A DNA stretch of 64,000 bases from a virus. The notes beneath the pieces are model-generated. The model was not told the origin of the DNA, did no database searches, and saw nothing but the letters and a program-made list of their open reading frames with translations. Both the position numbers and the translations under genes were made by a program. The stretch is taken from positions 156,367 through 220,366 of IMG/VR virus record IMGVR_UViG_3300021142_000002. One strand, given 5' to 3'. This document shows positions 1-64,000 of this stretch, one piece after another; within the stretch, counting starts at the first letter, position 1; the number at the start of each line of letters is the position of its first letter.

Positions 1-166
1 TTGGTGTACGACAATGGATTTTACAATCCCAGCGTTTAATACCGTATCTATCTTCATAACTAGATACTCTGTATTTGTGTAAACCAGCTCTGCACAGTAA
101 ATTAAACCATTTAATGTTTCCTGGCTTAATTACCTCGAACTTCCTGTTGGTTGATAAATCTGCCAT
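1..166 (-). CDS. Hypothetical protein, 3' end outside window
   Basis: Partial gene on the minus strand; the first 55 codons are in the window and the rest lies off the left edge. The start ATG at 164-166 has a good ribosome site (GGAGGG) just upstream and lies inside the 3' end of the dCTP deaminase gene, so the two are translationally coupled. The visible part begins MADLSTNRKFEVIKPGNIKW and is rich in basic and aromatic residues, with two cysteines near the edge (WDCKIHC). No family is recognised. Being the next gene of the same operon it may be co-expressed with nucleotide metabolism, which is inference only. Confidence 0.6.
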   Translation of the reverse strand, partial: MADLSTNRKFEVIKPGNIKWFNLLCRAGLHKYRVSSYEDRYGIKRWDCKIHCRTP

Positions 167-650
167 TGTAGCCCTCCACCTCTTCATGTTCCATGAACAT
201 TAATTTACCAATATTCATTCCATCATAAAATCTTAAGTTATGATACTGTGCCGCATTCATTAATTCTAATACTAATTTACCAGACCATCCTGGCTGAATT
301 AAAATAGCCGCACCATGATCACTACCGCAGCGCCCAAGACTACTATCTAGATAAAAGAATCCAGTAATGTTATTTGGAAGACTAATAGTCTCCTTTAATC
401 CACCTAAAGCAAATTGATTTGGTTTTAGAATCAGATTTTCTTTAAACAAATCAAATTCTGTTAACTGTAGTTTATCTTTTCCTGGAATAATAGTTTGATG
501 AAAGATATCAGGTACAGTTTCTAAATAGATTAAACTATCTAATCTAACATCAACATGTACTGATTTTACTGCATTAGTATCTAATGGTAAACCAGTTACT
601 AAACCAGTATCGACTAAGTTCTTTAATTTCTTTCCAACTATTAAACTCAC
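126..650 (-). CDS. dcd: dCTP deaminase-like protein
   Basis: Probable dCTP deaminase (trimeric dUTPase/Dcd fold), converting dCTP to dUTP in the cytosol as the first step towards dTMP. The 174-residue product carries the family's LGR motif (SSLGRCG, about residues 103-109), then QPGWSG (119-124) followed by KLVLELMN. The glutamate at about 129 aligns with the catalytic Glu of bacterial Dcd in the equivalent PGWSG-LE segment. The length is close to bacterial Dcd (about 190). The start is GTG at 648-650, with GGAG upstream and one-base overlap with the stop of the preceding gene. Family members can also act as bifunctional dCTP deaminase/dUTPase, which cannot be decided here. ThyA at 34899-35741 would use the product after dUTP hydrolysis. 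Confidence 0.82.
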   Translation of the reverse strand: MSLIVGKKLKNLVDTGLVTGLPLDTNAVKSVHVDVRLDSLIYLETVPDIFHQTIIPGKDKLQLTEFDLFKENLILKPNQFALGGLKETISLPNNITGFFYLDSSLGRCGSDHGAAILIQPGWSGKLVLELMNAAQYHNLRFYDGMNIGKLMFMEHEEVEGYNGRFINQQEVRGN

Positions 651-1441
651 TATTTTTTCTCCGCGTTAACATACTTCATTTTTGTATGTGGTTTTTCACT
701 TTCAAAGTTATACAGAATACTTACCATATCTTCATTGGTAACAATAATGTTAGTCAAATCTTTAGGTATGTAATTGAGTATTTTTAATACTCCATTAATC
801 ATATCCAAATCTAATTCCTTTCTGGATACTAATTCATCTAGTAACCTATCTTGATAAGTTAAATAGTTATCAATGTGTTTATAAATATCATAACAATCTA
901 TTGCCTTTGGTGATAAATTATTAAAATTAGCCACTAAAGATCTGCCTAGTCGTACTAAATTCCATGTATTATTAGACATTGTCCCATAGGGAATAGCGGT
1001 AGTGCTAAAGATAGCCTTTCTAAGGCAATGTAATTGCGCTGGCATCATTTTTCTGATAATGTTACGATACACTATCTCGGCCATTAAAAGCTCTCTAGTA
1101 GACACTGGGTAAGCTTCTATGGCATGATCCATTACTATCTTTAATTGAGGATAATAATCTGGCAATGTAAATCCATCTTTACCAATATCTACAGATAAAG
1201 ATAATATTTCGCCTCGCAATATCCCTAAACGATTAAGTACCTTATTTGCAAATACTTTTCTATCAGGAAAGCATAAATGATACGCTTCAATAATAGCTTC
1301 ATTAGATACAGTATAACCTTCTTTTAGACTCTTTACAATGCTTTCAGCTTCTTGTGGAATCTCTTTATTCTTTTTAGCAAGAACCCCTACTGCAGCTATT
1401 AGTTTCCATCTAGCGACATTTGTTTTAACACTGGTTTTCAT
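650..1441 (-). CDS. Hypothetical protein (263 aa)
   Basis: No family recognised. The product is mostly helical by composition, soluble, with a basic N-terminus and lysine-rich C-terminus (NAEKK). It overlaps the upstream gene by four bases (ATGA) and touches the dCTP deaminase gene downstream, so it belongs to a minus-strand operon running from 2011 to the left edge. Nothing in it points to a catalytic activity. It could be a phage-specific regulator or structural accessory, but I have no evidence for either. Confidence 0.7.
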   Translation of the reverse strand: MKTSVKTNVARWKLIAAVGVLAKKNKEIPQEAESIVKSLKEGYTVSNEAIIEAYHLCFPDRKVFANKVLNRLGILRGEILSLSVDIGKDGFTLPDYYPQLKIVMDHAIEAYPVSTRELLMAEIVYRNIIRKMMPAQLHCLRKAIFSTTAIPYGTMSNNTWNLVRLGRSLVANFNNLSPKAIDCYDIYKHIDNYLTYQDRLLDELVSRKELDLDMINGVLKILNYIPKDLTNIIVTNEDMVSILYNFESEKPHTKMKYVNAEKK

Positions 1442-1728
1442 TTGTTTCTCCTAACGATAAAAATTGAACTCGGATAACAATCTCTTATCCAAGATAAATA
1501 AGTTTCTTTATTAGTTCTAAGGTCAATAATCATTTTAGAACTTTTATTAGTTTTAATAGTAAAGAAAAAACCTTCTTTATGAAGATTATCTACCATTAAA
1601 TATAGTTTTAGAATAGCTCTCCCTCGTTTTAAAATAGTTTGTCTATCCTTTGGCAAACTATCTATTTGCTTAATTAAAGAAACTTGCTTAATGAGTTCCT
1701 TAGCAATTAACCCTGTATTAACAGACAT
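1438..1728 (-). CDS. Hypothetical protein (96 aa)
   Basis: Small soluble, basic protein of unknown function, about 20% lysine plus arginine, ending in RRNK. It overlaps the next gene by four bases and the previous one by eleven, which strongly supports translation as part of the operon. No motif recognised. Confidence 0.65.
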   Translation of the reverse strand: MSVNTGLIAKELIKQVSLIKQIDSLPKDRQTILKRGRAILKLYLMVDNLHKEGFFFTIKTNKSSKMIIDLRTNKETYLSWIRDCYPSSIFIVRRNK

Positions 1729-2011
1729 TACTATTAATTTTCCTTTTAAAGATCTCTGCTTCTTTAACTACATCTCCTTTATGTAATTTAATAGACCACC
1801 CATTTTCTTGACATCTATAAAGATAAATGGCTATTTTAATACATCGGCTAATAATAGATGCTCTATTAGGATAGGTAGCTTTTGGATCTTGCTTTTGTAG
1901 GCTTAGCATAAATCCATCTAAGGTATCTATTAATTTTGGATCTTTAAAACAGACATCTACTCTGTGCCTATTCCTTTCTAATCCTTTATTTTCTATTGCT
2001 CTTAGTCCCAT
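1718..2011 (-). CDS. Hypothetical protein, possible ribbon-helix-helix DNA-binding
   Basis: Small 97-residue protein. After a basic N-terminus there is a short beta-like stretch (HRVDVCFKD), followed by a predicted helix and a second helix starting at NRASIISRCIKIAIYLY, an order resembling ribbon-helix-helix repressors. That resemblance is weak and by eye. It is the first gene after the terminator at 2043-2070 and has an AGGAG ribosome site upstream, so it probably heads the operon that ends with dCTP deaminase and the partial gene at the window edge. Confidence 0.6.
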   Translation of the reverse strand: MGLRAIENKGLERNRHRVDVCFKDPKLIDTLDGFMLSLQKQDPKATYPNRASIISRCIKIAIYLYRCQENGWSIKLHKGDVVKEAEIFKRKINSNVC

Positions 2012-2042
2012 TATTATTCTCCTAAATTTTTACAAATAAAAA

Positions 2043-2070
2043 AGAGATAGCAGGATATCCTGCTATCTCT
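2043..2070 (-). terminator. Perfect 28-bp palindrome with T-tract
   Basis: A 28-base perfect inverted repeat lies between two minus-strand genes. Read on the minus strand it is followed directly by a run of Ts, the form of an intrinsic terminator for the gene at 2080-2373. Confidence 0.75.
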
Positions 2071-2079
2071 AGTTATTAC

Positions 2080-2373
2080 TTATTTAAAGTTTTTCTTATT
2101 ATAATGTTCACCCTCAATGTCTTCAATTACTGATAGTTTAGAAATATCACATTTCTGCGCATACAGCTGAATACTGTCTTCAGTTTCAGTCTTTACTTCA
2201 ACTGACCCATGATACACAACTTTAAATACCATTGTTTTGCTTTCAGTCATAAATCGGTTTACTACTTTACCGATAGCGCCTAAATGCTTAGTTTCTAGAG
2301 ATATTACAGTATCTCCAATATCAAATCTAAAGTCCTTGAAGAACTCCTCATGATTAAGACTCTTAATTTTCAT
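2080..2373 (-). CDS. Hypothetical protein, SH3/KOW-like
   Basis: A 97-residue protein of unknown function. Its middle part (FDIGDTVISLETKHLGAIGK, then VFKVVYHG) has the alternating hydrophobic pattern and GD..v...hG..G.V spacing of small SH3-like or KOW-type beta barrels; this is a resemblance only. It is a single-gene unit between two palindromic terminators (2043-2070 and 2500-2535) with its own leader containing a hairpin and a short upstream frame. Confidence 0.6.
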   Translation of the reverse strand: MKIKSLNHEEFFKDFRFDIGDTVISLETKHLGAIGKVVNRFMTESKTMVFKVVYHGSVEVKTETEDSIQLYAQKCDISKLSVIEDIEGEHYNKKNFK

Positions 2374-2398
2374 TGTTCTCCTCGTAAATTCTATCCAT
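2363..2398 (-). CDS. Possible 11-codon leader peptide (uORF)
   Basis: A very short frame (MDRIYEENNEN) starts 25 bases before the ATG of the 2080-2373 gene, has a strong ribosome site (AAAGGAG, eight bases before the ATG), and ends just inside that gene in another frame. The ribosome site of the main gene (GAGGAG) is inside this short frame, so ribosomes reading it would pass over the main start. Could be chance. Confidence 0.3.
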   Translation of the reverse strand: MDRIYEENNEN

Positions 2399-2422
2399 TT
2401 TGCCTCTCCTTTATTGGATTAA

Positions 2423-2443
2423 AGGTGTTAGTTATTAACACCT
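2423..2443 (-). promoter_or_regulatory. Leader hairpin upstream of 2080-2373
   Basis: Perfect 8-bp stem (2423-2430 with 2436-2443) with a 5-base loop, 25 bases before the short upstream frame. It could be an RNA-stability or translation element. The AT-rich region 2444-2499 to its right probably holds the promoter. Confidence 0.4.
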
Positions 2444-2499
2444 AATAGATAATATAAATATTAAAAAATATAGAATAATAAAAAAAAATAAAAAATGAT

Positions 2500-2535
2500 G
2501 TATGGAAATGAGAGCTATAGCTCTCATTTCCATAC
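2500..2535 (-). terminator. Perfect 36-bp palindrome
   Basis: Perfect 36-base inverted repeat directly after the stop of the gene at 2543-3049. On the minus strand it is followed by a T-rich stretch, so it most likely ends that gene's transcript. The neighbouring hairpin 2535-2543/2550-2558 spans the stop codon. Confidence 0.75.
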
Positions 2536-2542
2536 GATTGGA

Positions 2543-3049
2543 CTATGCCGTCCAATCGTTATCATCTTCTTTAACCTGATCTTCCTCCTCCACTGGGAAG
2601 ATCAGGTCCCAGTGGGGTTCTTCAAGTAATACTGGGCGTGGCTTTGTCACGTATTCGCAGTCGCTTAATGCGACTATTCCGGTCCATTGACCGGATTCCC
2701 CCCGGTAATCGGGGTCAGTATACTTCCCCATAACAATGGGGTGACGGCCATCGTCATGGTCATTTTTGCACATTGTGACTCCCTTCACAATGAACTTATG
2801 CCCCTTGGGGCAATATAACATCTGTCCCTCAAAGGCCGTTAGAGACCATATGGCCTCTATGTCTCTTAATAGATCTAAAATTGGTTGCAACTGCCCTTCT
2901 GGGCAGCTGAAAGCAGCGGATATTACTATCCGCTGCATGTTCTCTATATAGAGCAGCATCCATCTGGGGGTGCTCTCTTCCTCATACTCGTGCGAGTATG
3001 TGGCAACAAACTCATTAACCATTTGCATCAAAATTTCAAAAATGTTCAT
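2543..3049 (-). CDS. Hypothetical acidic protein in a hairpin-dense, GC-rich gene
   Basis: A 168-residue acidic protein, unknown family. The middle has CPKGHKF and a third cysteine a few residues later (VTMC), a possible but unproven metal site; the C-terminus is very acidic (EEEDQVKEDDNDW). The ribosome site is AGGAG, eight bases before the ATG. The DNA differs from everything around it: 2641-2760 is about 53% G+C by my count, against about 30% in a line of the nearby gene at 4261. The coding region holds many perfect short-loop stems, for example 2575-2585/2596-2606, 2678-2684/2689-2695, 2771-2777/2786-2792, 2913-2922/2927-2936 and 2983-2990/2993-3000. It is a stand-alone unit with its own leader and terminator, as expected of an acquired gene. 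The leader is shared with 33158-33613. Confidence 0.75.
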   Translation of the reverse strand: MNIFEILMQMVNEFVATYSHEYEEESTPRWMLLYIENMQRIVISAAFSCPEGQLQPILDLLRDIEAIWSLTAFEGQMLYCPKGHKFIVKGVTMCKNDHDDGRHPIVMGKYTDPDYRGESGQWTGIVALSDCEYVTKPRPVLLEEPHWDLIFPVEEEDQVKEDDNDWTA

Positions 3050-3149
3050 ATCAAATCTCCTGCCTCTATGAGGACTTTAAAAGTTATAGTAAGTTGGATT
3101 ACTTATATAAGTTAATCCATTAAAATAATATATACATGAAATTTTTTTT
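3050..3149 (-). promoter_or_regulatory. Duplicated leader/promoter region, copy 1
   Basis: About 100 bases immediately upstream of the ATG of 2543-3049, identical to 33614-33712 except for one T in a T-run. It contains, in minus-strand order, an A-run, an AT-rich TATATATTATTT stretch that could be a promoter, a hairpin made by TGGATT and AATCCA around the palindrome ACTTATATAAGT, a small CCTC-ATA-GAGG hairpin, and the AGGAG ribosome site. Confidence 0.7.
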
Positions 3150-3182
3150 TGAATCCATTTTTAGATAAAAAAAAAGAAATAA

Positions 3183-3220
3183 TATACAGGGATGAGGATT
3201 ATAATCCTCATCCCTGTATA
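3183..3220 (-). terminator. Perfect 38-bp palindrome
   Basis: A 38-base perfect inverted repeat after the stop of the membrane-protein gene at 3234-3515, followed a few bases later on the minus strand by a long T-run. Intrinsic terminator, separating that operon from the 2543-3049 unit. Confidence 0.75.
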
Positions 3221-3233
3221 ATTAATTAAATTA

Positions 3234-3515
3234 TTATTTTACATCAGCACTATTATCTGCAGGTACGGTAGTATCAGTTACTGCAGGAGTGGGTTCTGTC
3301 GATTCTTTAATTTTCAGGCCAGCACCGACTGCAGTTAAGAATGCGCCTGCTGCGCCTAAAAAGTTCCATACGTCAAAATGTTGACTAGTATAAACATTGT
3401 AGCCTTCATAAATGATCGCTGCAAAGGAAAACAATAAAGCCAACCACTTTACTAGGTCATGTGTTTCATTATCTTTGCCAGTTAATATATGGCTAATTGG
3501 ATGATTTTTATCCAT
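3234..3515 (-). CDS. Small membrane protein, holin-like topology
   Basis: A 93-residue protein with two hydrophobic segments (WLALLFSFAAIIYEG and FLGAAGAFLTAVGAGL), a charged N-terminus and an acidic, Thr/Pro-rich tail. Two-segment topology and size fit class II holins, but there is no sequence family I can name and the endolysin is 25 kb away. It is the last gene of the operon that includes the RNA polymerase genes. Confidence 0.6.
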   Translation of the reverse strand: MDKNHPISHILTGKDNETHDLVKWLALLFSFAAIIYEGYNVYTSQHFDVWNFLGAAGAFLTAVGAGLKIKESTEPTPAVTDTTVPADNSADVK

Positions 3516-3524
3516 AATTAATTC

Positions 3525-4247
3525 CTATTGTCTTAAGATGTCTTCAATAGATTCATTTCTTTCACTCTTATTAACTAAGGCTGATGTTAAACCTTCATTA
3601 AAATGAGCACCTAGTAACTTAGCAGTGGTATTACTACTTTGATAAGCTACGGATTTTAATGGTACAAAGATAGGTTTAATTTTGCTATGAGGATCATTAA
3701 GTCTTGGATCGTGTCTAAAGAATTTAGCCCTATCTTCTTTTTGTCTGCACATAGCCACAGTTAATAATTCTAGTAGTGCAGCATCAGCACCTAATTTAGC
3801 ATTACCATGACTTAATGCAGTTTCAAATAAAACTGCATGATCTTCCATAGTAATGTACCAAGGCACTTTACCTTTAGAAATAATCTCATTATAAATACGA
3901 TATACTAAGGTACCAATTCTAATGAGATTAAGATTCTTAATAATGGTATCGCCTGCAATAAAACCAAACTCTAAATATTTCTCACCATGGATATCCACTG
4001 TATTGGTAGTACTTGGTTTAATTTCCATTAAGGTACAAGCATTACTAGTTGCATAATACTTGTCATCAACCGTCATACCGAAGATACCTACAATTCTAAT
4101 AACATCATCAATGGTACATAGACTAGCACTTGTATAATGTTCAGGAATATATATCTTACAAGGATGAACAGCTACTAATGAATCACCTACTTCTTTACAA
4201 GCAGCATGAACTTTAGCAGCATCTCGAATTAAGTGATTAACATTCAT
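3525..4247 (-). CDS. Hypothetical protein (240 aa)
   Basis: Soluble protein, no family recognised. It follows 4251-5630 by three bases and is in the same operon as RNA polymerase beta. Alternating hydrophobic and charged stretches without membrane segments. May be a virion protein or a polymerase-associated protein; position is the only hint. Confidence 0.65.
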   Translation of the reverse strand: MNVNHLIRDAAKVHAACKEVGDSLVAVHPCKIYIPEHYTSASLCTIDDVIRIVGIFGMTVDDKYYATSNACTLMEIKPSTTNTVDIHGEKYLEFGFIAGDTIIKNLNLIRIGTLVYRIYNEIISKGKVPWYITMEDHAVLFETALSHGNAKLGADAALLELLTVAMCRQKEDRAKFFRHDPRLNDPHSKIKPIFVPLKSVAYQSSNTTAKLLGAHFNEGLTSALVNKSERNESIEDILRQ

Positions 4248-4250
4248 CGT

Positions 4251-5630
4251 TTATACCGACATACTTACAATCTGTGATTTTAACCATCTAGCAATTAATC
4301 TAATGCACGCAATGTATAAGGCATAATCTAGATCAGGCTCTTTCATTTCATGTAAGATATTATCAATTTCTAATAAAATATCTTTTACATCAGATCCTTC
4401 AGTTAATGTTCTAGAAACTACTTTAATAACATATTGTACTAGATATTTAGCACCATGATATTCATGCTCTAATGCAGCAGTTAATCTTAATTGCATGGCA
4501 GCTTTATCAACACCTTCCATACCCATAATTAGTGTAGCCATGTAATCTCTGGTTACACGTCTTACTAGAGTAATATCTTCCAGTGTTTCTTTAGCCTTTA
4601 ATTGATTAATTTTCATGGTATAGATATCTGAATACTTTTCTGGATTATTTCTTAAATCCAGATCTCTATCTATAGCTGATGTATTGCCATGGGTAGATAA
4701 GAAACCTAAAGCAGCTTCAGGACTACCGCCTTTGTTTTGAATCCATTCTCTGTAGTTTGGACCATAAACCATTAGGCAATTGCGAGCTAAGTAATCAGTA
4801 TCGTTAAAACTTACTTTAGCTAAGATTTCACCATTAGAAATAGATCTATCATAAGCTAGTGTATCTCTATAGATCTTACCGGCAATAGCAGCTCGCAGTT
4901 TAGCGACCAATGCTCTTAAAGCAGTATCTTCCATTAAAGCTGAACACTTATCAGTTTTTTCATTTTGTATTCCAGTTAATAATAGGAAATACAAAATAGA
5001 TCTAGGCAGGCTTAACTGCGCCGTATCAATAGCATCTGGAATCGTTCTAGCTTCAGAGATAATATCTTTAAGATACTCAGTCGCCTTAGCGTCCAGTAAG
5101 TTAGAGCCTGTTTTAATTAGATCTTCAATTTCAGCTGAGGTAAAATCTTCAGCTAATCTTTTTGATAATTCATAACATTCAGACGATACAAAAGGAATAG
5201 TATCTTTATAAGGATCTAATAACTGAGTAAATAATTCATCAGTTAAAATACTAGGCATTTCAATTAACTTAATATTGCCCAGTAACCCTACGCTAGCTAA
5301 AGCACTTTCTTTTCTAACCTCTTCAACTTCTTTAACAATTGCTCTGCAATGGGGGTTGACTACATTCTTTGCTGTATCAATAATGTTTCCCATCACAATA
5401 GCAATCTTTTTAACACAGGCGGTTTCATAACCTGAATGTGTACCAAATGTATTATTGCCTTCAATTGATAAATCCATAATCCTTTCATCAGTCCCTGTAT
5501 CATTAATACAAGTTAATGTTTTAAAGATAAGATCTAATGCTGAGGCTTGTACCGGCATCAGTGCTTTACCACTATAAGTAGCTGCACTGACAATATGACT
5601 TGTTTCATTTAAAACCTTTCTGGTAATCAT
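4251..5630 (-). CDS. Hypothetical protein (459 aa)
   Basis: Long, largely helical soluble protein without a motif I recognise. I looked for beta' C-terminal motifs (trigger loop, bridge helix) because of the neighbouring polymerase genes and found none. It lies between the 67-residue gene at 5644-5847 and the gene at 3525-4247 with spacers of 13 and 3 bases, so it is co-transcribed with RNA polymerase beta. Confidence 0.7.
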   Translation of the reverse strand: MITRKVLNETSHIVSAATYSGKALMPVQASALDLIFKTLTCINDTGTDERIMDLSIEGNNTFGTHSGYETACVKKIAIVMGNIIDTAKNVVNPHCRAIVKEVEEVRKESALASVGLLGNIKLIEMPSILTDELFTQLLDPYKDTIPFVSSECYELSKRLAEDFTSAEIEDLIKTGSNLLDAKATEYLKDIISEARTIPDAIDTAQLSLPRSILYFLLLTGIQNEKTDKCSALMEDTALRALVAKLRAAIAGKIYRDTLAYDRSISNGEILAKVSFNDTDYLARNCLMVYGPNYREWIQNKGGSPEAALGFLSTHGNTSAIDRDLDLRNNPEKYSDIYTMKINQLKAKETLEDITLVRRVTRDYMATLIMGMEGVDKAAMQLRLTAALEHEYHGAKYLVQYVIKVVSRTLTEGSDVKDILLEIDNILHEMKEPDLDYALYIACIRLIARWLKSQIVSMSV

Positions 5631-5643
5631 TAGTATACTCCTT

Positions 5644-5847
5644 TTAAACAGCTAGTTCAGATAATAAAGCAGCGGCTACTAATTCTTCAGTTTCACTTTC
5701 TGCTAAAGGAGATTTACCTATTTTATCACCAATCATTTCTTTTAAAATAGCAGTCCCTAATGAGACTGCACAAGCGATTGTTTTCTTAGTAATGATTTGT
5801 TTTTCTGGTAACTTTTCTTCTACTACTAAATTTAGATCATCCATCAT
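5644..5847 (-). CDS. Hypothetical small acidic protein (67 aa)
   Basis: Small protein starting MMDDLNLVVEEKLPEKQ with a hydrophobic central helix and a C-terminal ETEELVAAALLSELAV helix. It begins one base after the stop of RNA polymerase beta exon 2 and has a GAGGA ribosome site overlapping the end of that exon. Unknown function; possibly a small accessory subunit given the coupling. Confidence 0.6.
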   Translation of the reverse strand: MMDDLNLVVEEKLPEKQIITKKTIACAVSLGTAILKEMIGDKIGKSPLAESETEELVAAALLSELAV

Positions 5848-6057
5848 TTATCCTCTTTTATATTTTAAACCCATTTGTTTAGAAAGCTCTTTTAGTACGG
5901 TATTCATAACACCCATAATTTCTGGAGAAACTACGATACGTGCAGCAACGGCATAAAATCCAAATAAAGCATCGACTTTAATGCCATTTCTAGCAATAAT
6001 GGGTGAGGTAGAAACTCGGCTAATAGTAGATTTTAACTGATTAGCAAACACGACTTT
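5848..6057 (-). CDS. RNA polymerase beta subunit, exon 2 (spliced)
   Basis: Last 69 codons of the beta gene, joined to exon 1 (7699-11481) by removal of the group I intron 6058-7698. Taken alone it could be read as a 67-codon gene from a GTG at 6049-6051, but the frame continues upstream to AAA-GTC at the splice point. Joined, the sequence reads ...CGD-KVVFANQLKSTIS, which lines up with GDKMAGRHGNKGVIS of bacterial beta. Both active-centre lysines of that motif are kept (about K1262 and K1270 of the spliced protein), whereas the RHGN part is replaced by AN-QL. The following VDALFGFYAVAARIV...GVMNT matches the layout of VDIVLNPLGVPSRMNIGQ. The spliced protein would be 1330 residues; the remaining C-terminal part is encoded at 29708-30373. 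Confidence 0.8.
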   Translation of the reverse strand, partial: KVVFANQLKSTISRVSTSPIIARNGIKVDALFGFYAVAARIVVSPEIMGVMNTVLKELSKQMGLKYKRG

Positions 6058-7698
6058 CCTTTTTGTTCCATTAATTCGTTAGATTAATGCGGTGTGCAAA
6101 GACACCCGCCCTTACTTTCATAAGGGAGCAGATCATATCATCCACCTATTTGTAGGTGGTTTCCCATTTCTTCCCACTTGGGGTCTACAGGGTGGTAAGC
6201 CCTTGATCGTTGAACGTTCTCCATGTATTCTAATGAATATTTAGGAGCTTCGCTGCTGATTGCCCAATCTTTATTATTTTTAAACATTCATATTTCTTTT
6301 CAAAAATACAGTAGTTAATAAAGCTCTAAGGGATTTCCAGCAATTAAGGAAAAACGAATATAATATTACTATTATACCGGACTAATTATTTAATTAAACA
6401 ACTCTTCAATGATCCAGCCATTATATGGCATTTTATAATGTAATCTATTTTTAAGGGTCTTTTTATCTAAACCTAAATATTTACGTAATGTTGCCGAGCT
6501 ATTGAATTTTAAAATTTCATTATCTTTTATGTTAGTTATAATAAAATTTCTGGGAACAGAATGTTTAACTGTATAAAAGTTATCTAACCATTCTTTATCA
6601 CTTTTAGATCTAAAAATAAAATTACCAATAGCAGTTTGCCGTTCAGAATAAACAGCTTTACGTACCATTGAAATATCAGTATTTGTTATTTTAGCCAGAG
6701 TGGTTGCATGTTCTGCATGTATTATTTCACCAGTTTCAATATTTTTAGCTTCATATCCGTTTGTATTCTCAATTATTTGATTTCGTTTTTCTGGTGTAGT
6801 GTAATACCATTCTGTAGTGTCATTGATATCTTTAATTTCAAATCTTTTACAGAATAGTCTAGGTATTAAAATGCCATTAATTAATTTCTTAAATGGTCTG
6901 TTATGGAATTTTAATCCAATACTTTTAAACCCAGCAGTGTGAGAATGGTACTCAGTTATAGTATTATTTAAATAATCTCGTATAACACAGCGCTTATTAT
7001 CAGTTCTTAAATTGCTAATAAAGGCATGATTATTATTTTCTCTTGGCGTAACCCATTCCAAATTAATTATACGGTTATCTAATTTATTACCATTTTTATG
7101 ATTAACATAAATTTTGTTACTTATATCGCTATTATATATAAATGCTTTAGCCATCAGCAAATGTGTACATACGGGACGCCATCTATTTTTATCAGGATCC
7201 CTAATATTAACACATGGATATCCATAAGGATTTAGTCTTATACTCATTTCTAAATCTTTATTTTTATATAACGAAATAACTTTACCATTCTTATTTATAG
7301 CAAAATTAGTAAAACCAGGAATTATTCTAAACCCATTCTTATAAAGAATAGGGTTAGTAAAATACATTACCATACCACATCTAACCTTTAATACCCTGCT
7401 AGTTATTGGCATAAATTTTATTTTAACTAATTCATTAAGGGGTAACTTTACATCATAATGGCATAATAAACTAACCCATGTTTTATCCAATTGCACTATT
7501 TCACCAGAAATTTCTATATCAATAAATTGATCGTTTAAAACTATATCTTTTCCCTTAAATCTATAATTTCCATTAATATCAAATGAATGGTCTTCATTAA
7601 GATAAAATTTTTTATACATGTTATTTAACCTATAAATGATTGAATGTGTGTATAAATAATATATATCTTAAAGAAATTTGTGTTTATTAAAAGGAATA
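6058..7698 (-). ncRNA. Group I intron 1, in RNA polymerase beta
   Basis: A 1641-base intron carrying an HNH homing endonuclease gene (6390-7619) in its 5' half. The catalytic core lies at about 6100-6350. On the minus strand one can see the CAATTA-rich P4/P5 region (about 6335-6347), AATCAGCAGCGAAGCTCC (P6/J6-7 type), GTTCAACGATCAAG (P7 5' side) and GATGATATGATCT (P7/P3 3' side), the order of phage IA-type introns. The proposed splice follows group I rules (exon ends in U, intron ends in G): GGTGAT^ at 7699 and ^AAAGTC at 6057. Core blocks are shared nearly word for word with intron 2 (11656-12168). Exact ends are inferred from restoring the beta reading frame. Confidence 0.85.
6390..7619 (-). 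CDS. HNH homing endonuclease of intron 1
   Basis: A 409-residue intron-encoded endonuclease, expected to cut intronless alleles and promote intron homing. Central region (about residues 125-210) has NUMOD4-like FAINKNGKVISLYKN followed by an HNH core: VCTHLLMAKAF, then VNHKNGNKLDNRIINLEWVT and ENNNHAF. The C-terminal half has repeated NUMOD/IENR-type DNA-binding modules (ETGEIIHAEHATTLAKI; ILKFNSSATLRKYLGLDKKT). The ORF starts 79 bases inside the intron and ends about 45 bases before the core, so it sits in a peripheral loop. Its last module is similar to the fragment left in intron 2. Confidence 0.88.
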   Translation of the reverse strand: MYKKFYLNEDHSFDINGNYRFKGKDIVLNDQFIDIEISGEIVQLDKTWVSLLCHYDVKLPLNELVKIKFMPITSRVLKVRCGMVMYFTNPILYKNGFRIIPGFTNFAINKNGKVISLYKNKDLEMSIRLNPYGYPCVNIRDPDKNRWRPVCTHLLMAKAFIYNSDISNKIYVNHKNGNKLDNRIINLEWVTPRENNNHAFISNLRTDNKRCVIRDYLNNTITEYHSHTAGFKSIGLKFHNRPFKKLINGILIPRLFCKRFEIKDINDTTEWYYTTPEKRNQIIENTNGYEAKNIETGEIIHAEHATTLAKITNTDISMVRKAVYSERQTAIGNFIFRSKSDKEWLDNFYTVKHSVPRNFIITNIKDNEILKFNSSATLRKYLGLDKKTLKNRLHYKMPYNGWIIEELFN

Positions 7699-10600
7699 AT
7701 CACCGCAATTCATTGGCAGCTCACCATCTATATAGATTTTAATAGCCAATTGATTTTCTACCACTTTCTTACCTGCTATTCGTACCGTCTCATCTATTCG
7801 TCCAGTCTTAGCTTCATCTAATTGATATCGCTTTACACGCTTAGCTCTATTGGAGTCATAATACTCTGCAATCTTTTGCAAACTAAAATGCATATCATCT
7901 ATTTTTCCATAGTAAACCACTTCAATATCAGTTACTTTACCATAGACTTTAGCTTTCGGATTATTAGCGTTAATAGCTGTTAAAGCCTTAATAGCTGCGG
8001 CATCTTTAGCATCCACATTCTCGCCAATAGCCTGCTCTAAAGTACATAATATTGTTTCAGGGTCCACTACATCACCTATTTTTACTAGGTTATGAATGAT
8101 GGTATCAAAGTCTACTATTACCCCGTGCAGAGTCGTTGTAGGCGTTACTAATTTACTAGCCAGTTCACTAGTAATAACTGATCCATCTTCAGTAACATCC
8201 ATATTTTCTACTAAAGCTACTTTACAAATTAAGCTGCCTTTATAGACAACATTTCTAGGATTTATTTCTGATCTTTGAAAGAATCCAGAGTTAAAGACTA
8301 ATGCATCACCTTTTTTAAACTGATGTCCTTTCTTTAAATCACTGATTCTAGTATGAGGTATAGTAACACCCGATACAGTACCATGATAAATACCTAATTC
8401 ATAATTAACCAGTCTATCTTTACCATACTTAACAGTTAAAACATCTTTTTTATTATCTTCTACAATACCATCTTCTTCTGCAGTAACAACAAAGATATCA
8501 TCTGCTTTAGCACCAATGACTTCTTCATAACCTGTTCTATAATGACTAGGATGATATCCATTGCAGGCAACTGTATGACTATCCTGAATGCCTTTATAAT
8601 TTACGCGTTTACTATCATCGTGACTTAATGAAACACCAGCTAGGGTGGTACTACTTAATGCATTAGTGGCCCCATCTTTCTCATGATTAAATTCTCTAGT
8701 AACTCCTCTTAAATTGACAAAGTTAGGATTAGCTGTAAAGTATGCTCTAATACCTACCTTAGCACTATCTGGAGTAGACTCCGATATAACACCTAAATCC
8801 TTTTCATTATAAGCTCTAGTCTCCTTTACCATTGTTTCAGCAGATCTACCACCTGCGCCGCCATGAGTAAAAGATTCATGCTCCTTTAGATTGTGCAGTG
8901 GATTACTTTCTTCTACTAATGATACTGACTGATCTTGAATGATATCTAGCCAAACCGATTTAGGATTAATAGTCACACCCACATTACTCATACTACCACC
9001 TGCCCTGTGAGTACGCATAGCAGTAATCAATTGATGGTATAACAAGCCCGATAGTCTTTCATAACCTTTATACCTAACTGCATTTAAATCATGTACAAAG
9101 TCATCCACTAATAAGCTATTAGCTCTTAATAATAAATGATAAAAATCAGTAGGCTCTCCCATCTCCTTTAATAGATTAAGAGTAATGGGTTCCATCCACA
9201 TATCAAACATTAGTTTTAGTTCTCTTAAGTGATAATTAGTGACACCTAATCCACTCATTAAACTACTGTAAATATTAGGTCTATTAAAGTCACTTCCTTT
9301 ATATTTAGAGATATCATTTTTAATAGCCAGTAATCCACCGACTATTAATTTATCTGCAGGTTTAGTTACTGTAATAACGTAGACGATATCTTTAAACTTT
9401 AGTTTAACTTCATCTGGATGATAAGCTAATCTTACATTAGTTGCTGAGAGTGTAAAAGGTATTTGTAATTTCTTTAACATCTCATCTAAACCAAAGAGAT
9501 AAGAAAAAGCTAGGCCTAATGGAATACGTCTATTAAAGACTGACATTTCAGAATATTCAATAGGTCCATTACCTAATGATGGATCTATTAAATAAGGTAT
9601 AGTGCCTAATTCCTCAATTGAATCAGCTTTGGTGGATCTAATACCACTACCCCAGAATGTATAAACAGTCCCCTCATTATCCATTCCTAATAAACCTAAT
9701 CCGCCAATTAACTCCCCAACTACCACGCAGTCTTCATCCTTAATTTTTTCATATAAAGAATGATCGTATTCATGTAATTTCTTTTCTATAGCAAAGTCTA
9801 AATGATATTGGAATCTAATAATTCCATCTACTAAAAATCTTCCACAGTCAAAACTGGTAATTGCTTCACAAATAGCCGTATAAGCTCTAGGTAATTGCAG
9901 ATTCTTTATTTTATTAATACCATAGAGTAGATTACCAATAGTTCCATCATTTTTAGTAAATCTATTTATAATCTCTTTTAAAATCCATTTACTGTAGTTA
10001 CTTGCTACACTTTCATTTCTAGTAACAAATATCTTTCCATAATAACTAGTCAAAGAAACAGTATTAGATTTTACCTTAAAAATTGGAAGTTCTCCGCGCT
10101 GACTAGTTAAAGAATAGCGTATTCCACCAGCTACGAAAGTACCATCAGCATTAACTACTGGTATAGTAAAATGAATAGTACTCGCCTCCCCATTAATAGG
10201 TTGCAGTGATACACTGTAGGTATCAGATTTAGTAACTGCATTATTCTTTCTTTTTACTTTAATATCCTTTACTATTACCCCACCTTTGTGTAAATTTAAC
10301 ACTGTGGCTATAATATCTTTAGGCAATACTTCAGTAACGTATTTACTCGTAAATTCTTTCATGGTAGAGTGTAGCATACTCTCATCATGAATAGTAATAC
10401 TTTCATCTAATAATTTAGTATCAGTAATAGTTAAATCATTATCGGTAATTGCCATTTCCTCTAGTGTCTTGCCAGAGCCATGAGGGTCTAATATTGTCTT
10501 ATACTTTTGACTGAGTTTTAATAATCCTTTTTGTTCAGCTTCAGATAGAGCACCCATTTCTCCAGCTTCTTTAATCTTCCTTACAATGACTTCGTTAGAT

Positions 10601-11481
10601 ACTAAATCATTTTCCCCTAAGTCCTTATCATTAATATCTACAATGTCTGGATTGTTAGGTGTTCTTAAAGCTACTATACCATCCAGAAAGTGATATAAGC
10701 TATTCATGCAGACTTCAGGATCTTCATGTGACCAATCTAATAGATCCTTTAATCTAATGATAATAGTATTATTTAACTCTACAAAGACTAGATTAACATG
10801 TTCGATCGCTTCATCAGATACTTTAGTAATAACTGATTCAATACTAGGGTTAATGATTCTCCATAATTCTAATAAGTCAAAACTCTCATTAGTGTGAAAA
10901 TCTGCTAGTCCATTACTCGTAAAGTTCTTAGTATATTTACTTAAGTCAGATCGAGTAGGCAATATCTCTGGCAGTAGATATCTAATAAAGTGCTCTCTCC
11001 TACCACCAATCTGATTAATCATATCCCACATAGTCAGTCGAATGTTATACCATTCTTGATAGACGACTAAGGTATTATTAGTATACTTATTTAATCTAGG
11101 CAATAGAGCATAGTTAATAACAATAGGGGCACTATTGTTACTTAATGACCTATCTAGATTAGTCAATGGTTTAATATTTAGATGTGTTTTTTGATATCGT
11201 CTGATAACATTATTAATAGGTATATTGGTGCTACTTACATTGCCAATACCTACCTTTAAATGTAGCATGTGATAAATATAGATTGGGCTACTATTTCCAT
11301 TTCTAATTAAACAATAGGAGTTGTCTATCCCTACTGTTTGATCAGTTTCCCCAATATAGTGAATAACACTATTACTGGGTAGAAAAAACTGACTCGATGG
11401 ATTATGTTTACCACCATTGACTATCTTACCAATGGGATAAGTCAAAAACTTTTTATCCCATTCTTTTATTGGTAAATACAT
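7699..11481 (-). CDS. RNA polymerase beta subunit, exon 1
   Basis: First 1261 codons of a phage multisubunit RNA polymerase beta subunit. Recognisable segments are the lobe/fork region around residues 440-490 (VVNADGTFVAGGIRYSL, then RGELPIFKVKS and LTSYYGKIFV), and a C-terminal part with GKDRLVNYELGIYHG, KKGDALVFNSGFF and ELPMNCGD, where bacterial beta has YNYEDA..., KxGDxL and GDK. Without splicing the frame runs only four codons (YSFL-type end at 7687) into the intron. The gene starts 9 bases after the stop of beta' exon 2, so beta'-N and beta are one operon. The unspliced 1264-codon frame would lack the catalytic lysines, so splicing should be needed for function. Whether the enzyme is the virion or the non-virion type cannot be told. 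Confidence 0.85.
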
Positions 11482-11490
11482 TACTTACTC

Positions 11491-11655
11491 CTATTCATAT
11501 ATTTTAGTAAAGCTATTGAGCACGAGTGGACTAACTTTATCAATAACTCCGTATAATAATCCGCCACTAGGATTCATAAATGATTTTTTATTATTCATAA
11601 ACTTTTTAGCTTCCTCTACCGCTTCTTTTGAGATTACAAAATTTAGAGAGACTTT
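11491..11655 (-). CDS. RNA polymerase beta' N-terminal part, exon 2
   Basis: 54 codons plus stop, too short to be found as a separate gene, in frame after removal of intron 2. The joined sequence reads QADFDGD-KVSLNFVISKEA, continuing into EEAKKFM and NPSGGLLYG. This matches NADFDGDQMAVHVPLTLEA, then EA..LM and L.P..G.P, of bacterial beta'. The coding frame and motif order after the splice strongly support it. The protein ends soon after (FTKIYE), so the rest of beta' (bridge helix, trigger loop) must be encoded elsewhere, as in phages with split beta'. Confidence 0.82.
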   Translation of the reverse strand, partial: KVSLNFVISKEAVEEAKKFMNNKKSFMNPSGGLLYGVIDKVSPLVLNSFTKIYE

Positions 11656-12168
11656 CGATTTGTTCAGATGAAGTCGTTAATTTCACCTCGCAGCATTACC
11701 TGCAGCTATAACTCTCGTTATAGACCAGACTATATCTTCTACCTATTAATATATTCATTAATATACCAATAGGCAGCTTCCCATTTCTTCCCACTTGGGC
11801 TTTACACCGTGGTTAGCGGTTAGTCGTTGAACGTTCTCCATGTATTCTATAGAATATTTAGGAGCTTCGCTGCTGATTTTCTCTACCTAATAGTTTTCAA
11901 ACATTGGTATTACTTTTCAATAATACAGTAGTCTATTAGTCTAACAAGATGTTCCAGCAATTAAAGAAGAATCTATCCCAGTATTACTACTGAGTAGGAC
12001 ACTGATACTTAAACTATTTTATACTTAAAATGCCAATCTGAATTAATGGGTATTCCATTTAGATTCCTAATAATAGCTTTTCGGTTTACTCGAGTAACAC
12101 CTTCAGCTATTTATAAGTATTACGATAAAAAGTATTCAGAAAAATAAGTACAACTAGAATAAGCTAGA
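11656..12168 (-). ncRNA. Group I intron 2, in RNA polymerase beta'
   Basis: A 513-base intron without a full endonuclease gene. It shares with intron 1 the CCAGCAATTAA block (about 11952-11962), the AATCAGCAGCGAAGCTCC block (about 11864-11881), GAGAACGTTCAACGA, and CCCAAGTGGGAAGAAATGGG. Its P7/P3 3' side GAAGATATAGTCTGG is the textbook phage form. Proposed splice sites are GGTGAT^ (12169) and ^AAAGTC (11655), identical to those of intron 1. Removing it restores the DFDGD-K reading frame. The gene-free stretch 11656-12168 is fully accounted for by the intron. Confidence 0.87.
12009..12110 (-). pseudogene. Remnant of intron-encoded homing endonuclease
   Basis: An open stretch of 33 codons with no start codon, IAEGVTRVNRKAIIRNLNGI followed by PINSDWHFKYKIV and stop. 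It resembles the last helix-turn-helix module of the HNH endonuclease in intron 1 (GLDKKTLKNRLHYKMPYNGW...). It ends about as far before the intron core as the complete gene does in intron 1. This suggests that intron 2 lost most of its endonuclease gene by internal deletion. Confidence 0.6.
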
Positions 12169-13626
12169 ATCACCATCGAAATCTGCTTGTAATCCTTCGG
12201 GTTTAGAACTGTGTACCGATACTGAATCTATAAAAGGTTGTCCTTTAATAGGCATGTTTATAGCCTTAGATTCATTTTCTACAGGACACCAATTATCATC
12301 CAATCTTTGCAGAATTTCTGTTTTTACTGTTGTTTGCAGGTAAACCATACTGCAGTAAATACTGCCTGTACCTACAATGGGATATCTTGTTATATAGGTA
12401 GCTACTTCTTTACTTTGTAGATAAACGGAAATATAAAACATTTCAGTCCAAGTAATAGGTGCTACATTCTTTCTATCTAAACGTTTAGGTAAATCAGTAA
12501 TGTCATAAAAGACCCTAAAGTATTTATCATCCCTATAAAGCAATGCTGCATAATGACCATCTATTATAATAGGCTTATGCCTTGCATCTAATTTAGCATA
12601 ACCAGTTAATAGTTTTTCAATACCTTTTTCACTGCCCCAATTATCTTTAACAAAAGTAGAAGGTGTAATCATTCTTTCTTCTAATGTCTTGCTATCGACT
12701 ACCCAGATATCATTAGGTAAGTTATTGACTATTCTATTCATTGGACCTGCTTTAATTCCATAGATAGATAGCTCAGTAGTACCCTTTAAATACTGGTGTA
12801 AACCACAGGTTGTATCATTAACAGTAACTGCATCTATATCGCCTAATTTCTTAGGAGCAGGATCAATTGCAGTGATTACATTTCGTGTTCCGCCATGAAT
12901 ACTGCGGCTTGCCCATTTGGATAAGAAGAATCCTCTTTTACCCTCAAGGATAGATTCTATGTAATCATAGATGTTATTAAATCCTAATTGGAGAGACCAT
13001 CTAACAGTATCTAAGATGGGATCATTTTTAGCGGTAGAGAAAGTAGAAATAGTATTAGCAGATCGCATGACTTTTCTATAAAGCGCGTTAATGTCATCTT
13101 CAACAGTTCTTTTATTTTCATCTATTTCAATGTCTCTAAGACCTGCTGGAATAACGACTAAATACCGATACATACATTTTTCATGAGACTTATCTAGAAA
13201 CTTAATTCTTAAATCTCTAATCGGTGAATTATTTTCAGCATGTAAGATATCATGAAAGTGTTCCATAAAGAAGGCATAACCTGTTCTGCCATCTATGATA
13301 TTAGATTTTACAAAGTCTTTTAGATTATTATCCCAAGTAGCATAAGCTGCTCCAGACATAATAAGTTTATATAAACCTTTTAATCTAGTGAGTTCTAAAA
13401 AGACTTTAGGATGCATGACTTCAGTACGCATGTCTATATAAGACAGTCTTCTTTGTCTAGTAGGTGATCCAAGATCACCAAAGATAATAGATGAATATAA
13501 ACCTTGTGGATTAAATGATCCATCAATGGTATAAATATCCATTGACTGAGTAGGCAGTAAGCCTGCTAATCGACTCTTATCAGGAGAGAGTAGATATAAA
13601 TTAAATGGTAATCGCTTGAGTGCCAT
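12169..13626 (-). CDS. RNA polymerase beta' N-terminal part, exon 1
   Basis: First 486 codons of the beta' N-terminal subunit of the phage RNA polymerase, the part that carries the catalytic Mg-binding loop. Visible landmarks are GLYSSIIFGDLGSPTRQ near residue 40 (bacterial GLF..RIFGP), LEGKRGFFLSKWASRSIHG near 230 (bacterial [21 protein letters not shown]), and ADFDGD at 481-486 with the three catalytic aspartates. Spliced to exon 2 (11491-11655) it gives a 540-residue protein. The zinc-binding cysteines usual at the bacterial beta' N-terminus are not apparent. The start at 13626 faces the divergent tape-measure gene across 41 bases, so the promoters for both directions should be in or near 13627-13667. 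Confidence 0.88.
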
Positions 13627-13667
13627 AGTGTTTCCTTTTATAAATTTAAATAGAGCTAGGTGGTATC

Positions 13668-16600
13668 ATGGCTAAGAATAAAGAATTTGATTTAGAAAAA
13701 ATGGGTGAAATGGATGACGATAAATTACTCAATGCATTAGAGGCTGCCTTTGGTGATGACGATGATTTATTTGATACAGAAATTAAAGATAATAGAAAAC
13801 CGACTACAGTTATTAAAGATACCATAGTCGATGCTTTCTCTGGTACGGATAATATCTTAAAGGTAACTAAGTCTCTTATTAAAAGAGCATTGCCAGATAG
13901 CTATGGTGATACCATGGATACACTTGAGAATGTATCCAGGGATGTTAAAGATACTTATGACGATACTGTTTATAAGTTAGAGCCTGCTATTAATAATGTT
14001 AAATTAGGCATTAAAGGTGCTCTTCCTACTATAGAAAAGATACTGCCTGCGGGAATGGCTAGAAAGATTAAAAAGTTTGCAGAAACTGCAAATGAACAAC
14101 CTTATTCTGACTATAGTAAAAAGGATTATCAGGGTGAAGAAATTAGTAATACGATTCAAACTATCTTTGGTGCTGAAGTAGCAGAAAGAGAAGTTAGGGA
14201 ACGTAAGGCTAATATACATAGGAATATTGACAGGACTATAAATAAAAAACAGTTTAAAGTCAGTGCTACTCTGCAAACCCATATGGCTAACAATATAGGT
14301 CGTATTGTTAGTTATCAAGATGAAGTATTAGATAAGTACTATAGAAAATCTTTAGATCTTCAATACCGTTCATACTTTGCTTTAAGATCATTATTAGATC
14401 TAAAGAAAGATGAAGTAGTTTCTAATAAGATTCGATTTGATAATATCATTAAAAATACTGGTTTACCAGATATTGTAAAAAGTAGATTAAATGAAGATTT
14501 TAAAACAGAGTTAAGAAATAGATTAATTGGTAGAGTACATGATGATTTAGCTACTCGATTAAGAAACTTACCAACTAGAACGCGTGATAGATTAAAAGAA
14601 ACTATTCGTGGGATAGTAGAAGGTTTTTCAGGTGCTGCAGAAAGTAGTGTTTCATTAAATGAACAATTCTCTGGCTTGCCATTAGGTGAAATGGCTAAGA
14701 TGGAGGGTGGGGATTTTGCCAGACATCATCTAGGTGCACAAATTGGTAAAAAGTTTAGAGATACTATACCTAAATATTTAAATAAAGTAAATCCAAACAT
14801 TTGGGGATCTATTGAAAACTTTGGTAATACTCTAAAAAGATACCATTCTGAATGGCCAGGTTATTTAAATAGAAAGTTTGGTGAAGGTAAAGGAATACTA
14901 GGTCAAATAGGTACTCTAACAGGTACTGAGTTTGGCGATACAAACACTATTAATAATAGCTTAGTAGCTGATGCTACTACTGCTACACCTTGGGATACAT
15001 TATCTAGAAGAACTCTAGTAGAAATTATTCCAGGTTATTTGTCAAGAACTTTAAATGAAATATCTGGCATACATGCTTTATTAGCCGGTAAAGAAACGCC
15101 CAATGAAGTAGTTTATAGCCATGAGTTTGAAGACTTTGTTACTAAAAAGAAAGCATTAAAACAAATAAGAAAAAGATTTAGAGGCACAATAGGCAGTGGA
15201 TTGAAAGATAAGATTAATGCTATTATTGATATAGTAGATCCAGATGGCACTAAATTATCTGAAAGTGAAAGAGTAGAATTAGGTGGTATCATTGTAAAGG
15301 AATTAAGAAAAGGTAATAACTTTGATCCTAGAGATTTTGCTGATCCTTATAATTTAGACACACCTAAAGCAGAAAAATATGCTCAGTTATTTAGGGATAC
15401 TTTTAATATAACTGAAGAGATGGTAGAAGAAGATGGCTTTTTAACATCTAAACTACAAGTAGGTGGTGCGGGGGAAGCTAATCTTAAACATAAAAATGCT
15501 GCTTTACTATATGGTGAGGCTAGAGGTAGTTTAGGGAACTACAATGCTTTATTAAATGAATATTTTAAAACAGGCAATAAATCATTACTGCGTGAGTTAG
15601 GTATTTTAAAAGAAGAAACTGGAACACTCCATGTTAATAATGACTATAAAAATAGAGATATTAGAGAATGGTTAAAATTAGGTAATAAAGGTAATTATAC
15701 TGCTGAGGCAAAAGCCTATTATGAAGGTACTGATACTACCATGGGTCCACCAAAGCCATCACAAACATTTGCAGGATTCCAATTAGGTGGATTAGGTGAA
15801 AAAATAGATAAAATAACGCATGAAGAAACTTTAAGTAAGTTATACAAATTAACAGAAACTAATGATGATAAGAAATTAGCATTATTAGAATCTATTAATG
15901 ATAGATTACTAAATTTTGGTTATTTTACCCCACCCCATGAGTCATCTGAAAATATTAATGCTTCCCACGGTTCAGTAACTGTACGAACTAGTAGAAGAAA
16001 AAATAATCAAAGAACAACCATTCCTGTTAATCAGCCTACACCTGCACCAGCTACACCATTTTCTATTTATGAAATGATGCAAATGGTAAAAGATTATGGT
16101 GGTAAAATGTCATTGCATGATGCTACTGGTTTAATGAATAAGATAGCAAATGCCGGTGGTTATTTAAATACCTCTAGTACAACTATTCGCAATTTATTAA
16201 AAAGAGTTACTAAATCCACTGCTAAAGAAATGAAAAAGGCAGATGCATTTAATGCCACTGGTCATCCTGCTATGGGAAAAACATGGGCTACTCCGGTACA
16301 ACATCAATTTAATTATGACTTTACTACAGGCACTAAAGAGTCTACTAGTAAAGGTAATGATAGAGAAATGCCTAAGGTTTATAAAATTCCTAATGGGAAA
16401 TATCTATACCTTCATGATAAATTAACGGGTGAGTGGAAAGTTAGGGATTCTGAAACCGATGAACCTTGGATGGATATCGAAAAGCCTGATGCAGAGCTAG
16501 TTAAAAAGTTTGTTCCCGCAGACAAAGAAAAACCTAAATCCTCTAGTACCAAGGCTAAAGGTGGTACTAAAGAAGAAAATGTAAAAAAACTTCGTAAAGG

Positions 16601-19289
16601 ATTAGCAGGTTTATTTATAGGTACAGGTAGATTAGTAAGAAAAGGAGTTAGAGGTTATTTTAAAGCTTTAATGCCTGCTAAAAAATATATCAATAAAAAA
16701 ATTGATAATGCAGCAATTAAAGTATTTAAAAAGGTATTAGATCCAACAGGCATGTTTACCAGTATGTTTTCTTCTATATCGGCTACAATAGGTGAAATAA
16801 TTGAAAGAAGAGATGATCGAATAGATTTTACACTGCACTCTATTTTAGATTATTTAAAACAAGCTATACCTGGAAAAGATTCTGAAGAAAAAGAAGCTAT
16901 GCGTGAAGGTGGCTGGAAAAGTATACAAGAACATCGCAAGCAAAAGATGGAAGAAAATAAGAAAAAGAAAGCTGAAGAAAAAGCAGAATCAGATTCTAAA
17001 TGGAAAGGTGCTCCAAAAAACGATACTGTTGGTAAAGTAGGCGGTTTTATGGATAACATCCTTAGTAAAGGATTAGACTTTATTAGTAGTTTAGGAATAC
17101 CAGAATTACTAGGTGGTGTAGGCGCATTTCTTGGTGCTACTAATATAGGTAGAACTGTAGTGGGTGCTACAGAAGCTTTAGGTGGTTTAGTTGCAATGGC
17201 TACAGAAGGTGCTATTGCAGCAATGGCTACGTTAGCTATGCCTGAAGTAGCTATGATAGCGGGTACAGTAGCTGCTGTGGGTGCAACAGCTTATGCGGCC
17301 TATAAAGGATATGAAGCATTAAATAGAAGGCGATCTTTAGATAGATTAGAGAAAATACGCTTTATGCAATATGGTATTCCATTAGATAATGGAAGAGCTA
17401 TTGGTAAAGTTAGATTCTTAGAAGAAACTATTGATGACGTTTATACCTTTGGATCAAATGGAGCCGCTAAATTAAAGTTAAAGCTACAAGAAATTTGGGA
17501 AAAATATTATTCAGATTTTGATTGGAGAGCTGAAGATGAACGTGGGGCTAAAGCTTTTATGGATTGGTATATTAGACGATTTGTACCAGTTTATGTTAAG
17601 CATAGAACTGTAGCTAGTATCTTAAAAATTACTTTAGATGAATTAGATTCAACACTTAAAGATGAAGATCTATCTGCTTATGTTAAAGCTATTCAGTTTG
17701 GACCTAAAGATAAAGAAGGTAAATTAGATCCTTATAACATTACTATTTCTCCTTTTAGATATTATTCTTTGGAAAATAGACTCGAAACATTAAGTCTCTA
17801 TTGCCAGCAGTTAATTATTGAGGGCGATAAAGCTAATGAGGGAAAAGATGATGCCTCTAAAAATAACTTAGATCCAAAAGAATTATCTAAAGCAGTTACT
17901 AGTACACCTGGTAAAAGAAAAGAAAACGAAGATAAAAAAGTAGCTGATGAAAACTTAAAGAAGGTTAATGCGGTTAATGAATCCGAACAAAAAGAAGCTA
18001 AGAAAGAGCAAGAGAAATCTACTCTAGAAAAGATATCAGATTTTGTTAAAGATAAATTTGGTGTTGATGTTCCTGCGGCGGCTAATAATGTTAAAAACTT
18101 TGTTGGTAGAGTGGGTGAAGATTTAGCTGTGGGCGCTAAAAAGTTACCAGGTGCAATTGGTGGATTTGTTAATACCAAGATAGTACAGCCTGTTAAAAAT
18201 TCATTAGCTGGATTAATATCTGGACATGAATCGGGTGGTAATTATGATATTGCTAATCGTGGTAATATTAATGGTCATAACTTAGGTATATCAACTGCTA
18301 AAGTAAGTACCATGACTATTGGCGATATCTTAGCCGCTAATAAGAAATCGGCTAGTGACCCATCTAGAATTTTGGCTGCTGGTAAATATCAGTTAATTAC
18401 ACCTACATTAGCTGATGCTGCTAAACAATTAAATTTACCAATGACCACTGTATTTGACAAAAAGACTCAAGAGTATATTTTTGCTAAATACTTATTAGGC
18501 ATTAAAGGAAATACTAAGCTCCTTAATGCTTATATAAAAGGTAGCGATGTAGATAAAATGAAGATGATGAAAAATCTAGCCAGAGAATGGACTAGTATTG
18601 CTGATCCTTATACGGGTAAAACAGCTGGCGGTGCTGGCAATAAAGCATTTGTTACCGCAGATCAAGCATTAGCAACTATTGATAAAGCTAGGGCTATGTA
18701 TGCTTCATTTAAAGAAATGGGTTTATCAGATGATGAAGCTTTCCAGCAAGCAGTAGCATCTGATGGAACTAATGTTCCCTTAACTAATTTGGCAGGCTCT
18801 GCAGCTAAACCTGATGCTGGTAATGGTGAAATGGTTCAAGCTACTCCTCCAAAAATAGCTGCACCAACACTAGCCAATGGCGCTAATAATTCTGTGGCTA
18901 GTAATGTTATTCCACCACCCGCTGCTGCTCCTAATGTAGATAAATCTAAGACGTTAGAAGCTGCATCGGCAGACAATGCCAAATCTACTAATACGGTGGC
19001 CGTTAATAATTCTAGTCCTGCACCTTCCGCTGGTCCTAGAGCTAATAACTATCCAGATCTTACACATGTTAGTAAAGCTATTAATAGTACATCTGCCGAT
19101 GCCAATAAACAGCGTGATGCTCAAATAGCAGAACAGCAAAAAACTAATATGTTGTTAGCTCAACTCACTGATAGTTTAACAGCTAGTTTAAATGATAAGA
19201 ATATACCCACTACATTGATGAAACCGTCAGAAAGTCCTGTAGTAAAACAAAAAGTAAATCCTGTTATTAATTTAGCAAGAAATATTTAA
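13668..19289 (+). CDS. Tape-measure-like virion protein with muramidase domain
   Basis: An 1873-residue virion protein, probably the tail tape measure or an internal tail protein that also degrades peptidoglycan during DNA entry. Long helical, charged N-terminal two thirds; Gly/Ala-rich hydrophobic segments at about residues 1138-1210 (typical membrane-inserting part of tape measures); lysozyme-like domain from about 1515 with SGHESGGNYDIANRG, GKYQLITPTLADAA and DKKTQEYIFAKYLL. The likely catalytic Glu is in GHESGG. The C-terminus is an Ala/Pro/Asn-rich linker with a final helix. First gene of a two-gene plus-strand unit. The domain match is by motif recognition; the tape-measure role is inference from length and composition. 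Confidence 0.75.
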   Translation: MAKNKEFDLEKMGEMDDDKLLNALEAAFGDDDDLFDTEIKDNRKPTTVIKDTIVDAFSGTDNILKVTKSLIKRALPDSYGDTMDTLENVSRDVKDTYDDTVYKLEPAINNVKLGIKGALPTIEKILPAGMARKIKKFAETANEQPYSDYSKKDYQGEEISNTIQTIFGAEVAEREVRERKANIHRNIDRTINKKQFKVSATLQTHMANNIGRIVSYQDEVLDKYYRKSLDLQYRSYFALRSLLDLKKDEVVSNKIRFDNIIKNTGLPDIVKSRLNEDFKTELRNRLIGRVHDDLATRLRNLPTRTRDRLKETIRGIVEGFSGAAESSVSLNEQFSGLPLGEMAKMEGGDFARHHLGAQIGKKFRDTIPKYLNKVNPNIWGSIENFGNTLKRYHSEWPGYLNRKFGEGKGILGQIGTLTGTEFGDTNTINNSLVADATTATPWDTLSRRTLVEIIPGYLSRTLNEISGIHALLAGKETPNEVVYSHEFEDFVTKKKALKQIRKRFRGTIGSGLKDKINAIIDIVDPDGTKLSESERVELGGIIVKELRKGNNFDPRDFADPYNLDTPKAEKYAQLFRDTFNITEEMVEEDGFLTSKLQVGGAGEANLKHKNAALLYGEARGSLGNYNALLNEYFKTGNKSLLRELGILKEETGTLHVNNDYKNRDIREWLKLGNKGNYTAEAKAYYEGTDTTMGPPKPSQTFAGFQLGGLGEKIDKITHEETLSKLYKLTETNDDKKLALLESINDRLLNFGYFTPPHESSENINASHGSVTVRTSRRKNNQRTTIPVNQPTPAPATPFSIYEMMQMVKDYGGKMSLHDATGLMNKIANAGGYLNTSSTTIRNLLKRVTKSTAKEMKKADAFNATGHPAMGKTWATPVQHQFNYDFTTGTKESTSKGNDREMPKVYKIPNGKYLYLHDKLTGEWKVRDSETDEPWMDIEKPDAELVKKFVPADKEKPKSSSTKAKGGTKEENVKKLRKGLAGLFIGTGRLVRKGVRGYFKALMPAKKYINKKIDNAAIKVFKKVLDPTGMFTSMFSSISATIGEIIERRDDRIDFTLHSILDYLKQAIPGKDSEEKEAMREGGWKSIQEHRKQKMEENKKKKAEEKAESDSKWKGAPKNDTVGKVGGFMDNILSKGLDFISSLGIPELLGGVGAFLGATNIGRTVVGATEALGGLVAMATEGAIAAMATLAMPEVAMIAGTVAAVGATAYAAYKGYEALNRRRSLDRLEKIRFMQYGIPLDNGRAIGKVRFLEETIDDVYTFGSNGAAKLKLKLQEIWEKYYSDFDWRAEDERGAKAFMDWYIRRFVPVYVKHRTVASILKITLDELDSTLKDEDLSAYVKAIQFGPKDKEGKLDPYNITISPFRYYSLENRLETLSLYCQQLIIEGDKANEGKDDASKNNLDPKELSKAVTSTPGKRKENEDKKVADENLKKVNAVNESEQKEAKKEQEKSTLEKISDFVKDKFGVDVPAAANNVKNFVGRVGEDLAVGAKKLPGAIGGFVNTKIVQPVKNSLAGLISGHESGGNYDIANRGNINGHNLGISTAKVSTMTIGDILAANKKSASDPSRILAAGKYQLITPTLADAAKQLNLPMTTVFDKKTQEYIFAKYLLGIKGNTKLLNAYIKGSDVDKMKMMKNLAREWTSIADPYTGKTAGGAGNKAFVTADQALATIDKARAMYASFKEMGLSDDEAFQQAVASDGTNVPLTNLAGSAAKPDAGNGEMVQATPPKIAAPTLANGANNSVASNVIPPPAAAPNVDKSKTLEAASADNAKSTNTVAVNNSSPAPSAGPRANNYPDLTHVSKAINSTSADANKQRDAQIAEQQKTNMLLAQLTDSLTASLNDKNIPTTLMKPSESPVVKQKVNPVINLARNI

Positions 19290-19296
19290 TAATTAA

Positions 19297-19330
19297 TATA
19301 GGGTTAATTGGATATCCAATTAACCCTATA
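19297..19330 (+). terminator. Perfect 34-bp palindrome
   Basis: Perfect inverted repeat between two plus-strand virion genes, without a clear T-run after it. It may therefore be an RNA processing or attenuating hairpin rather than a full terminator; the next gene's ribosome site (AAAGGAG) follows within 10 bases. Confidence 0.55.
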
Positions 19331-19347
19331 CTTTAAAGGAGTTTTTA

Positions 19348-21534
19348 ATGACAATGAATACTAATACCGCTTTACTTAATGAATTAACAAATAATTCATG
19401 GGTAAGACAAGCTTTATTTTTACCCATTAGAGGGGATGGTTCTGGAAACCCTGGTGGATTATTTGTAAATGCTCGAGCTAAAAAAATACAAATAGCAGGA
19501 ACCTATAGTTTAGAATCTTTAAATTTTGAAGATACGTCATTGGGTGGAAATAGATCTATTAATCCTAAATATCAATTTACCAGTTATGCAGATCAAAATT
19601 TACCTTCTCTTTTATATAATACCACTTCTAATGGTAAACCCAATAGAAATCAATCTATGGGTATGGGAAGGTATTATGCTGAGGCCATTAATAGTAATGC
19701 CCAAAGAATAACCCTACAATATGGTGTACCAGCCTTTAACTCAGTCTCCAACTACATGAATACCTTTTATGATTCTAATATTGCAAAAACTGCAACAACA
19801 GGTGAAGTAGGTATTGGATGGATGAGTACCGTAATAGAATGGGCTGCTAGAATTACCGTATACTACATGGTACCAGTATTAGCCCTATCTTCTTTTATAG
19901 TAGGTACGGCTGGTGCAGTGATTAATAATATTAATAAAAGGCCAACAAGTAAATTTTATTACATGACACCTACCATGCCATTATACTGGAGTAGCGTGCA
20001 GACCATTGCCAATGCATTGGCAGTTAATATGAAACTAGTTCAGGGTTTATCTAACGATGTTTTAACTCAGCCTGTGGGTCAAGAACAAACAGGAATTAAT
20101 TGGGAAAAGTTAGGATTTACCACCAGTGAAGGGGCTACCGGAACTAATAATGCACTAGCCTCTACTTATGAAAAATATTTACCAGATATTCTATTGCCCA
20201 ATGGATCTGGAATAGATTTTAAACAAGTGGCTACTAGATATCAAAGACTTGCCGATGCCCATACCAGAATATTAACTGATATCAGAAATAGAGCGACTGA
20301 TGATGATCATGCTTTTGCTTTAATTCAAGAATATATTTCAGGAAATAAAAGTGAATTAAAAGTAGAAACAGGTATGGGATTAAATGACCTATTAAAGGCC
20401 TACGCCACTGTGTCTGAAAATGCATCAAAGAGTTTAATGGATCAATTAGTATATCCTGATCCGCCTTCACAATCAGATGGCGTGGATAATAAATCGCCTG
20501 ATAATTTAAGTTCAGCTGCTCGGGCAGCAGCCACTGCATCGGTGGCCAATACCTTTGGTGGAGTAGGCTCTATATGGACTGGGATTGCAGAACATTTTCT
20601 TGCTAAAAAAGATTTTCTATTAGCTGAGCTGCGAGATGGTTCTTCTTTTATTCAGTATAGTGTGGAATTTGATCAACATGTTAGTGAATCATTTACTAAT
20701 AGTGCTAGAGTATCAGATATTGCTAGTACAATGAATTCTTTTAGTAAGTCAAATAGAGATAAACTATTTAATATAGCTAACGGGCATTTCGTTGATGGTC
20801 CTATAGGCGATGTATTAGATGCGGTCGTTAGTGCCGGCAGCGCAGTTCTTACAGGAGTGGCTAAAGCAACAGGCTTTAGTGGTCTTGCAGCATTAGGTGG
20901 TAGAGGCTTTGCTGACATACCAGAATTTTGGGATGAATCTTATACCAACTTACCTAGTGCCAACTATGAGATTCAATTAAGAACACCTTATGGTAATCCA
21001 GCTGCTATTTATACTGATCTTCTACTGCCATTAGCAACCTTAATCGCAGGTGCTGCACCTAGAGCTACAGGTAGAAATTCATGGACGGGTCCTTATCTTT
21101 GCAAGTTATGGCAAAAGGGTAGGGTGCAGTATAGTCTAGGTATGATTACTCAAATGAATATCCAAAGAGGTACTGGAAATGTGGGATGGAACATACATGG
21201 TCAGCCTTTGGGCATTGATATAAGTTGTACTATTACAAATTTATCTAAGATGCTGTATATGCCTATTAGTGCAGATATTACAGTATCTGATATATTAGGT
21301 ACCTCAATTTTTGATGAAGATAATAATTTTACAGACTATATGGCTACATTAGCCGCATTAGGTTATGTAGATCAATACTATGCTTTAAGTAGATGGAAGT
21401 TAAAATTAGCTAATATACAATCTAATTTTGATTCTTTTGGCAGCATAGATAACTTTTTATTCTTCCAATTAGACCCAACCTCAAATGTGGGTAGTTTATT
21501 ATCATTAGCTGCTAGACATAATCTTGGTTTATAA
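19348..21534 (+). CDS. Virion structural protein (728 aa), probable tail/baseplate
   Basis: Start ATG with a strong AAGGAG ribosome site. The protein has a hydrophobic stretch near residue 170-195 (VYYMVPVLALSSFIVG), a long middle part, and a C-terminal section of beta type (SLGMITQMNIQRGTGNVGWN, IHGQPLGIDISCTITNLSKM). Genes of this kind directly follow tape-measure-type genes in large phages and are seen as tail or baseplate components. I cannot assign a named family. No catalytic motif is evident. Confidence 0.6.
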   Translation: MTMNTNTALLNELTNNSWVRQALFLPIRGDGSGNPGGLFVNARAKKIQIAGTYSLESLNFEDTSLGGNRSINPKYQFTSYADQNLPSLLYNTTSNGKPNRNQSMGMGRYYAEAINSNAQRITLQYGVPAFNSVSNYMNTFYDSNIAKTATTGEVGIGWMSTVIEWAARITVYYMVPVLALSSFIVGTAGAVINNINKRPTSKFYYMTPTMPLYWSSVQTIANALAVNMKLVQGLSNDVLTQPVGQEQTGINWEKLGFTTSEGATGTNNALASTYEKYLPDILLPNGSGIDFKQVATRYQRLADAHTRILTDIRNRATDDDHAFALIQEYISGNKSELKVETGMGLNDLLKAYATVSENASKSLMDQLVYPDPPSQSDGVDNKSPDNLSSAARAAATASVANTFGGVGSIWTGIAEHFLAKKDFLLAELRDGSSFIQYSVEFDQHVSESFTNSARVSDIASTMNSFSKSNRDKLFNIANGHFVDGPIGDVLDAVVSAGSAVLTGVAKATGFSGLAALGGRGFADIPEFWDESYTNLPSANYEIQLRTPYGNPAAIYTDLLLPLATLIAGAAPRATGRNSWTGPYLCKLWQKGRVQYSLGMITQMNIQRGTGNVGWNIHGQPLGIDISCTITNLSKMLYMPISADITVSDILGTSIFDEDNNFTDYMATLAALGYVDQYYALSRWKLKLANIQSNFDSFGSIDNFLFFQLDPTSNVGSLLSLAARHNLGL

Positions 21535-21548
21535 AAAAAAACATATTG

Positions 21549-21580
21549 GAGTATAGGATAGCCTAGGCTATCCTATACTC
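21549..21580. terminator. 32-bp palindrome between convergent genes
   Basis: Perfect inverted repeat between the converging ends of 19348-21534 (+) and 21585-22169 (-); flanked by A-run on one side and TATTTTAAAT on the other, as for a bidirectional terminator. Confidence 0.7.
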
Positions 21581-21584
21581 TATT

Positions 21585-22169
21585 TTAAATGTCTAAATCT
21601 TTCATTAAATCATAAATAAAATCATCAGGACTCACCTCACCATAAACATTATGGTTTATATTAAAGTCATCACAAAATTTATGCACTATAAATAAACTCG
21701 TAAATAATTCTAACACAGTTTTAGGTACTTTAGTAACTGCATTATTACAATACAGTATATCACCTATACATTCATCTAAAGAGGCTATCTTAGCCTGTAT
21801 AGCTAATAAACCTAATATAGCTTGTTTAACTATGTTGCTGGATGTTTTCCCTAAGTTGTATAATTCTTTTCCATTTTCTGTTAAGTTTGGATAAATGTTT
21901 TCAAACTGATCTGGACACATAAACAACATCTTTAAATGGAATCTATCATTAGCTATCTGCAGTGGTCTAGCTAATGTTTTACTTGCATTTGAATTAGATA
22001 CAATTAATTTGTTTACACTCATGTCTGTTAAAGACAATGCTCGATCGACTAATTCTGTATTAGCTTTGCGTCTTTTAAACCTAAGCTTAGGTTTAAGTGC
22101 ATAATAACCAATACATAAAGCATATAACCAGCCAATACTCTGATGTGACCAATCTATTAAAACTGCCAT
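21585..22169 (-). CDS. Hypothetical protein (194 aa)
   Basis: Unknown protein with a hydrophobic N-terminal stretch (IGWLYALCIGYYAL) followed by a basic KPKLRFKRRK segment, which could be a membrane anchor with cytoplasmic positive charges, then a soluble helical domain. Last gene of a minus-strand unit and 46 bases after 22216-24297. Confidence 0.6.
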   Translation of the reverse strand: MAVLIDWSHQSIGWLYALCIGYYALKPKLRFKRRKANTELVDRALSLTDMSVNKLIVSNSNASKTLARPLQIANDRFHLKMLFMCPDQFENIYPNLTENGKELYNLGKTSSNIVKQAILGLLAIQAKIASLDECIGDILYCNNAVTKVPKTVLELFTSLFIVHKFCDDFNINHNVYGEVSPDDFIYDLMKDLDI

Positions 22170-22215
22170 TTTACTAGCCCTATGAAGAAGTTATTAAGAA
22201 TGTACTTACATAAAA

Positions 22216-24297
22216 TTAAACATGGACTAAAGTATATTTATTATCTAATTCTAACTGGCAAGCAATAGCTGTTAAGGGATAATAAACTAGAGTATTTAGA
22301 CTATCCATAGAGGCCGTAATAAAAGGAGATTGATTAAAAATACTCTCTCCGTTTCTAATAACCATATCAAAGCTTGGGCAAATTTGATAAAGTGCACCGC
22401 CAAAGAATCTAGAAACGGTTTGTCTACCCATCGCTGCATCATCTTCATTATTAGAATAATTACTCAATAAAGTAACTACAATGTAATAAAGATAATCAGT
22501 AGATATTGTGCCCGCATAATTATTAATTAAGTCTAATACGATTCTATAGTTACCTGCTTTAGCACCTACTTCCATTGCCTTTTTGGTAGCATAGATTAAA
22601 TAATCGCCTGATAAACCAGCACTCGTTAATATACTTGTAGGCTCATTATTACTATTTATCTGTGTAGATAATGTTGTTAATTGAGTACTATTTAAATTAG
22701 ATAAGATAGGTAATGCTGAAATAACGGCTGTTGAATCTAATCCATTTAAATTATTAGTAAGTACAGTAGCATTAGCTGCATTCAATGCATTAATAGTATC
22801 AGATACTGATATTACATTATTAGATCCCATTAAGGTGACTTGAGCCAATGCAGTATTTAAATTAGAAGTAGTTTCTAAACCAATTAGACCCATATCAGTA
22901 CTGATAGTATTTGCACCATGGGTAGTTGCAAGCGTTAATAAGGTATTAGCATTAGTTATAGTCAAGGTATTAATACCATTAATTAAACTAATACAGTATG
23001 TTATACCAATAGTATCTAATAATGTATTTAAATTAGCAATTAAAGTAATTCCATGATTTTGAATGTCAGTGAGTACTGTACCATTATTAGTACTGCCATG
23101 AGCCGTTATATAGGCTGCTATGTTAGTAGCTTCTACTTCAGTAATAATGCCTAGCATGATAGTAGGCTGTATACCAGCAATATCATTAAATAATTGAGTC
23201 AGTACAGTTAAGCCTAACGTTTGTAATTGAGCTACGAGATTAGTAACAGTACTAATACCATACGTGTTGATGCCATTGGCTACTGTAGCTGCGGCTGTAG
23301 GATTACTATTAATAACACCAATTAAAGTAGTCGCATCAGTTTTTCCTAATTGAGTGACTATATTGGCTACATTTTTATAAATGTTAGGTGAAGTACTCGT
23401 ACCAATAGCAGTAATTAAATTAGAGGTATTGGTATAGCCCGAACTATTAATTGTATTAACTAAGTTAGATACTGTCGTTATACTCGATGCTTGAGTAGCT
23501 GTTGCAATGATACTCACCTGAGTACTAGTAGAATTATTAAGCAATGGCAATGCATTAGTAGCATTGGTAATACCTAAATTTCTTAATGTATTAGAAATAG
23601 AGGTAGGTGTAGTAGTCGATAAACTAACAGTCGCTAAAGCTACACCTGCTTTAGCAATAGGATTGCCACTATAAGTATACCCGCCACCATGATTAGCTGG
23701 ATATCCTCTAGCCGCATTAAAATCCAATGAGCCTTTAATTTGATTAGTAATAGAGCTAATGTCAAAGAAATGACTCATTTGCCCCATAAAACTCAATCCA
23801 TTGGTAGTAAAGACTGCTGGTAAGTTTTCTACAGTAATTCCAATTTGACGAGCTTGGTAAAGAAATGTTTCTAAATGATTAACAGTATTTAAAACCCCAG
23901 ACATTCTTAGTATATTAACTAAGCTTAAATTCCTAGGTATTCTGTTTTGTAAGTTTAAAAGAAACTGTTCTAAATTCTGTCCTTTTAGCAATAGCTGCTG
24001 AGCTAGTCCTGGTAAACCTTTAATACCATCTATTAGTTCAGGAGGTAAAACACTTTCTACGTAATCTACTACACTATCAATAGCTAACTCTGCTTGATTT
24101 AAAATACCTAATTCTACTGTAGAATAAGGATCAACGGTTACTTTTTCTAAAAAAGGGGATAGTTCAAAATCAGTAGGGAGTATATCTTTGATGGGTGATG
24201 GTGCCGGCACTGGTGTAGTGACAGGTTGAGTATTTATACCCAGTGAAGATAAATCTATTTTTGAAAGATCTAAACCATGTGAATTAATAACAGGCAT
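22216..24297 (-). CDS. Repeat-rich structural protein (693 aa)
   Basis: The start is placed at the ATG at 24295-24297 (MPVINSHGLDLSKIDLSSLG) because it has a GGAG ribosome site; the longer frame would begin inside the upstream terminator. The N-terminal part is Pro-rich, then helical. Residues about 200-570 are a long series of degenerate 20-30-residue helical units rich in Asn, Thr, Ile and Leu (such as GINTYGISTVTNLVAQLQTL). The C-terminal domain differs. Low complexity with no catalytic motif points to a structural fibre-like or scaffold-like role. The function is unknown. Confidence 0.65.
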   Translation of the reverse strand: MPVINSHGLDLSKIDLSSLGINTQPVTTPVPAPSPIKDILPTDFELSPFLEKVTVDPYSTVELGILNQAELAIDSVVDYVESVLPPELIDGIKGLPGLAQQLLLKGQNLEQFLLNLQNRIPRNLSLVNILRMSGVLNTVNHLETFLYQARQIGITVENLPAVFTTNGLSFMGQMSHFFDISSITNQIKGSLDFNAARGYPANHGGGYTYSGNPIAKAGVALATVSLSTTTPTSISNTLRNLGITNATNALPLLNNSTSTQVSIIATATQASSITTVSNLVNTINSSGYTNTSNLITAIGTSTSPNIYKNVANIVTQLGKTDATTLIGVINSNPTAAATVANGINTYGISTVTNLVAQLQTLGLTVLTQLFNDIAGIQPTIMLGIITEVEATNIAAYITAHGSTNNGTVLTDIQNHGITLIANLNTLLDTIGITYCISLINGINTLTITNANTLLTLATTHGANTISTDMGLIGLETTSNLNTALAQVTLMGSNNVISVSDTINALNAANATVLTNNLNGLDSTAVISALPILSNLNSTQLTTLSTQINSNNEPTSILTSAGLSGDYLIYATKKAMEVGAKAGNYRIVLDLINNYAGTISTDYLYYIVVTLLSNYSNNEDDAAMGRQTVSRFFGGALYQICPSFDMVIRNGESIFNQSPFITASMDSLNTLVYYPLTAIACQLELDNKYTLVHV

Positions 24298-24334
24298 CTT
24301 AAAGCTCCATTTTAAACAAAAAAAAATAAGATTA

Positions 24335-24358
24335 GGTAGATAGCCTAGGCTATCTACC
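24335..24358 (-). terminator. 24-bp palindrome with T-tract
   Basis: Perfect inverted repeat sharing its core (ATAGCCTAGGCTAT) with the palindrome at 21549-21580. On the minus strand it is followed by a long T-run, so it ends the small-gene operon that starts near 26163. Confidence 0.75.
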
Positions 24359-24377
24359 CACATAAAATTTAGCTAAG

Positions 24378-24659
24378 TTATTTATTGTAAACGAAGAGCA
24401 CTTCATAAATGGCATAACATGCTATCAGCACTATTAACAATGGCCAGAATGCCATGTATAAAACGAAGGCAATACAGTTATGTTCCTTTAACCACTTATA
24501 AGTATTGTATCTAAACTCAATACTCTTTACATTTTTTGGACCTAATAAAGTCATTGTTAATTCCAGCGCTGTGTTACTAAGCGCTCTATGAAAGGCTAAT
24601 GCTATAAACTTAGCCATATAAACTGATATAATAAAATACCCACCAACTAACCAAATCAT
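24378..24659 (-). CDS. Small membrane protein (93 aa)
   Basis: The start is chosen at 24657-24659 (MIWLVGGYFIISVYMAKFI) because GAGGAG lies upstream and the ATG overlaps the stop of the preceding gene (ATGA). Two hydrophobic segments, at the N-terminus and near residues 65-90 (FVLYMAFWPLLIVLIACYA). Unknown function. Confidence 0.6.
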   Translation of the reverse strand: MIWLVGGYFIISVYMAKFIALAFHRALSNTALELTMTLLGPKNVKSIEFRYNTYKWLKEHNCIAFVLYMAFWPLLIVLIACYAIYEVLFVYNK

Positions 24660-24859
24660 TTGAATCTCCTCTTGATGTGAAATATAGGCCATGTAATAGC
24701 TATTAGTAATAGCATTTTCCAACTCTTTTCTTTTCTTAAAACAACTGCAGAATCTTTAGTTTCTTTCATAAATGAAATAGTTAATAGACCTGCATAAAGG
24801 TAAAGATAGAGTGGCAGTGCAATGGCTGATAAAAGATCTTTATCCATTAAAAGTCCCAA
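24656..24859 (-). CDS. Small membrane protein (67 aa)
   Basis: Two hydrophobic stretches (ALPLYLYLYAGLLTISF and MLLLIAITWPIFHI) separated by a basic loop, with a basic C-terminus (KRRFK). It overlaps both neighbours (13 and 4 bases), which supports that it is translated. Function unknown; may form a membrane pair with 24378-24659. Confidence 0.6.
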   Translation of the reverse strand: MGLLMDKDLLSAIALPLYLYLYAGLLTISFMKETKDSAVVLRKEKSWKMLLLIAITWPIFHIKRRFK

Positions 24860-25269
24860 TAAGTTCTTAATAACTCTGCATATCCACCTAACGAATAATG
24901 AATATTGTTACGTGCCCAATACTTTCTTTTAAAAATGATATTAATAAGTTGACCAAGGAAAGTCAATCTAGCTAGTTCAATGTCTACTCTATAAGTAGAA
25001 TGCTCAGTAACCGTTAATTTAATCATAATGCATTTTTTAATGTTATCATATTCAACATTTTCCAAATGCACGTCAGCACAAAGTAATTTTTCTAAATGCT
25101 TAGCTGATGATAATTTAAGACTATCAATATTAATATCACAAAGATTAATGCCTTTGTTTAATTTTTTGATATCCCAAAGATATTTAGAATACCATTTGTC
25201 TATGCGTGTACAAGCAAGAATTAATCTAGCTGATGACTCTGTTAAGTTATAGTTTAACTCTAAAATCAT
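24847..25269 (-). CDS. Hypothetical protein (140 aa)
   Basis: Soluble, no family recognised. ATGA-type overlap with the preceding gene at 25266 and 13-base overlap with the following one. The beta-type centre (KKCIMIKLTVTEHSTYRVDI) and Leu-rich helices do not point to a role. Confidence 0.6.
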   Translation of the reverse strand: MILELNYNLTESSARLILACTRIDKWYSKYLWDIKKLNKGINLCDINIDSLKLSSAKHLEKLLCADVHLENVEYDNIKKCIMIKLTVTEHSTYRVDIELARLTFLGQLINIIFKRKYWARNNIHYSLGGYAELLRTYWDF

Positions 25270-25673
25270 TCTTCTTCCCCATCATCCTCATTGCTAATAT
25301 CTCTTAGATTATCAACTGATATCTCTAAGGTTTGTGGTTTGTTTTTACGCCATAGCGTTACCTTGATATCCATCTTATCATATTCGAGAATTATTAATCC
25401 TCTCATAAACATGCCCCAGGATATCTTAGATTTCGCTAACATTCTAGTGGCATTACCTCTATCAGTAGCTGCTGCCTTTTCAGTCATTTCACCCTTACGA
25501 TGAAACTTTGCTTTACTGATAAGTGTGTGCCATTGATGAGCCTTTAGATTATTATCGTAGAGTAAAATCCTCCATAATCTAGCCAAGACATTAGTTGTCT
25601 CGTAGATACCCATCATTCCCTCTTCAATAACCTTTACCATTGGATTATTAGAAGGAACTTTCTTCTCAGCCAT
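25266..25673 (-). CDS. Hypothetical protein (135 aa)
   Basis: Soluble protein with a basic centre and acidic C-terminus (DISNEDDGEEE). It overlaps both neighbours by a few bases. No recognised motif; member of the five-gene minus-strand operon 24378-26163. Confidence 0.6.
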   Translation of the reverse strand: MAEKKVPSNNPMVKVIEEGMMGIYETTNVLARLWRILLYDNNLKAHQWHTLISKAKFHRKGEMTEKAAATDRGNATRMLAKSKISWGMFMRGLIILEYDKMDIKVTLWRKNKPQTLEISVDNLRDISNEDDGEEE

Positions 25674-26163
25674 AGCTTACCTCCAGTAATAGTTTTGTTA
25701 AAGCCATGTAAGTATTTAATGGCTTAAATGACCTTCTTTGAACATAACCTTTATCATCCTTTGGCGTTAGTTCATATAACCTATTAATGAGTTCAGTAGC
25801 TCTTACCCACCCATCAAATAAATCCATTCCATAAAACTTTGAGTCAGGTTTAATATCACTCCATTGATCTAACCTATAAATAGAAGGCTTTCCAATATCC
25901 TTATCTTGAGTAATTCTACCCCCTGGTCTTTTCCATTCTTCTAGAATTCTTTCCAACTCAGCTAACATCGTATGTAGACTATAGCTGGCCGCTTCAATTT
26001 GATAATGATATAAAACTCTTGGTTCTACGTTAAAAGTTTTCTTTTTAAAGAACTCTTTAAATAGAACACAGCTATCAAATAGCATCAGTTGTTCTTTCTT
26101 TATTTTGTATAAAGTTAATTTCCACTTTATAAACAAAATAAAGTATCTAACTTTATTTAACAT
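25666..26163 (-). CDS. Hypothetical protein (165 aa)
   Basis: First gene of the operon, basic N-terminus (KVRYFILFIKWKLTLYKIKK) that may be an amphipathic or weak membrane-binding helix. It begins beside the divergent gene at 26240 across an AT-rich 76-base gap (26164-26239) that should hold the promoters. Unknown function. Confidence 0.6.
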   Translation of the reverse strand: MLNKVRYFILFIKWKLTLYKIKKEQLMLFDSCVLFKEFFKKKTFNVEPRVLYHYQIEAASYSLHTMLAELERILEEWKRPGGRITQDKDIGKPSIYRLDQWSDIKPDSKFYGMDLFDGWVRATELINRLYELTPKDDKGYVQRRSFKPLNTYMALTKLLLEVSYG

Positions 26164-26239
26164 TTTTTTCTCCTAAGAAATGATATTATCTAATAGATAA
26201 TATATACATCTTACTAATTTGAAATACTGGAATTTATTT

Positions 26240-26605
26240 ATGGAAACAAACACTAAAGAAGTTATTAGTTTAGAACCTGATAAGGTCATTGAGTTTGCAC
26301 AGCAAACTCGTATTGAAATGATTACCGATGTAAGCACAGAGGAGCAAAATAAAGTCACTCTGCTTAGAGATTTATCAGCGACTGCATTGACTATTAAACG
26401 CCTTAGCACTGATGATAGAAATGCTGCAGCCGATAGAGATATTGCTGCGGCTATGGTTACAGCCATTTCTAATTTATCAGCTAATCCTTTTCTATCGCAA
26501 AAAGTTATTAGAAGAGATCTAGAAATGCCTGAATTACCTCCTGTAGAGCTCGTACCGGATGAAACTTCTACTACCCTGGCTGATCTAACATTTGAGGATA
26601 TTTAA
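26240..26605 (+). CDS. Hypothetical protein (121 aa), isolated plus-strand gene
   Basis: The start is placed at ATG 26240 (METNTKEVISLEPDKVIEFA) rather than the TTG seven codons earlier. Helical, acidic, soluble; rich in Ala and Asp in the middle, Pro/Glu-rich C-terminus (MPELPPVELVPDE). Size and composition resemble small head or terminase-associated proteins, but no family is recognised. Only plus-strand gene between 21.6 and 32.1 kb; its 3' end overlaps the converging gene by 35 bases. Confidence 0.6.
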   Translation: METNTKEVISLEPDKVIEFAQQTRIEMITDVSTEEQNKVTLLRDLSATALTIKRLSTDDRNAAADRDIAAAMVTAISNLSANPFLSQKVIRRDLEMPELPPVELVPDETSTTLADLTFEDI

Positions 26606-27089
26606 GCTTTAAATCGCGCTGTAGTGAGATTATTTGAATATGACCAATTTCCATTAATAACAGTATAATGGCCCATGGATAATTAAGTAAATCATCTACA
26701 ATTAGATCAGCCACTTTAGGATTAATAATACCATCATCAATATCATGGTGTACTCTATTAAAGGATATGTAAAGATATTTAGCTAAGTCTTTCCATTCTT
26801 CTGATGATAGCCCACTCTGTACGCTAAAATCAGTTGTTAGTTTTATTAACATGTCTATAGCAAGAAACTTATGTTCACTGTTTTTATCTTTTCCATTAGG
26901 TAAAGTATAGCCAGTTTCTTCTAGCACTAACATCAGATCATGTATTCCACCTTTACTGATTTGGACATACTGGCTACTGCCTCTAGCTAAAACCTTTTTA
27001 AAATGTTGGTAAAAGAAATAATAGCTTTCGTCGTGTAAAATGATGTTAGCTAAAATATTTAAAAGCATGTTAATTTGATAATGTTTCAT
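26571..27089 (-). CDS. Hypothetical protein (172 aa)
   Basis: The start is chosen at 27087-27089 (MKHYQINMLLNILANIILHD) because of the GGAGGA ribosome site. Helical soluble protein without recognisable motif. Its last 35 bases are antisense to the end of 26240-26605, so the two transcripts overlap. Confidence 0.6.
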   Translation of the reverse strand: MKHYQINMLLNILANIILHDESYYFFYQHFKKVLARGSSQYVQISKGGIHDLMLVLEETGYTLPNGKDKNSEHKFLAIDMLIKLTTDFSVQSGLSSEEWKDLAKYLYISFNRVHHDIDDGIINPKVADLIVDDLLNYPWAIILLLMEIGHIQIISLQRDLKLKYPQMLDQPG

Positions 27090-27115
27090 AGATTCCTCCA
27101 AAAAAGGGTATTAAT

Positions 27116-27147
27116 ATAGGATAGCATACTAATGTATGCTATCCTAT
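27116..27147 (-). terminator. 14-bp stem, 4-base loop hairpin
   Basis: Stem 27116-27129 with 27134-27147, perfect, between the thioredoxin gene and 26571-27089. It probably ends the operon 32140 to 27153. The following minus-strand sequence has only short T-runs. Confidence 0.6.
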
Positions 27148-27152
27148 TATTT

Positions 27153-27470
27153 CTAAAGTTTGTTAATAAATTTAAGAAAATCTTGCTTAGTCGCTACACC
27201 TATTTTAGTATCTTGTACCAAACCATCTTTAAAAGCTAAAGTAGTTGGTAGACTCCTAACACTATAGCTATTAGCAAAGGTAGCATTCTCATCAATATCC
27301 ATTTTATAAATAGTTAATTTTCCTTCCTTTTCTTCTGCTATCTCATTTAATGTTTGAGAAAAACTCTTACAGGCACTACACCACGGTGCTGTAAAGAAGA
27401 CTAAAATTAAACCATCACTTCCTAATACTTTTCTATCAGTTTCACCATCATTGATATACTCAATAGACAC
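27153..27470 (-). CDS. Thioredoxin-like protein
   Basis: A 105-residue thioredoxin-fold protein, likely a cytosolic thiol-disulfide reductant (for ribonucleotide reductase or as a polymerase cofactor). The motif APWCSACKSF holds a C-x-x-C pair (CSAC instead of CGPC), and SVRSLPTTLAF holds the cis-proline. The start is the GTG at 27468-27470, nine bases after AAGGAG; the GTG three codons earlier would overlap that ribosome site. The first codons overlap the end of the SLOG gene. Confidence 0.85.
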   Translation of the reverse strand: MSIEYINDGETDRKVLGSDGLILVFFTAPWCSACKSFSQTLNEIAEEKEGKLTIYKMDIDENATFANSYSVRSLPTTLAFKDGLVQDTKIGVATKQDFLKFINKL

Positions 27471-27867
27471 AGGGTACACTCCTTCTTATTGTTCCTTTAA
27501 AGTTATCATCATTAATCATTTTAGGTTTAAAGTTATGCACATAAATAGGTAAACCTTTACGCTTAGCTATGTTAATCATACTCTCTGAGCCTTTAGATCG
27601 TCCATCCCAGATCACAATCACCTGATCAGCAAAGTTAGCCATTCTATCGTTTCTTATATAGCCAGCTCTTTTACCATGTTTTTCCCAGTCTGCAGGAAAT
27701 CTTTGAATAGGTATCCAGTTTAATGTAGCCCATTGCTCACCTAATTTATCAGCCCCATTAGCTGTACCAGAAATGACCTCAGTCACATTAAACCCTGAAT
27801 TTCTAATAGCATTTTCAATATGTTTAATATCATCACAACTTCTACTACCGGCAATAATGGTCTTCAT
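27460..27867 (-). CDS. SLOG-fold protein, YspA/DUF2493-like
   Basis: A 135-residue protein with a Rossmann-type nucleotide-binding fold of the cpYpsA/YspA SLOG family. N-terminal MKTIIAGSRSCDD, then VISGTANGADKLGEQWA (the G-GAD motif), FPADWEKHGKRAGYIRNDRM and VIVIWDGRSKGSESMI. Such proteins are thought to bind nucleotides or their derivatives, and are common in phages; substrate unknown. The start at 27865-27867 is coupled to the stop of the upstream gene (ATGA). Confidence 0.8.
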   Translation of the reverse strand: MKTIIAGSRSCDDIKHIENAIRNSGFNVTEVISGTANGADKLGEQWATLNWIPIQRFPADWEKHGKRAGYIRNDRMANFADQVIVIWDGRSKGSESMINIAKRKGLPIYVHNFKPKMINDDNFKGTIRRSVPCVY

Positions 27868-28190
27868 GCAACACTCCATTCTATTAAGTATAATTTAGTA
27901 TTTTCTTTTACATTAAAAAAGTAAACAACATTGCCAAATACCTTACTTTCTTTAAACCATTGTTTAGTATTATAATCAAAGGTTAAAAAGTGTTTTGATC
28001 CATCACTTAAAATAACATTATACTCACCTGATTGCTGTGGTAATTTAAACCCATGTCTTTCTACATAGCTAGATTTCTTACTAGCGACTTGTATTTCAAA
28101 CCATCGCCTATCTCTTATTAAAGTATTAAAGTCTTTATCAGAAAGTCTATTAACAAAATAAGATAATATCTTAAGTAGGGTTATTTGCAT
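27864..28190 (-). CDS. Hypothetical protein (108 aa)
   Basis: Small soluble protein with beta-rich C-terminal half (GSKHFLTFDYNTKQWFKESK). It overlaps both neighbours (20 and 4 bases). No family recognised. Confidence 0.6.
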   Translation of the reverse strand: MQITLLKILSYFVNRLSDKDFNTLIRDRRWFEIQVASKKSSYVERHGFKLPQQSGEYNVILSDGSKHFLTFDYNTKQWFKESKVFGNVVYFFNVKENTKLYLIEWSVA

Positions 28191-28887
28191 CAGTCGTTTC
28201 CTGTTTAATAGGTAATTTAAATGACATATCTCCCAGTGGCATTATTTCTAAATCAAACATAATGTTAAAAGCTCTTTTTATTAACTTAATACTTTCATTA
28301 TCATACCTTTTATCTACATGTTCTTTAACTGTTTTATAAGGTATAATACAGCCAACGTTAGGCATTCTAAAATGCTTAAATAACTCTTGATGGTATTGAA
28401 ACCATTCATCAAAGTCATAAAGCATAAACTTATCAAAAGTCTTTTTAATAAACTCTGGCTTTAAGTCTTTAGAGTGTAAATGAACATGATATAATGTTTT
28501 AATATCCCAAATGTATTTTAAACCACTAAATAGCTCTAATAGATCTTCTTTAGGCAAAACATAGGGATAGGTATTAATAGTGATAACAAAATCAATGGCT
28601 TCAGGATGAGTAGGATTAGCTTTAGACATGGCAACCCTATCTCGGATAATATCAACAATGTTTGTTTTTTTACTCGACTTTAAAATAGATAGATCCCTAG
28701 ACTCATATCTTTCTTTAACTTTATCATCATCTATTGCTGGATGTAGTAAAGATAAATAATTATGATTTCTTTCTAAGTAATCAGCTTTAGCCAGTGGTAT
28801 AGCCCAATCTGGATTAATATCTATAACTGTAGAAAAGTAAGTGTCAAATAAACAATCAATATTAATCAATAGTTTACATTCTTCCAT
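28171..28887 (-). CDS. Hypothetical protein (238 aa)
   Basis: Soluble protein starting with an acidic beta strand (LLINIDCLFDTYFST). The IDCLFDT segment resembles the first motif of HAD-like phosphatases (D-x-D-x-T), but the expected spacing is not met and I do not assign that family. It follows the endolysin gene in the operon after a 4-base gap. Confidence 0.6.
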   Translation of the reverse strand: MEECKLLINIDCLFDTYFSTVIDINPDWAIPLAKADYLERNHNYLSLLHPAIDDDKVKERYESRDLSILKSSKKTNIVDIIRDRVAMSKANPTHPEAIDFVITINTYPYVLPKEDLLELFSGLKYIWDIKTLYHVHLHSKDLKPEFIKKTFDKFMLYDFDEWFQYHQELFKHFRMPNVGCIIPYKTVKEHVDKRYDNESIKLIKRAFNIMFDLEIMPLGDMSFKLPIKQETTDANNPT

Positions 28888-28891
28888 AAGG

Positions 28892-29698
28892 TTACTTCAT
28901 TAAACAATGATAAACTTTATTAAAGTTAGCAATTCTCATGTCAACATTATTTTCACCCCCATTAGTGATCTTAGTAACTTCTTTAATAACGGCAATAGTG
29001 CTGCCTTTATCACAGACCTTCCATAAGTCTTCTTTATCAAAAAAGAAACCAGCCGCTTCTAACGGATACTTAGTGGCTACTAAGTCAGGATTAGCTACTA
29101 AGTTTACACCTAGTTTTTTACCTAATAATTCATACCAATGTTTAAAGGTTAATTGAATGTCGCCCCTACCACGGTATTTATAACCATCACCGCTGGATAC
29201 GTCGCCATTACCATACTTGTTAGCATAAACTAAATTAGCGATGGCTTGTGGCTTATGAGCATATTTGTTAGCTACTTCTAATGTATGAAAATAATGAGGA
29301 AAGATCTTCATTAATCCTTCAGCACTGTAATTAAGATTCTCCACACAACAAGAAAAGTTTCCAGTTTCTTCCATACATTGAGATAAGAAATGACTGACTC
29401 TAATATTAGTCATTACATTATCTTTAAAGATATTAGGTAAAGCTTCTAATACTCTATCAGGTACTACACCTTTTAATTTAGTTAAATCTACTTTATCATT
29501 ACCCACTTTATTTTCCTCTGATATTAATTTAAGCCATTGTTCATTGCTAACAATGCCATCTTGTTTATAGCCATTTTCTTTTTGCCACTGTATTACTAAA
29601 CGTTGTGTTACACCACCAAAATAACCAGAAGGTGCAATACCTAATAGTTTTTGCAGTCTAACAATATCTGCCCCATTATTGCCTTTCTTTAATTCCAT
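28892..29698 (-). CDS. Endolysin: peptidoglycan-binding plus GH19 domain
   Basis: A 268-residue lysis enzyme. Residues about 1-60 form a peptidoglycan-binding type 1 domain (KGNNGADIVRLQKLLGI, then GYFGGVTQRLVIQWQKENGY). The rest is a GH19 (chitinase/lysozyme-like) domain with SQCMEETGNFSCCVENLNYS, where the catalytic Glu is expected, and GDGYKYRGRGDIQLTFKHWY. It would cleave the glycan strands of the host cell wall. No signal peptide, so a holin or other release route is needed; candidate small membrane proteins are at 3234-3515 and 36867-40128. AGGAG-like ribosome site upstream of the ATG at 29698. Confidence 0.9.
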   Translation of the reverse strand: MELKKGNNGADIVRLQKLLGIAPSGYFGGVTQRLVIQWQKENGYKQDGIVSNEQWLKLISEENKVGNDKVDLTKLKGVVPDRVLEALPNIFKDNVMTNIRVSHFLSQCMEETGNFSCCVENLNYSAEGLMKIFPHYFHTLEVANKYAHKPQAIANLVYANKYGNGDVSSGDGYKYRGRGDIQLTFKHWYELLGKKLGVNLVANPDLVATKYPLEAAGFFFDKEDLWKVCDKGSTIAVIKEVTKITNGGENNVDMRIANFNKVYHCLMK

Positions 29699-29707
29699 TT
29701 TATTCTC

Positions 29708-30373
29708 CTAAACGTTAGAGTCTAAATGCATTCCTAATAATAAAGCTTTTAAAGTTTCTGTACTCGTTGGTCTAGAATTTAATTCTTCTAAATTCTTTAA
29801 ACTGACTTCACCCGTATCTAGAGTTGATCGTTTATATTCTCTAAAGGCTAATTCATTGCCACCTCGAATATTAATCAATTCTTGAATACCTCGTTTTAAT
29901 CCCATAGACTCTAAGTTCATAATTTCAGGTAGTGATAGGCGACTGGATTTACTAGCACCTGCTGGCTGTCCCGTTAATGCATCTACAAAGGCACTACTTT
30001 CTACCACAGACTTACCCTTACTAACATGTTGAGATTGTCTTCTACAGGGTAAATCTAATATTAGATACTTTTCAGGCGTTAAATACTTTACACCTGTTAC
30101 TGGGTCAATCATCCATAATTGTTGAAATAAATCTAATCCTAATTCATCCGCTACCTTTAATGCATTGTTAACAGGTACATCTTTAGCTGATATATTGGCA
30201 GAGTAATATGGCAATACAATTTCTTCATCAGCTAATTTATCCATTAACTCACCAAAGGCTTCATCAGACAGTGAGTTAAAATGTGTTTTATACATTTGAG
30301 TATTTTTATTGCCTGGGAGTAGTTTTTCTATTAAACCTAAAAACCACTCAGTCAGTTCTTTTCGATTACTCAT
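29708..30373 (-). CDS. RNA polymerase beta subunit, C-terminal part (separate gene)
   Basis: A 221-residue protein that matches the C-terminal segment of beta, which is missing from the 5848-11481 gene. DPVTGVKYLTPEKYLILDLP is the counterpart of [20 protein letters not shown], and the following CRRQSQHVSKGKS takes the place of HLVDDKMHARSTG. After ALTGQPAGASKSSRLSLPEI comes a helical tail ending with TSTETLKALLLGM (bacterial PESFNVLLKEL). The start is at 30371-30373 (MSNRKELTEWFLG), coupled by ATGA to the upstream gene. Recognition is by motif order, not by a database search. Beta is thus split into two genes 18 kb apart on the same strand. Confidence 0.72.
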   Translation of the reverse strand: MSNRKELTEWFLGLIEKLLPGNKNTQMYKTHFNSLSDEAFGELMDKLADEEIVLPYYSANISAKDVPVNNALKVADELGLDLFQQLWMIDPVTGVKYLTPEKYLILDLPCRRQSQHVSKGKSVVESSAFVDALTGQPAGASKSSRLSLPEIMNLESMGLKRGIQELINIRGGNELAFREYKRSTLDTGEVSLKNLEELNSRPTSTETLKALLLGMHLDSNV

Positions 30374-30672
30374 GATAACATTCCTGTATCCGCTAGTAAA
30401 TAAATCCAATTACTTTCAAAGGCTTGAATATAGGCTTCAATACTTTCAGCCTCACATAACCAGCATCTAATTTCGGTTGTATTTTCAATATGAATTAAAT
30501 GCTTTCGCCAAAAGTTATTAATGTATTTAATTTGCTCTCTTGCCGTTAATCCATCCATGGTGACTTCTCTGCCACCTGCATCACGGTCTAGCAATGCATT
30601 AAAATTAACAGCAGCTTCCAGCCCCATTACCTTATTAATAACAAGGTAACTCTCTTCAACAATGTCATTCAT
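30370..30672 (-). CDS. Hypothetical protein (100 aa)
   Basis: Small soluble protein, Trp- and Glu-rich in the C-terminal half (CWLCEAESIEAYIQAFESNW). Located between the RecA-like gene and the beta C-terminal gene and overlapping the latter by four bases. No family recognised. Confidence 0.6.
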   Translation of the reverse strand: MNDIVEESYLVINKVMGLEAAVNFNALLDRDAGGREVTMDGLTAREQIKYINNFWRKHLIHIENTTEIRCWLCEAESIEAYIQAFESNWIYLLADTGMLS

Positions 30673-30679
30673 AAAATAC

Positions 30680-32140
30680 CTAGCTATTAAGTTTATGTTT
30701 AAATTCTTTTTTATAAGTTACTTTATCATCATTTAACCAATAGGGATGATATAAACCTTTTCTCATTCTAAGAAGATCTAAAGTCGTTAATTGAGGTAAT
30801 TCAAATTGTTCATACTCTTTAAACGTCCACCATGACCGAGTATTTAAAAGTATGGACCAATCATAGCCTAATGATTTTAGATCAGTGTAGAGCTCTTGAG
30901 GCGTACACATGAGGTCATCTGGAAGAGTAGCCCACAATTCTTTAATTTGTAACATCTCAGAAGTAATCTCTAATGCTCTTTGCAAGAATGCATTACTATC
31001 AATAATGTTTCTAACAGTTGTTCTTTGTATTTTTACATCAGGTAATAAAGATAATGAATAACTAGTGTTATTACCTTCAAATCCAAAACGACCACTTTCT
31101 TTAATATAATGGAACATAGAAAGATGAGGCAGTACACCTTCTCTTTGCGATAGAATTAAATCAACTACAGCACCTGATGGACCACCTTTATTACGTGTTA
31201 GTTTTAGGGTAACAATCGTTAAATCAGTACAATCAGGTAGTCTATCGGATTCAATAGCAGGATAGAGTACGCCTGTGCCATAATCTTTATTGTTAAGCAT
31301 ATTGGCATTAAAGATTTCATACAATGCATTATTAATAAATTCAAAGGCTTTAGTAGTACCCGTTACTTTACTACCTTTTTTAGCAAACATGAGTTTATGC
31401 TTTTTGGGAGCCATCATGCCCATTTCAAATTCATCGCCTACATGGGCTGTCATCAAAAAATGCATGGATGCATTAGCGGCCATATTAGGCAACTGAGTAA
31501 TCAATTGCTTTTTAGCTCCGCCTTGTCTCATCCATAAAATGTTCATGCCACTGTCACCAATACTGTTTTTATCAACAATACTTTCTTCATTATTGGTTAC
31601 TTTTAATTCTGATAATGAATCAATAACGGATATAGTCGGTGGAATGACTAAGATAGGTTTATGTTCTGGTGTGAAAAAAGGTGTAGTTAATTTAGTTATT
31701 TTTTTATCTTTTTTAGCTTCAGCAATTTCTAATATCTTATCAAAGTATACGTCACCTAACTCTTCAGCACTGCTCGTTATTTTTACTTTAATGTTTTCTA
31801 TATCACTGTATTGGTCAGAGTGATCTATTTTAGATAAATTAGGTAATCGTTTACAGAAAGTATTAACCCTATCATAATTAGAAGATACTTCACTATCATA
31901 GATGCTCGTACCCATGGGGGTAATTCTATCAGTAGCCACCAATGCAATGTGGTAGATAATACTGGTTTTACCTGCATTACCAGGACCTACTACCGATAAA
32001 ATATGAGGCATACCGCCTGATAAAATAGATTGTCCATACTCACCAAAGTGATAAGTTCCTGTGGGTATATCTAGCATACTACCGCAGTTATAAGCAGGTC
32101 TAAAGGGTGGTATTGAAGATAAAGAAGATAAAAAGTTCAT
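30680..32140 (-). CDS. RecA/UvsX-like ATPase
   Basis: A 486-residue P-loop ATPase of the RecA superfamily, a likely strand-exchange protein for recombination-dependent replication and repair. Walker A is at residues 52-60 (GPGNAGKTS), followed by the SIYDSEVSSNYDR segment where UvsX and RecA have their D-x-E element. Walker B-like ISVIDSLSEL lies around residue 170. Then come MTAHVGDEFEMG and GTTKAFEFINNALYE. The C-terminal 150 residues are not typical of RecA. A replicative helicase of the DnaB type has a similar core and is the main alternative. First gene of the operon 32140 to 27153. The SbcC/Rad50-like protein at 40138 is a natural partner. Confidence 0.7.
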   Translation of the reverse strand: MNFLSSLSSIPPFRPAYNCGSMLDIPTGTYHFGEYGQSILSGGMPHILSVVGPGNAGKTSIIYHIALVATDRITPMGTSIYDSEVSSNYDRVNTFCKRLPNLSKIDHSDQYSDIENIKVKITSSAEELGDVYFDKILEIAEAKKDKKITKLTTPFFTPEHKPILVIPPTISVIDSLSELKVTNNEESIVDKNSIGDSGMNILWMRQGGAKKQLITQLPNMAANASMHFLMTAHVGDEFEMGMMAPKKHKLMFAKKGSKVTGTTKAFEFINNALYEIFNANMLNNKDYGTGVLYPAIESDRLPDCTDLTIVTLKLTRNKGGPSGAVVDLILSQREGVLPHLSMFHYIKESGRFGFEGNNTSYSLSLLPDVKIQRTTVRNIIDSNAFLQRALEITSEMLQIKELWATLPDDLMCTPQELYTDLKSLGYDWSILLNTRSWWTFKEYEQFELPQLTTLDLLRMRKGLYHPYWLNDDKVTYKKEFKHKLNS

Positions 32141-32233
32141 AACAAAAATGCTCCAAAGTGTTATACTGTGTAAGGTAGTTCTTCGTATAAAATAAAGGCT
32201 ACCAATAATTTTTAAACTCTATGGGCACAAGCT

Positions 32234-33049
32234 ATGTTATTAAGTGATTTAATGGAAAATCAAGAGCATCAAGTAATCCCAGGCAATGAAGCTATTTTAG
32301 ACTTAAAAGCTTTTAATAACTTCTTTGGTGGTTTTATAGATAGCTTAACTAAAGTATTTGATGCAAAAAGATTGATCCCTTTAATGCAAGGGAAAACCGA
32401 CGTATATGATGCGGTAAAGAATATTGAAAAATGTACAGTATTTGATTTAGAGCACTTTATTGTACCTACACCGGAATATGTTGTTGGTTTAATAGTACCT
32501 TATTTAACTGTATTAGAAGAAGTAACTACAGAATTACTGACAATTGATGATAGACTATTAACCCATTTAGAACAATGGGCTGGTAACATGATTACTGATA
32601 AAGAGTATGTTAATAAGGTATGGATTAACATGCCTGAGAAATCTAACATTGTTGAAGTTAATAGTGATAAATTGCATAAGTACTTTAGTGATGCAGCAGG
32701 TGATGGCTTAAACGGTCAATTATTTATTAATGTCTATAAAGATGCTAAAGGCTTAAAAGAAGCCGATGTCATGTTGGAAAAGTTAGTAGCCTTATCGTGC
32801 AGAGCATTAAATGGAAAGTTAATTGAAAGGGCCAACTCAGTGGCTAAAATGATCCATAGACTCTCTAATGATAATAGAGTAGATTCAGCACTATCTCAAG
32901 TCACTGCTGATAAATTAAAACCTATTACTGAATTGACTATTCAAGCGGCTAGAGAATTAGAACTATTAGCTATTTGTTTATTTCAAATCAGAACAGTAAG
33001 TTACGCATATAACGAAACATTGACTAAAATTAATGTGCAAATGAAATAA
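32234..33049 (+). CDS. Hypothetical protein (271 aa), possible virion protein
   Basis: Single plus-strand gene, divergent from the RecA-like gene across 93 bases (32141-32233) that should hold both promoters. Helical soluble protein with no recognised motif; helical, Leu-rich composition is like internal virion proteins of jumbo phages, but this is weak. Confidence 0.65.
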   Translation: MLLSDLMENQEHQVIPGNEAILDLKAFNNFFGGFIDSLTKVFDAKRLIPLMQGKTDVYDAVKNIEKCTVFDLEHFIVPTPEYVVGLIVPYLTVLEEVTTELLTIDDRLLTHLEQWAGNMITDKEYVNKVWINMPEKSNIVEVNSDKLHKYFSDAAGDGLNGQLFINVYKDAKGLKEADVMLEKLVALSCRALNGKLIERANSVAKMIHRLSNDNRVDSALSQVTADKLKPITELTIQAARELELLAICLFQIRTVSYAYNETLTKINVQMK

Positions 33050-33071
33050 AAAAAAAAGAAAAGATTGATAC

Positions 33072-33107
33072 ATAGAGTAGTCAGAGCATATGCTCTGACT
33101 ACTCTAT
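33072..33107. terminator. 36-bp perfect palindrome between convergent genes
   Basis: Perfect 36-base inverted repeat between 32234-33049 (+) and 33158-33613 (-). On the minus strand it is followed within a few bases by a T-run (TTTCTTTTTTTT), on the plus side by TTTGTT only. Probably a bidirectional terminator, stronger for the minus strand. Confidence 0.7.
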
Positions 33108-33110
33108 TTG

Positions 33111-33142
33111 TTAAATGCTATCCCCCCCCCCATAGCATTTAA
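33111..33142. other. 11-bp hairpin with a homopolymer C10/G10 loop
   Basis: Perfect stem 33111-33121/33132-33142 enclosing exactly ten Cs (ten Gs in the minus-strand RNA) at 33122-33131. It lies in the 3' untranslated part of the 33158-33613 transcript, just before the palindrome at 33072-33107. Confidence 0.7.
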
Positions 33143-33157
33143 ATTGATTTGTAAGGG

Positions 33158-33613
33158 TTAATATATCCATTCTATTAAATTTTCCTCACTGACCTCAAAA
33201 CCTACTTCCCGATCTCCTTCTTTCCAGAGGTTGGTTAAGACCTCCTTACCGCCATTTGGATGCTCAAGTGTTAATTCCGTTACTTGACGTTTTCCGTCAT
33301 CAATGAAAATATTACTTACAACCTTTAAAATGTTGTAGGTAATTCCAGCATTAACACTATCCCGAAGATCCATTATTAGATCCCCAGGTTTAAAGTTACT
33401 TTCGTTCATTACATTGTCGTAATCAACGAATGAATTCTGGAACTGATCCTCCCCCCCCGTATTTGTAATGAAAAGAGTTTTTGTTAAAATCTTTTCATTG
33501 TTCCCCTCGCCCGTGAACATATGGATACAGCCAATGACCGCGTTATCGGATCCAGCATAGTACCCCTTCTCAGAAAAAGGAAATAATTCTGTTTTGATTT
33601 TTATATATTTCAT
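33158..33613 (-). CDS. Hypothetical acidic protein sharing the duplicated leader
   Basis: A 151-residue acidic protein, unknown family, mostly beta-type by pattern (KYIKIKTELFPFSEKGYYAG... FKPGDLIMDLRDS). It is preceded by almost the same 100 bases as 2543-3049, though the proteins are not similar. The coding region has long G or C runs (G8 around 33450-33460) and several stems, for instance AATGAAAAG/CTTTTCATT (around 33465-33500), ATTAC/GTAAT nested in TTCGTT/AACGAA (around 33401-33430) and TGACG/CGTCA (around 33286-33300), but is less extreme than the other gene. Stand-alone gene with its own leader and terminator, as an acquired gene would be. Confidence 0.75.
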   Translation of the reverse strand: MKYIKIKTELFPFSEKGYYAGSDNAVIGCIHMFTGEGNNEKILTKTLFITNTGGEDQFQNSFVDYDNVMNESNFKPGDLIMDLRDSVNAGITYNILKVVSNIFIDDGKRQVTELTLEHPNGGKEVLTNLWKEGDREVGFEVSEENLIEWIY

Positions 33614-33712
33614 ATCAAATCTCCTGCCTCTATGAGGACTTTAAAAGTTATAGTAAGTTGGATTACTTATATAAGTTAATCCATTAAAATAATATATACA
33701 TGAAATTTTTTT
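33614..33712 (-). promoter_or_regulatory. Duplicated leader/promoter region, copy 2
   Basis: Counterpart of 3050-3149; identical through the start codon except one T less in the T-run. Beyond it the sequences diverge, so the repeat unit is only the leader. Confidence 0.7.
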
Positions 33713-33728
33713 TGAATTGACATAAATA

Positions 33729-33759
33729 CTCTAGGATAGCTAATATAGCTATCCTAGAG
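33729..33759 (-). terminator. 14-bp stem hairpin
   Basis: Perfect stem 33729-33742/33746-33759 with a 3-base loop, right after the stop of the 33771-34004 gene. It terminates the operon that ends there, insulating the 33158-33613 unit. Confidence 0.65.
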
Positions 33760-33770
33760 ACTATGTTTAA

Positions 33771-34004
33771 TTAATAGAGTACTTGCTCTATGGTAAAGTT
33801 AGTTAATTTACCAATAACCATATATACATTTAGCGATCTATATTCTCCGTCTATATAGTCATTATCATAGAGTTCACCAACAACTTCAGTAACGCCATCT
33901 CGATCAAGATAACCCAATAGCTTAAAAGCATAGTAATCAGTTTTGTAAAGAACTAATGGTGTATCGCGAAACATTAATGTCAGTTTTAAATTTTCTGTTT
34001 GCAC
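33771..34004 (-). CDS. Hypothetical protein (77 aa)
   Basis: Small acidic, beta-rich protein (LKLTLMFRDTPLVLYKTDYY...). Follows 34015-34836 by 10 bases. No recognised family. Confidence 0.6.
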   Translation of the reverse strand: MQTENLKLTLMFRDTPLVLYKTDYYAFKLLGYLDRDGVTEVVGELYDNDYIDGEYRSLNVYMVIGKLTNFTIEQVLY

Positions 34005-34014
34005 ACTTCCATGA

Positions 34015-34836
34015 TTAATCTCGATATAAAAAATTATGATAATGTTTATTAATAGTCTTAATGCTGTCTAAAGATATTTTACCATCTATTCTTTTTAGCA
34101 TATTATTTAAATCTGGAAATGCTATTAATAATAAGTTATATAACTTCCCATAACTAAACTTAATTTTCTTATGGCTAAAGAAAGGTCTCACTGAGCTATT
34201 TGCAAATGAAGGTGCATGTAGTTTAGCAGCTAGAATTAATTTATTTCTTTCAAACTCAGCAACATTTGCTAAGTCATCTTCATTTAACTCTCCGATTTTA
34301 AAATCATAATCCTTTATTGATTTTAAATAATCTTCGGTCACAGTATTTTCAGGTCGATGATTAAGGCCATAGTCACTAAGATAATTTAATCGAAGAAATT
34401 CAGCCAATAAATAAACCACTTCATTGGTTGAAGTTGGCACAATGGCGAAATTTGTTTTCCAATTATTTCCAGCAATTGCACGGTCTAAAGTGCCAACGTC
34501 TGGCTTATCCATTAAAAACTCATATTCATCGCCATACTTTGCAATTAATTTTAATTTAATATTAGCAATTACATCAACCATAGCTACTACTTGATATAAG
34601 CTATCAAAATAACTAACGCCTGAGCAAAGTTTAGGATCTTCAAAAATAGTAGTAACTTCTTTCGTTGCAGTTATGAGTTGGTCATTATATTCTTTACTTT
34701 CCAAACCTCTTTCAGCTACATTTCTGTAGTTTATTATCTGCTGTTTATTTTTAATACACCAGCTAAAAGGTAAAAAGGAAATTAATGTTTCTAATTTCCA
34801 GATCATTACCTTTACTTGTCTTTTATTCATCATCAT
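34015..34836 (-). CDS. Hypothetical protein (273 aa)
   Basis: The start is placed at the first of three consecutive ATGs at 34834-34836 (MMMNKRQVKVMIWKLE), eight bases after GGAG; the longer frame would begin inside the upstream palindrome. Helical soluble protein without recognised motif. Probably transcribed from between the palindrome at 34863-34892 and the gene start, or by read-through from thyA. Confidence 0.62.
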   Translation of the reverse strand: MMMNKRQVKVMIWKLETLISFLPFSWCIKNKQQIINYRNVAERGLESKEYNDQLITATKEVTTIFEDPKLCSGVSYFDSLYQVVAMVDVIANIKLKLIAKYGDEYEFLMDKPDVGTLDRAIAGNNWKTNFAIVPTSTNEVVYLLAEFLRLNYLSDYGLNHRPENTVTEDYLKSIKDYDFKIGELNEDDLANVAEFERNKLILAAKLHAPSFANSSVRPFFSHKKIKFSYGKLYNLLLIAFPDLNNMLKRIDGKISLDSIKTINKHYHNFLYRD

Positions 34837-34862
34837 TTTTAAATCTCCTAAACTATAAATAT

Positions 34863-34892
34863 TGAGCATAGAGAGCATGCTCTCTATGCTCA
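34863..34892 (-). terminator. 30-bp perfect palindrome
   Basis: Perfect inverted repeat just after the stop of thyA. The minus-strand sequence after it lacks a T-run, so its terminator strength is uncertain. Confidence 0.6.
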
Positions 34893-34898
34893 GATTAA

Positions 34899-35741
34899 TT
34901 AAACTGAAACTTCTGCTTTAATAGAAGGCCATGCTGTGTAGCCATGTAAATGTACTTTATCTGGATCTTTCCATTTTAACAGATTATCAATATTATCCAC
35001 AGTTACTGTAGGTAACTCATAAGGCGTTCTTGATAACTGTTCATTTACTTGTTCAATGTGATTTTTGTAAATGTGTGCATCGCCAATAGTCCAAATAAAT
35101 TCACCAGGTTCATAACCCGTTACTTTAGCTAGTAAAACAGTAAATAAAGCATATGAAGCAATATTCCATGGACCGCCTAAAAAGACATCACAAGAACGTT
35201 GGTATAGCTGCAACGATAATTTGTCATTTCTAATATAGACTTGAAATAGCGTGCAACATGGAGCTAAAGCCATTTTATTTGAAAGAACATTTTCTACCGG
35301 AGAAATAGATTCAAGGGGTAGATCACCTAGATTCCAAGAACTGACAATATGTCTTCTAGAGTATGGTTTTTTTGCAATGTTGATAATCAACTCATGCAAT
35401 TGATCCATTTTCTCTGGACAATAACTTTCTAACATATTTGCATCCCGCCATTGCTCACCATAGATTGGACCAAGATCACCATATTTATCTGCCCAACTAG
35501 ACCATATTTTAACACCATGATCTTCTAGATACTTAATATTGGTATCACCCGATATCATCCAAATTAATTCATGAATGATCCCTTTAAACCACATTTTCTT
35601 TGTAGTAATTAAAGGAAATGATTTACTTAAATCAAATCGTTCCTGATGGCCAAAAATAGATAATGTTCCAGTTCCTGTTCGGTCATCAGATGGAATACCT
35701 CCATTTAATATTTTTTCTAACAGATTTAAATATTGTTTCAT
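34899..35741 (-). CDS. thyA: Thymidylate synthase
   Basis: A 280-residue ThyA-type thymidylate synthase, which methylates dUMP to dTMP using methylene-tetrahydrofolate. It has the typical N-terminus DRTGTGTLSIFGHQERFDL, then FPLITTKKMWFKGIIHELIW, GPIYGEQWR, the active-site cysteine in LAPCCTLFQVYI, QLYQRSCDVFLGGPWNIASY (dUMP binding), and GDAHIYKNH. Normal length for the family. ATGA overlap with 35738-36616. With dCTP deaminase (126-650) it supports a phage-encoded route to dTTP. Confidence 0.97.
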   Translation of the reverse strand: MKQYLNLLEKILNGGIPSDDRTGTGTLSIFGHQERFDLSKSFPLITTKKMWFKGIIHELIWMISGDTNIKYLEDHGVKIWSSWADKYGDLGPIYGEQWRDANMLESYCPEKMDQLHELIINIAKKPYSRRHIVSSWNLGDLPLESISPVENVLSNKMALAPCCTLFQVYIRNDKLSLQLYQRSCDVFLGGPWNIASYALFTVLLAKVTGYEPGEFIWTIGDAHIYKNHIEQVNEQLSRTPYELPTVTVDNIDNLLKWKDPDKVHLHGYTAWPSIKAEVSV

Positions 35742-36616
35742 TCTTTGACACCATTTATTGAAAATAACATTTTAATCGTATTTTCCTTTACTTCATCAGA
35801 TATTCCATCAATATCTACTTCTTTTAGTGGTTCAGACATCTTAGCACCAAATACATTGATATAGGGAATGTAACAATAATTCCCTGAGTGAGTTTCTGCA
35901 ATATAAGGATAGCCAGTACAATGGCCTAAGTCATGACCACGGTTACTAATGGTTTTACCAAGAATATCTTTAATGTCAATAATATCAATATCCTCATTAA
36001 AGTCTTCATCGGCTAATTCATCTACTATTTCTATAACAACATCTAGTTTTTCTAGACTCTCGTTTACAGATTTAGTTGGAACTTCTTCTGTAGGTTTTTG
36101 CACAAATTTACTTTCTGGTAATAGAGCCAAAGCTCTAGCTATTAAACGACCTGTTATATATTCTTTAAATTCAGGAAAATGTTTATACATTGGCACCCCA
36201 AATTCTTCTACAATCCTACCACGTGATTTTAATGGCACCTTTTCAAGATTGAATTGCTGTTCTAATATACCATCATGATGTGTTAAATAATAAGTGCCAC
36301 CCAATGGTATTGATGTGACTGATTTTTCAAACTGCGTATATGCATCACCTGCATCATTATACATACCTGCAATATATCCGTAAATCATAGAACAATAAAA
36401 ATCTTCATGACTTTTATACTCGAAAATAGCAGTGCGAATATAAAAGTCATTTAGAAATTTATCATATTCAACTTGATCTTTATCACGATTAATAATTAAA
36501 AATCCAGTTTTAGTCATGAAGACATATTTTTCTACATTGCTTGCAGTTTGTTTAGCAATAAGAATACCCGGTGAATCTTGCAATATAGTCTCATAAGTAG
36601 CTTTATCTAATGCCAT
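35738..36616 (-). CDS. Hypothetical protein (292 aa)
   Basis: Unknown soluble protein. Middle part acidic and Val/Glu/Asp-rich (EIVDELADEDFNEDIDIIDI), the C-terminal part with GHDLGHCTGYPYIAETHSGN contains several His and Cys residues that could bind metal; this is only a possibility. Translationally coupled to thyA, which starts inside its stop. Confidence 0.65.
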   Translation of the reverse strand: MALDKATYETILQDSPGILIAKQTASNVEKYVFMTKTGFLIINRDKDQVEYDKFLNDFYIRTAIFEYKSHEDFYCSMIYGYIAGMYNDAGDAYTQFEKSVTSIPLGGTYYLTHHDGILEQQFNLEKVPLKSRGRIVEEFGVPMYKHFPEFKEYITGRLIARALALLPESKFVQKPTEEVPTKSVNESLEKLDVVIEIVDELADEDFNEDIDIIDIKDILGKTISNRGHDLGHCTGYPYIAETHSGNYCYIPYINVFGAKMSEPLKEVDIDGISDEVKENTIKMLFSINGVKE

Positions 36617-36627
36617 TTTAATTTCTC

Positions 36628-36777
36628 CTAATCTTTAAAAAATGCTGTGATTTTAAACAATCCATTAATTGGATGAATTGTGTTTACTTTTACTTCTATT
36701 GCCCCACTAGCCTTAAAGGTTTCCACGATTTCATGGATCTTTGGCTCTGGAACATTATCAATGATTTCTGTTCTCAT
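36628..36777 (-). CDS. Hypothetical small protein (49 aa)
   Basis: Short gene between the lipoprotein gene and 35738-36616, with an AGGAG ribosome site before the ATG at 36775-36777. The product MRTEIIDNVPEPKIHEIVET... ends in FKITAFFKD and looks like a normally composed small soluble protein. Its stop is next to the AGGAG of the following gene, so the whole minus-strand row is coupled. Confidence 0.55.
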   Translation of the reverse strand: MRTEIIDNVPEPKIHEIVETFKASGAIEVKVNTIHPINGLFKITAFFKD

Positions 36778-36805
36778 TTTAAACTCCTCTGTTTATATAA
36801 CTGTT

Positions 36806-36856
36806 TTAAAAATTACCATGGTTTGAGTCTATCTCTTTAATTTCCTCTGCTGTCAT
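36806..36856 (-). CDS. Possible 16-residue peptide
   Basis: ATG at 36854-36856 preceded by AGGAG (9 bases), reading MTAEEIKEIDSNHGNF then stop. The good ribosome site in a spot otherwise empty is the only evidence. Confidence 0.3.
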   Translation of the reverse strand: MTAEEIKEIDSNHGNF

Positions 36857-36866
36857 CTTTATTCTC

Positions 36867-37694
36867 CTACTTAATATTTAAATCACCAATTGCTTTACTT
36901 CTTAACTTTTCAAAATTATCACCCTGAGCATTAATAAAGCTTGCAGAGTGCATATCTACTTTATTAGATACCAACCAAGCATCTAATGTCCTTATATTGT
37001 TTAAAACAATATTTCTATTCTTATCAAAAATATACTGCTCCAATACTTTACTGGTTGATGTTTCCACATAAGTCGTTTCAACTACTTGATTCAATTGATT
37101 AGTTGCTTCTAAACTCTTATTACTAGCTGCTTCAGATAACGCGATATAAGCATTTAGTAAAGTACCTGCTTGGTAATAATGCTCTAAATCAATTCTAGCT
37201 AATGTTAAAGGATAATCAGTAATATTTTTCTTCATCCCTTTAAGTAACTTAATCTTAGCTAGATTTCTATTAGCATTCATTTGAGCTTGAATACCTTGAG
37301 CTGATTTATCAAATAAAAGATTAGAATCAAAAGCTGATTTAGATCCAGTAATAAAACCAGATATACCAGAGAGTGCACTCGTGCCATAAAGCGTACCTAC
37401 AGCATTTAATCCCATAGAAGTTATAGAAGACATAAAAGATAAATGCCTATCCTCGTTAAATAAACTCTGCTGGAACTCATTAAAGGCTAAATCAATACCA
37501 TAGATGCTATTATAGGCAATATCATTTCTACAATCAACTGATGGATTATTTGAGCATAGTTTAATGTTTTCAGGAGATAACTTAATGGTTATCTCCTGAA
37601 TAACTTCTTTATTACTAGTGAGTTTATCTGGATACCCAATTAATGAAGGTGTACATCCAGATAATAAAATGATTAAAATTAATGGTATAACCAT
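36867..37694 (-). CDS. Phage lipoprotein (275 aa)
   Basis: The N-terminus MVIPLILIILLSGCTPSLIG is a lipoprotein signal peptide with a lipobox (LSGC), so the mature protein would be anchored by Cys14 on the periplasmic side of a host membrane. The rest has a Gly/Ser-rich hydrophobic segment (TSMGLNAVGTLYGTSALSGI) and an Ala-rich helical C-terminal part. Too long for an o-spanin. Roles to consider are superinfection exclusion or a periplasmic step of lysis or infection, none supported by motif. It overlaps the next small membrane gene by 16 bases. Confidence 0.7.
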   Translation of the reverse strand: MVIPLILIILLSGCTPSLIGYPDKLTSNKEVIQEITIKLSPENIKLCSNNPSVDCRNDIAYNSIYGIDLAFNEFQQSLFNEDRHLSFMSSITSMGLNAVGTLYGTSALSGISGFITGSKSAFDSNLLFDKSAQGIQAQMNANRNLAKIKLLKGMKKNITDYPLTLARIDLEHYYQAGTLLNAYIALSEAASNKSLEATNQLNQVVETTYVETSTSKVLEQYIFDKNRNIVLNNIRTLDAWLVSNKVDMHSASFINAQGDNFEKLRSKAIGDLNIK

Positions 37695-37930
37695 TCTACT
37701 GCCGCTGTGCGATAAGATCTGGTAAAGTCAGAATCTAGTAACTTAGTAATCATTATAACTGAAAAAACAAATATTCCAAAAATTAATACGGCTTGAATGC
37801 CACCAACTAAAAATGGATCTACTTTTTTATAAATTAATTTGTCTATTAACTTAAAAGAATAATTTATTAAGAATATTTCGGCAATACAAATAGCCATTGT
37901 CAGGAGTAATAGTAAAATAAATTCTAACAT
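37679..37930 (-). CDS. Small membrane protein, two segments (83 aa)
   Basis: Two long hydrophobic helices (LEFILLLLLTMAICIAEIFL and VGGIQAVLIFGIFVFSVIMI) linked by a basic loop. One of seven tiny membrane proteins encoded around the spike gene. Unknown function. Confidence 0.6.
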   Translation of the reverse strand: MLEFILLLLLTMAICIAEIFLINYSFKLIDKLIYKKVDPFLVGGIQAVLIFGIFVFSVIMITKLLDSDFTRSYRTAAVEWLYH

Positions 37931-37931
37931 T

Positions 37932-38171
37932 TTAACCTAGCCAGACAACAAATTCATTTAATATGTTAACAATAAAGGGTAAGTGAGAACCTTTATAGAA
38001 AACTGCTATCCAAAAACCAGCATCTACAGATATCAAAGAAGCTGCCGTTGTCCACATTAAGATCACATTATTTTGAAATTTCAAAGACAATTCTAGGATG
38101 CAAAAGATAGACCCAAAAAGTAACGCAGCTAAACTAAATATTAAAAAAAGAACTTCAATAAAACTAAGCAT
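37932..38171 (-). CDS. Small membrane protein, two segments (79 aa)
   Basis: Hydrophobic segments at residues about 1-27 (FIEVLFLIFSLAALLFGSIF) and 35-60 (VILMWTTAASLISVDAGFWI). It starts next to the stop of 38172-38426. Unknown function. Confidence 0.6.
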   Translation of the reverse strand: MLSFIEVLFLIFSLAALLFGSIFCILELSLKFQNNVILMWTTAASLISVDAGFWIAVFYKGSHLPFIVNILNEFVVWLG

Positions 38172-38426
38172 TTAATTTACTCCGACTAAGTGTTTGGATA
38201 GACTGATAAGTGGGTTCATGATTTCTGGTAAAGTAAAGATTCTTACTATGGTAGCAAGCCCACCTAGTTGACTAAATAAATAAAGAATGACTATAATTGG
38301 TTTTATATTCTTAGATTCTTTCTTAACTAATTTTAAGTATTCAGTATAAATTTTATTAACCGTTGTACGCCACCAAGTTAAAGCCAATATACCTGGTATT
38401 TCTGCAATTATAGTAACAAGAACCAT
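38172..38426 (-). CDS. Small membrane protein (84 aa)
   Basis: N-terminal hydrophobic segment (VLVTIIAEIPGILALTWW), basic middle (KLVKKESKNIKP) and a second hydrophobic segment (IIVILYLFSQLGGLATIV). Directly coupled to the spike gene upstream (1-base overlap). Confidence 0.6.
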   Translation of the reverse strand: MVLVTIIAEIPGILALTWWRTTVNKIYTEYLKLVKKESKNIKPIIVILYLFSQLGGLATIVRIFTLPEIMNPLISLSKHLVGVN

Positions 38427-39244
38427 TAAGCTGTTCCTCCTTCATCTATTGAATTAAATTTACCGCCATCAGCAGTTACTTTACCAGCGATGGTAAGATC
38501 ACTGGTTGTATTTACTATACCATCTAAGGTAATATTAGGTGCTTTAATATTAGCACTTTCAGATGCTGTTATATTAAATGATTTAACATTGCCAAACAAT
38601 CTACCGTCTTTTAAGGCAATAGTCTCACCAGTGCTTTGAGTCATGGTAATTTGATTATTAGCAGAGTCAATCTGAATAGTATTTCCAGCATTATCTGCTA
38701 ATGTCGCTGCACCATTTTTCCCATGGAGCTGAAAGGTATAAGCAGCTATTTCACCGTTAGCCATAGTTGTCCTAGCGGTCATATGACCACTTTTACCATC
38801 CACGGAAACGGTGTATTGATTTTTAGCAGTCGGCGCTTCATCAGTTTCTTGATTGGTATCCGATGCATTAAACCCATAAGTAGCTCTATCACCTCGCCTA
38901 AGATGAGTAGATCTACCTGTTGCTTTCCAAAAGTATTGACCGGTTTCACCCAGCTCATAGACCTCAACAGTTTCACCTTTTCTAACTGGAGGTGAATCTA
39001 TTCTATTCCCCTCACCATACCATTCAGCCTTTATAGCCATCCCTCTAAATAGTTTTACATTAGACTGATTGCCATCTGCATCTGTTACATTTCTTTCCAC
39101 CATAATGTGCTGGTCTGTAACATCACCTTCCGTAAAGGGTAAATGTTCCCTTAAGTACACTGAGATAAATTTACTACCATCATTCTTATCAGCAGCAACA
39201 GTGCCCAGACTAGTTAACTTAAATTCAGAATGTGCCTTAAACAT
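38426..39244 (-). CDS. Tail spike/membrane-puncturing protein, gp5/gpV C-terminal type
   Basis: A 272-residue virion protein, probably the central spike at the tail tip. The N-terminal 90 residues are beta-type. From about 125 there is the repetitive beta-helix/needle pattern seen in contractile-tail spikes: GHMTARTTMANGEIAAYTFQ, AATLADNAGNTIQIDSANNQ, ITMTQSTGETIALKDGRL and SANIKAPNITLDGIVNTTSD. The last segment is the usual trimeric needle before the tip. It would pierce the outer membrane during contraction, which implies a contractile (myovirus-type) tail; that is an inference from the family. Confidence 0.72.
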   Translation of the reverse strand: MFKAHSEFKLTSLGTVAADKNDGSKFISVYLREHLPFTEGDVTDQHIMVERNVTDADGNQSNVKLFRGMAIKAEWYGEGNRIDSPPVRKGETVEVYELGETGQYFWKATGRSTHLRRGDRATYGFNASDTNQETDEAPTAKNQYTVSVDGKSGHMTARTTMANGEIAAYTFQLHGKNGAATLADNAGNTIQIDSANNQITMTQSTGETIALKDGRLFGNVKSFNITASESANIKAPNITLDGIVNTTSDLTIAGKVTADGGKFNSIDEGGTA

Positions 39245-39467
39245 TGAGTGCCTCTTTAAGTTTTGGCAGTATATCTAAAAATATAAAAGCAATACAGCCT
39301 TCCACTAGTATTGTGATTACGATAACAGGTACTAAATTGCAAATTGTAGCCATTAAAGATTTATGACTATGAATAAAGGAAAGTAATGCATCTTTTAACC
39401 AGATAAGGGTTACCACCTCTGTAGTTAATAAAACTACTATAAACATAACTGCTTGTATTTGTGACAT
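39237..39467 (-). CDS. Small membrane protein, two segments (76 aa)
   Basis: Hydrophobic stretches (VMFIVVLLTTEVVTLIWL and LVPVIVITILVEGCIAFIFL) around a basic loop. Overlaps the spike gene by 8 bases, AGGAG ribosome site upstream. Confidence 0.6.
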   Translation of the reverse strand: MSQIQAVMFIVVLLTTEVVTLIWLKDALLSFIHSHKSLMATICNLVPVIVITILVEGCIAFIFLDILPKLKEALNV

Positions 39468-39511
39468 TGTTTTCTCCTAAGTAAATTAATATCAATTAGA
39501 TAATGTATTTA

Positions 39512-39736
39512 TTAACTGGTTTTGAAAAGGATATCAATAACGTCAATTGCCAATGATGCCAAAACTAATATAATAAGTACGTAAAATAAATTTAAAAATC
39601 TTATTATTAATAAATAATACCAAGTCTCACCTAACCAACCATATAAGAAATTTTCTTGCCAACTACTTATATTCCCAAACACTAAGCAAATAGATAGAAA
39701 ACCAATAATAGTCATTATAGTAGTAAAGTATTCCAT
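39512..39736 (-). CDS. Small membrane protein, two segments (74 aa)
   Basis: Hydrophobic segments (TTIMTIIGFLSICLVFGNIS and FLNLFYVLIILVLASLAIDV) with a Trp-rich middle. Its start overlaps the stop of the previous gene (TAATG). Confidence 0.6.
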   Translation of the reverse strand: MEYFTTIMTIIGFLSICLVFGNISSWQENFLYGWLGETWYYLLIIRFLNLFYVLIILVLASLAIDVIDILFKTS

Positions 39737-39975
39737 TATTTTAACCCCATTAAAACTCTAACTAAACTGCCAGAAAAGATGTCTATAGCTGCCAGTAATA
39801 TAATGACTGACCAGACTATAAATAAAGCATAGAGTAAATAAACTACATTTTTAATATACTTATTTTTAATCCATGAAATATTAACATGTTGCAGAATATT
39901 TCTTTCCATGTTTACAAAAGGTATTACTGCAAAGACAGCAATAATAAAGGTAATGATAGCATGAGTTACAGGCAT
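39736..39975 (-). CDS. Small membrane protein, two segments (79 aa)
   Basis: Hydrophobic segments (AIITFIIAVFAVIPFV and VVYLLYALFIVWSVIILLAA). One-base overlap with the gene downstream, three bases after the 49-residue gene upstream. Confidence 0.6.
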   Translation of the reverse strand: MPVTHAIITFIIAVFAVIPFVNMERNILQHVNISWIKNKYIKNVVYLLYALFIVWSVIILLAAIDIFSGSLVRVLMGLK

Positions 39976-39978
39976 TGT

Positions 39979-40128
39979 CTATACTCCAATGTGTGAATTA
40001 ATATAAGTAAAGGAAGGTATAAATACAAAGTAATGTAATATATAAGGGACTACCATCATAAACACTAAGGCTGTTGCTAAACAGATTAGTGCAACAATGG
40101 CTTTAATGGAGGTAAAAATATTATTCAT
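39979..40128 (-). CDS. Very small membrane protein (49 aa)
   Basis: Short gene coding for MNNIFTSIKAIVALICLATA... with one long hydrophobic segment (about residues 9-37). It fills the space between the SbcC-like gene and 39736-39975 and has its ATG at 40126-40128, with AGGAA upstream. Same character as its neighbours, so probably a real member of the cluster. Confidence 0.55.
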   Translation of the reverse strand: MNNIFTSIKAIVALICLATALVFMMVVPYILHYFVFIPSFTYINSHIGV

Positions 40129-40137
40129 TCATTATTC

Positions 40138-42579
40138 CTATAAATAAGTAATGGTAGTTTTTTCATTATAGACATCAGGGACTATTACATTTCTATTATC
40201 AATCACTACAATATCATGGTTACTTAATCCTGTAATGATATCATTATAGTGATTAACCATAAAGACTTGTGAACATAACTTCATGTCTATAAAGGTTTTA
40301 ATATAGCTATATAGACTTGTTCTGTGATTGTAATCAAAAGTAGCCCCTGTTTCATCTAGATAGACTGGATAATCATGTAAGTTTAAATACTCTCGCATAA
40401 CTATCATAAAAGATAGATTAATAATTTCTTGCTGAGACTGACTGCCTAAAGCGATATCTTTAATAGTATTAACAGTTGATTTAAAAGGAAAAGTATAGCT
40501 TAATGCACCATTATCCATATTACAAGCTTCTACTTTAAGCGTATAAGCCCAAACTTGTTTAATAATTAAGTTTATACTATCAACATAGCTAGTAATAAAA
40601 CCTAGCATTTCATCAGCTATTATCCCGGTTTTGGGTGATAAGTTTTCCTCTACTACTAACCAGCCTTTTTGTTTAAATAAAACTTTTTTATATTCATCTT
40701 CTAATTCTTTAATGGTATTGGTTAAATGATTTCGTTTATTTAACAATCCTTTAATGGTGGCTAGATCATTGTACAATTGTTCACACTGCTTTTTTGCGTC
40801 TTCTTGTATCAAACTATCAGTTGCTAATTTAAATTGCTCAGATAGTCGTTTAAGGATGTTATTGCCCTGTTCTTGTAGTCTACTATAGTTAGTTACATTC
40901 TTTAGAATTAACTTACAAGTATTAATTTGCTCATTGAGTAATTTCTTTTCATTTAAATAATGATTAATACTATTTTCAATAGTAATGACCCTTTCATTAA
41001 CCTGACCGTTATATTTATCATAAGTAGTTAAACAAGTCTCTAGATACTTTAATCGTTTAGTGCATTCTAGTCTTTTAGAATGCATATCTATATTTTGTTC
41101 CCATTTACAGATATGATTTAAAAAGAGACTAGGATTTTTTAATATCTCTAGATTAGAATTAAACTTATCCCAAAAACTAAAAGGTAAATTAATTTCCTTT
41201 TTCATTCGACCAATTTTAGTTAATAGTCGATATAACTCATTAACTTCTTCAGCTTGTGGTCTAAGTATCTCTAACTCAGCCATTAAATCTGCTTTAATTT
41301 TAGATACATTAATAATAGACTGCTCTATTTCTTTAATAGTATCTTCTATACTAATTCCCTTTAGATTAAACTCATGTGTGCATTTAGGACATGTTATTGT
41401 TTCTAGATCTTTATTATAATGCTCTAATTTATCGGTTAGATTACTAATGGATTGAATAGTTCGTGTTAACCTAGCTTCAATGTAATTATATCCGTCTAAA
41501 ATATCTTTGCATTCTTCCGACGTTCTAATCGGTGTATTAAATAGAAATAGATTAGAAATTTCATTAGCTAAAAAATGTAAGTTAGGAATATATTCTAAGC
41601 AATCATCATTGCCTAATTCAATAACAGGAATACTATTTAATGATCCTTTTATTTCTTTTATTTCATTTTGTAGGTGACTAGCATTAGGTACTGTACCATC
41701 AAATGAATGGGTTAAATCAGATAGCTCACTGGCTTCTTTAGTTAAGTCATTGATTAGAGTTTGTATTGCAGATAACTTTCCTATACACGTTCCTATATAC
41801 TCATTTAATTCATCTACACTATTAATACCCTCTGTAGGCACTCTAGTATCATCAAACTTTAATAGCTGATTTTTAATTTGATTCATTTCAGCATATAGAC
41901 TTTCTATAACTAAGAAAGTAGCATTACTGCTAGGTAGCTTTTGAGTAGTAAAAGGAATTAAAGAATTTAATTGTTGTTCTAATTCTTGTTGCTTGCTATC
42001 AGTATCTTCTGGAATATCTAATTGTTTTAATTTAGTTTGAGCATCTGTACTTTTATTAACTAAATGCTTTAATACAGCATGACTATCTCTTAATGACTCT
42101 TTTGCCTTATTGTGCAGAGTAATAGCGTATTGTAACTCTAAAGGAGATATTTCAGTGAGTATGTTTCTTCTTTCACTAACTGACATGTCAGTAAACTTTA
42201 ATTCCCCTATTAATAACTTATGAACTAATGGCGTATAATTAAACTCTTTAACTACCATGTCCATATGGACACTGGCATTAGCATTACTATGAACATCTAT
42301 GCCATCTTTAATAAAAGTGTGTTTACCATTTTTACTCAGTATAGATATCAATTCGTATAGATGTCCATTATGCTCTATTTTAATTCTTTTTTCACCTTCT
42401 TCTAAGTAATTAGAAGGCTGGGCTGGAAAAGGAGTAGCCTCTCTTAATAGACTCGATTTACCACATCCATTAGTACCAATAATCAATGTAGTCATTTTAT
42501 CAATTGATAATTCAATTGAATCTATTTTGGCTAATAATAGTGGTCTAAATCCTTTTAAGTAAATAGAAATAATTTTCAT
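40138..42579 (-). CDS. SbcC/Rad50-like recombination ATPase
   Basis: An SMC-family ATPase (T4 gp46 type) acting with a nuclease partner on DNA ends. The start is placed at 42577-42579 (MKIISIYLKGFRPL) after GGAA; the frame extends 16 codons further but into the upstream terminator hairpin. Walker A is GTNGCGKSS at residues 35-43. Two long coiled-coil arms surround a zinc hook (CPKC, around residue 395). The signature-like SQSQQEIINLSFMIV and Walker B YPVYLDETGATFD are at the C-terminus. About 813 residues, longer than T4 gp46 (560) but normal for the family. The partner nuclease (SbcD/gp47) was not seen in this window. Confidence 0.88.
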   Translation of the reverse strand: MKIISIYLKGFRPLLLAKIDSIELSIDKMTTLIIGTNGCGKSSLLREATPFPAQPSNYLEEGEKRIKIEHNGHLYELISILSKNGKHTFIKDGIDVHSNANASVHMDMVVKEFNYTPLVHKLLIGELKFTDMSVSERRNILTEISPLELQYAITLHNKAKESLRDSHAVLKHLVNKSTDAQTKLKQLDIPEDTDSKQQELEQQLNSLIPFTTQKLPSSNATFLVIESLYAEMNQIKNQLLKFDDTRVPTEGINSVDELNEYIGTCIGKLSAIQTLINDLTKEASELSDLTHSFDGTVPNASHLQNEIKEIKGSLNSIPVIELGNDDCLEYIPNLHFLANEISNLFLFNTPIRTSEECKDILDGYNYIEARLTRTIQSISNLTDKLEHYNKDLETITCPKCTHEFNLKGISIEDTIKEIEQSIINVSKIKADLMAELEILRPQAEEVNELYRLLTKIGRMKKEINLPFSFWDKFNSNLEILKNPSLFLNHICKWEQNIDMHSKRLECTKRLKYLETCLTTYDKYNGQVNERVITIENSINHYLNEKKLLNEQINTCKLILKNVTNYSRLQEQGNNILKRLSEQFKLATDSLIQEDAKKQCEQLYNDLATIKGLLNKRNHLTNTIKELEDEYKKVLFKQKGWLVVEENLSPKTGIIADEMLGFITSYVDSINLIIKQVWAYTLKVEACNMDNGALSYTFPFKSTVNTIKDIALGSQSQQEIINLSFMIVMREYLNLHDYPVYLDETGATFDYNHRTSLYSYIKTFIDMKLCSQVFMVNHYNDIITGLSNHDIVVIDNRNVIVPDVYNEKTTITYL

Positions 42580-42604
42580 GTATTTTTCCAATGGGCGAAA
42601 AAAA

Positions 42605-42636
42605 AAAGATAATGTGAACTCAATCACATTATCTTT
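42605..42636 (-). terminator. 13-bp stem hairpin with T-tract
   Basis: Stem 42605-42617/42624-42636 with a six-base loop, followed on the minus strand by a T-run; the stem's outer bases include part of that run. Intrinsic terminator after the 42655-43272 gene, just before the SbcC-like gene. Confidence 0.75.
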
Positions 42637-42654
42637 GATTTAGGTACTTAATTA

Positions 42655-43272
42655 TTATAAATGAGCATTTTGAATGATGGTATTTGCCGCTATTAAAGCA
42701 GCTTCTAAATTAGCTATTTTCTCTCTAGCAGCCTGTAATTGAGTATCAGCCGCAATCATAGCCGTATAGAAAGTAGGCTGTTTATTAATAGCTGCTATTC
42801 TAACAGCTTCTTTATTTAGATACTGACTATAGCTTACGTCCCCTATTAGAGGAATTTGATGTAATCTCATCGTAGCTGTTTGACCTACCCAGTCAGTGGC
42901 TAAGTTTTGCAACTCAGGCAGTAGTGCATCCACATTAACCATTTCTGGTAGATTGCCTAAGTCAATAGAAATAACCATTCGATTATATTGAACGGCTACC
43001 TCAATGGGTGCATTATTTAAGTAGCTGCTAGGAATGCTAACAGTGGGCGATTCAGTTGAAGTTAGAGTAACAATGACTTCACCATTGTTATAATCAGTTT
43101 CATAGTTAGTATTAGTTAATCCATTGGGCGTATAATAGGTGTTAAATATATTAACACCTTCTTTAACTAATGAATCAAATGTTTGTAACTGTGATACTTT
43201 ATAATTTACTGTCTGTAGAGTAAAAGGTGCTAAGGCTGTAAATAATCCATAGGTATTAAGTTGGGGTATCAT
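42655..43272 (-). CDS. Hypothetical protein (205 aa), possible virion protein
   Basis: N-terminal and middle parts of beta type with Asn/Tyr/Thr (NTYYTPNGLTNTNYETDYNN), and a C-terminal helix (QLQAAREKIANLEAALIAAN) that could be a trimerising coiled coil. Composition like a tail-fibre or baseplate accessory protein. Directly follows 43282-44550. Confidence 0.58.
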   Translation of the reverse strand: MIPQLNTYGLFTALAPFTLQTVNYKVSQLQTFDSLVKEGVNIFNTYYTPNGLTNTNYETDYNNGEVIVTLTSTESPTVSIPSSYLNNAPIEVAVQYNRMVISIDLGNLPEMVNVDALLPELQNLATDWVGQTATMRLHQIPLIGDVSYSQYLNKEAVRIAAINKQPTFYTAMIAADTQLQAAREKIANLEAALIAANTIIQNAHL

Positions 43273-43281
43273 AAAAAGCCA

Positions 43282-44550
43282 TTAGGTTAAATTTAAAGCT
43301 GAATGTCTAGTTAATACTGATAGAGTAGCACCCGTTACATTAACATTAACATAGGTTTGATTATTTCTAGTCTCTAGTACATAACCTGCAGGTAATACTG
43401 TACTGGTTGTCCAGGTTTCTGCAAACCTTACAACTTGATCTAAAGCAACTGCCATCTGTACAGTAACCTGAGACATTTGCTCTAAGTTAATATCAGATAC
43501 TGATACTAAAAAGTAATCAGGGAATTTTGCCTTAAAGGTTAATGGACCATCTAAGTTAGTAAAATCTGGCAATACAAATAAACCAATGGATTTATACATC
43601 ATTACTGTATAGTCTAGGAAACCAACAATATGAGAAGATGCATAGTCTGGGAAATAAGTACTGGCAAAACTTGTAGTATCAGTAACTGTAATAGTAGGGC
43701 TAATAATGGGCGTAGCTAAAGCAGAATTGCTAATAGCTGCATTGCCCCAATTAGGTACAAAGTAAAACTTACTTAATGGTAATAACGCAGGAATAATGTT
43801 TAACCATTGATTAAGTGTTTGTGCACCACTGGCTAATAAATCTGATTTTAATTTCAGAATATAATTAGCCATATTACAAAATACAGGACCACCATTGTAG
43901 GCTACTGCAATGGGCATGCTAAAAAACTGAGTAGTATCAGCAGCATTATATACATTAACAGTAAAGGTAGTAATACCTGTTACCACACCGGTAACTTGAG
44001 TTGCTACATCAGTAATTAAACTCGTTGGGTTTAAGCTATTAATAGCAAAAGCCGATGCAGTATAGTTGGTAAATAATAGTTGTAAATTATTAATAGGATA
44101 AACTAACTGAATTTGCCCCAATGGATATTGGGATAAGAAAGAAGCATTGACTAACCAGACTTTAAACGATACTGTATTACCCGATGCGGTTACATTAAAC
44201 TGTATCCATTCAGGATACAATAAGTTATCAATAGGGTTTAATACACCATTGCCTATAGATACATTACTCGTGCCATTGCCTAAGGCTGCCAGCATATTGT
44301 TAATCAATGTACCAGAGCTAGTATTATAGCCTGGAACACCATTCAGTGCAGTGACTGCTACAGCAGCCAGTGATGATATGCTGCCTGATAGACCACCTAC
44401 ATCAAAGACGTTCAGTGTACCATTACTACCTGTAAAATATTGAATGCTTTTAGCATAAGTAGTACCAATCTCAGAGAGTTCACCCACCGGGTTAATAGCC
44501 CCTGGGGTATTATTAATAAAGCTATTTATCGTATAAAAACCTTGAATCAT
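43282..44550 (-). CDS. Virion structural protein (422 aa)
   Basis: Beta-rich protein with high Asn, Thr, Ser, Gly and no long charged stretches, similar in character to the 46017-47210 product and to the fibre proteins at 47-64 kb. No family recognised, no catalytic motif. Coupled with 42655-43272. Confidence 0.58.
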   Translation of the reverse strand: MIQGFYTINSFINNTPGAINPVGELSEIGTTYAKSIQYFTGSNGTLNVFDVGGLSGSISSLAAVAVTALNGVPGYNTSSGTLINNMLAALGNGTSNVSIGNGVLNPIDNLLYPEWIQFNVTASGNTVSFKVWLVNASFLSQYPLGQIQLVYPINNLQLLFTNYTASAFAINSLNPTSLITDVATQVTGVVTGITTFTVNVYNAADTTQFFSMPIAVAYNGGPVFCNMANYILKLKSDLLASGAQTLNQWLNIIPALLPLSKFYFVPNWGNAAISNSALATPIISPTITVTDTTSFASTYFPDYASSHIVGFLDYTVMMYKSIGLFVLPDFTNLDGPLTFKAKFPDYFLVSVSDINLEQMSQVTVQMAVALDQVVRFAETWTTSTVLPAGYVLETRNNQTYVNVNVTGATLSVLTRHSALNLT

Positions 44551-44562
44551 TTTTATTATCCT

Positions 44563-45966
44563 CTAAAGGGGTGAAAGAATTCTGTAATTAGCATCAATGC
44601 CATAATAAATACACTTATGGTTACTGTGCTCTATGATGGTTGCTATTCTATAGCTATGCATTGTAATTTCAAAAATCATTAAAGTGACTTTAATAGGCTC
44701 TTTGCTAACCTTTAATAAATTACTAAAGTTATTTCTAAGGGGTATATCAATCCCTACATTAATCTTAACATTAGTATTAATGTCATTAATTTTAACACTC
44801 TTAATAATTAAGGTTTTATCAGGTATTGTAAATTCTGGTACAATAGACTGAATACCTTTGCTATTAGTGACAATGATATTGTTAGTAATATCAACAAACT
44901 GATATCTATTGGATTGGGTTTCATAGGCATTTAATAGAGTAAAGCCATAATTATGGATATCTGTTAATTTGTAAACGAGTTTAGGTGGTGAGAGTACTGT
45001 ACCTAATGGACTCGTATTAGAGGCTATCACTAAGTTTCCCTTCATTAAAATAGCATCAGATTGTTTTTCGTTTATCTCTTCCCACTGACTACTTTTAGTT
45101 ACTGCTGCTAAATCTATTTCAATGGGCAGCATTAATCCATTATAATGCTGATTTAATTTATCTCTAAATAGCTCTAATTCTTTTATAGGCTCTTTAGTCA
45201 CTAAAATAGAGTAATGAGTATCTGAATTTCTTTTGCCTACATTCCTGTATTTAGTTTTCTTATCATCAATATAAGTAGATGTGGGGTAAAAGAATCGGCC
45301 ATCTTCTAATTGAAAAGATTGATTAGTATTAAAGAACCATCTTTTGCCTGATATCAAGGGCAGTAGTGGTTCAACCTTTACTTTCTTTTTCTTTTCTTTA
45401 ACTTTAGTAACAATCTCAGTAGTTACTATATCTAATGGATTATAAGGCTCTAGTAATACTACATGGCCTAACTCACCTTTCTCTAAAGCCTTTCTTCCCG
45501 TATCAGCTAATCTATCAGCCTTTTCATTACCTGAATTTCCATTATGTCCTTTGACCCATTTAAAGGTAACCAGCCCATTCTTCTCTTTAAAGGTATTGAT
45601 AGCCTTTTTTAATTCCTTTAAGTATTGGACATTCTTAACGACTTTCCCTATCTTAGTCATCCATTTATTTTTCTCCCATTCATCCATGCTACTAATGCAT
45701 TTTAATACATACTCACTATCTGCATTAATAGTAACCTCTAATTCATTATTAATACTATTACAATAATTTAAGCAATTAGTAATAGCCATAATTTCAGCAA
45801 CATTATTAGTCTCTTTAATACCTACTGGACCATAGCCACTAATCTCTGTATTATTTTCATCTATTCCATAAAACCCATAGGCTGCAAAACCTGGATTAGG
45901 AATAGCTGAGCCATCAGTATAAAAGGTTAATTTTTTACCTAAAGTAATTGTTTGCTCGATTGCCAT
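44563..45966 (-). CDS. Ribonuclease HI with a long C-terminal extension
   Basis: The start is placed at 45964-45966 (MAIEQTITLGKKLTFYTDGS), after AGGGAA. The N-terminal 150 residues are RNase HI, which cuts RNA in RNA-DNA hybrids. All four carboxylates are visible: the Asp in YTDGSAIPNPG, the Glu in NNVAEIMAI, the Asp in NADSEYVL and the Asp in NEKADRLAD; the KGHNGNSGNEKAD histidine is present too. A lysine-rich linker (KVKEKKKKVKVE) leads to about 270 residues of unknown beta-rich domain not normally attached to RNase HI. It is flanked by virion-type genes. Confidence 0.88.
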   Translation of the reverse strand: MAIEQTITLGKKLTFYTDGSAIPNPGFAAYGFYGIDENNTEISGYGPVGIKETNNVAEIMAITNCLNYCNSINNELEVTINADSEYVLKCISSMDEWEKNKWMTKIGKVVKNVQYLKELKKAINTFKEKNGLVTFKWVKGHNGNSGNEKADRLADTGRKALEKGELGHVVLLEPYNPLDIVTTEIVTKVKEKKKKVKVEPLLPLISGKRWFFNTNQSFQLEDGRFFYPTSTYIDDKKTKYRNVGKRNSDTHYSILVTKEPIKELELFRDKLNQHYNGLMLPIEIDLAAVTKSSQWEEINEKQSDAILMKGNLVIASNTSPLGTVLSPPKLVYKLTDIHNYGFTLLNAYETQSNRYQFVDITNNIIVTNSKGIQSIVPEFTIPDKTLIIKSVKINDINTNVKINVGIDIPLRNNFSNLLKVSKEPIKVTLMIFEITMHSYRIATIIEHSNHKCIYYGIDANYRILSPL

Positions 45967-46016
45967 GTTATTCCCTAGACTATTATTAGTATATACCATT
46001 GCTGTTTTATATACTT

Positions 46017-47210
46017 TTAAATAGTATAAAGAGTGATTAAATTAGCTGATGTATAATCAGAAGGGTGGTATACATTAGAGGTATCAACCGTTCCTTGTAA
46101 AGGGGTAGTATCCTTTAACATATTTAAAGCTTTAGGTAATTGCGTAGATACTTCTAAACCATATTGAGTCACTGAAGTCACTGCGTAATCTGATAAAGAT
46201 CCATCGGATAAATAAACTAATCCATGGGGAGTATGTGATAGGCTATATTGTCCTGCAAATCCAGAACGTAATAATGGCTCTACATGAATACTCAACTGAT
46301 CTGTATTAACAAAAATGATTGCACAGTAGGTACTACTAATATAAGTAATGGGATTAATACTGCTTACCACTAATCCAGTACCATTAGTACTCGCTGGTGC
46401 TACCCAATTTAAATTATTAATGGGCATACCCACTGTTTCTTCTATCATCTTGCTATAGTCTAATTTAATAGTTAGTGTATTATTATCAATAAAACTATAA
46501 GTATTATCCAATAACCTTAATCTGCCATTTAACATGACTAAAGGTGTTTTACCCTTTTGTTTAGGAACATTAACATGGAGCACTGCACAGGTATTATCAC
46601 TGTGGAATACACTAACATTACTTGCATTAATAGGTGCTAAGTTAAAACCACCTACTAAGGTAAAGTCAATAACATTAATTGCTTGGAAATTAAAATAATC
46701 TAAATAGATTCCACCATTTTTAATATAGACTTTATTACTGTCAATAATGTAGGGGAAAATAACACCATTTAATACAAAGAGCAAATCATTAGTTTGAGCA
46801 CCGAATAGATTAGTAGATCCTTCAGACTGAGTAATAATAATGTCTGGTAAAAAGTTTGGATTAACTAACGTATTCCTATCATTATACTGACATCTATTAG
46901 CATCAAAGCCATAATGCCAAACACTCATCATCTCTACATAGTTTGGACTATTAAACTGCTTCATTGGATTAATAGGTGTTGGCATTACACCATTATAATT
47001 GGTAAAGTAATCGCTAATTAATACAGTAGTGCTTACTAATCTAATTTTATAAAAATCATTTAAACGATATTGTTTTAAAACACCATTACTGTCGGTTAAT
47101 TTAACATACGTCAAATCATAGTTATTTAAACAATTTTGGACTGTAATAAATGTTGTCACTAAGCTCCAATCTCTGTTTTTGCGTACTAAAATTTCATTTA
47201 AAGTGTACAT
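46017..47210 (-). CDS. Virion structural protein (397 aa), possible baseplate/fibre-connecting
   Basis: The start is placed at 47208-47210 (MYTLNEILVRKNRDWSLVTT) because of the GGAG ribosome site. Beta-rich, Asn/Thr/Tyr-rich protein. It faces the first tail-fibre gene divergently across 72 bases (47211-47282) that contain a weak hairpin (47233-47238/47258-47263) and presumably both promoters. No recognised family; a baseplate or fibre-connector role is inferred from its neighbours. Confidence 0.58.
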   Translation of the reverse strand: MYTLNEILVRKNRDWSLVTTFITVQNCLNNYDLTYVKLTDSNGVLKQYRLNDFYKIRLVSTTVLISDYFTNYNGVMPTPINPMKQFNSPNYVEMMSVWHYGFDANRCQYNDRNTLVNPNFLPDIIITQSEGSTNLFGAQTNDLLFVLNGVIFPYIIDSNKVYIKNGGIYLDYFNFQAINVIDFTLVGGFNLAPINASNVSVFHSDNTCAVLHVNVPKQKGKTPLVMLNGRLRLLDNTYSFIDNNTLTIKLDYSKMIEETVGMPINNLNWVAPASTNGTGLVVSSINPITYISSTYCAIIFVNTDQLSIHVEPLLRSGFAGQYSLSHTPHGLVYLSDGSLSDYAVTSVTQYGLEVSTQLPKALNMLKDTTPLQGTVDTSNVYHPSDYTSANLITLYTI

Positions 47211-47282
47211 ATTTTTGCTCCATAATAGGGAGAGGCTAGACACATATCATATGAGTTTAGCCTAATTAATAAGAGAGGAAAC

Positions 47283-48260
47283 ATGACAACGACCTATGTA
47301 TTTGACCCTACTGGGTTACTGGGTGCTAATAAAATAGTAAATGAACCGCACAGCGTAACACAAGCTAATGGTATTAATGCATACTTGATTGCACCTGTTG
47401 CTGGTCCTTTCTATCGAAATGGTTTTAGCATAGTTAATGCATCTGGAATGACATTAACAGAAAATGTCGATTATTATCTAACCCATCATTGGCAACAAGC
47501 CAGTGATTATACTGGTCTAGATGTATACGGCAGTATTACTCTACTGACCGGATATTCAGTTGGTTTATACCGAATTAATTATCAAACCATTGGTGGTGCT
47601 TATGTAACCGCACCTGCTACTGTTATTGCAGATGGTATTGCAGCAGCTAATGGCAGTTTCTTAACAATAGATTGGTCTACTGCCCCTGTATCATTTCCAG
47701 CCATTCCGCATAACCATTCACTAGATAGTTTAGCTGGGATGACCCAGATCTATCAAGCAATGAATAATATTGCAGTAGCAATTACCTCACCCCAAGCAGG
47801 TATTCACTATGACGATATCGTCGACATTGAAGCGGTTAATGTAAAATCTAATGTAGAGCCTATTTTAGACATGATTAGTTCTAATCATTCTAATGTAGAA
47901 GGATTAAGTAGTTTAGTGCTTTCTTTAAAAGATCAGCTATCTATGTTTAATACATCTATTCCTGGTAATTTACAAAACTATACCTTTCCTCTACCTTTTG
48001 GTTTTAAACTAAAAATAGGACAATTATATTTTACACCAGGCAATGAGCCTTCCACTCTATATTTTCAGTTACCTAATTTTACCAATGATCCATTGTTTAT
48101 AATGGGTAATTTAAATATAGGCACAGATGGTGCTACGCCATTAAATGATCAAGTATTGTTTGGTAAACCAACGACTTCAAATGTTACTATGCTGGCTAAC
48201 TACGATCAAACTGATTTACTTAGTATGCGATTACTGAGTTATATTGTTATTGGCAAATAA
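47283..48260 (+). CDS. Tail-fibre protein 1 (325 aa)
   Basis: First of the fibre cassette. The N-terminal 110 residues (YVFDPTGLLGANKIVNEPHS, then GPFYRNGFSI and GLYRINYQTIGGAY) have the same plan as those of the next fibre genes and probably bind the baseplate. The part after FPAIPHNHSLDSLAGMTQIY is a helical neck, the rest a short beta domain. AGAGG ribosome site. Confidence 0.68.
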   Translation: MTTTYVFDPTGLLGANKIVNEPHSVTQANGINAYLIAPVAGPFYRNGFSIVNASGMTLTENVDYYLTHHWQQASDYTGLDVYGSITLLTGYSVGLYRINYQTIGGAYVTAPATVIADGIAAANGSFLTIDWSTAPVSFPAIPHNHSLDSLAGMTQIYQAMNNIAVAITSPQAGIHYDDIVDIEAVNVKSNVEPILDMISSNHSNVEGLSSLVLSLKDQLSMFNTSIPGNLQNYTFPLPFGFKLKIGQLYFTPGNEPSTLYFQLPNFTNDPLFIMGNLNIGTDGATPLNDQVLFGKPTTSNVTMLANYDQTDLLSMRLLSYIVIGK

Positions 48261-48281
48261 CTATAAATGACCTTAACTATC

Positions 48282-48319
48282 ATTAGTAATCAGGGATTTA
48301 GGTATCCCTGATTACTAAT
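48282..48319 (+). terminator. 15-bp stem hairpin with T-tract
   Basis: Stem 48282-48296/48305-48319, followed by ATTTTTT. Intrinsic terminator between fibre genes 1 and 2. Confidence 0.8.
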
Positions 48320-48340
48320 ATTTTTTAAAGGATAAAATAC

Positions 48341-50653
48341 ATGAATTTCATTACGCTTAATTTTGATCCGACCTCTATAGCCAATAGTAACTTAATTACT
48401 GGTGAGGTTTGGAATTTATCGGTTGCTACTGTAAGAACTATTGTTGTTAATAATGGACTCTTTTATACCAATTCATTAGTTATTAAATTAGTATCTACTA
48501 ATGCTACTTTAGTCAAAGGAACTGATTATACGCTAGAAGGTTTTGATGCCGTTGTTACAGCAGCTACTGGATTTGAAACAGCTTCTGCTATTAACTTTAA
48601 TAATACTAACTTAACTGAAAGTGTTAGTATTCAGTATCAAGCTGTCGGTGGATTAGAGGGACAAAATAATGCTCTAGTTACTCAGCTTAGAGATACTCTA
48701 AATGTACTCTCACTAGAGAGTCCTACATGGACACAGGTTTTAAATAAACCAGATTTTTATCCGCCGGCTACTCATGTTCATAGTCCATTAACCGATCTAA
48801 TAGGGCTCAATGCAGTATCTAATGCGTTAAATAAAATATTTGATAGTCTTAATAATAATAGAGTCCCTGCATTAGGTGGGGAATCATTAAATAATAAGAT
48901 TGAAAGAATCTTAGGCGTTATTACCGCACAACGAGCTGACATTAATAAATTAGGTAATATACTCGCTAATATTCCTGATTTATCTACAGTAGGCTTTACC
49001 TCTATTGTATCATTTGGCTGTAGAACTGGTGGGTTATTTGATAATACACTTTATCTGCAACAAGCTGTTAATTCTGGCTTAGATATTTATGTTCCTGAAG
49101 GTATCTGGTATATCTCTGGATCTATTTTACTTAATGGAAATGGCTCTAAGATTATTGCATCACCTAAAGCTATTATTAGGAAATTAAATACATGCATTGG
49201 ATTTCAAATATTTGGACAGAAATGGCAATTACTGGGCGTATCAGTTGATTCAAATGGTTATGCAGGTGCTGGTATATTTGTATTCGGCTCATACAACTTA
49301 ATAGATGGTTGTGAGATCTATGGCAGTGCTTATCAGCTTAACGATGGTACTTGGGTAGTACCAGGCGGTGCTCATGGTGTTGCATTGGATGGTCAAAATA
49401 CTACCTGTAAAGGCAATAGAGTTGTTAACTCTTATATCCATCAAGTAGGTGGAGGTGGATTAACCAGTAATGCTGCTGGGGCTAATATTAAAGCTAACAA
49501 TGTCATTATTCAGTGTGGCAATGAATGTATTACCAGTGACTTACCTTCCAATGATGCGATTGTTAATAGTAACTATTGCGAACAAGGTTGTTTATCAGGC
49601 GGTGTGGGTAATATTGGTATTGATAGAGCGCTAGGTGGTACAGTATCAAGTAATGTATCTTTTAACTGTGCTAATGGCTATCCTGGTTTAACCTTCCAAA
49701 ATAATGTAGGGGATACAACAGGTGTTACCATCAATGGCAATGTACTGGATGGTAATAATGGTGGACTATGGCTCAAATTTAATATGGTTCAGTTTACTGG
49801 CTATATTACACCTATTCCAAATACCAATACCAGTCTTTTAACGGTTACTAATGTACCCAATGGACAATCTATTTCTATTGCTAGTCCTAGATATTTAGTA
49901 TCTGATGGAACAACCATTTTGGACAGAACAAAGATTTTAACTGATACCACTTATGTAGATGGTAGTGGTCATACTCAATCCATTACAGGTACTGGTGGTG
50001 TAGGCACTTACGTAGTCAGCAATTCTCAAGCTGTTTCTTCACAATTAATGACTGCCGGAGGCAGCACTAAGAACTGTGTGGTGGCAGCTAATGTATTTAG
50101 AAATAATACTAACTATGATATCAAAGTTGATGCAGGGTGTACGGGCAATTCCTTATCAGGAAATAGTACTGATGCTGTTATACTCGATTATAACATCGGT
50201 GGTGTTAATCCTAAGTCTGGTATTAATAGTTCCTTTAGGGTGTATCTATCTAATCCTCAAGGTAATATGACGGGCGATGGTACAACTCAGCAAATTATGT
50301 TTGATACTGCTAGTTTTAATACTACCAGTGTTTATAGTTTAGTTAATGGATTTTTTACTTCTAAAGTAACAGCTATTTATAGTTTCTCTATTTCTATTTT
50401 AACCACAGGACTAGCCAGTGCTACTTCAGCCACTTTAAAGCTAGTACAATCTGGCTCTAATAGTCAAACTATTCAAACAACTGCAGATATTGATAGTGGT
50501 GCTACGTCAATTAATCTAACCTTATCTGATAGCTTCTCTTTGCAGAGAGGCGATATTGTTACAGCTTATCTAACGGTATCAGGTACTAGTAAAAACTGGG
50601 GTATTCCAGCTAATCAATTATATACATGGTTTAGTGGTAATCTTATTAGCTAA
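48341..50653 (+). CDS. Tail-fibre/tailspike protein 2 with beta-helix (770 aa)
   Basis: The N-terminal 190 residues are homologous to those of 54010-60714 (shared: IQYQAVGGLEGQNNALV, PALGGESLNNKIERIL, THVHSPLTDLIGLNAV), thus a common attachment domain. From about 215 there is a right-handed parallel beta-helix of the pectate-lyase type (NTLYLQQAVNSGLDIYVPEG, then repeated short NN-rungs), commonly a glycan-binding or glycan-cutting domain. The C-terminal 130 residues form a separate beta domain. An enzymatic role cannot be shown from the sequence. AAAGGA ribosome site at -10. Confidence 0.72.
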   Translation: MNFITLNFDPTSIANSNLITGEVWNLSVATVRTIVVNNGLFYTNSLVIKLVSTNATLVKGTDYTLEGFDAVVTAATGFETASAINFNNTNLTESVSIQYQAVGGLEGQNNALVTQLRDTLNVLSLESPTWTQVLNKPDFYPPATHVHSPLTDLIGLNAVSNALNKIFDSLNNNRVPALGGESLNNKIERILGVITAQRADINKLGNILANIPDLSTVGFTSIVSFGCRTGGLFDNTLYLQQAVNSGLDIYVPEGIWYISGSILLNGNGSKIIASPKAIIRKLNTCIGFQIFGQKWQLLGVSVDSNGYAGAGIFVFGSYNLIDGCEIYGSAYQLNDGTWVVPGGAHGVALDGQNTTCKGNRVVNSYIHQVGGGGLTSNAAGANIKANNVIIQCGNECITSDLPSNDAIVNSNYCEQGCLSGGVGNIGIDRALGGTVSSNVSFNCANGYPGLTFQNNVGDTTGVTINGNVLDGNNGGLWLKFNMVQFTGYITPIPNTNTSLLTVTNVPNGQSISIASPRYLVSDGTTILDRTKILTDTTYVDGSGHTQSITGTGGVGTYVVSNSQAVSSQLMTAGGSTKNCVVAANVFRNNTNYDIKVDAGCTGNSLSGNSTDAVILDYNIGGVNPKSGINSSFRVYLSNPQGNMTGDGTTQQIMFDTASFNTTSVYSLVNGFFTSKVTAIYSFSISILTTGLASATSATLKLVQSGSNSQTIQTTADIDSGATSINLTLSDSFSLQRGDIVTAYLTVSGTSKNWGIPANQLYTWFSGNLIS

Positions 50654-50724
50654 AAGAAATAATATGACCATGGATGACGCTATTATAGACACGTTTTCTT
50701 TCTCTCTACTATAGGAATTTAATA

Positions 50725-53460
50725 ATGACAGTTCCATATGATCCAACGGGTTCAGCTTCTACTAATTTAATTAGTGCAGAAGTCCACACACCGATTACTG
50801 AACCAGATATATTTCCCAACCAGGGACCCTTTTATAGTAATGGGTTTTCCATTACTGGTATTTTAAAAGCTTTAACAAATACAGTCAATACATTAGGCAC
50901 TATTGTAGGTGGTTCAGGCTATACCACACAAACTACAACTACTTATTATAATGTTCAGTTAACATTATTCAGCGGTACAATGGCTACCAGTTATCCAACA
51001 GCTAATATTACTGTCAGCGGTGGTGTAGTCACAACAGTTGCTTTAACATCTAATGGCTATGGTTTTACTGACACAACCACTGTATTAACTTGTCCAGCTA
51101 ACTCAATAGGTGGTGGATCACCAACGGCTACTTGGCTTGTACCTATTGCCACACTGCACACTAACGTAGCCGTACCCGTTAGTTTAAATCTATTTGTTGA
51201 TTATAACTGGGGTCCTTTATTTGCACAAAGATCAGGTGATACCGGTAAAGAAGTTTATAGCTTCTTCTTATTAACTGACTATACTAAATGGACATCAGTT
51301 ACTATTACCTATCAAGCTACTGGTGGTGATCCAGATACTGTTCTATTAAATCAAATTACTAACATGGGTAGTTTTGATAGAACTGATATTAATAACTGGT
51401 TATCTATCCAAGGCGATATTACTAATTTAGCTTTAGCTGGTGTTGATTACAATTTAAAGAATGTATCTGTTGCATATCTTTTTGCTTCTAAATTAGACGC
51501 TATTGCGGTAGCAATGAGAACACCTTCTACTTATTTGTCATTTATTAATAATGACTTCGCTAACATGCAAACTGCAGTAACGACTATTCAGGGGCAATTA
51601 AGTTCTTGGACTACTACTTTTAATAACATTGGTTTATTAACAGGTGGTGTAGCCACCAATGCTGCAGTTACAACAGCTATTAGTAATGCACTGGCTAACC
51701 AGACTAACATTAATGCATTAGCACAGGCTATTGATACCAACAGTTATTTCTATACTCATCCAACCCACACTTGGCTACAGAGAGTAGTTAATGGTACAGG
51801 CGGTGGAAGTTATGGTACTAATCCTAGTTCTAGTACACCAACCTGGTACAACAATGTACGATTAGGCTATTCATCAGGCAGACCCGTTACTGACAATATT
51901 AACGGCGCAGGTACTTATCCGGTTGTTAATTTAAAAGTTGTTAGTGGCGTTATTACTGATATTAGTTTGGTATCAGGTGGAACAGGATTTTGGGATACCA
52001 ATACTCGCTTTACTATTGATGTTACTGATTCTGGTACTATCTCTTCCGGTATTCTAGGAACTGCAGGTGCTGGCTTTTTATGCTGCGCAGATGCGGTTAC
52101 TACTGGCGCCACTAAAAACAATCCAGGTGCAATCACTAGTTTCTTACCCTTTGACGGTTTAGTCGATAATAATACATTAGCCACTGCTATTTCACCGACT
52201 GCTTTAAATACAGCCGTTAATAGCGTAGCACAGCTTTATAAATATGCTTCTCAAGTTTGGGTACAAAGGCTATTATTAGGTGCACCAGGTACAGGTTATC
52301 CCGATGGTTATTATGCTGCTGTTCCATTGCAATATCTATGGGGTACAGGTAATGGATCGACTACTAATGGAAACTATCCTTCTATTAACTTAACAGTTAT
52401 TAATGGCAGTGTAGTTAATGTAGTATTAAATAGTGGCGGTTCAGGCTTTACTGACGCCAATACACATTTCCAAATTAATACTAGCTTATTGATTGGTAGT
52501 AATGTAGGCTTAGCTACTTTTACTACTCCTCTGATATTAGGCGCGTCTGGTTACAATTCATCTACTGGTGCTATTACTGGTTTTATGAACTTTGATGGTT
52601 TTGTTGATAACAATGCATTAAAGGCGGCTACTCGTATTAAATTAACTAGCAGTATTACCATTTATGTCAATGGTTCAACAGGCAGCGATAGCGGTAATTT
52701 ATATGGTGGTCTATCAGCTAGCTATCCTTATAGAACATTAACTGCTGCATTTAATGCGGCTAATAATAACTATGATACAGGTACATCAACTGGTGGTTAT
52801 TCAATCATTATTCAGGTGGCAGATGGCACCTATACAGATGATTGTAACTTACATGGCTCTACTGTAAATAATAACATCATTGTACAGGGTAATAGTGCAT
52901 CACCTACTAACGTAGTAATTACCTCTGCAGCAGGCTCATCCGCCTTTATTAACAATGCTATTGTAACTTTTAAGAATGTTTTATTTACTGCACCCAATGC
53001 TTTATCAGGCAGTCAATCACATTGTTTAGTTGCAATGTTAGGCGCTTATGTAACGATTGCAGATGGCGTAACCTTTGGCACTGCTTTAAATAACCATATT
53101 CATTGTGATGGTGTATCTACTATTCAGGTAGCAGCAACTTCAAGCGGCTATAATGTACAAGGCAGTGCAGGTGGTTCACATCAATACTGTTTAGGTTCTG
53201 GTGTTATCAATAACATCATTAGTAATATCTGTAATATTACTGCTGCCATTACTGTGGGTCAATGGATTTGGGCACATGGTGGTACCGTATATATTGCTTC
53301 TAATACCTTTACTAATAAATCAAATGTTACTGGTAAGTACTACGCCGTGGATAACCATGGTATTATTATCACCAATGGTGCAAGTGGAACTTATTTACCT
53401 GGTAATAGTGCAGGTACTGCAGATACTGCAACAACTTATGTGGGAGGAAACTATGTTTAA
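50725..53460 (+). CDS. Tail-fibre protein 3 with three GSGY-type modules (911 aa)
   Basis: The N-terminus (VPYDPTGSASTNLISAEVH, GPFYSNGFSI) is of the shared type, interrupted early by the first of three similar modules. The modules are seen around residues 50-125 (IVGGSGYTTQTTTTYYNVQL...), 355-440 (VNGTGGGSYGTN...) and 510-595 (LLGAPGTGYPDGYY...); each ends in a VV/VT-G-GFTD-type strand. A beta-helix-like C-terminal domain begins at ITIYVNGSTGSDSGNLYGGL (about 645). The stop overlaps the next gene, a likely assembly protein. Confidence 0.7.
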   Translation: MTVPYDPTGSASTNLISAEVHTPITEPDIFPNQGPFYSNGFSITGILKALTNTVNTLGTIVGGSGYTTQTTTTYYNVQLTLFSGTMATSYPTANITVSGGVVTTVALTSNGYGFTDTTTVLTCPANSIGGGSPTATWLVPIATLHTNVAVPVSLNLFVDYNWGPLFAQRSGDTGKEVYSFFLLTDYTKWTSVTITYQATGGDPDTVLLNQITNMGSFDRTDINNWLSIQGDITNLALAGVDYNLKNVSVAYLFASKLDAIAVAMRTPSTYLSFINNDFANMQTAVTTIQGQLSSWTTTFNNIGLLTGGVATNAAVTTAISNALANQTNINALAQAIDTNSYFYTHPTHTWLQRVVNGTGGGSYGTNPSSSTPTWYNNVRLGYSSGRPVTDNINGAGTYPVVNLKVVSGVITDISLVSGGTGFWDTNTRFTIDVTDSGTISSGILGTAGAGFLCCADAVTTGATKNNPGAITSFLPFDGLVDNNTLATAISPTALNTAVNSVAQLYKYASQVWVQRLLLGAPGTGYPDGYYAAVPLQYLWGTGNGSTTNGNYPSINLTVINGSVVNVVLNSGGSGFTDANTHFQINTSLLIGSNVGLATFTTPLILGASGYNSSTGAITGFMNFDGFVDNNALKAATRIKLTSSITIYVNGSTGSDSGNLYGGLSASYPYRTLTAAFNAANNNYDTGTSTGGYSIIIQVADGTYTDDCNLHGSTVNNNIIVQGNSASPTNVVITSAAGSSAFINNAIVTFKNVLFTAPNALSGSQSHCLVAMLGAYVTIADGVTFGTALNNHIHCDGVSTIQVAATSSGYNVQGSAGGSHQYCLGSGVINNIISNICNITAAITVGQWIWAHGGTVYIASNTFTNKSNVTGKYYAVDNHGIIITNGASGTYLPGNSAGTADTATTYVGGNYV

Positions 53461-53944
53461 TAAACTCATTATTCCATTTCAGATGGATAATCATTACTGG
53501 GCAGTAGAAGACTCTACTGACCCTGTTAATACAGTGTATTCATCGGCTAAAGCTGACTATGTATCAGTTACTGATCCTACTTATTTAGCCTGGGCAGATA
53601 GTGGTCATTATACGACTACTATTGAAACTGAAGCAGAGTTGTTTTCAAAGTTTACTGGCGTATTTGTTAAATGCTTACCTTTAAACAACCCAGCCAGACA
53701 AGCTGCCTTTATTGAAGACTATATTAATATTTATATTAATGACCCAAAGTTTGATTATGATAGTTATCATGAATTATCTCTTTGGTTAAATAATAGTCGT
53801 TTTGCTAAAGAAGCTACTGAAGTATTAGAGTGGGTTCAAGAATGTTTATCTATTCAGTTTGACGTTAAAAGAGGTCATGTAACCTATCCAGATTTACAAG
53901 CTCTTGAAGCTGCATTACCTGTTTTTAATATCCAACCTGCATAA
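53453..53944 (+). CDS. Probable tail-fibre assembly chaperone (163 aa)
   Basis: The start is chosen at ATG 53453 (MFNKLIIPFQMDNHYWAVED) after GGGAGGA, overlapping the end of fibre gene 3 in another frame. A longer frame starting at 53201 is only the antiregister of the fibre gene. The product is acidic, with a beta start and helical rest. Genes of this size directly after a fibre gene are usually fibre assembly chaperones; no signature motif is visible, so this is inferred from position. Confidence 0.6.
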   Translation: MFNKLIIPFQMDNHYWAVEDSTDPVNTVYSSAKADYVSVTDPTYLAWADSGHYTTTIETEAELFSKFTGVFVKCLPLNNPARQAAFIEDYINIYINDPKFDYDSYHELSLWLNNSRFAKEATEVLEWVQECLSIQFDVKRGHVTYPDLQALEAALPVFNIQPA

Positions 53945-53954
53945 ATCTTAACAT

Positions 53955-53989
53955 ATAGACATTCAGGGATTTATACCCTGAATGTCTAT
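53955..53989 (+). terminator. 14-bp stem hairpin
   Basis: Stem 53955-53968/53976-53989 with a seven-base loop between the assembly gene and the giant fibre gene; only a short AT-rich tail after it. Confidence 0.65.
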
Positions 53990-54009
53990 TATTTACAGGA
54001 CAAAAATAC

Positions 54010-57000
54010 ATGAACTTAATAACGTTTCAATTTGATCCTTCAGCGAGTAATTCAAATAACTTAGTTACAAATGAATCCCATGCTTTAACCGATAGCACTG
54101 CAGGTATATTATTAGCCAATGCTGGTTTGTTTTATGTTAAAACTTTAATTGTTTCAGTGCCTTCTACTAATAGAATACTAGTAAGAGATACTGATTATAC
54201 TATCACAGGCTTTGATAGTGAGGCAACTGCATTAACAGGTTATGAATGTGCATCAGCTATTTCATTAAGTCCTAGCATTATTTCGGGTACTATCAGTTTG
54301 CAATACCAAGCTGTCGGTGGTATGCAAGGGCAAAACAGTGCATTAGTAAAACAGCTTAGAGATACTGTTAATTTGTTAGCAGAACAAAATCCTACCTGGG
54401 CTGAGGTTATTAATAAACCTAACTTCTATCCAGCACTACCTCATGTTCATAATCCAGTTACTGATTTAGTCGGATTAAATGCTTTAAATAATGTTTTAAC
54501 TAAAATATTTGAAAGCTTACACAATAACAGAATTCCTGCTTTAGGTGGTGAAAGTTTAAATAATAAGATTGATAGAGTATTAACAGTTATTGCCTCTATG
54601 AGACATGATATTAATATCCTAGGTAATGTCATTAATTTAAATCCTATTCAATTACCCACCTATGCCTCTAAAGAATCGGCTAGTAATAAAACACAAGTCA
54701 TTAATAGTAATAATATTTCCAGTACTGTACAATATCCTAGTGTTAATGCAGTTGTTAATTACATTGTTAATGAAATGTCCAGTGTTTTAACCAGTGATCA
54801 ATTAACGGCAGCTTTAGCTAATTATGCAACAACTGCTTATGTGAACAATGAATTTAATAATCAGTTGTTTAACTATGCTCAAAACGGCGCTAATGGCTTT
54901 CTAAGAGCTTTAAATGATATCATCGCAGAAGAGTTCAATGTAAAAAACTTTGGCGCTACAGGCCTTGGAGAGGCTGTAGATGATAGTGCTGCTTTTTTAT
55001 TGACCTTTAATAAAGCATTGCAATATGAATGTGCTTTAATTAAAATACCTGCGGGAAAATTTAGATTAGATCAAGGTATTGTAGGATTATTAACCTGTTA
55101 TGCGACACAAGGCATAAGACAATTATCTACTGTTACAATGGGATCAGGTTATACGCCAGGTACTTATAGTAACATTAGATTAAATTACATTAGTGGAACT
55201 ACTTCTAATACACTACCTAGAGTAAATATTACAGTTAATTCAAGCGGTCAAGTAAGTCAAGTAACGATGGTTACCTTTGGCTCTGGCTATGTAGATACAA
55301 GTATGGTAATGGGGTTACCCACTACTGGATTAACAGGTGCGCTAGCAGGATTAGCTGCAGGTTCTGGTTTTACCACAGGTATCTTAAGTTTAACAGGTCA
55401 AGGGCAGAGAATAAAAGTAATTGGTGCAGGTCCTGGACAAACTACTTTAATGGTAAATGCGACTAATGGTGGTTTGCAATTAGGATTTTCTTCTTGGTTA
55501 GATCCAGAGACTAATACTAGGCATAATCAAAAAGTTGATAGATACTCTACTGTTAATTATGAAGGTATGGCAATAGTCCCTATGGTAGATGGCGCTGGTA
55601 CAGGACTGGGTTATAGCTTCCAGCCTAACTCTGATGTACCCGCGTTAAATGCTAATAATGCAGGGGGATCTCCTTATGGTCAGCTTAGAATTTATGATGT
55701 AGTAGTGGGTCCTTTAACAACTTTTACCAATACTAGTTTTAATATTGGCGTTGATATTAGAGGTACTTGTAACCCTATTCTTTGGAGAGTGGTTGTTAAC
55801 CAAGGACATCAAGCGACTACATGGATGACGGCAGGACTTGAGGCATCTAGTTCTTATGGTTACTATATAGATCATTGTAACTTTGGTGCAGTACAAGGAT
55901 ACTTTGGTATAAAGGATATTAACGTATCGGTTACTGAGTCTGGCTATATTCATAACACAGATAATGCAGGTTACAATGTAGCTATGATTAGCACTCGTGT
56001 GCCTGCAGGTCGTAATGACCAGTTCTATATTGCAGATAGCCACATGAATGGATGTTTTATGGGTGCCTTATTTCAGGGCCAATCTGAATTAAAATTTGAT
56101 AGTGTACTCTTTTTAGCTGAAGTATCATCTACTAACAATTATGATACGTATAAAGATATTGTAATTGGCACTAGAAATGGCCGTGGCACAACGAATACTC
56201 AGTTATTAAACTGTCAGTATGGTGGTGGAATGAACGTGCCTAGAAGGCGTCATGTATCGTTAATGAATGCTAAAGCCGCGGATACCGCTACCGTTAATAA
56301 GAAGGTTAAAGTGGTTGATTACTGCTTAGGTGCTAGAACCTGTATACCTGCTTATTATGTTGATAAAAATAGTCACGAGATTACCATTGAATTGCCAGAA
56401 ACTATTATCAATGATGCCTTTCCTTCTTATCCGCTCCAGACTACTTTAAATCCAGGTTATGTAGGTCAAACATTTGTTGCGACAGGCTGTACTGCTCAAT
56501 CATTTTCTATCGTATCTGGAAATGCATCAGTCACTATTAATAACAATCCGGCCTCTGGTGTAACCCCTAATAATGGTTTTGTGTTAACGCTGCCTGTGGG
56601 ATCATTTACAGGTACTATTGTAGCTGGAATGACTATTACCGGCACTGGCAACGTCTATGGGACAACTACACCACAAGCTATTAAAGCTGTCATTATGCCC
56701 TTTGGTAGTAATCAGACAACCGGTACGGGTGCAGCTGGAACTTATGCGTTAAGTAACTACTTTAATCTAACCAATGTTAATATCAGCTCTAACACTCTAT
56801 TAACAGTAGGTACTGTAGTAGGTGGTATGGTTATGGTAGGGCAGATGATCTTTAGTAATACAACCAGCAGTGGTGTTACTATTACATCTGCAGGCAATGC
56901 CTCAAATAAATGGTTTTTAAGCAGCAATGAAACGGTATCCGATACAGTGACCGGTATACTACCTACCTTTACAACAACGGCTGGTAGAATCAATAACTTG

Positions 57001-60000
57001 TCAGCAGGTAATATCTTTACCATTGGTAATAATGAATCGGGTACTACACCCTTAGTTAATCAGTTACTGGCTAATAATGCGATTACTGTAGGTACTTATA
57101 TTAATTCAGTTATTAATAGCACAGAGTGGTATGTTAATTTCATGCAGCCACAATCTGTTATGGTTAATCAAGTACAATCATCTGTTTATACTACTTTCAG
57201 TGGCTCTATTACAGGTAATGTATTAACCGCTACTAAAGTAGTTGGTGCTATGAAGGCTGGTCAATTAGTAGTGGGTAGTGGTGTCGTTAATGTAACTTAT
57301 ATTATTTCTAAAGGCACTGTAGCTAATACCTGGGTACTTAATAATAGTTATACAAATACTATTACTGGTAACATGACTTCTTATGTCATGAATACGCCTG
57401 TACAATGTATATTTGATACACCCTTTACCATTACCGGTTATATTACACAAGACTCTATTGGTGGTGTTCTAAATGTTGTAACAGGTAATACACCCTCAGT
57501 TTGGATTAACATGGTAGGTACTATGATTAATTCTACCAGTACTAATCCAGGTACTGCCGTTACCGAGCAGTTAACGGGTATTGGTGATGGTGTTGGAACG
57601 TACAGAATTAATAGTAACATTACGGCAGGCTCTAGTGGATCACCTATTACCTTTACCTGTTATCCATACCCAATCTTAGGGTATATTGCTAATACCATTG
57701 TTACAGGTACTATAGTTAGTAACTTAATGACATTGGATAATAACTCTGGTGTTAGTGCAGGTCAGTTAGTATTAACTGCTAATTTACCATTGGGTACAGT
57801 AATTACACAGGCTAATGGTAACTCATGGCAGATTAGTAATCCACCTAGAAACTCTACGACTACTTTAGTAACAGGCACTATTATTAATTTAGTAACGCCA
57901 AACGTAGTTATTAATGCTAGTATTAGCAATGGTAGTATAGGTACTGTGGGCAGAACGATTACTATCTCTGGTAGCTATACTGGAACAATAGCCAATGGCA
58001 TGTTGGTCTTTGGTGTAGGTATAGCTTATGGTACTTATATAGTAGGGACTGATAGCTCAGGTAACTGGATAGTTAATCAAAAATACAAATTTAGTGGTAC
58101 CCTATATTTGGTTAATAGTACGTTTATTACTAGCAATGCATCTATTAACAATGCAGTGACCGGCAATACATTAACCTTTACCGATAGTACAGCACCTATC
58201 TATGGCGAGCTATTAGTGGGTCCAAATGTAATTCCAGGGACTACTGTTTGCTATGGAACTAGTGGTACTTATGCGACAACAGTTGCTCATCAGTTAAACA
58301 CTGCTCAGTTATTAATGGGATTTAAACCAACTACCTTCTTATCAGATTCTATTATTAATGATAACTTATTAATAGTGGGCACTGATGTATCGGGTCCATT
58401 AACAACAGGAATGGCTTTATTTGGTATTGGTGTAACACTGGGTACAATGATTAATGATTGGTCTAGTGATGGTTTGATTTATCAGCTTAATACGGGGGGT
58501 ATTTCTTATCGTGGTAGGATTTATGCCTCTATACCTAATGCATGGTTTAACGGCACAATCGTTGCTAATACCGATGGTACAGGTACTTTAACGACTACAC
58601 CTATATTAATTCCTGTCGGTCAATTAGTAGTAGGTAATACTTACACCATTAGTACCAGCGGTAATACTAACTGGTTATTGTTAGGGTCTACTTCTAATAA
58701 TGCGGGTACTACTTTTACTGCAACGGGAAATGGTAATCTAGGTGAAACAGGTGTGGTGAGTGTAGCCTATACAGTAACTATTAATCAAATCCTAATAGGC
58801 TTTGGCGTTACCTTTGGCACTTATATTACCACTCAGTTAACAACCAATACCTTTAAAGTTAATATTGCACAGACTGTAAGTACTGCGGTTAGTATGATGA
58901 CTTTTAATAGAGATTGGATTAGCTCACAAGCTACTATTGGTAATCCTAATCCCTTATTGTCACAGGGCAATTATTTAAAGATTAGTAACATCATTGGCAC
59001 TGCAGGTATTAACCAAATGATCTTTGGCAAAAATATACCTAGAGGCACTGTTATCATTAATGATGGATTAGATAATAGTAATCAAACCTGGATGGTTGAT
59101 AGCATTGCTAATATTTACCAAGAAAATATGGTAGGTATCTATCCAATGTTTAAAGCAGTGAACTGTAATATTAGTTCACTGAATGCATCAGGCTGTTCTG
59201 TTTACTATTTTAATGGTGCAGGCTGTAGTATTAATAATGGATTTAGCACACCTTCCGCGGGTTATACGCTAACTGTTCCATCAGGTGGATTTACTGGTCG
59301 GTTAATGATTGGTACGAGTTATAATGCATTAGATGGGAATGGGGATATTGTAGGTACAGGCACTATTACTGGATTTATCTCAGACATTACTAATGGTACT
59401 TATATTGGTACGGCTAATGGTGGCGGGTATAACTTGAGTCAAAATGCTACTGCTAATGCGATTGATCCAGTAGGGACTATTGCCACCACAGCAGTAGCTA
59501 CAAATTGTGTATTAAATACTAATAGTACAGATGTTAATTTACTCTATATTAATGGGTCAATTCCTTATGGTACTATAGCTACAGGTAATCTAGTATTTGG
59601 TGGACCTAATATTCCATATGGAACATTTATTACTAATCAGGTATCGGGTACACCAGGCAGTGCAGGCGTTTACACCATGAGCTCACCTTCAGGCAATATT
59701 ATATCCCATGCAACTACTGCTTTTACTGCATGTTTTATATCACCTGCTGTTAATAGTATTTCAGGCTGTAATATTACTGGAACTACATTAACTCTACCGA
59801 CTGGTTCTTTAACAACAGGTATTGCTGTAGGAATGACTTTAATTAGCAATAAGCTTAATTTAGGTATTACGATTACAGGCAGTACTAGCAATCCATTGGT
59901 GTGGACTATTAGTAGCCCATTATTATTTTCTAATATTAGCATTGCCTTTACTAACTTAAATATGTTGGGTACAGGCATTGTAGGTAGTGGTACGGGCAGT

Positions 60001-60714
60001 ACTATTACTATTAGCAATATTACCTATGGGTCTGTTGTTCAATACAGTATGTTAATTAGCACTAAGTTAAGTGGTGGAGCAGGCAAATATACTCTATCAA
60101 CCAGTAACTTTCTGCCTAATGTAACTGTACAATCGACTGTTCCTTTATTAACAGTTGGTACAGTGTCAACTGGTACGGTAGCTGTTGGTGAAGTGTTAAC
60201 AGGTTCTAACTTAATCGCTAATACTCAAGTTATTGGAACTAATGGTTTAGCATGGGTGTTAGATACGCCTCAGGATACGGTTAGTACAACGATAGTGAGT
60301 CCGGGTACTCTTAGTATAGGGTATATTGAATTTGGTGTTGTAATGGGCAATGAATTGCTCTATGGTATTAACTTATTAGATGGTACTTACATTGTTAGCA
60401 ACAGTGCTGATAATGATCCTAATACCTTTACCATTAACAATGTTCAGAATGTATCCAATATTACAGTTTGGGGATTTACTATGTCCAGAATGTATGATGT
60501 TAAAGCAGGTAGTAGCAATGTTAAAATTACGATGGGTGATAAAACGCTCTATAGTGATACATTGCCTGGTCGATATCAAAATTATGGACCACCTAATTCT
60601 AATCAAGTCGGTGCTATTGGTTCAGAATATGTTAACCTAAGTGGTGGTATAGGAAACACTAAATGGGTTAAAACAACAGGTACTGGTAATACTGGTTGGA
60701 CTAATGTAACGTAA
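54010..60714 (+). CDS. Giant tail-fibre/tailspike protein 4 (2234 aa)
   Basis: N-terminal attachment domain homologous to that of 48341-50653 (residues about 1-195). Helical neck with the TVQYPSVNAVVNYIVNEM motif (about 230-255), then a pectate-lyase-type beta-helix start (FNVKNFGATGLGEAVDDSAA, about 310-335) into which one GSGY module is inserted (TMGSGYTPGTYSNIRLNY, about 375-450). From about 810 to the end there is a long series of degenerate 50-90-residue beta modules with the theme G-L/M-V-x-G-x-x-I-x-x-GT-x-I (for example GMLVFGVGIAYGTYIVGTD). Ends with a short compact tail (GDKTLYSDTLPGRYQNYGPP). Most likely the main long receptor-binding fibre. Confidence 0.78.
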   Translation: MNLITFQFDPSASNSNNLVTNESHALTDSTAGILLANAGLFYVKTLIVSVPSTNRILVRDTDYTITGFDSEATALTGYECASAISLSPSIISGTISLQYQAVGGMQGQNSALVKQLRDTVNLLAEQNPTWAEVINKPNFYPALPHVHNPVTDLVGLNALNNVLTKIFESLHNNRIPALGGESLNNKIDRVLTVIASMRHDINILGNVINLNPIQLPTYASKESASNKTQVINSNNISSTVQYPSVNAVVNYIVNEMSSVLTSDQLTAALANYATTAYVNNEFNNQLFNYAQNGANGFLRALNDIIAEEFNVKNFGATGLGEAVDDSAAFLLTFNKALQYECALIKIPAGKFRLDQGIVGLLTCYATQGIRQLSTVTMGSGYTPGTYSNIRLNYISGTTSNTLPRVNITVNSSGQVSQVTMVTFGSGYVDTSMVMGLPTTGLTGALAGLAAGSGFTTGILSLTGQGQRIKVIGAGPGQTTLMVNATNGGLQLGFSSWLDPETNTRHNQKVDRYSTVNYEGMAIVPMVDGAGTGLGYSFQPNSDVPALNANNAGGSPYGQLRIYDVVVGPLTTFTNTSFNIGVDIRGTCNPILWRVVVNQGHQATTWMTAGLEASSSYGYYIDHCNFGAVQGYFGIKDINVSVTESGYIHNTDNAGYNVAMISTRVPAGRNDQFYIADSHMNGCFMGALFQGQSELKFDSVLFLAEVSSTNNYDTYKDIVIGTRNGRGTTNTQLLNCQYGGGMNVPRRRHVSLMNAKAADTATVNKKVKVVDYCLGARTCIPAYYVDKNSHEITIELPETIINDAFPSYPLQTTLNPGYVGQTFVATGCTAQSFSIVSGNASVTINNNPASGVTPNNGFVLTLPVGSFTGTIVAGMTITGTGNVYGTTTPQAIKAVIMPFGSNQTTGTGAAGTYALSNYFNLTNVNISSNTLLTVGTVVGGMVMVGQMIFSNTTSSGVTITSAGNASNKWFLSSNETVSDTVTGILPTFTTTAGRINNLSAGNIFTIGNNESGTTPLVNQLLANNAITVGTYINSVINSTEWYVNFMQPQSVMVNQVQSSVYTTFSGSITGNVLTATKVVGAMKAGQLVVGSGVVNVTYIISKGTVANTWVLNNSYTNTITGNMTSYVMNTPVQCIFDTPFTITGYITQDSIGGVLNVVTGNTPSVWINMVGTMINSTSTNPGTAVTEQLTGIGDGVGTYRINSNITAGSSGSPITFTCYPYPILGYIANTIVTGTIVSNLMTLDNNSGVSAGQLVLTANLPLGTVITQANGNSWQISNPPRNSTTTLVTGTIINLVTPNVVINASISNGSIGTVGRTITISGSYTGTIANGMLVFGVGIAYGTYIVGTDSSGNWIVNQKYKFSGTLYLVNSTFITSNASINNAVTGNTLTFTDSTAPIYGELLVGPNVIPGTTVCYGTSGTYATTVAHQLNTAQLLMGFKPTTFLSDSIINDNLLIVGTDVSGPLTTGMALFGIGVTLGTMINDWSSDGLIYQLNTGGISYRGRIYASIPNAWFNGTIVANTDGTGTLTTTPILIPVGQLVVGNTYTISTSGNTNWLLLGSTSNNAGTTFTATGNGNLGETGVVSVAYTVTINQILIGFGVTFGTYITTQLTTNTFKVNIAQTVSTAVSMMTFNRDWISSQATIGNPNPLLSQGNYLKISNIIGTAGINQMIFGKNIPRGTVIINDGLDNSNQTWMVDSIANIYQENMVGIYPMFKAVNCNISSLNASGCSVYYFNGAGCSINNGFSTPSAGYTLTVPSGGFTGRLMIGTSYNALDGNGDIVGTGTITGFISDITNGTYIGTANGGGYNLSQNATANAIDPVGTIATTAVATNCVLNTNSTDVNLLYINGSIPYGTIATGNLVFGGPNIPYGTFITNQVSGTPGSAGVYTMSSPSGNIISHATTAFTACFISPAVNSISGCNITGTTLTLPTGSLTTGIAVGMTLISNKLNLGITITGSTSNPLVWTISSPLLFSNISIAFTNLNMLGTGIVGSGTGSTITISNITYGSVVQYSMLISTKLSGGAGKYTLSTSNFLPNVTVQSTVPLLTVGTVSTGTVAVGEVLTGSNLIANTQVIGTNGLAWVLDTPQDTVSTTIVSPGTLSIGYIEFGVVMGNELLYGINLLDGTYIVSNSADNDPNTFTINNVQNVSNITVWGFTMSRMYDVKAGSSNVKITMGDKTLYSDTLPGRYQNYGPPNSNQVGAIGSEYVNLSGGIGNTKWVKTTGTGNTGWTNVT

Positions 60715-60723
60715 TAAAAAACT

Positions 60724-60755
60724 ATAGTGTTGCTATTTTATGATAGCAACACTAT
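60724..60755 (+). terminator. 13-bp stem hairpin
   Basis: Stem 60724-60736/60743-60755 after the giant fibre gene; no T-run follows, so termination strength is uncertain. Confidence 0.6.
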
Positions 60756-60789
60756 CTTAACTTCAATTACTAAGATCAAGGAAAATATT

Positions 60790-61056
60790 ATGTCGGAAAA
60801 CAATACTCTTACTCCAGAACAAATTGCACGTCAATATTCAGCTACTATGGACTCGGTGACTGTGGTTAACAGATTGAAAGATGTTAAACCATTAAACCAA
60901 GATAACATTGATGAGATTGATCGCAATGTTGAGCATTTAAAAATTATGATTGCAAAAGACTTCTGGACAGTTGAAGATCTAACCCCATTTAATACAGCAA
61001 TCGCTAAAGGTACTGCTGCTATTGAAGCGGCTAAAAACCCTGAAGCGGCTGCCTAA
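60790..61056 (+). CDS. Hypothetical small protein (88 aa) in fibre cassette
   Basis: The start is placed at ATG 60790 (MSENNTLTPEQIARQYSATM) after AAGGA; the longer frame would begin inside the upstream hairpin. Helical, acidic, Ala-rich tail (AKNPEAAA). Located between two fibre genes, so perhaps a fibre assembly or attachment accessory protein. Confidence 0.62.
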   Translation: MSENNTLTPEQIARQYSATMDSVTVVNRLKDVKPLNQDNIDEIDRNVEHLKIMIAKDFWTVEDLTPFNTAIAKGTAAIEAAKNPEAAA

Positions 61057-61079
61057 TTAAAACAGGTATCTAAACATTA

Positions 61080-61113
61080 GAGTAGACTAGCGGAATATTC
61101 CGCTAGTCTACTC
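61080..61113 (+). terminator. 34-bp perfect palindrome
   Basis: Perfect inverted repeat between 60790-61056 and the last fibre gene. No T-run after it. Confidence 0.65.
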
Positions 61114-61152
61114 ATTATGCCTAAATTTTTGGTAAACTAAAGGAAACACAAT

Positions 61153-64000
61153 ATGTCTTATGATGAAGATAATGTTAATGGTAGTTTTGATAGATTACTG
61201 GCTTTAATACAAGCACAAAATAGTACCTTTGGTGCAGCCATTGCTGGTTTGCAACAAGTAGTTAATACTTGGCCAGTAGGCTCATTTCAAACCTTCCAAA
61301 ATAATGTAATTAGTGCTATTTCAGTAAAAGAAAACTCAATTAATAAAACAGATGATATTGCTGATAATACAACCAGTAGTACATTATATCCATCAACTAA
61401 AGGTGTTGCTAATTACATTAGTAATCAACTAAGTACATTTGTCAATACTACTCTATTAAATAATACATTAGCAAGCACACTGGCTAACTATCCTACCTTA
61501 ACTTATTTTAATAGCAAGATAGCAGGTGTATTGACATACTGTGGTACCATGGATGCTAGTATTGGATCATATCCTGCAACCGGTGGTAATGGTACGGCAG
61601 GTAGCATTGTTACGGGTAATGCCTTTGTGGTTAATGTAGCAGGCGCTATTGGCTCAGCTAATTTAATACAAGGCGATTTAGTCATAGCTGCTGTTAATAA
61701 TCCCGGACAAACTACAGCTAACTGGGATATCATTGAAGGTAATTTAAATTATACGCCAGAAAATGCAGCTAATAAAAATGCTAATAATGGCTATGTTGGT
61801 TTAAGTGGCTATAACATTAAGTTTTTAAATACCACTAATACCTTTGCCTCTGTATTAACTAATAGTGCTACTGCTAGCAGAACTTATACATTCCAAGATA
61901 AAAACTATACCATAGCTGGGATGGATGATGTAGCTTTAATGCTGCCTTTAACGGGTGGTACTATTACCAGTACTTGGAACAGTAGTTCAAATACTTTTAC
62001 TGCTCTGACTGTAAATGCTATTGATAACGGTAGCAGCGCAGAGTCTATGCTGCAAAATTGGTCAGTCGGTGGAGTCACTAAAGTATCTATTAATAAATCA
62101 GGTGATATGTTGATTAATGGCATATCAGTAGGTATTGGTTCTAGTAGTTATAATACTGTCTTTGGGCATAATGCATTAGCTGGCAACACCACTGGTTTTT
62201 ATAATCAGGCTTTTGGATATGGTAGCTTAAGTAGTGTTACATCAGGGTATGGTAACGTAGCATCAGGCTTTAATACAGGTACTATGCTGACCACAGGTAG
62301 CTTAAATGTGGTTATTGGCTATAATGCTAATACTGCTGCTAGCGGTGATACGAATACAGTCGTATTAGGTCCTAATGCAGTGGGTATGGGCAACAATACT
62401 GTAGTGATTGGTAATAGCAGTATTACCGATAATTACTATTTTGGTTTAATGCATATTCCAAAATATACTACTAGTGGTGCACCTAGTTTTGTAAATGCTG
62501 GTTTGTATTTTGATAGCACTTTAAATAAGTTAGTCATTGGCGGAGTAAGTGCTAAGGAAACAATAGCTACTTATTTAGATTTGGCTAATTATTTAACCAT
62601 ATCTAGTTTTAATAGTACAATAGCTGGCTATGTAACTTCCAGTAGTTTAACGACTACTTTATCTAACTATCTAACAATTACTAGTTTTAATACGAGTATT
62701 GCTGGGTATGCTACGACTACTTCTTTAAATTCAGAAATTAGCACTCGTGGTTCTGCAGATACTGCTTTGGGTAATAGAATAGCAGTGTTTGAAACAGGTG
62801 GTAATAGTGCCGTTGGTTTACTAAGTGCATTAACTGGATCTATTTCTAGCTCTACCAGTATTGTATCTGCTTTAAATAGCCTATCTAGTATTACCGGAGC
62901 ATTAGCGACTACTTATGAAAGCATAAGTAATTTTAATACCTCTATTGCAAGTTATGTTACGTCTTCTACATTGAGTACTACTTTAGCTAGTTATTTACCA
63001 TTAACCGGTGGTACATTAACTGGTAATTTAACATTAACAGGAACTAATCCAACAATTGCCACTACAAGGACAAATGGTATCTTATTTCCATCAGTGGCCA
63101 CATTAACTCTAGGTGGAAGTAGTTTAACTAGTTTAACAATAGGGTCTGCTGTTAGTAATAGCAGCAATACTGCTTTTGGTATCAGTGCATTATTAAATGT
63201 TAGTACAGGAACTAACAATGTAGCCTTTGGTTATATGGCGGGACAACTTACCACTACTTCTAATGATTCTACTTATATTGGAAATTTAGCAGGAGCAAAA
63301 AGCACCACTGATGGTAACACTGCAGTTGGTATGAGTGCTTTAACAAATCAAACATCTGGTTATTGGAACACTGCCTTATCTGCATATGCACTAAATTCTT
63401 TAACCACAGGCATTAGTAATATAGCAATAGGTTATAAATGCGGATATTCAATAACTACCACTAGCAATAATGTTTTAATAGGTATTCAAGCCGGTTATAA
63501 TACCACTGCAGCTAACTTAACGGGTGTAGGTTATCAAAGTCTGTATAGTAATACGACTGGTAGTGGTAATACTGCTATAGGTTATAATGCGCTTTATTCA
63601 AACACAACCGGTAGCTGGAATGTCGCATGTGGAAACTCATCACTTCAGTATAATACCACTGCTAGTAACAATACAGCTTATGGTAATCGATCTTTACAAA
63701 ACAATACTACGGGATCTAGTAATACAGCCATTGGATATAACGCTGGCGCTGCACAGGTTAGTGCAGTTAATAATACTTATTTAGGTTATAATGCCGGATT
63801 AGTAAATTTATCTGGGTATATTACTGCAGTGGGCGCTTATAGTTTAACAGCCAATACGACCGGGCAGTATAACACTGCATGTGGAAACTTATCACTTCAG
63901 TATAATACGACTGCTAGTAACAATACAGCTTATGGTAATCAATCTTTACAAAACAATACTACAGGTAACTATAATACTGCCATCGGCGTAAATGCATTAA
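61153..64000 (+). CDS. Tail-fibre protein 5, 3' end outside window
   Basis: Open frame of 949 codons from ATG 61153 (MSYDEDNVNGSFDRLLALIQ; AAAGGAA upstream) to the right edge without stop. N-terminal helices, then TLYPSTKGVANYISNQL (same motif as in 54010-60714), a beta domain (residues about 130-200), alternating stretches like SSFNTSIAGYVTSSS (coiled-coil or triple-beta stalk), and from about 650 many repeats of the type NTAIGYNAL..NTTGS as in trimeric autotransporter-like and fibre stalks. The N-terminal attachment domain of the other fibres is absent, so it probably attaches in another way. Confidence 0.75.
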   Translation, partial: MSYDEDNVNGSFDRLLALIQAQNSTFGAAIAGLQQVVNTWPVGSFQTFQNNVISAISVKENSINKTDDIADNTTSSTLYPSTKGVANYISNQLSTFVNTTLLNNTLASTLANYPTLTYFNSKIAGVLTYCGTMDASIGSYPATGGNGTAGSIVTGNAFVVNVAGAIGSANLIQGDLVIAAVNNPGQTTANWDIIEGNLNYTPENAANKNANNGYVGLSGYNIKFLNTTNTFASVLTNSATASRTYTFQDKNYTIAGMDDVALMLPLTGGTITSTWNSSSNTFTALTVNAIDNGSSAESMLQNWSVGGVTKVSINKSGDMLINGISVGIGSSSYNTVFGHNALAGNTTGFYNQAFGYGSLSSVTSGYGNVASGFNTGTMLTTGSLNVVIGYNANTAASGDTNTVVLGPNAVGMGNNTVVIGNSSITDNYYFGLMHIPKYTTSGAPSFVNAGLYFDSTLNKLVIGGVSAKETIATYLDLANYLTISSFNSTIAGYVTSSSLTTTLSNYLTITSFNTSIAGYATTTSLNSEISTRGSADTALGNRIAVFETGGNSAVGLLSALTGSISSSTSIVSALNSLSSITGALATTYESISNFNTSIASYVTSSTLSTTLASYLPLTGGTLTGNLTLTGTNPTIATTRTNGILFPSVATLTLGGSSLTSLTIGSAVSNSSNTAFGISALLNVSTGTNNVAFGYMAGQLTTTSNDSTYIGNLAGAKSTTDGNTAVGMSALTNQTSGYWNTALSAYALNSLTTGISNIAIGYKCGYSITTTSNNVLIGIQAGYNTTAANLTGVGYQSLYSNTTGSGNTAIGYNALYSNTTGSWNVACGNSSLQYNTTASNNTAYGNRSLQNNTTGSSNTAIGYNAGAAQVSAVNNTYLGYNAGLVNLSGYITAVGAYSLTANTTGQYNTACGNLSLQYNTTASNNTAYGNQSLQNNTTGNYNTAIGVNAL
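63625..63962 (+). repeat. Direct repeat, 252-base period
   Basis: About 85 bases at 63625-63710 (starting GCATGTGGAAACTCATCACT) recur nearly unchanged at 63877-63962. The distance is exactly 252 bases (84 codons), so the reading frame is kept. They encode the CGNxSLQYNTTASNNTAYGN unit of the fibre stalk. Confidence 0.75.

Follow-up and report, generated by a model that had tools for sequence, protein, structure and literature searches.

Group I introns favour conserved active-site codons, and one group I intron in a polymerase gene of a jumbo phage has been shown to serve as a weapon between co-infecting phages. Introns in the RNA polymerase (RNAP) genes of phiKZ-like phages are already known, and what is added here is a map of their sites. 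The endonuclease of the PhiPA3 gp210 intron nicks the empty site of phiKZ (Birkholz 2024, PMC11620839), and the lysine spacing of the phiKZ gp71-73 gene, K386 and K394, has been published (PMC8287921). Short exons beside introns have also been described: PMC10136302 cites a 23-nt exon, with exon skipping, between the tandem introns of orf142 in Staphylococcus phage Twort, and a 34-nt exon in Coxiella, and in mitochondria exons can be as short as one to three bases (PMC8971849).

Results

The window analysed here is a stretch of 64,000 nucleotides from a 220-kb phage record in IMG/VR (IMGVR_UViG_3300021142_000002), and two of its minus-strand genes (Table 1) can be identified by sequence as those for the virion RNAP subunits beta' and beta of a phiKZ-like jumbo phage, with phiKZ gp180 and gp178 as the respective orthologues; exon 1 of the gp180 orthologue had tblastn matches in 295 phage records. 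A sequence-only reading of the window had proposed that both genes are interrupted at the same target, GGTGAT^AAAGTC, and the positions proved correct: on the minus strand, exon 1 of beta' ends ...TTCGATGGTGAT at 12169 and its exon 2 starts AAAGTCTCT at 11655, while exon 1 of beta ends ...AATTGCGGTGAT at 7699 and its exon 2 starts AAAGTCGTG at 6057. The shared target is, as claimed, exactly 12 bases, with the next base differing on either side. Joining the exons gave open frames of 540 aa for beta' (LQADFDGD-KVSLNF) and 1330 aa for beta (MNCGD-KVVFANQLKSTIS), both of which can be aligned through the junction with RpoB and RpoC1 of bacteria and plastids, and the beta' junction agrees, by sequence comparison, with the genes of relatives. 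The uninterrupted relatives and the solved bacterial and plastid polymerases bear out both proposed joins, each of which restores a catalytic motif.

Table 1. Features of the virion RNAP beta' and beta genes in the window
Feature	Position	Strand	Details
Virion RNAP beta' N-terminal gene, exon 1	12169..13626	-	486 aa, C-terminal ADFDGD; ORF
Group I intron of beta'	11656..12168	-	513 nt, between DGD and K, without intact ORF
Homing endonuclease ORF remnant in beta' intron	12009..12110	-	IAEGVTRVNRKAIIRNLNGIPINSDWHFKYKIV
Internal guide sequence GUCC, beta' intron	11997..12000	-	Position and exon covariation; three consecutive pairs only
beta' exon 2	11491..11655	-	54 aa, N-terminal KVSLN; joined frame, agrees with exon 2 in relatives
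Virion RNAP beta gene, exon 1	7699..11481	-	1261 aa, C-terminal CGD; ORF, phiKZ gp178 orthologue
Group I intron of beta	6058..7698	-	1641 nt, between GD and first catalytic lysine
HNH endonuclease ORF, 5' part of beta intron	6390..7619	-	409 aa, Pfam match
Internal guide sequence GUCC, beta intron	6379..6382	-	Three consecutive pairs only
beta intron segment (P3-P5) like the non-virion beta' AD^Y intron of the same genome	6248..6345	-	98% over 98 nt
beta intron middle segment, nearest to the window's beta' intron	6154..6237	-	83% over 84 nt
beta intron tail from the P9 region to the 3' splice site, with GGGTGTCTTTGCACACC hairpin	6058..6139	-	74-75% to PhiPA3/phiKp_32 non-virion beta introns
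beta exon 2	5848..6057	-	N-terminal KVVFANQLK; contains both catalytic lysines

A covariance-model check confirmed that both interruptions are group I introns, with full-length matches to the Rfam model RF00028 (cut-off for intron calls, 50 bits) of 77 bits on 11706-12020 for beta' and of 63.3 bits (E 6e-16) on 6109-6402 for beta, the latter when 6040-6420 was scanned alone, as the beta intron was not detected by an Rfam scan of the whole 64-kb window. Both introns begin after T and finish in G, in keeping with the predicted splicing after U and ending in G. Matches to CDKN2B-AS inside the beta intron and to IsrM at 2397-2655 (far under the cut-off) were taken as chance. RNAP genes of jumbo phages are frequently split (PMC7598289), and the two genes might be truly broken, with subunits that work as fragments without splicing; this is highly improbable, however, because the breaks lie within catalytic motifs, the intron cores are intact with the frames exactly restored, and intron positions vary among relatives while the joined protein is conserved.

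In 18 of the 19 introns compared, the guide triplet, read by eye, covaries with the exon, and the pair is GAU/GUC in both window introns; in beta' it pairs with the exon ...GAU, with U.G at the splice site, over three consecutive pairs only. As the guide GUC matches any ...GAU exon and several of the introns have no ORF, an excised intron might have moved by reverse splicing into a GAU site of another mRNA, without any DNA endonuclease taking part. We consider this very unlikely, as it requires a reverse transcription step and as an intact HNH ORF is present in the beta intron and in relatives. The 409-aa ORF in the beta intron matches Pfam HNH_3 (PF13392, E 5e-8, 32.9 bits against a cut-off of 24.8), the sole such match in the record, and scores below the cut-off for NUMOD1 (E 2e-4, 21.8 bits against 22.8); a search of IMG/VR for its close relatives returned the same phage only. 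The relatives of the beta' intron are themselves beta' introns, from the phiKZ gp180 region and from L010, a 65%-identical relative whose beta' intron carries an intact 466-aa HNH ORF, and the C-terminus of this ORF resembles the beta' remnant in location and sequence.

The beta GD^K site was uninterrupted in seven relatives, including L010, and in all 60 of the 60 phage records sampled. The metal-binding loop of beta' (NADFDGD, seven residues) has introns at six of its codon boundaries, counted over different jumbo phages, and in beta the codons of the two catalytic lysines are intron sites as well. Since both proteins have Gly-Asp-Lys-Val, the phage's own codon usage predicts that all four codons would be the same in about 6% of cases, so that the 12-mer alone is weak evidence for a connection. 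This figure, the many interrupted loop boundaries and the preference of group I introns for active-site codons would all fit two unrelated insertions at conserved catalytic codons, with the 12-mer a coincidence of protein sequence and codon usage. Such independence is possible but somewhat unlikely; it would leave the blocks shared within the genome unexplained, although later recombination could explain them. Whether beta GDK is the equivalent of beta' GD-x in homologous barrel domains was considered separately, and remains an idea, as a profile comparison aligned the GD letters only, with no significance.

The record holds five related group I introns, all of them within RNAP genes and all sharing blocks. 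Shared core blocks were therefore rightly seen between the beta and beta' introns but are not a special tie between them, as the three other introns of the genome have such blocks too, and this genome needs five obligatory splicing events rather than the two that had been proposed. That polymerase formation is coupled to splicing is a fair inference. The non-virion beta' loop of this genome is cut twice (NAD^YDG^DEM), around a 9-nt exon, with a predicted join of GCAGAT-TATGATGGT-GACGAA, and the non-virion beta is uninterrupted. A search of IMG/VR for close relatives of the non-virion beta' found none, and megablast against GenBank phages gave no near relative. Splicing might gate polymerase activity here, the balance between inclusion and skipping of the 9-nt exon setting the amount of active enzyme, which we regard as improbable; if true, the catalytic loop of the non-virion beta' would be assembled from three RNA pieces, and a transcript that skipped the exon would stay in frame, encoding a NAD-DEM subunit that lacks the metal-binding aspartate of YDG.

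The beta intron has a mosaic structure, with the three segments listed in Table 1, and the beta and beta' introns are mutually nearest in the middle segment only, not along their length; for this segment direct exchange between them is real. The tail matches PhiPA3 DNA (E 3e-12) and is only 54% identical to the beta' intron. It shares a GGGTGTC...CACACC hairpin with the PhiPA3 and phiKp_32 introns, which in non-virion beta precede the codon of the other catalytic lysine. Mosaicism blurs any intron tree, and the intron sample is small.

The sequence-only reading had suggested that one intron could have spread from gene to gene, and while the introns are indeed related, a simple homing from beta' to beta is not supported as stated since it would not account for the mosaic. 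A fuller version, in which cleavage of the 12-mer in beta by the beta' intron's endonuclease (or the converse) was followed by repair that copied the intron, the copies later diverging by recombination with other introns, is unlikely but has points in its favour, namely the identical 12-base target, the 83% block and the former presence in the beta' lineage of an HNH with the same two-part architecture (the window HNH and that of the L010 beta' intron are 31% identical over 267 aa). In L010, moreover, beta' is occupied at the same codon as in the window phage and beta is empty, with one stretch, the 14-mer ATGGAGATAAAGTA, in both genes; this is the starting point that ectopic homing needs, and a role for the shared sequence is therefore possible. 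Against it, the 3' splice-site tail is far closer to non-virion beta introns of other phages (74-75%) than to beta', the window HNH is as close (33%) to the enzyme in the PhiPA3 DnaB intron, and the codon match could arise by chance. The shared 12-mer stems from the common Gly-Asp-Lys-Val string; although it may have contributed, it does not record a simple copying of the intron from beta' to beta.

Discussion

The sequence comparisons are probably best explained by two introns of one interbreeding pool, living in the RNAP genes of phiKZ-like jumbo phages, with that in beta the later, chimeric arrival. The lineage to which the beta' intron would belong is found repeatedly in the beta' aspartate loop of related phages, and the intron would since have lost its endonuclease. 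The beta intron, bearing the only HNH_3 endonuclease found in the record, would have arrived at a site where none of the relatives checked has an intron. Its tail would derive from those introns of non-virion beta that precede the other catalytic lysine, and its core would have been exchanged with other introns of the same genome. Predicted self-splicing would remove each intron, restoring ADFDGD-K in beta' and GD-K in beta. In which direction the introns moved, and in what order, is inferred.

With six boundaries of the beta' loop and both beta lysine codons as sites, mobile introns have come to rest repeatedly in the active site of a single enzyme. How they change target becomes a question that can be put directly, since the beta intron of the window phage is chimeric and every relative checked lacks an intron at that position. 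There is also a warning here that the polymerase genes of such phages are often annotated as fragments.

Among described systems, the introns of phiKZ gp71-73 and PhiPA3 gp065, both in non-virion beta, resemble the window beta intron in belonging to group I and in interrupting a jumbo phage beta gene at the codon of a catalytic lysine. In their case this is the second lysine (before it, at HGG^K; K1073 in E. coli), whereas the window intron precedes the first (GD^K; K1065). The window intron thus lies away from the site of that class, in another beta gene, while having the class tail of PhiPA3 and phiKp_32; the phiKZ gp71-73 tail is only 48% identical to it. A phiKZ gp71-73 splice after HGGN was ruled out by the missing guide match and the lysine spacing, and the splice falls after HGG. 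Like the window beta intron, the PhiPA3 gp210 intron is of group I, encodes an HNH homing endonuclease and interrupts virion RNAP beta in a nucleus-forming phage, but it lies at a D674-D675-type site (E. coli numbering) which is uninterrupted in the window phage, the window intron being at GD^K.

The phiKZ introns at gp180 (ORF 179) and gp55 (ORF 56) occupy the same aspartate loop, in virion and non-virion beta' respectively, and that of gp180 is a top public match to the window beta' intron (70.7%); they cut AD^F and N^A and carry ORFs, whereas the window beta' intron cuts DGD^K and has a stump. Twort orf142, in which two related group I introns flank a very short exon, compares with the non-virion beta' of the window phage, where the exon encodes part of the catalytic loop and, at 9 nt between two predicted self-splicing introns, is shorter than the 23-nt exon of Twort and the 34-nt exon of Coxiella.

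Group I introns in the virion RNA polymerase genes

The two interrupted genes encode virion RNA polymerase subunits, the beta' and beta genes of the window phage being orthologues of phiKZ gp180 and gp178 and adjoining each other as they do in phiKZ. The sequence-only reading had placed an intron in each gene at GGTGAT^AAAGTC (^ marks the insertion point), and these junctions were confirmed on the minus strand in both genes, with removal of the introns (513 nt from beta' and 1641 nt from beta) leaving open joined frames of 540 and 1330 amino acids respectively. The stretch identical between the two junctions is exactly GGTGATAAAGTC. Spliced beta aligned with the beta subunits of solved bacterial and plastid polymerases across GDKVAGRHGNKG, the two catalytic lysines, and spliced beta' aligned with plastid and bacterial beta' across NADFDGDQMAVH. 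Within a virus record of 220,366 bases, the window (156367-220366) forms the right end, and the arrangement recurs, as an identical second copy, on contig IMGVR_UViG_3300021127_000026.

Both introns matched the Rfam group I covariance model (77 bits for beta', and 63.3 bits for the beta core scanned alone), a check which that reading had proposed. The final exon base of a group I intron is U and its final intron base is G, and both introns obey these rules. A guide sequence lies directly upstream of the core. Read by eye, the triplet of this guide fits that of the exon in 18 of 19 jumbo phage introns (pairs GAU-GUC, AAU-GUU, GGU-GCC or GCU, and GCU-GGC), with six-base pairing in five (phiLBG22, Kodama, pir03, Yong non-virion and the second PS1 intron). 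Pairing in both window introns is of three consecutive pairs, and so the guide match is supporting, non-decisive evidence for them. For phiKZ gp71-73, splicing after HGGN, as the annotation of the gp71 end would suggest, was considered and rejected, as guide pairing and the published lysine numbering put the splice after HGG.

Relatives with intronless genes, which had been proposed as a check, were found for beta: it is uninterrupted in the related contig L010 (beta' 65% identical), reading GGAGATAAAGTA, and its GDK part is in one piece in six more phages and in 60/60 records sampled across 250 phage records encoding that part. L010 beta' is interrupted at the same codon as in the window phage (GATGGAGAT^AAAGTATCA), and therefore the beta' site is common to a relative while the beta site has so far been seen in the window phage alone.

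Locations of junctions, introns and reading frames
Feature	Location	Strand	Detail
beta' exon 1 end	window, last base 12169	minus	TTCGATGGTGAT
beta' exon 2 start	window, 11655	minus	AAAGTCTCT
beta exon 1 end	window, 7699	minus	TTGCGGTGAT
beta exon 2 start	window, 6057	minus	AAAGTCGTG
HNH remnant, beta' intron	window, 12110-12009		last 33 codons
HNH ORF, beta intron	window, 6390-7619		
beta intron tail	window, 6139 to splice site		
Non-virion beta' gene	record, 106657-107867		three introns; phiKZ gp55 orthologue
Non-virion beta gene	record, 92705-94729		uninterrupted
Exon between last two non-virion beta' introns	L005 (stretch with the non-virion beta' gene), 2960-2968		nine bases, TATGATGGT
PS1 loop, two group I introns	L032, about 4764-6398		9-nt exon, TTCGACGGT
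AerS_266 loop, two group I introns	L048, 4757-5463		15-nt exon, GCAGACTTTGACGGT
fnug non-virion beta' introns	L043, 4627-7522		HRN^PTLQR and ADFDGD^Q
phiKZ gp71-73	L008, 6455-7708		
PhiPA3 DnaB-like helicase intron	L041, about 3940-5760 (116.5-118.3 kb)		group I, with long HNH ORF

Introns in the aspartate loop of jumbo phages

A search of the record found five related introns and no more, those of beta' and beta and three in the non-virion beta' gene, at QRN^PSLGR and NAD^YDG^DEM. The record has a single HNH_3 match, the HNH ORF within the beta intron, and so the other four introns each lack their own HNH_3 endonuclease. The HRN^PTLQR intron of Pseudomonas phage fnug shares a motif boundary with the QRN^PSLGR intron.

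Among different phages, introns break the beta' loop N-A-D-F-D-G-D at six codon boundaries, every time after T. Every loop locus except pir03 and L010 gave an Rfam group I match, mostly above the curated cut-off with a few somewhat below (40-44 bits, E below 1e-6). In 23 of the 60 records of a spread sample, the non-virion beta' match ends at the aspartate loop or the RN^P site (all 11 examined among those 23 bear introns), and 9/60 virion beta' matches end at the loop; both are rough rates because the records are redundant. Two introns within the loop also occur in two Aeromonas phages, PS1 and AerS_266. The loop pieces of these two phages are annotated as separate hypothetical proteins.

Intron positions in the beta' aspartate loop
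Boundary	Phages
N^A	phiKZ and KpGz_1 non-virion; G^A in AerS_266
A/G^D	SaP7
D^F	phiKZ, LucasX, Yong virion; PS1 and window phage non-virion
FD^G	pir03 virion; Yong non-virion
DG^D	Kodama, Miami, Aphrodite1, PS1, AerS_266, window phage; non-virion
DGD^x	window phage and L010 virion; phiLBG22 and fnug non-virion

Origin of the beta' and beta introns

The sequence-only reading had suggested that one intron could have spread from one of the two genes to the other by ectopic homing through their shared Gly-Asp-Lys codon string. Both proteins have Gly-Asp-Lys-Val at the junction and, at the codon usage of the window phage, two such strings are expected to agree at every one of the four codons in about 6% of cases. 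L010 has ATGGAGATAAAGTA in both its genes, with codons differing from those of the window phage, and is the starting state that ectopic homing would require, one gene occupied and its counterpart empty at an identical sequence; this self-match is suggestive of some coupling, on the basis of two genomes. The Gly-Asp string preceding the cut is located in both barrel domains; that it may be an ancient equivalence gained no support from profile comparison. E. coli has GDKMA in beta and GDQMA in beta', and the window phage GDKV in both subunits.

The beta' intron is 70% identical to that of L010 over 452 aligned positions and 70.7% to the phiKZ intron adjoining gp180 over about 300; the L010 intron holds a complete 466-amino-acid HNH, and in the same place the window beta' intron retains the end of such an ORF. 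Judged by its alignments, the beta intron has a mosaic structure. The opening core segment matches the non-virion AD^Y intron at 94% identity over 108 nt (98% over 98 nt), and the following 84 nt are nearest to the beta' intron (83%). For the tail, identity is 74-75% with the non-virion beta introns of PhiPA3 and phiKp_32, with which it shares a GGGTGTC...CACACC hairpin, and 48-60% with every other intron compared. By BLAST the PhiPA3 and beta introns are 68% identical over 227 nt (E 3e-12). The PhiPA3 and phiKp_32 introns directly precede the second catalytic lysine (HGG^K and GA^K respectively). The window HNH protein is 32.7% identical to the HNH within the PhiPA3 DnaB-like helicase intron and 31% to that of L010 beta', and its N-terminal part places it with the phiKp_32 enzyme. 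Taken together, mosaic structure, tail and HNH relationships speak against copying from beta' to beta as a single event and point to a shared intron pool with exchange inside the genome.

Residues 1-95 of the window HNH have no Pfam match and are possibly a DNA-binding part; this region is common to the intron HNH proteins of L010 beta', phiKp_32 non-virion beta and PhiPA3 DnaB. The last of these ORFs is unannotated apart from a short downstream piece and shares the two-part build of the window HNH.

Proposed route and comparison with known introns

The comparisons demonstrate the cores, junctions, frames and relatedness of the introns. Each intron would fold, cut after GAU using guanosine and ligate the exons. 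Formation of the virion enzyme would take two splicing events, and that of the non-virion beta' three. The HNH enzyme may nick or cut beta in a co-infecting relative that lacks the intron, with repair then copying the intron, and the introns would stay in place because the cut codons encode the metal-binding aspartates and the lysines, where imprecise loss would kill the enzyme. Such an HNH nicking or cutting route has been shown for PhiPA3 gp210 at a different beta site (PMC11620839).

In the open-access literature searched we found no published map of beta' aspartate-loop introns nor an account of the 9-nt exon. Introns in jumbo phage genes generally, and PhiPA3 gp210 in detail, have been described (PMC11620839, PMC12908238, PMC13282480), and split RNA polymerase genes have been proposed to derive from introns (PMC7598289). 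The kind of intron is thus already known, and what is unusual here is the concentrated target and the very short exon nearby.

Follow-up and report, generated by a model that had tools for sequence, protein, structure and literature searches.

Intrinsic (Rho-independent) terminators, including those that work in both directions between convergent genes, are among the closest described counterparts of the element considered here, a hairpin with a loop of ten identical bases at a gene end of a jumbo phage. As in such terminators, a strong stem follows the stop codon in this phage, convergent junctions are strongly preferred, and nine or ten U lie behind many of the minus-strand palindromes. Unlike in the terminators, however, the phage stems are often loopless, the U tract is mostly 8-14 nt away and in many cases missing, and the hairpin with the C10 loop has no U tract and is not called by a terminator scan. 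The stabilising 3' hairpins and REP elements of bacterial mRNA offer a second comparison, as a stem near the stop codon could stall 3' exonucleases. The phage stem is also near the stop codon, but the stems vary in sequence from gene to gene and form no repeat family. As for the jumbo phages, strong termination at predicted terminators is reported for AR9, which has two multisubunit RNA polymerases (PMC5312081), and termination by the AR9 nvRNAP is expected to differ from that of cellular enzymes (PMC7598289). Like AR9 and phiKZ, the phage studied here encodes multisubunit RNA polymerase genes.

Results

The virus and the genes around the junction

The window is the whole stretch of 64,000 nucleotides that was analysed, bases 156367-220366 of the 220,366-b record IMGVR_UViG_3300021142_000002, and the positions below refer to it unless they are marked as genome or locus positions. 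Judged by its protein matches, the virus is a nucleus-forming (phiKZ-like) jumbo phage: it has a match to the nuclear shell protein (phrog_4795, E 5.3e-34), three proteins that match RNA polymerase beta subunit families, a match to the phiKZ-type DNA polymerase and a UvsX-like protein with 43% identity to its counterpart in Vibrio phage BONAISHI. Two genes converge on the hairpin from either side (Table 1): 32234-33049 on the plus strand and 33158-33613 on the minus strand. The former has kept its place beside UvsX in BONAISHI, sm033 and FLC9. For the protein of the latter, tblastn revealed no homologues in phages, no match was obtained in PHROGs or Pfam, and no relative was found in the related loci or elsewhere in the phage's own genome; a pattern search of genome contigs returned 156 matching stretches, none of which encodes a relative. 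A resemblance to the protein of a sister gene (E 0.51) was rejected, and the single-sequence structure prediction had a mean pLDDT of 49. The window also contains a thymidylate synthase gene (34899-35741) and a gene for an SbcC-like subunit of a palindrome-specific nuclease (40138-42579), the latter in a genome that is rich in palindromes.

Table 1. Features of the junction and of the adjoining genes (window positions).
Feature	Position	Strand	Evidence or remark
Hairpin under study, 11-bp perfect stem, loop C10 (plus strand) / G10 (transcript)	33111..33142	-	Stem search, folding compared with shuffles
C10 homopolymer loop	33122..33131		Equal length in contig IMGVR_UViG_3300021127_000026
Loopless palindrome, 18 bp per arm, at the convergent junction; likely two-way transcript-end element	33072..33107		Relatives: same position, other sequence
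A10 on the plus strand (U10 in the minus-strand transcript), trailing the palindrome 33072-33107 by 14 nt	33048..33057	-	
Further hairpin (14-bp stem, loop 3) in the space that separates the leader from the next minus-strand gene	33729..33759		Terminator-like on both strands (scan)
271-aa ORF, converges on the junction	32234..33049	+	phrog_4682 (no functional annotation)
Orphan ORF, 151 aa; its 3' UTR contains the C10 hairpin	33158..33613	-	
C8 on the plus strand, G8 in the coding sequence of the 151-aa orphan	33451..33458	-	
Repeated leader, about 100 bp; contains a small hairpin and, ahead of the ORF, a Shine-Dalgarno-like AGGAG	33611..33716	-	Six genome copies

The hairpin and its loop

The initial annotation had described a perfect 11-bp stem around ten identical bases, its position in the 3' untranslated region of 33158-33613 with ten Gs in the transcript, an adjoining 36-nt palindrome and a G8 run within the same gene, all of which were found. 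The arms, TTAAATGCTAT (33111-33121) and ATAGCATTTAA (33132-33142), form 11 perfect pairs; the stem is AT-rich, with two G-C pairs among the 11, and the arms without the C10 are a perfect loopless palindrome of 22 nt. For the hairpin on the transcript strand, a minimum free energy of -10.3 kcal/mol (z -4.4) was predicted, compared with -9.0 kcal/mol (z -6.2) on the opposite strand, and none of 200 dinucleotide shuffles matched this fold on either strand. C10 occurs once in the window, which has 33% GC, and two of 100 dinucleotide shuffles contained one. When the phage's own genome and the sequences of BONAISHI, sm033 and phiKZ were searched, no other hairpin with a stem of at least eight pairs had a mono-base loop of at least five C or G. 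Hairpins that resemble terminators at gene ends are well known as such, but one with a pure C/G loop is new within these four genomes. In the open-licence PMC literature, no published description was found of a C/G homopolymer loop or of loopless palindromes at such phage transcript ends. A comparison of the hairpin region with Rfam gave only chance matches below the gathering threshold, to eukaryotic microRNA models and a Wolbachia sRNA.

Palindromes at gene ends

Perfect stems of at least 11 pairs (loop of at most 15) number 74 in the genome, whereas each of 12 local shuffles contained 1-6 of them, and the arms of the C10 hairpin thus belong to a strongly enriched class. Outside the genes, the commonest loop length is zero (37 of 76 hairpins with a stem of at least 10 pairs). 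Hairpins that end transcripts in both directions should be present at convergent junctions and mostly absent from divergent ones, which was the pattern in the phage's own genome (14 of 15 convergent compared with 3 of 14 divergent junctions). The same trend was seen in three relatives: BONAISHI (20 of 21 and 1 of 22, respectively), sm033 (14 of 18 and 0 of 18) and phiKZ (7 of 20 and 2 of 19). From these counts we infer that the palindromes probably act as two-way transcript ends. Loopless perfect palindromes with 14-19 bp per arm stand at gene ends genome-wide, for example at 2500-2535, 3183-3220, 21549-21580 and 61080-61113, often with U9-10 at 6-14 nt behind them on the minus strand, and a perfect 23-bp stem with a 12-nt loop lies across the end of a 40-aa ORF (L014:19096-19153; genome 139096-139153).

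At the ends of minus-strand genes, at least seven T follow 14 of the 36 palindromes, 13 of them at 6-14 nt, compared with one of 18 at the ends of plus-strand genes. The distance between palindrome and U tract is 8-14 nt in most cases, and many palindromes have no such tract. Because the U tracts trail minus-strand palindromes and the majority of genes are on the minus strand, there is an excess of A9/A10 runs on the plus strand (28, compared with four T9/T10 runs). The palindrome lies 1-23 nt from the stop codon in 48 of the 53 genes that have one at their end; the distance of 50 nt at 33158-33613 is due to the C10 hairpin, which occupies the gap and is separated from the palindrome by 3 nt.

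It had been claimed that nothing here resembles a usual terminator. This is true of the C10 hairpin itself, which does not combine a GC-rich stem with a T-rich stretch directly behind it, has no U tract of its own and received no call in the intrinsic terminator scan. The palindrome 33072-33107 and its U10 were not called either, the gap of 14 nt being longer than the 0-2 nt that is set for a U tract behind a stem. However, the claim does not extend to the region: a palindrome followed after 14 nt by U10 is the layout of many gene ends in this phage, and the whole region therefore resembles a terminator of this virus.

The same junction in relatives

The junction was compared in 45 loci, 42 from the search (one of which, L022, is the same virus) and three isolates; the loci L108, L118 and L119 were left out because they were cut too near the match. 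The divergent gene was recognisable in 40 of the 45 loci, 39 of which are relatives, and not in the other five. By a hand count in which some rows represent the same virus from different samples, a hairpin of at least 12 pairs with a loop of 0-8 is present at the junction in 18 of the 39 relatives' rows, for example in L083 (19 bp, loop 0), L090 (21 bp, loop 1) and L121 (17 bp, loop 0). No hairpin of this size was found in the remaining 21 rows, 13 of which belong to a GC-rich, FLC9-like group; by eye, FLC9 does have a hairpin at the junction, whose loop exceeds the length that was searched. The palindromes of the relatives are unrelated in sequence to 33072-33107, and the junction palindrome thus keeps its place and not its sequence. 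No C or G run of at least seven was found at the junction in the 39 rows, and the sole other run of this length among the related loci is a G7 elsewhere in L090, a locus with small orphan ORFs at the same junction. Since the relatives have a palindrome of another sequence and no C run, the C10 hairpin would be an addition of this lineage. The initial annotation had made its reading of the loop depend on the relatives; these, as well as the sister genes described below, have unrelated loops, which counts against that reading.

Assemblies and length of the runs

The contig IMGVR_UViG_3300021127_000026 was aligned with the record over 30.65 kb with five mismatches and three single-base indels, and given these eight differences elsewhere it is a distinct assembly, which makes an artefact in one assembly unlikely. 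It agrees with the record through the hairpin, including the same C10. The indels affect A/T homopolymers without exception (T9/T8, A9/A10 and A5/A6). The T9/T8 and A9/A10 differences, at 3142 and 3167, are located in the leader and the U tract of a leader gene. The lengths of C10 and C8 are equal in both assemblies, although two assemblies carry little information on rare length variants. The suggestion of a slippage hotspot with length switching was not supported, as both C runs are the same in the second assembly even though three A/T runs differ. Another contig, 3300021132 (36.5 kb), is 100% identical and lies outside the hairpin region.

Leader-bearing orphan genes and G/C runs

The genes that carry the repeated leader are GC-richer than most, and their coding sequences are full of short hairpins. 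Short perfect hairpins, some across the stop codon, occur at 2543-3049 (minus strand), L009:3778-4242, genome 139549-140010 (L014/L015) and L015:9236-9927; in the last of these (gene "149", genome 149236-149927), the long frame is out of frame with the start codon beside an A-run, which may reflect a broken gene, slippage or an assembly error. In a post hoc comparison, done after the pattern had been noticed, the five leader genes with a usable frame ranked 1, 2, 4, 5 and 12 of 155 for excess folding relative to synonymous-codon shuffles, 33158-33613 being fifth and the second-ranked one an open stretch read without a start codon. The gene caller was crude and missed most leader genes, which were added by hand for these ranks; the sixth leader site (116754-116840), with a 28-aa ORF only, was excluded. 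An excess of mRNA folding across the genome was considered as a peculiarity of the phage group and rejected as not peculiar enough: the mean excess per 330 nt was -7.7 kcal/mol in the phage's own genome (155 genes) and -4.7, -6.5 and -7.4 kcal/mol in BONAISHI, sm033 and phiKZ (45 genes each), compared with -4.4, -4.9 and -1.5 kcal/mol in T4, GAP32 and T7 (32, 27 and 21 genes, respectively). Tandem 3' hairpins were present in four of the five leader genes tested (24, 139, 158 and 33158-33613), with the first hairpin at or adjoining the stop codon. The loops of these first hairpins are unrelated, namely AAA within a larger stem, a short AT loop, GGCATA and G10.

The record contains two G/C runs of ten, while 0.007 runs of at least ten are expected from the base composition. 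All three G/C runs of at least seven in the genome (the C10 loop, the C8 in 33158-33613 and G10 at 139516) fall in leader units; within borders that were drawn by hand and post hoc, these units make up 1.75% of the genome. The sister gene 139549-140010 has a terminator-like stem, and the run at 139516 is the C10 arm of this stem; in the transcripts, one run of ten is G10 (33158-33613) and the other is C10 (139549-140010). A higher GC content of the leader units together with slippage might account for the concentration of the runs there, as might a function of the tracts. G-quadruplex contacts of the G10 loop had been proposed; an intramolecular G-quadruplex in the hairpin was not supported by the quadruplex option of ViennaRNA: G10 alone gave no quadruplex and the hairpin retained its stem, and when the whole gene was folded, quadruplexes were predicted at the G8 run and one further coding site, not at G10.

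Discussion

In this study, the C10 hairpin was found between a stop codon and a loopless palindrome, in a tandem layout and as a member of a class of perfect stems that is enriched in the genome. Considering the palindromes at gene ends, the unrelated palindromes of the relatives and the tandem pairs in four of five leader genes, we read it as probably the hairpin nearer to the stop codon in a tandem 3' end, the stems of which would terminate transcription and protect the mRNA, with the C10 as a tolerated expansion at the dyad centre. The hairpin pair would stop the phage RNA polymerase and may also protect the message against exonucleases at its 3' end. The arms could once have been a loopless palindrome, like most in the genome, that was imported with the gene, and the C10 may be the product of slippage or of a small insertion in the middle of the dyad, tolerated because the working part would be the stem and not the loop. 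The run of ten has the appearance of an unusual expansion, not of a switch. Some observations speak against this explanation: the stem is weak (about -10 kcal/mol), AT-rich and without its own U tract, the gap of 8-14 nt between palindrome and U tract differs from the textbook spacing, and a hairpin of 12 or more pairs is absent in 21 of the 39 relatives' rows. Moreover, a function of the stem alone leaves the C10 loop unexplained, and the confinement of the G/C runs of at least seven to the leader units (three of three) hints at something more.

Alternatively, the hairpin may have no function and be mutational debris, for example of fold-back or template switching together with slippage upon entry of the orphan gene, with the palindrome alone ending the transcripts. 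The weak stem, the lack of conservation of the hairpin across the relatives and the unrelated loops of the sister genes are all consistent with debris, as is the fact that the junction palindrome suffices at most junctions and that L090 also has orphan ORFs at the same place. However, the paired 3' hairpins in four of the five tested leader genes and a fold that was not equalled in any of 200 shuffles make this explanation unlikely.

It is quite improbable that the G10 loop is itself the working part, which would bind a protein, stack with other G10 loops intermolecularly or kiss the C10 in the 3' UTR of 139549-140010. This would agree with the location of the only two G/C runs of ten in 220 kb, along with the G8, in leader-bearing units and with the presence of G10 in one transcript and C10 in the other. 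However, six bases of the sister transcript's C10 are paired in its own terminator-like stem, the class has just two genes and no conservation, and no intramolecular quadruplex was predicted for G10; the kissing of G10 and C10 is a weak rival. A broader version, which we regard as a long shot, is a small regulon of orphan genes with a shared leader, heavily folded coding sequences and paired 3' hairpins, in which the G10/C10 tracts would be docking sites that kiss or bind a phage protein involved in storing, protecting or routing the messages in the infected cell.

Long G/C homopolymers are generally prone to slippage, and a phase-variable tract, in which slippage in C10 or in the coding G8 would alter the expression of the orphan gene, could be suspected from the A/T homopolymers that do differ in length between the two assemblies. 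This is very improbable, as C10 lies outside the coding sequence and both C10 and C8 are of equal length in the two assemblies, even if these cannot reveal mixtures within a sample. Although palindromes and homopolymers are classic trouble spots of sequencing and assembly and the sequences of the locus come from metagenome assemblies only, a homopolymer error or fold-back chimera is extremely improbable, because two assemblies with eight other differences agree through the hairpin and isolate phages carry the same class of palindromes.

In the literature that we found, the transcript ends that nucleus-forming phages produce with their multisubunit RNA polymerases are sparsely described. The gene ends of this genome supply a clean series of loopless palindromes together with one natural variant that has ten extra bases at the dyad centre, which is a ready test of the stem versus the tip. 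Compared with the C10 itself, the orphan genes with the shared leader and the unusual folding of their messages are the sharper lead.
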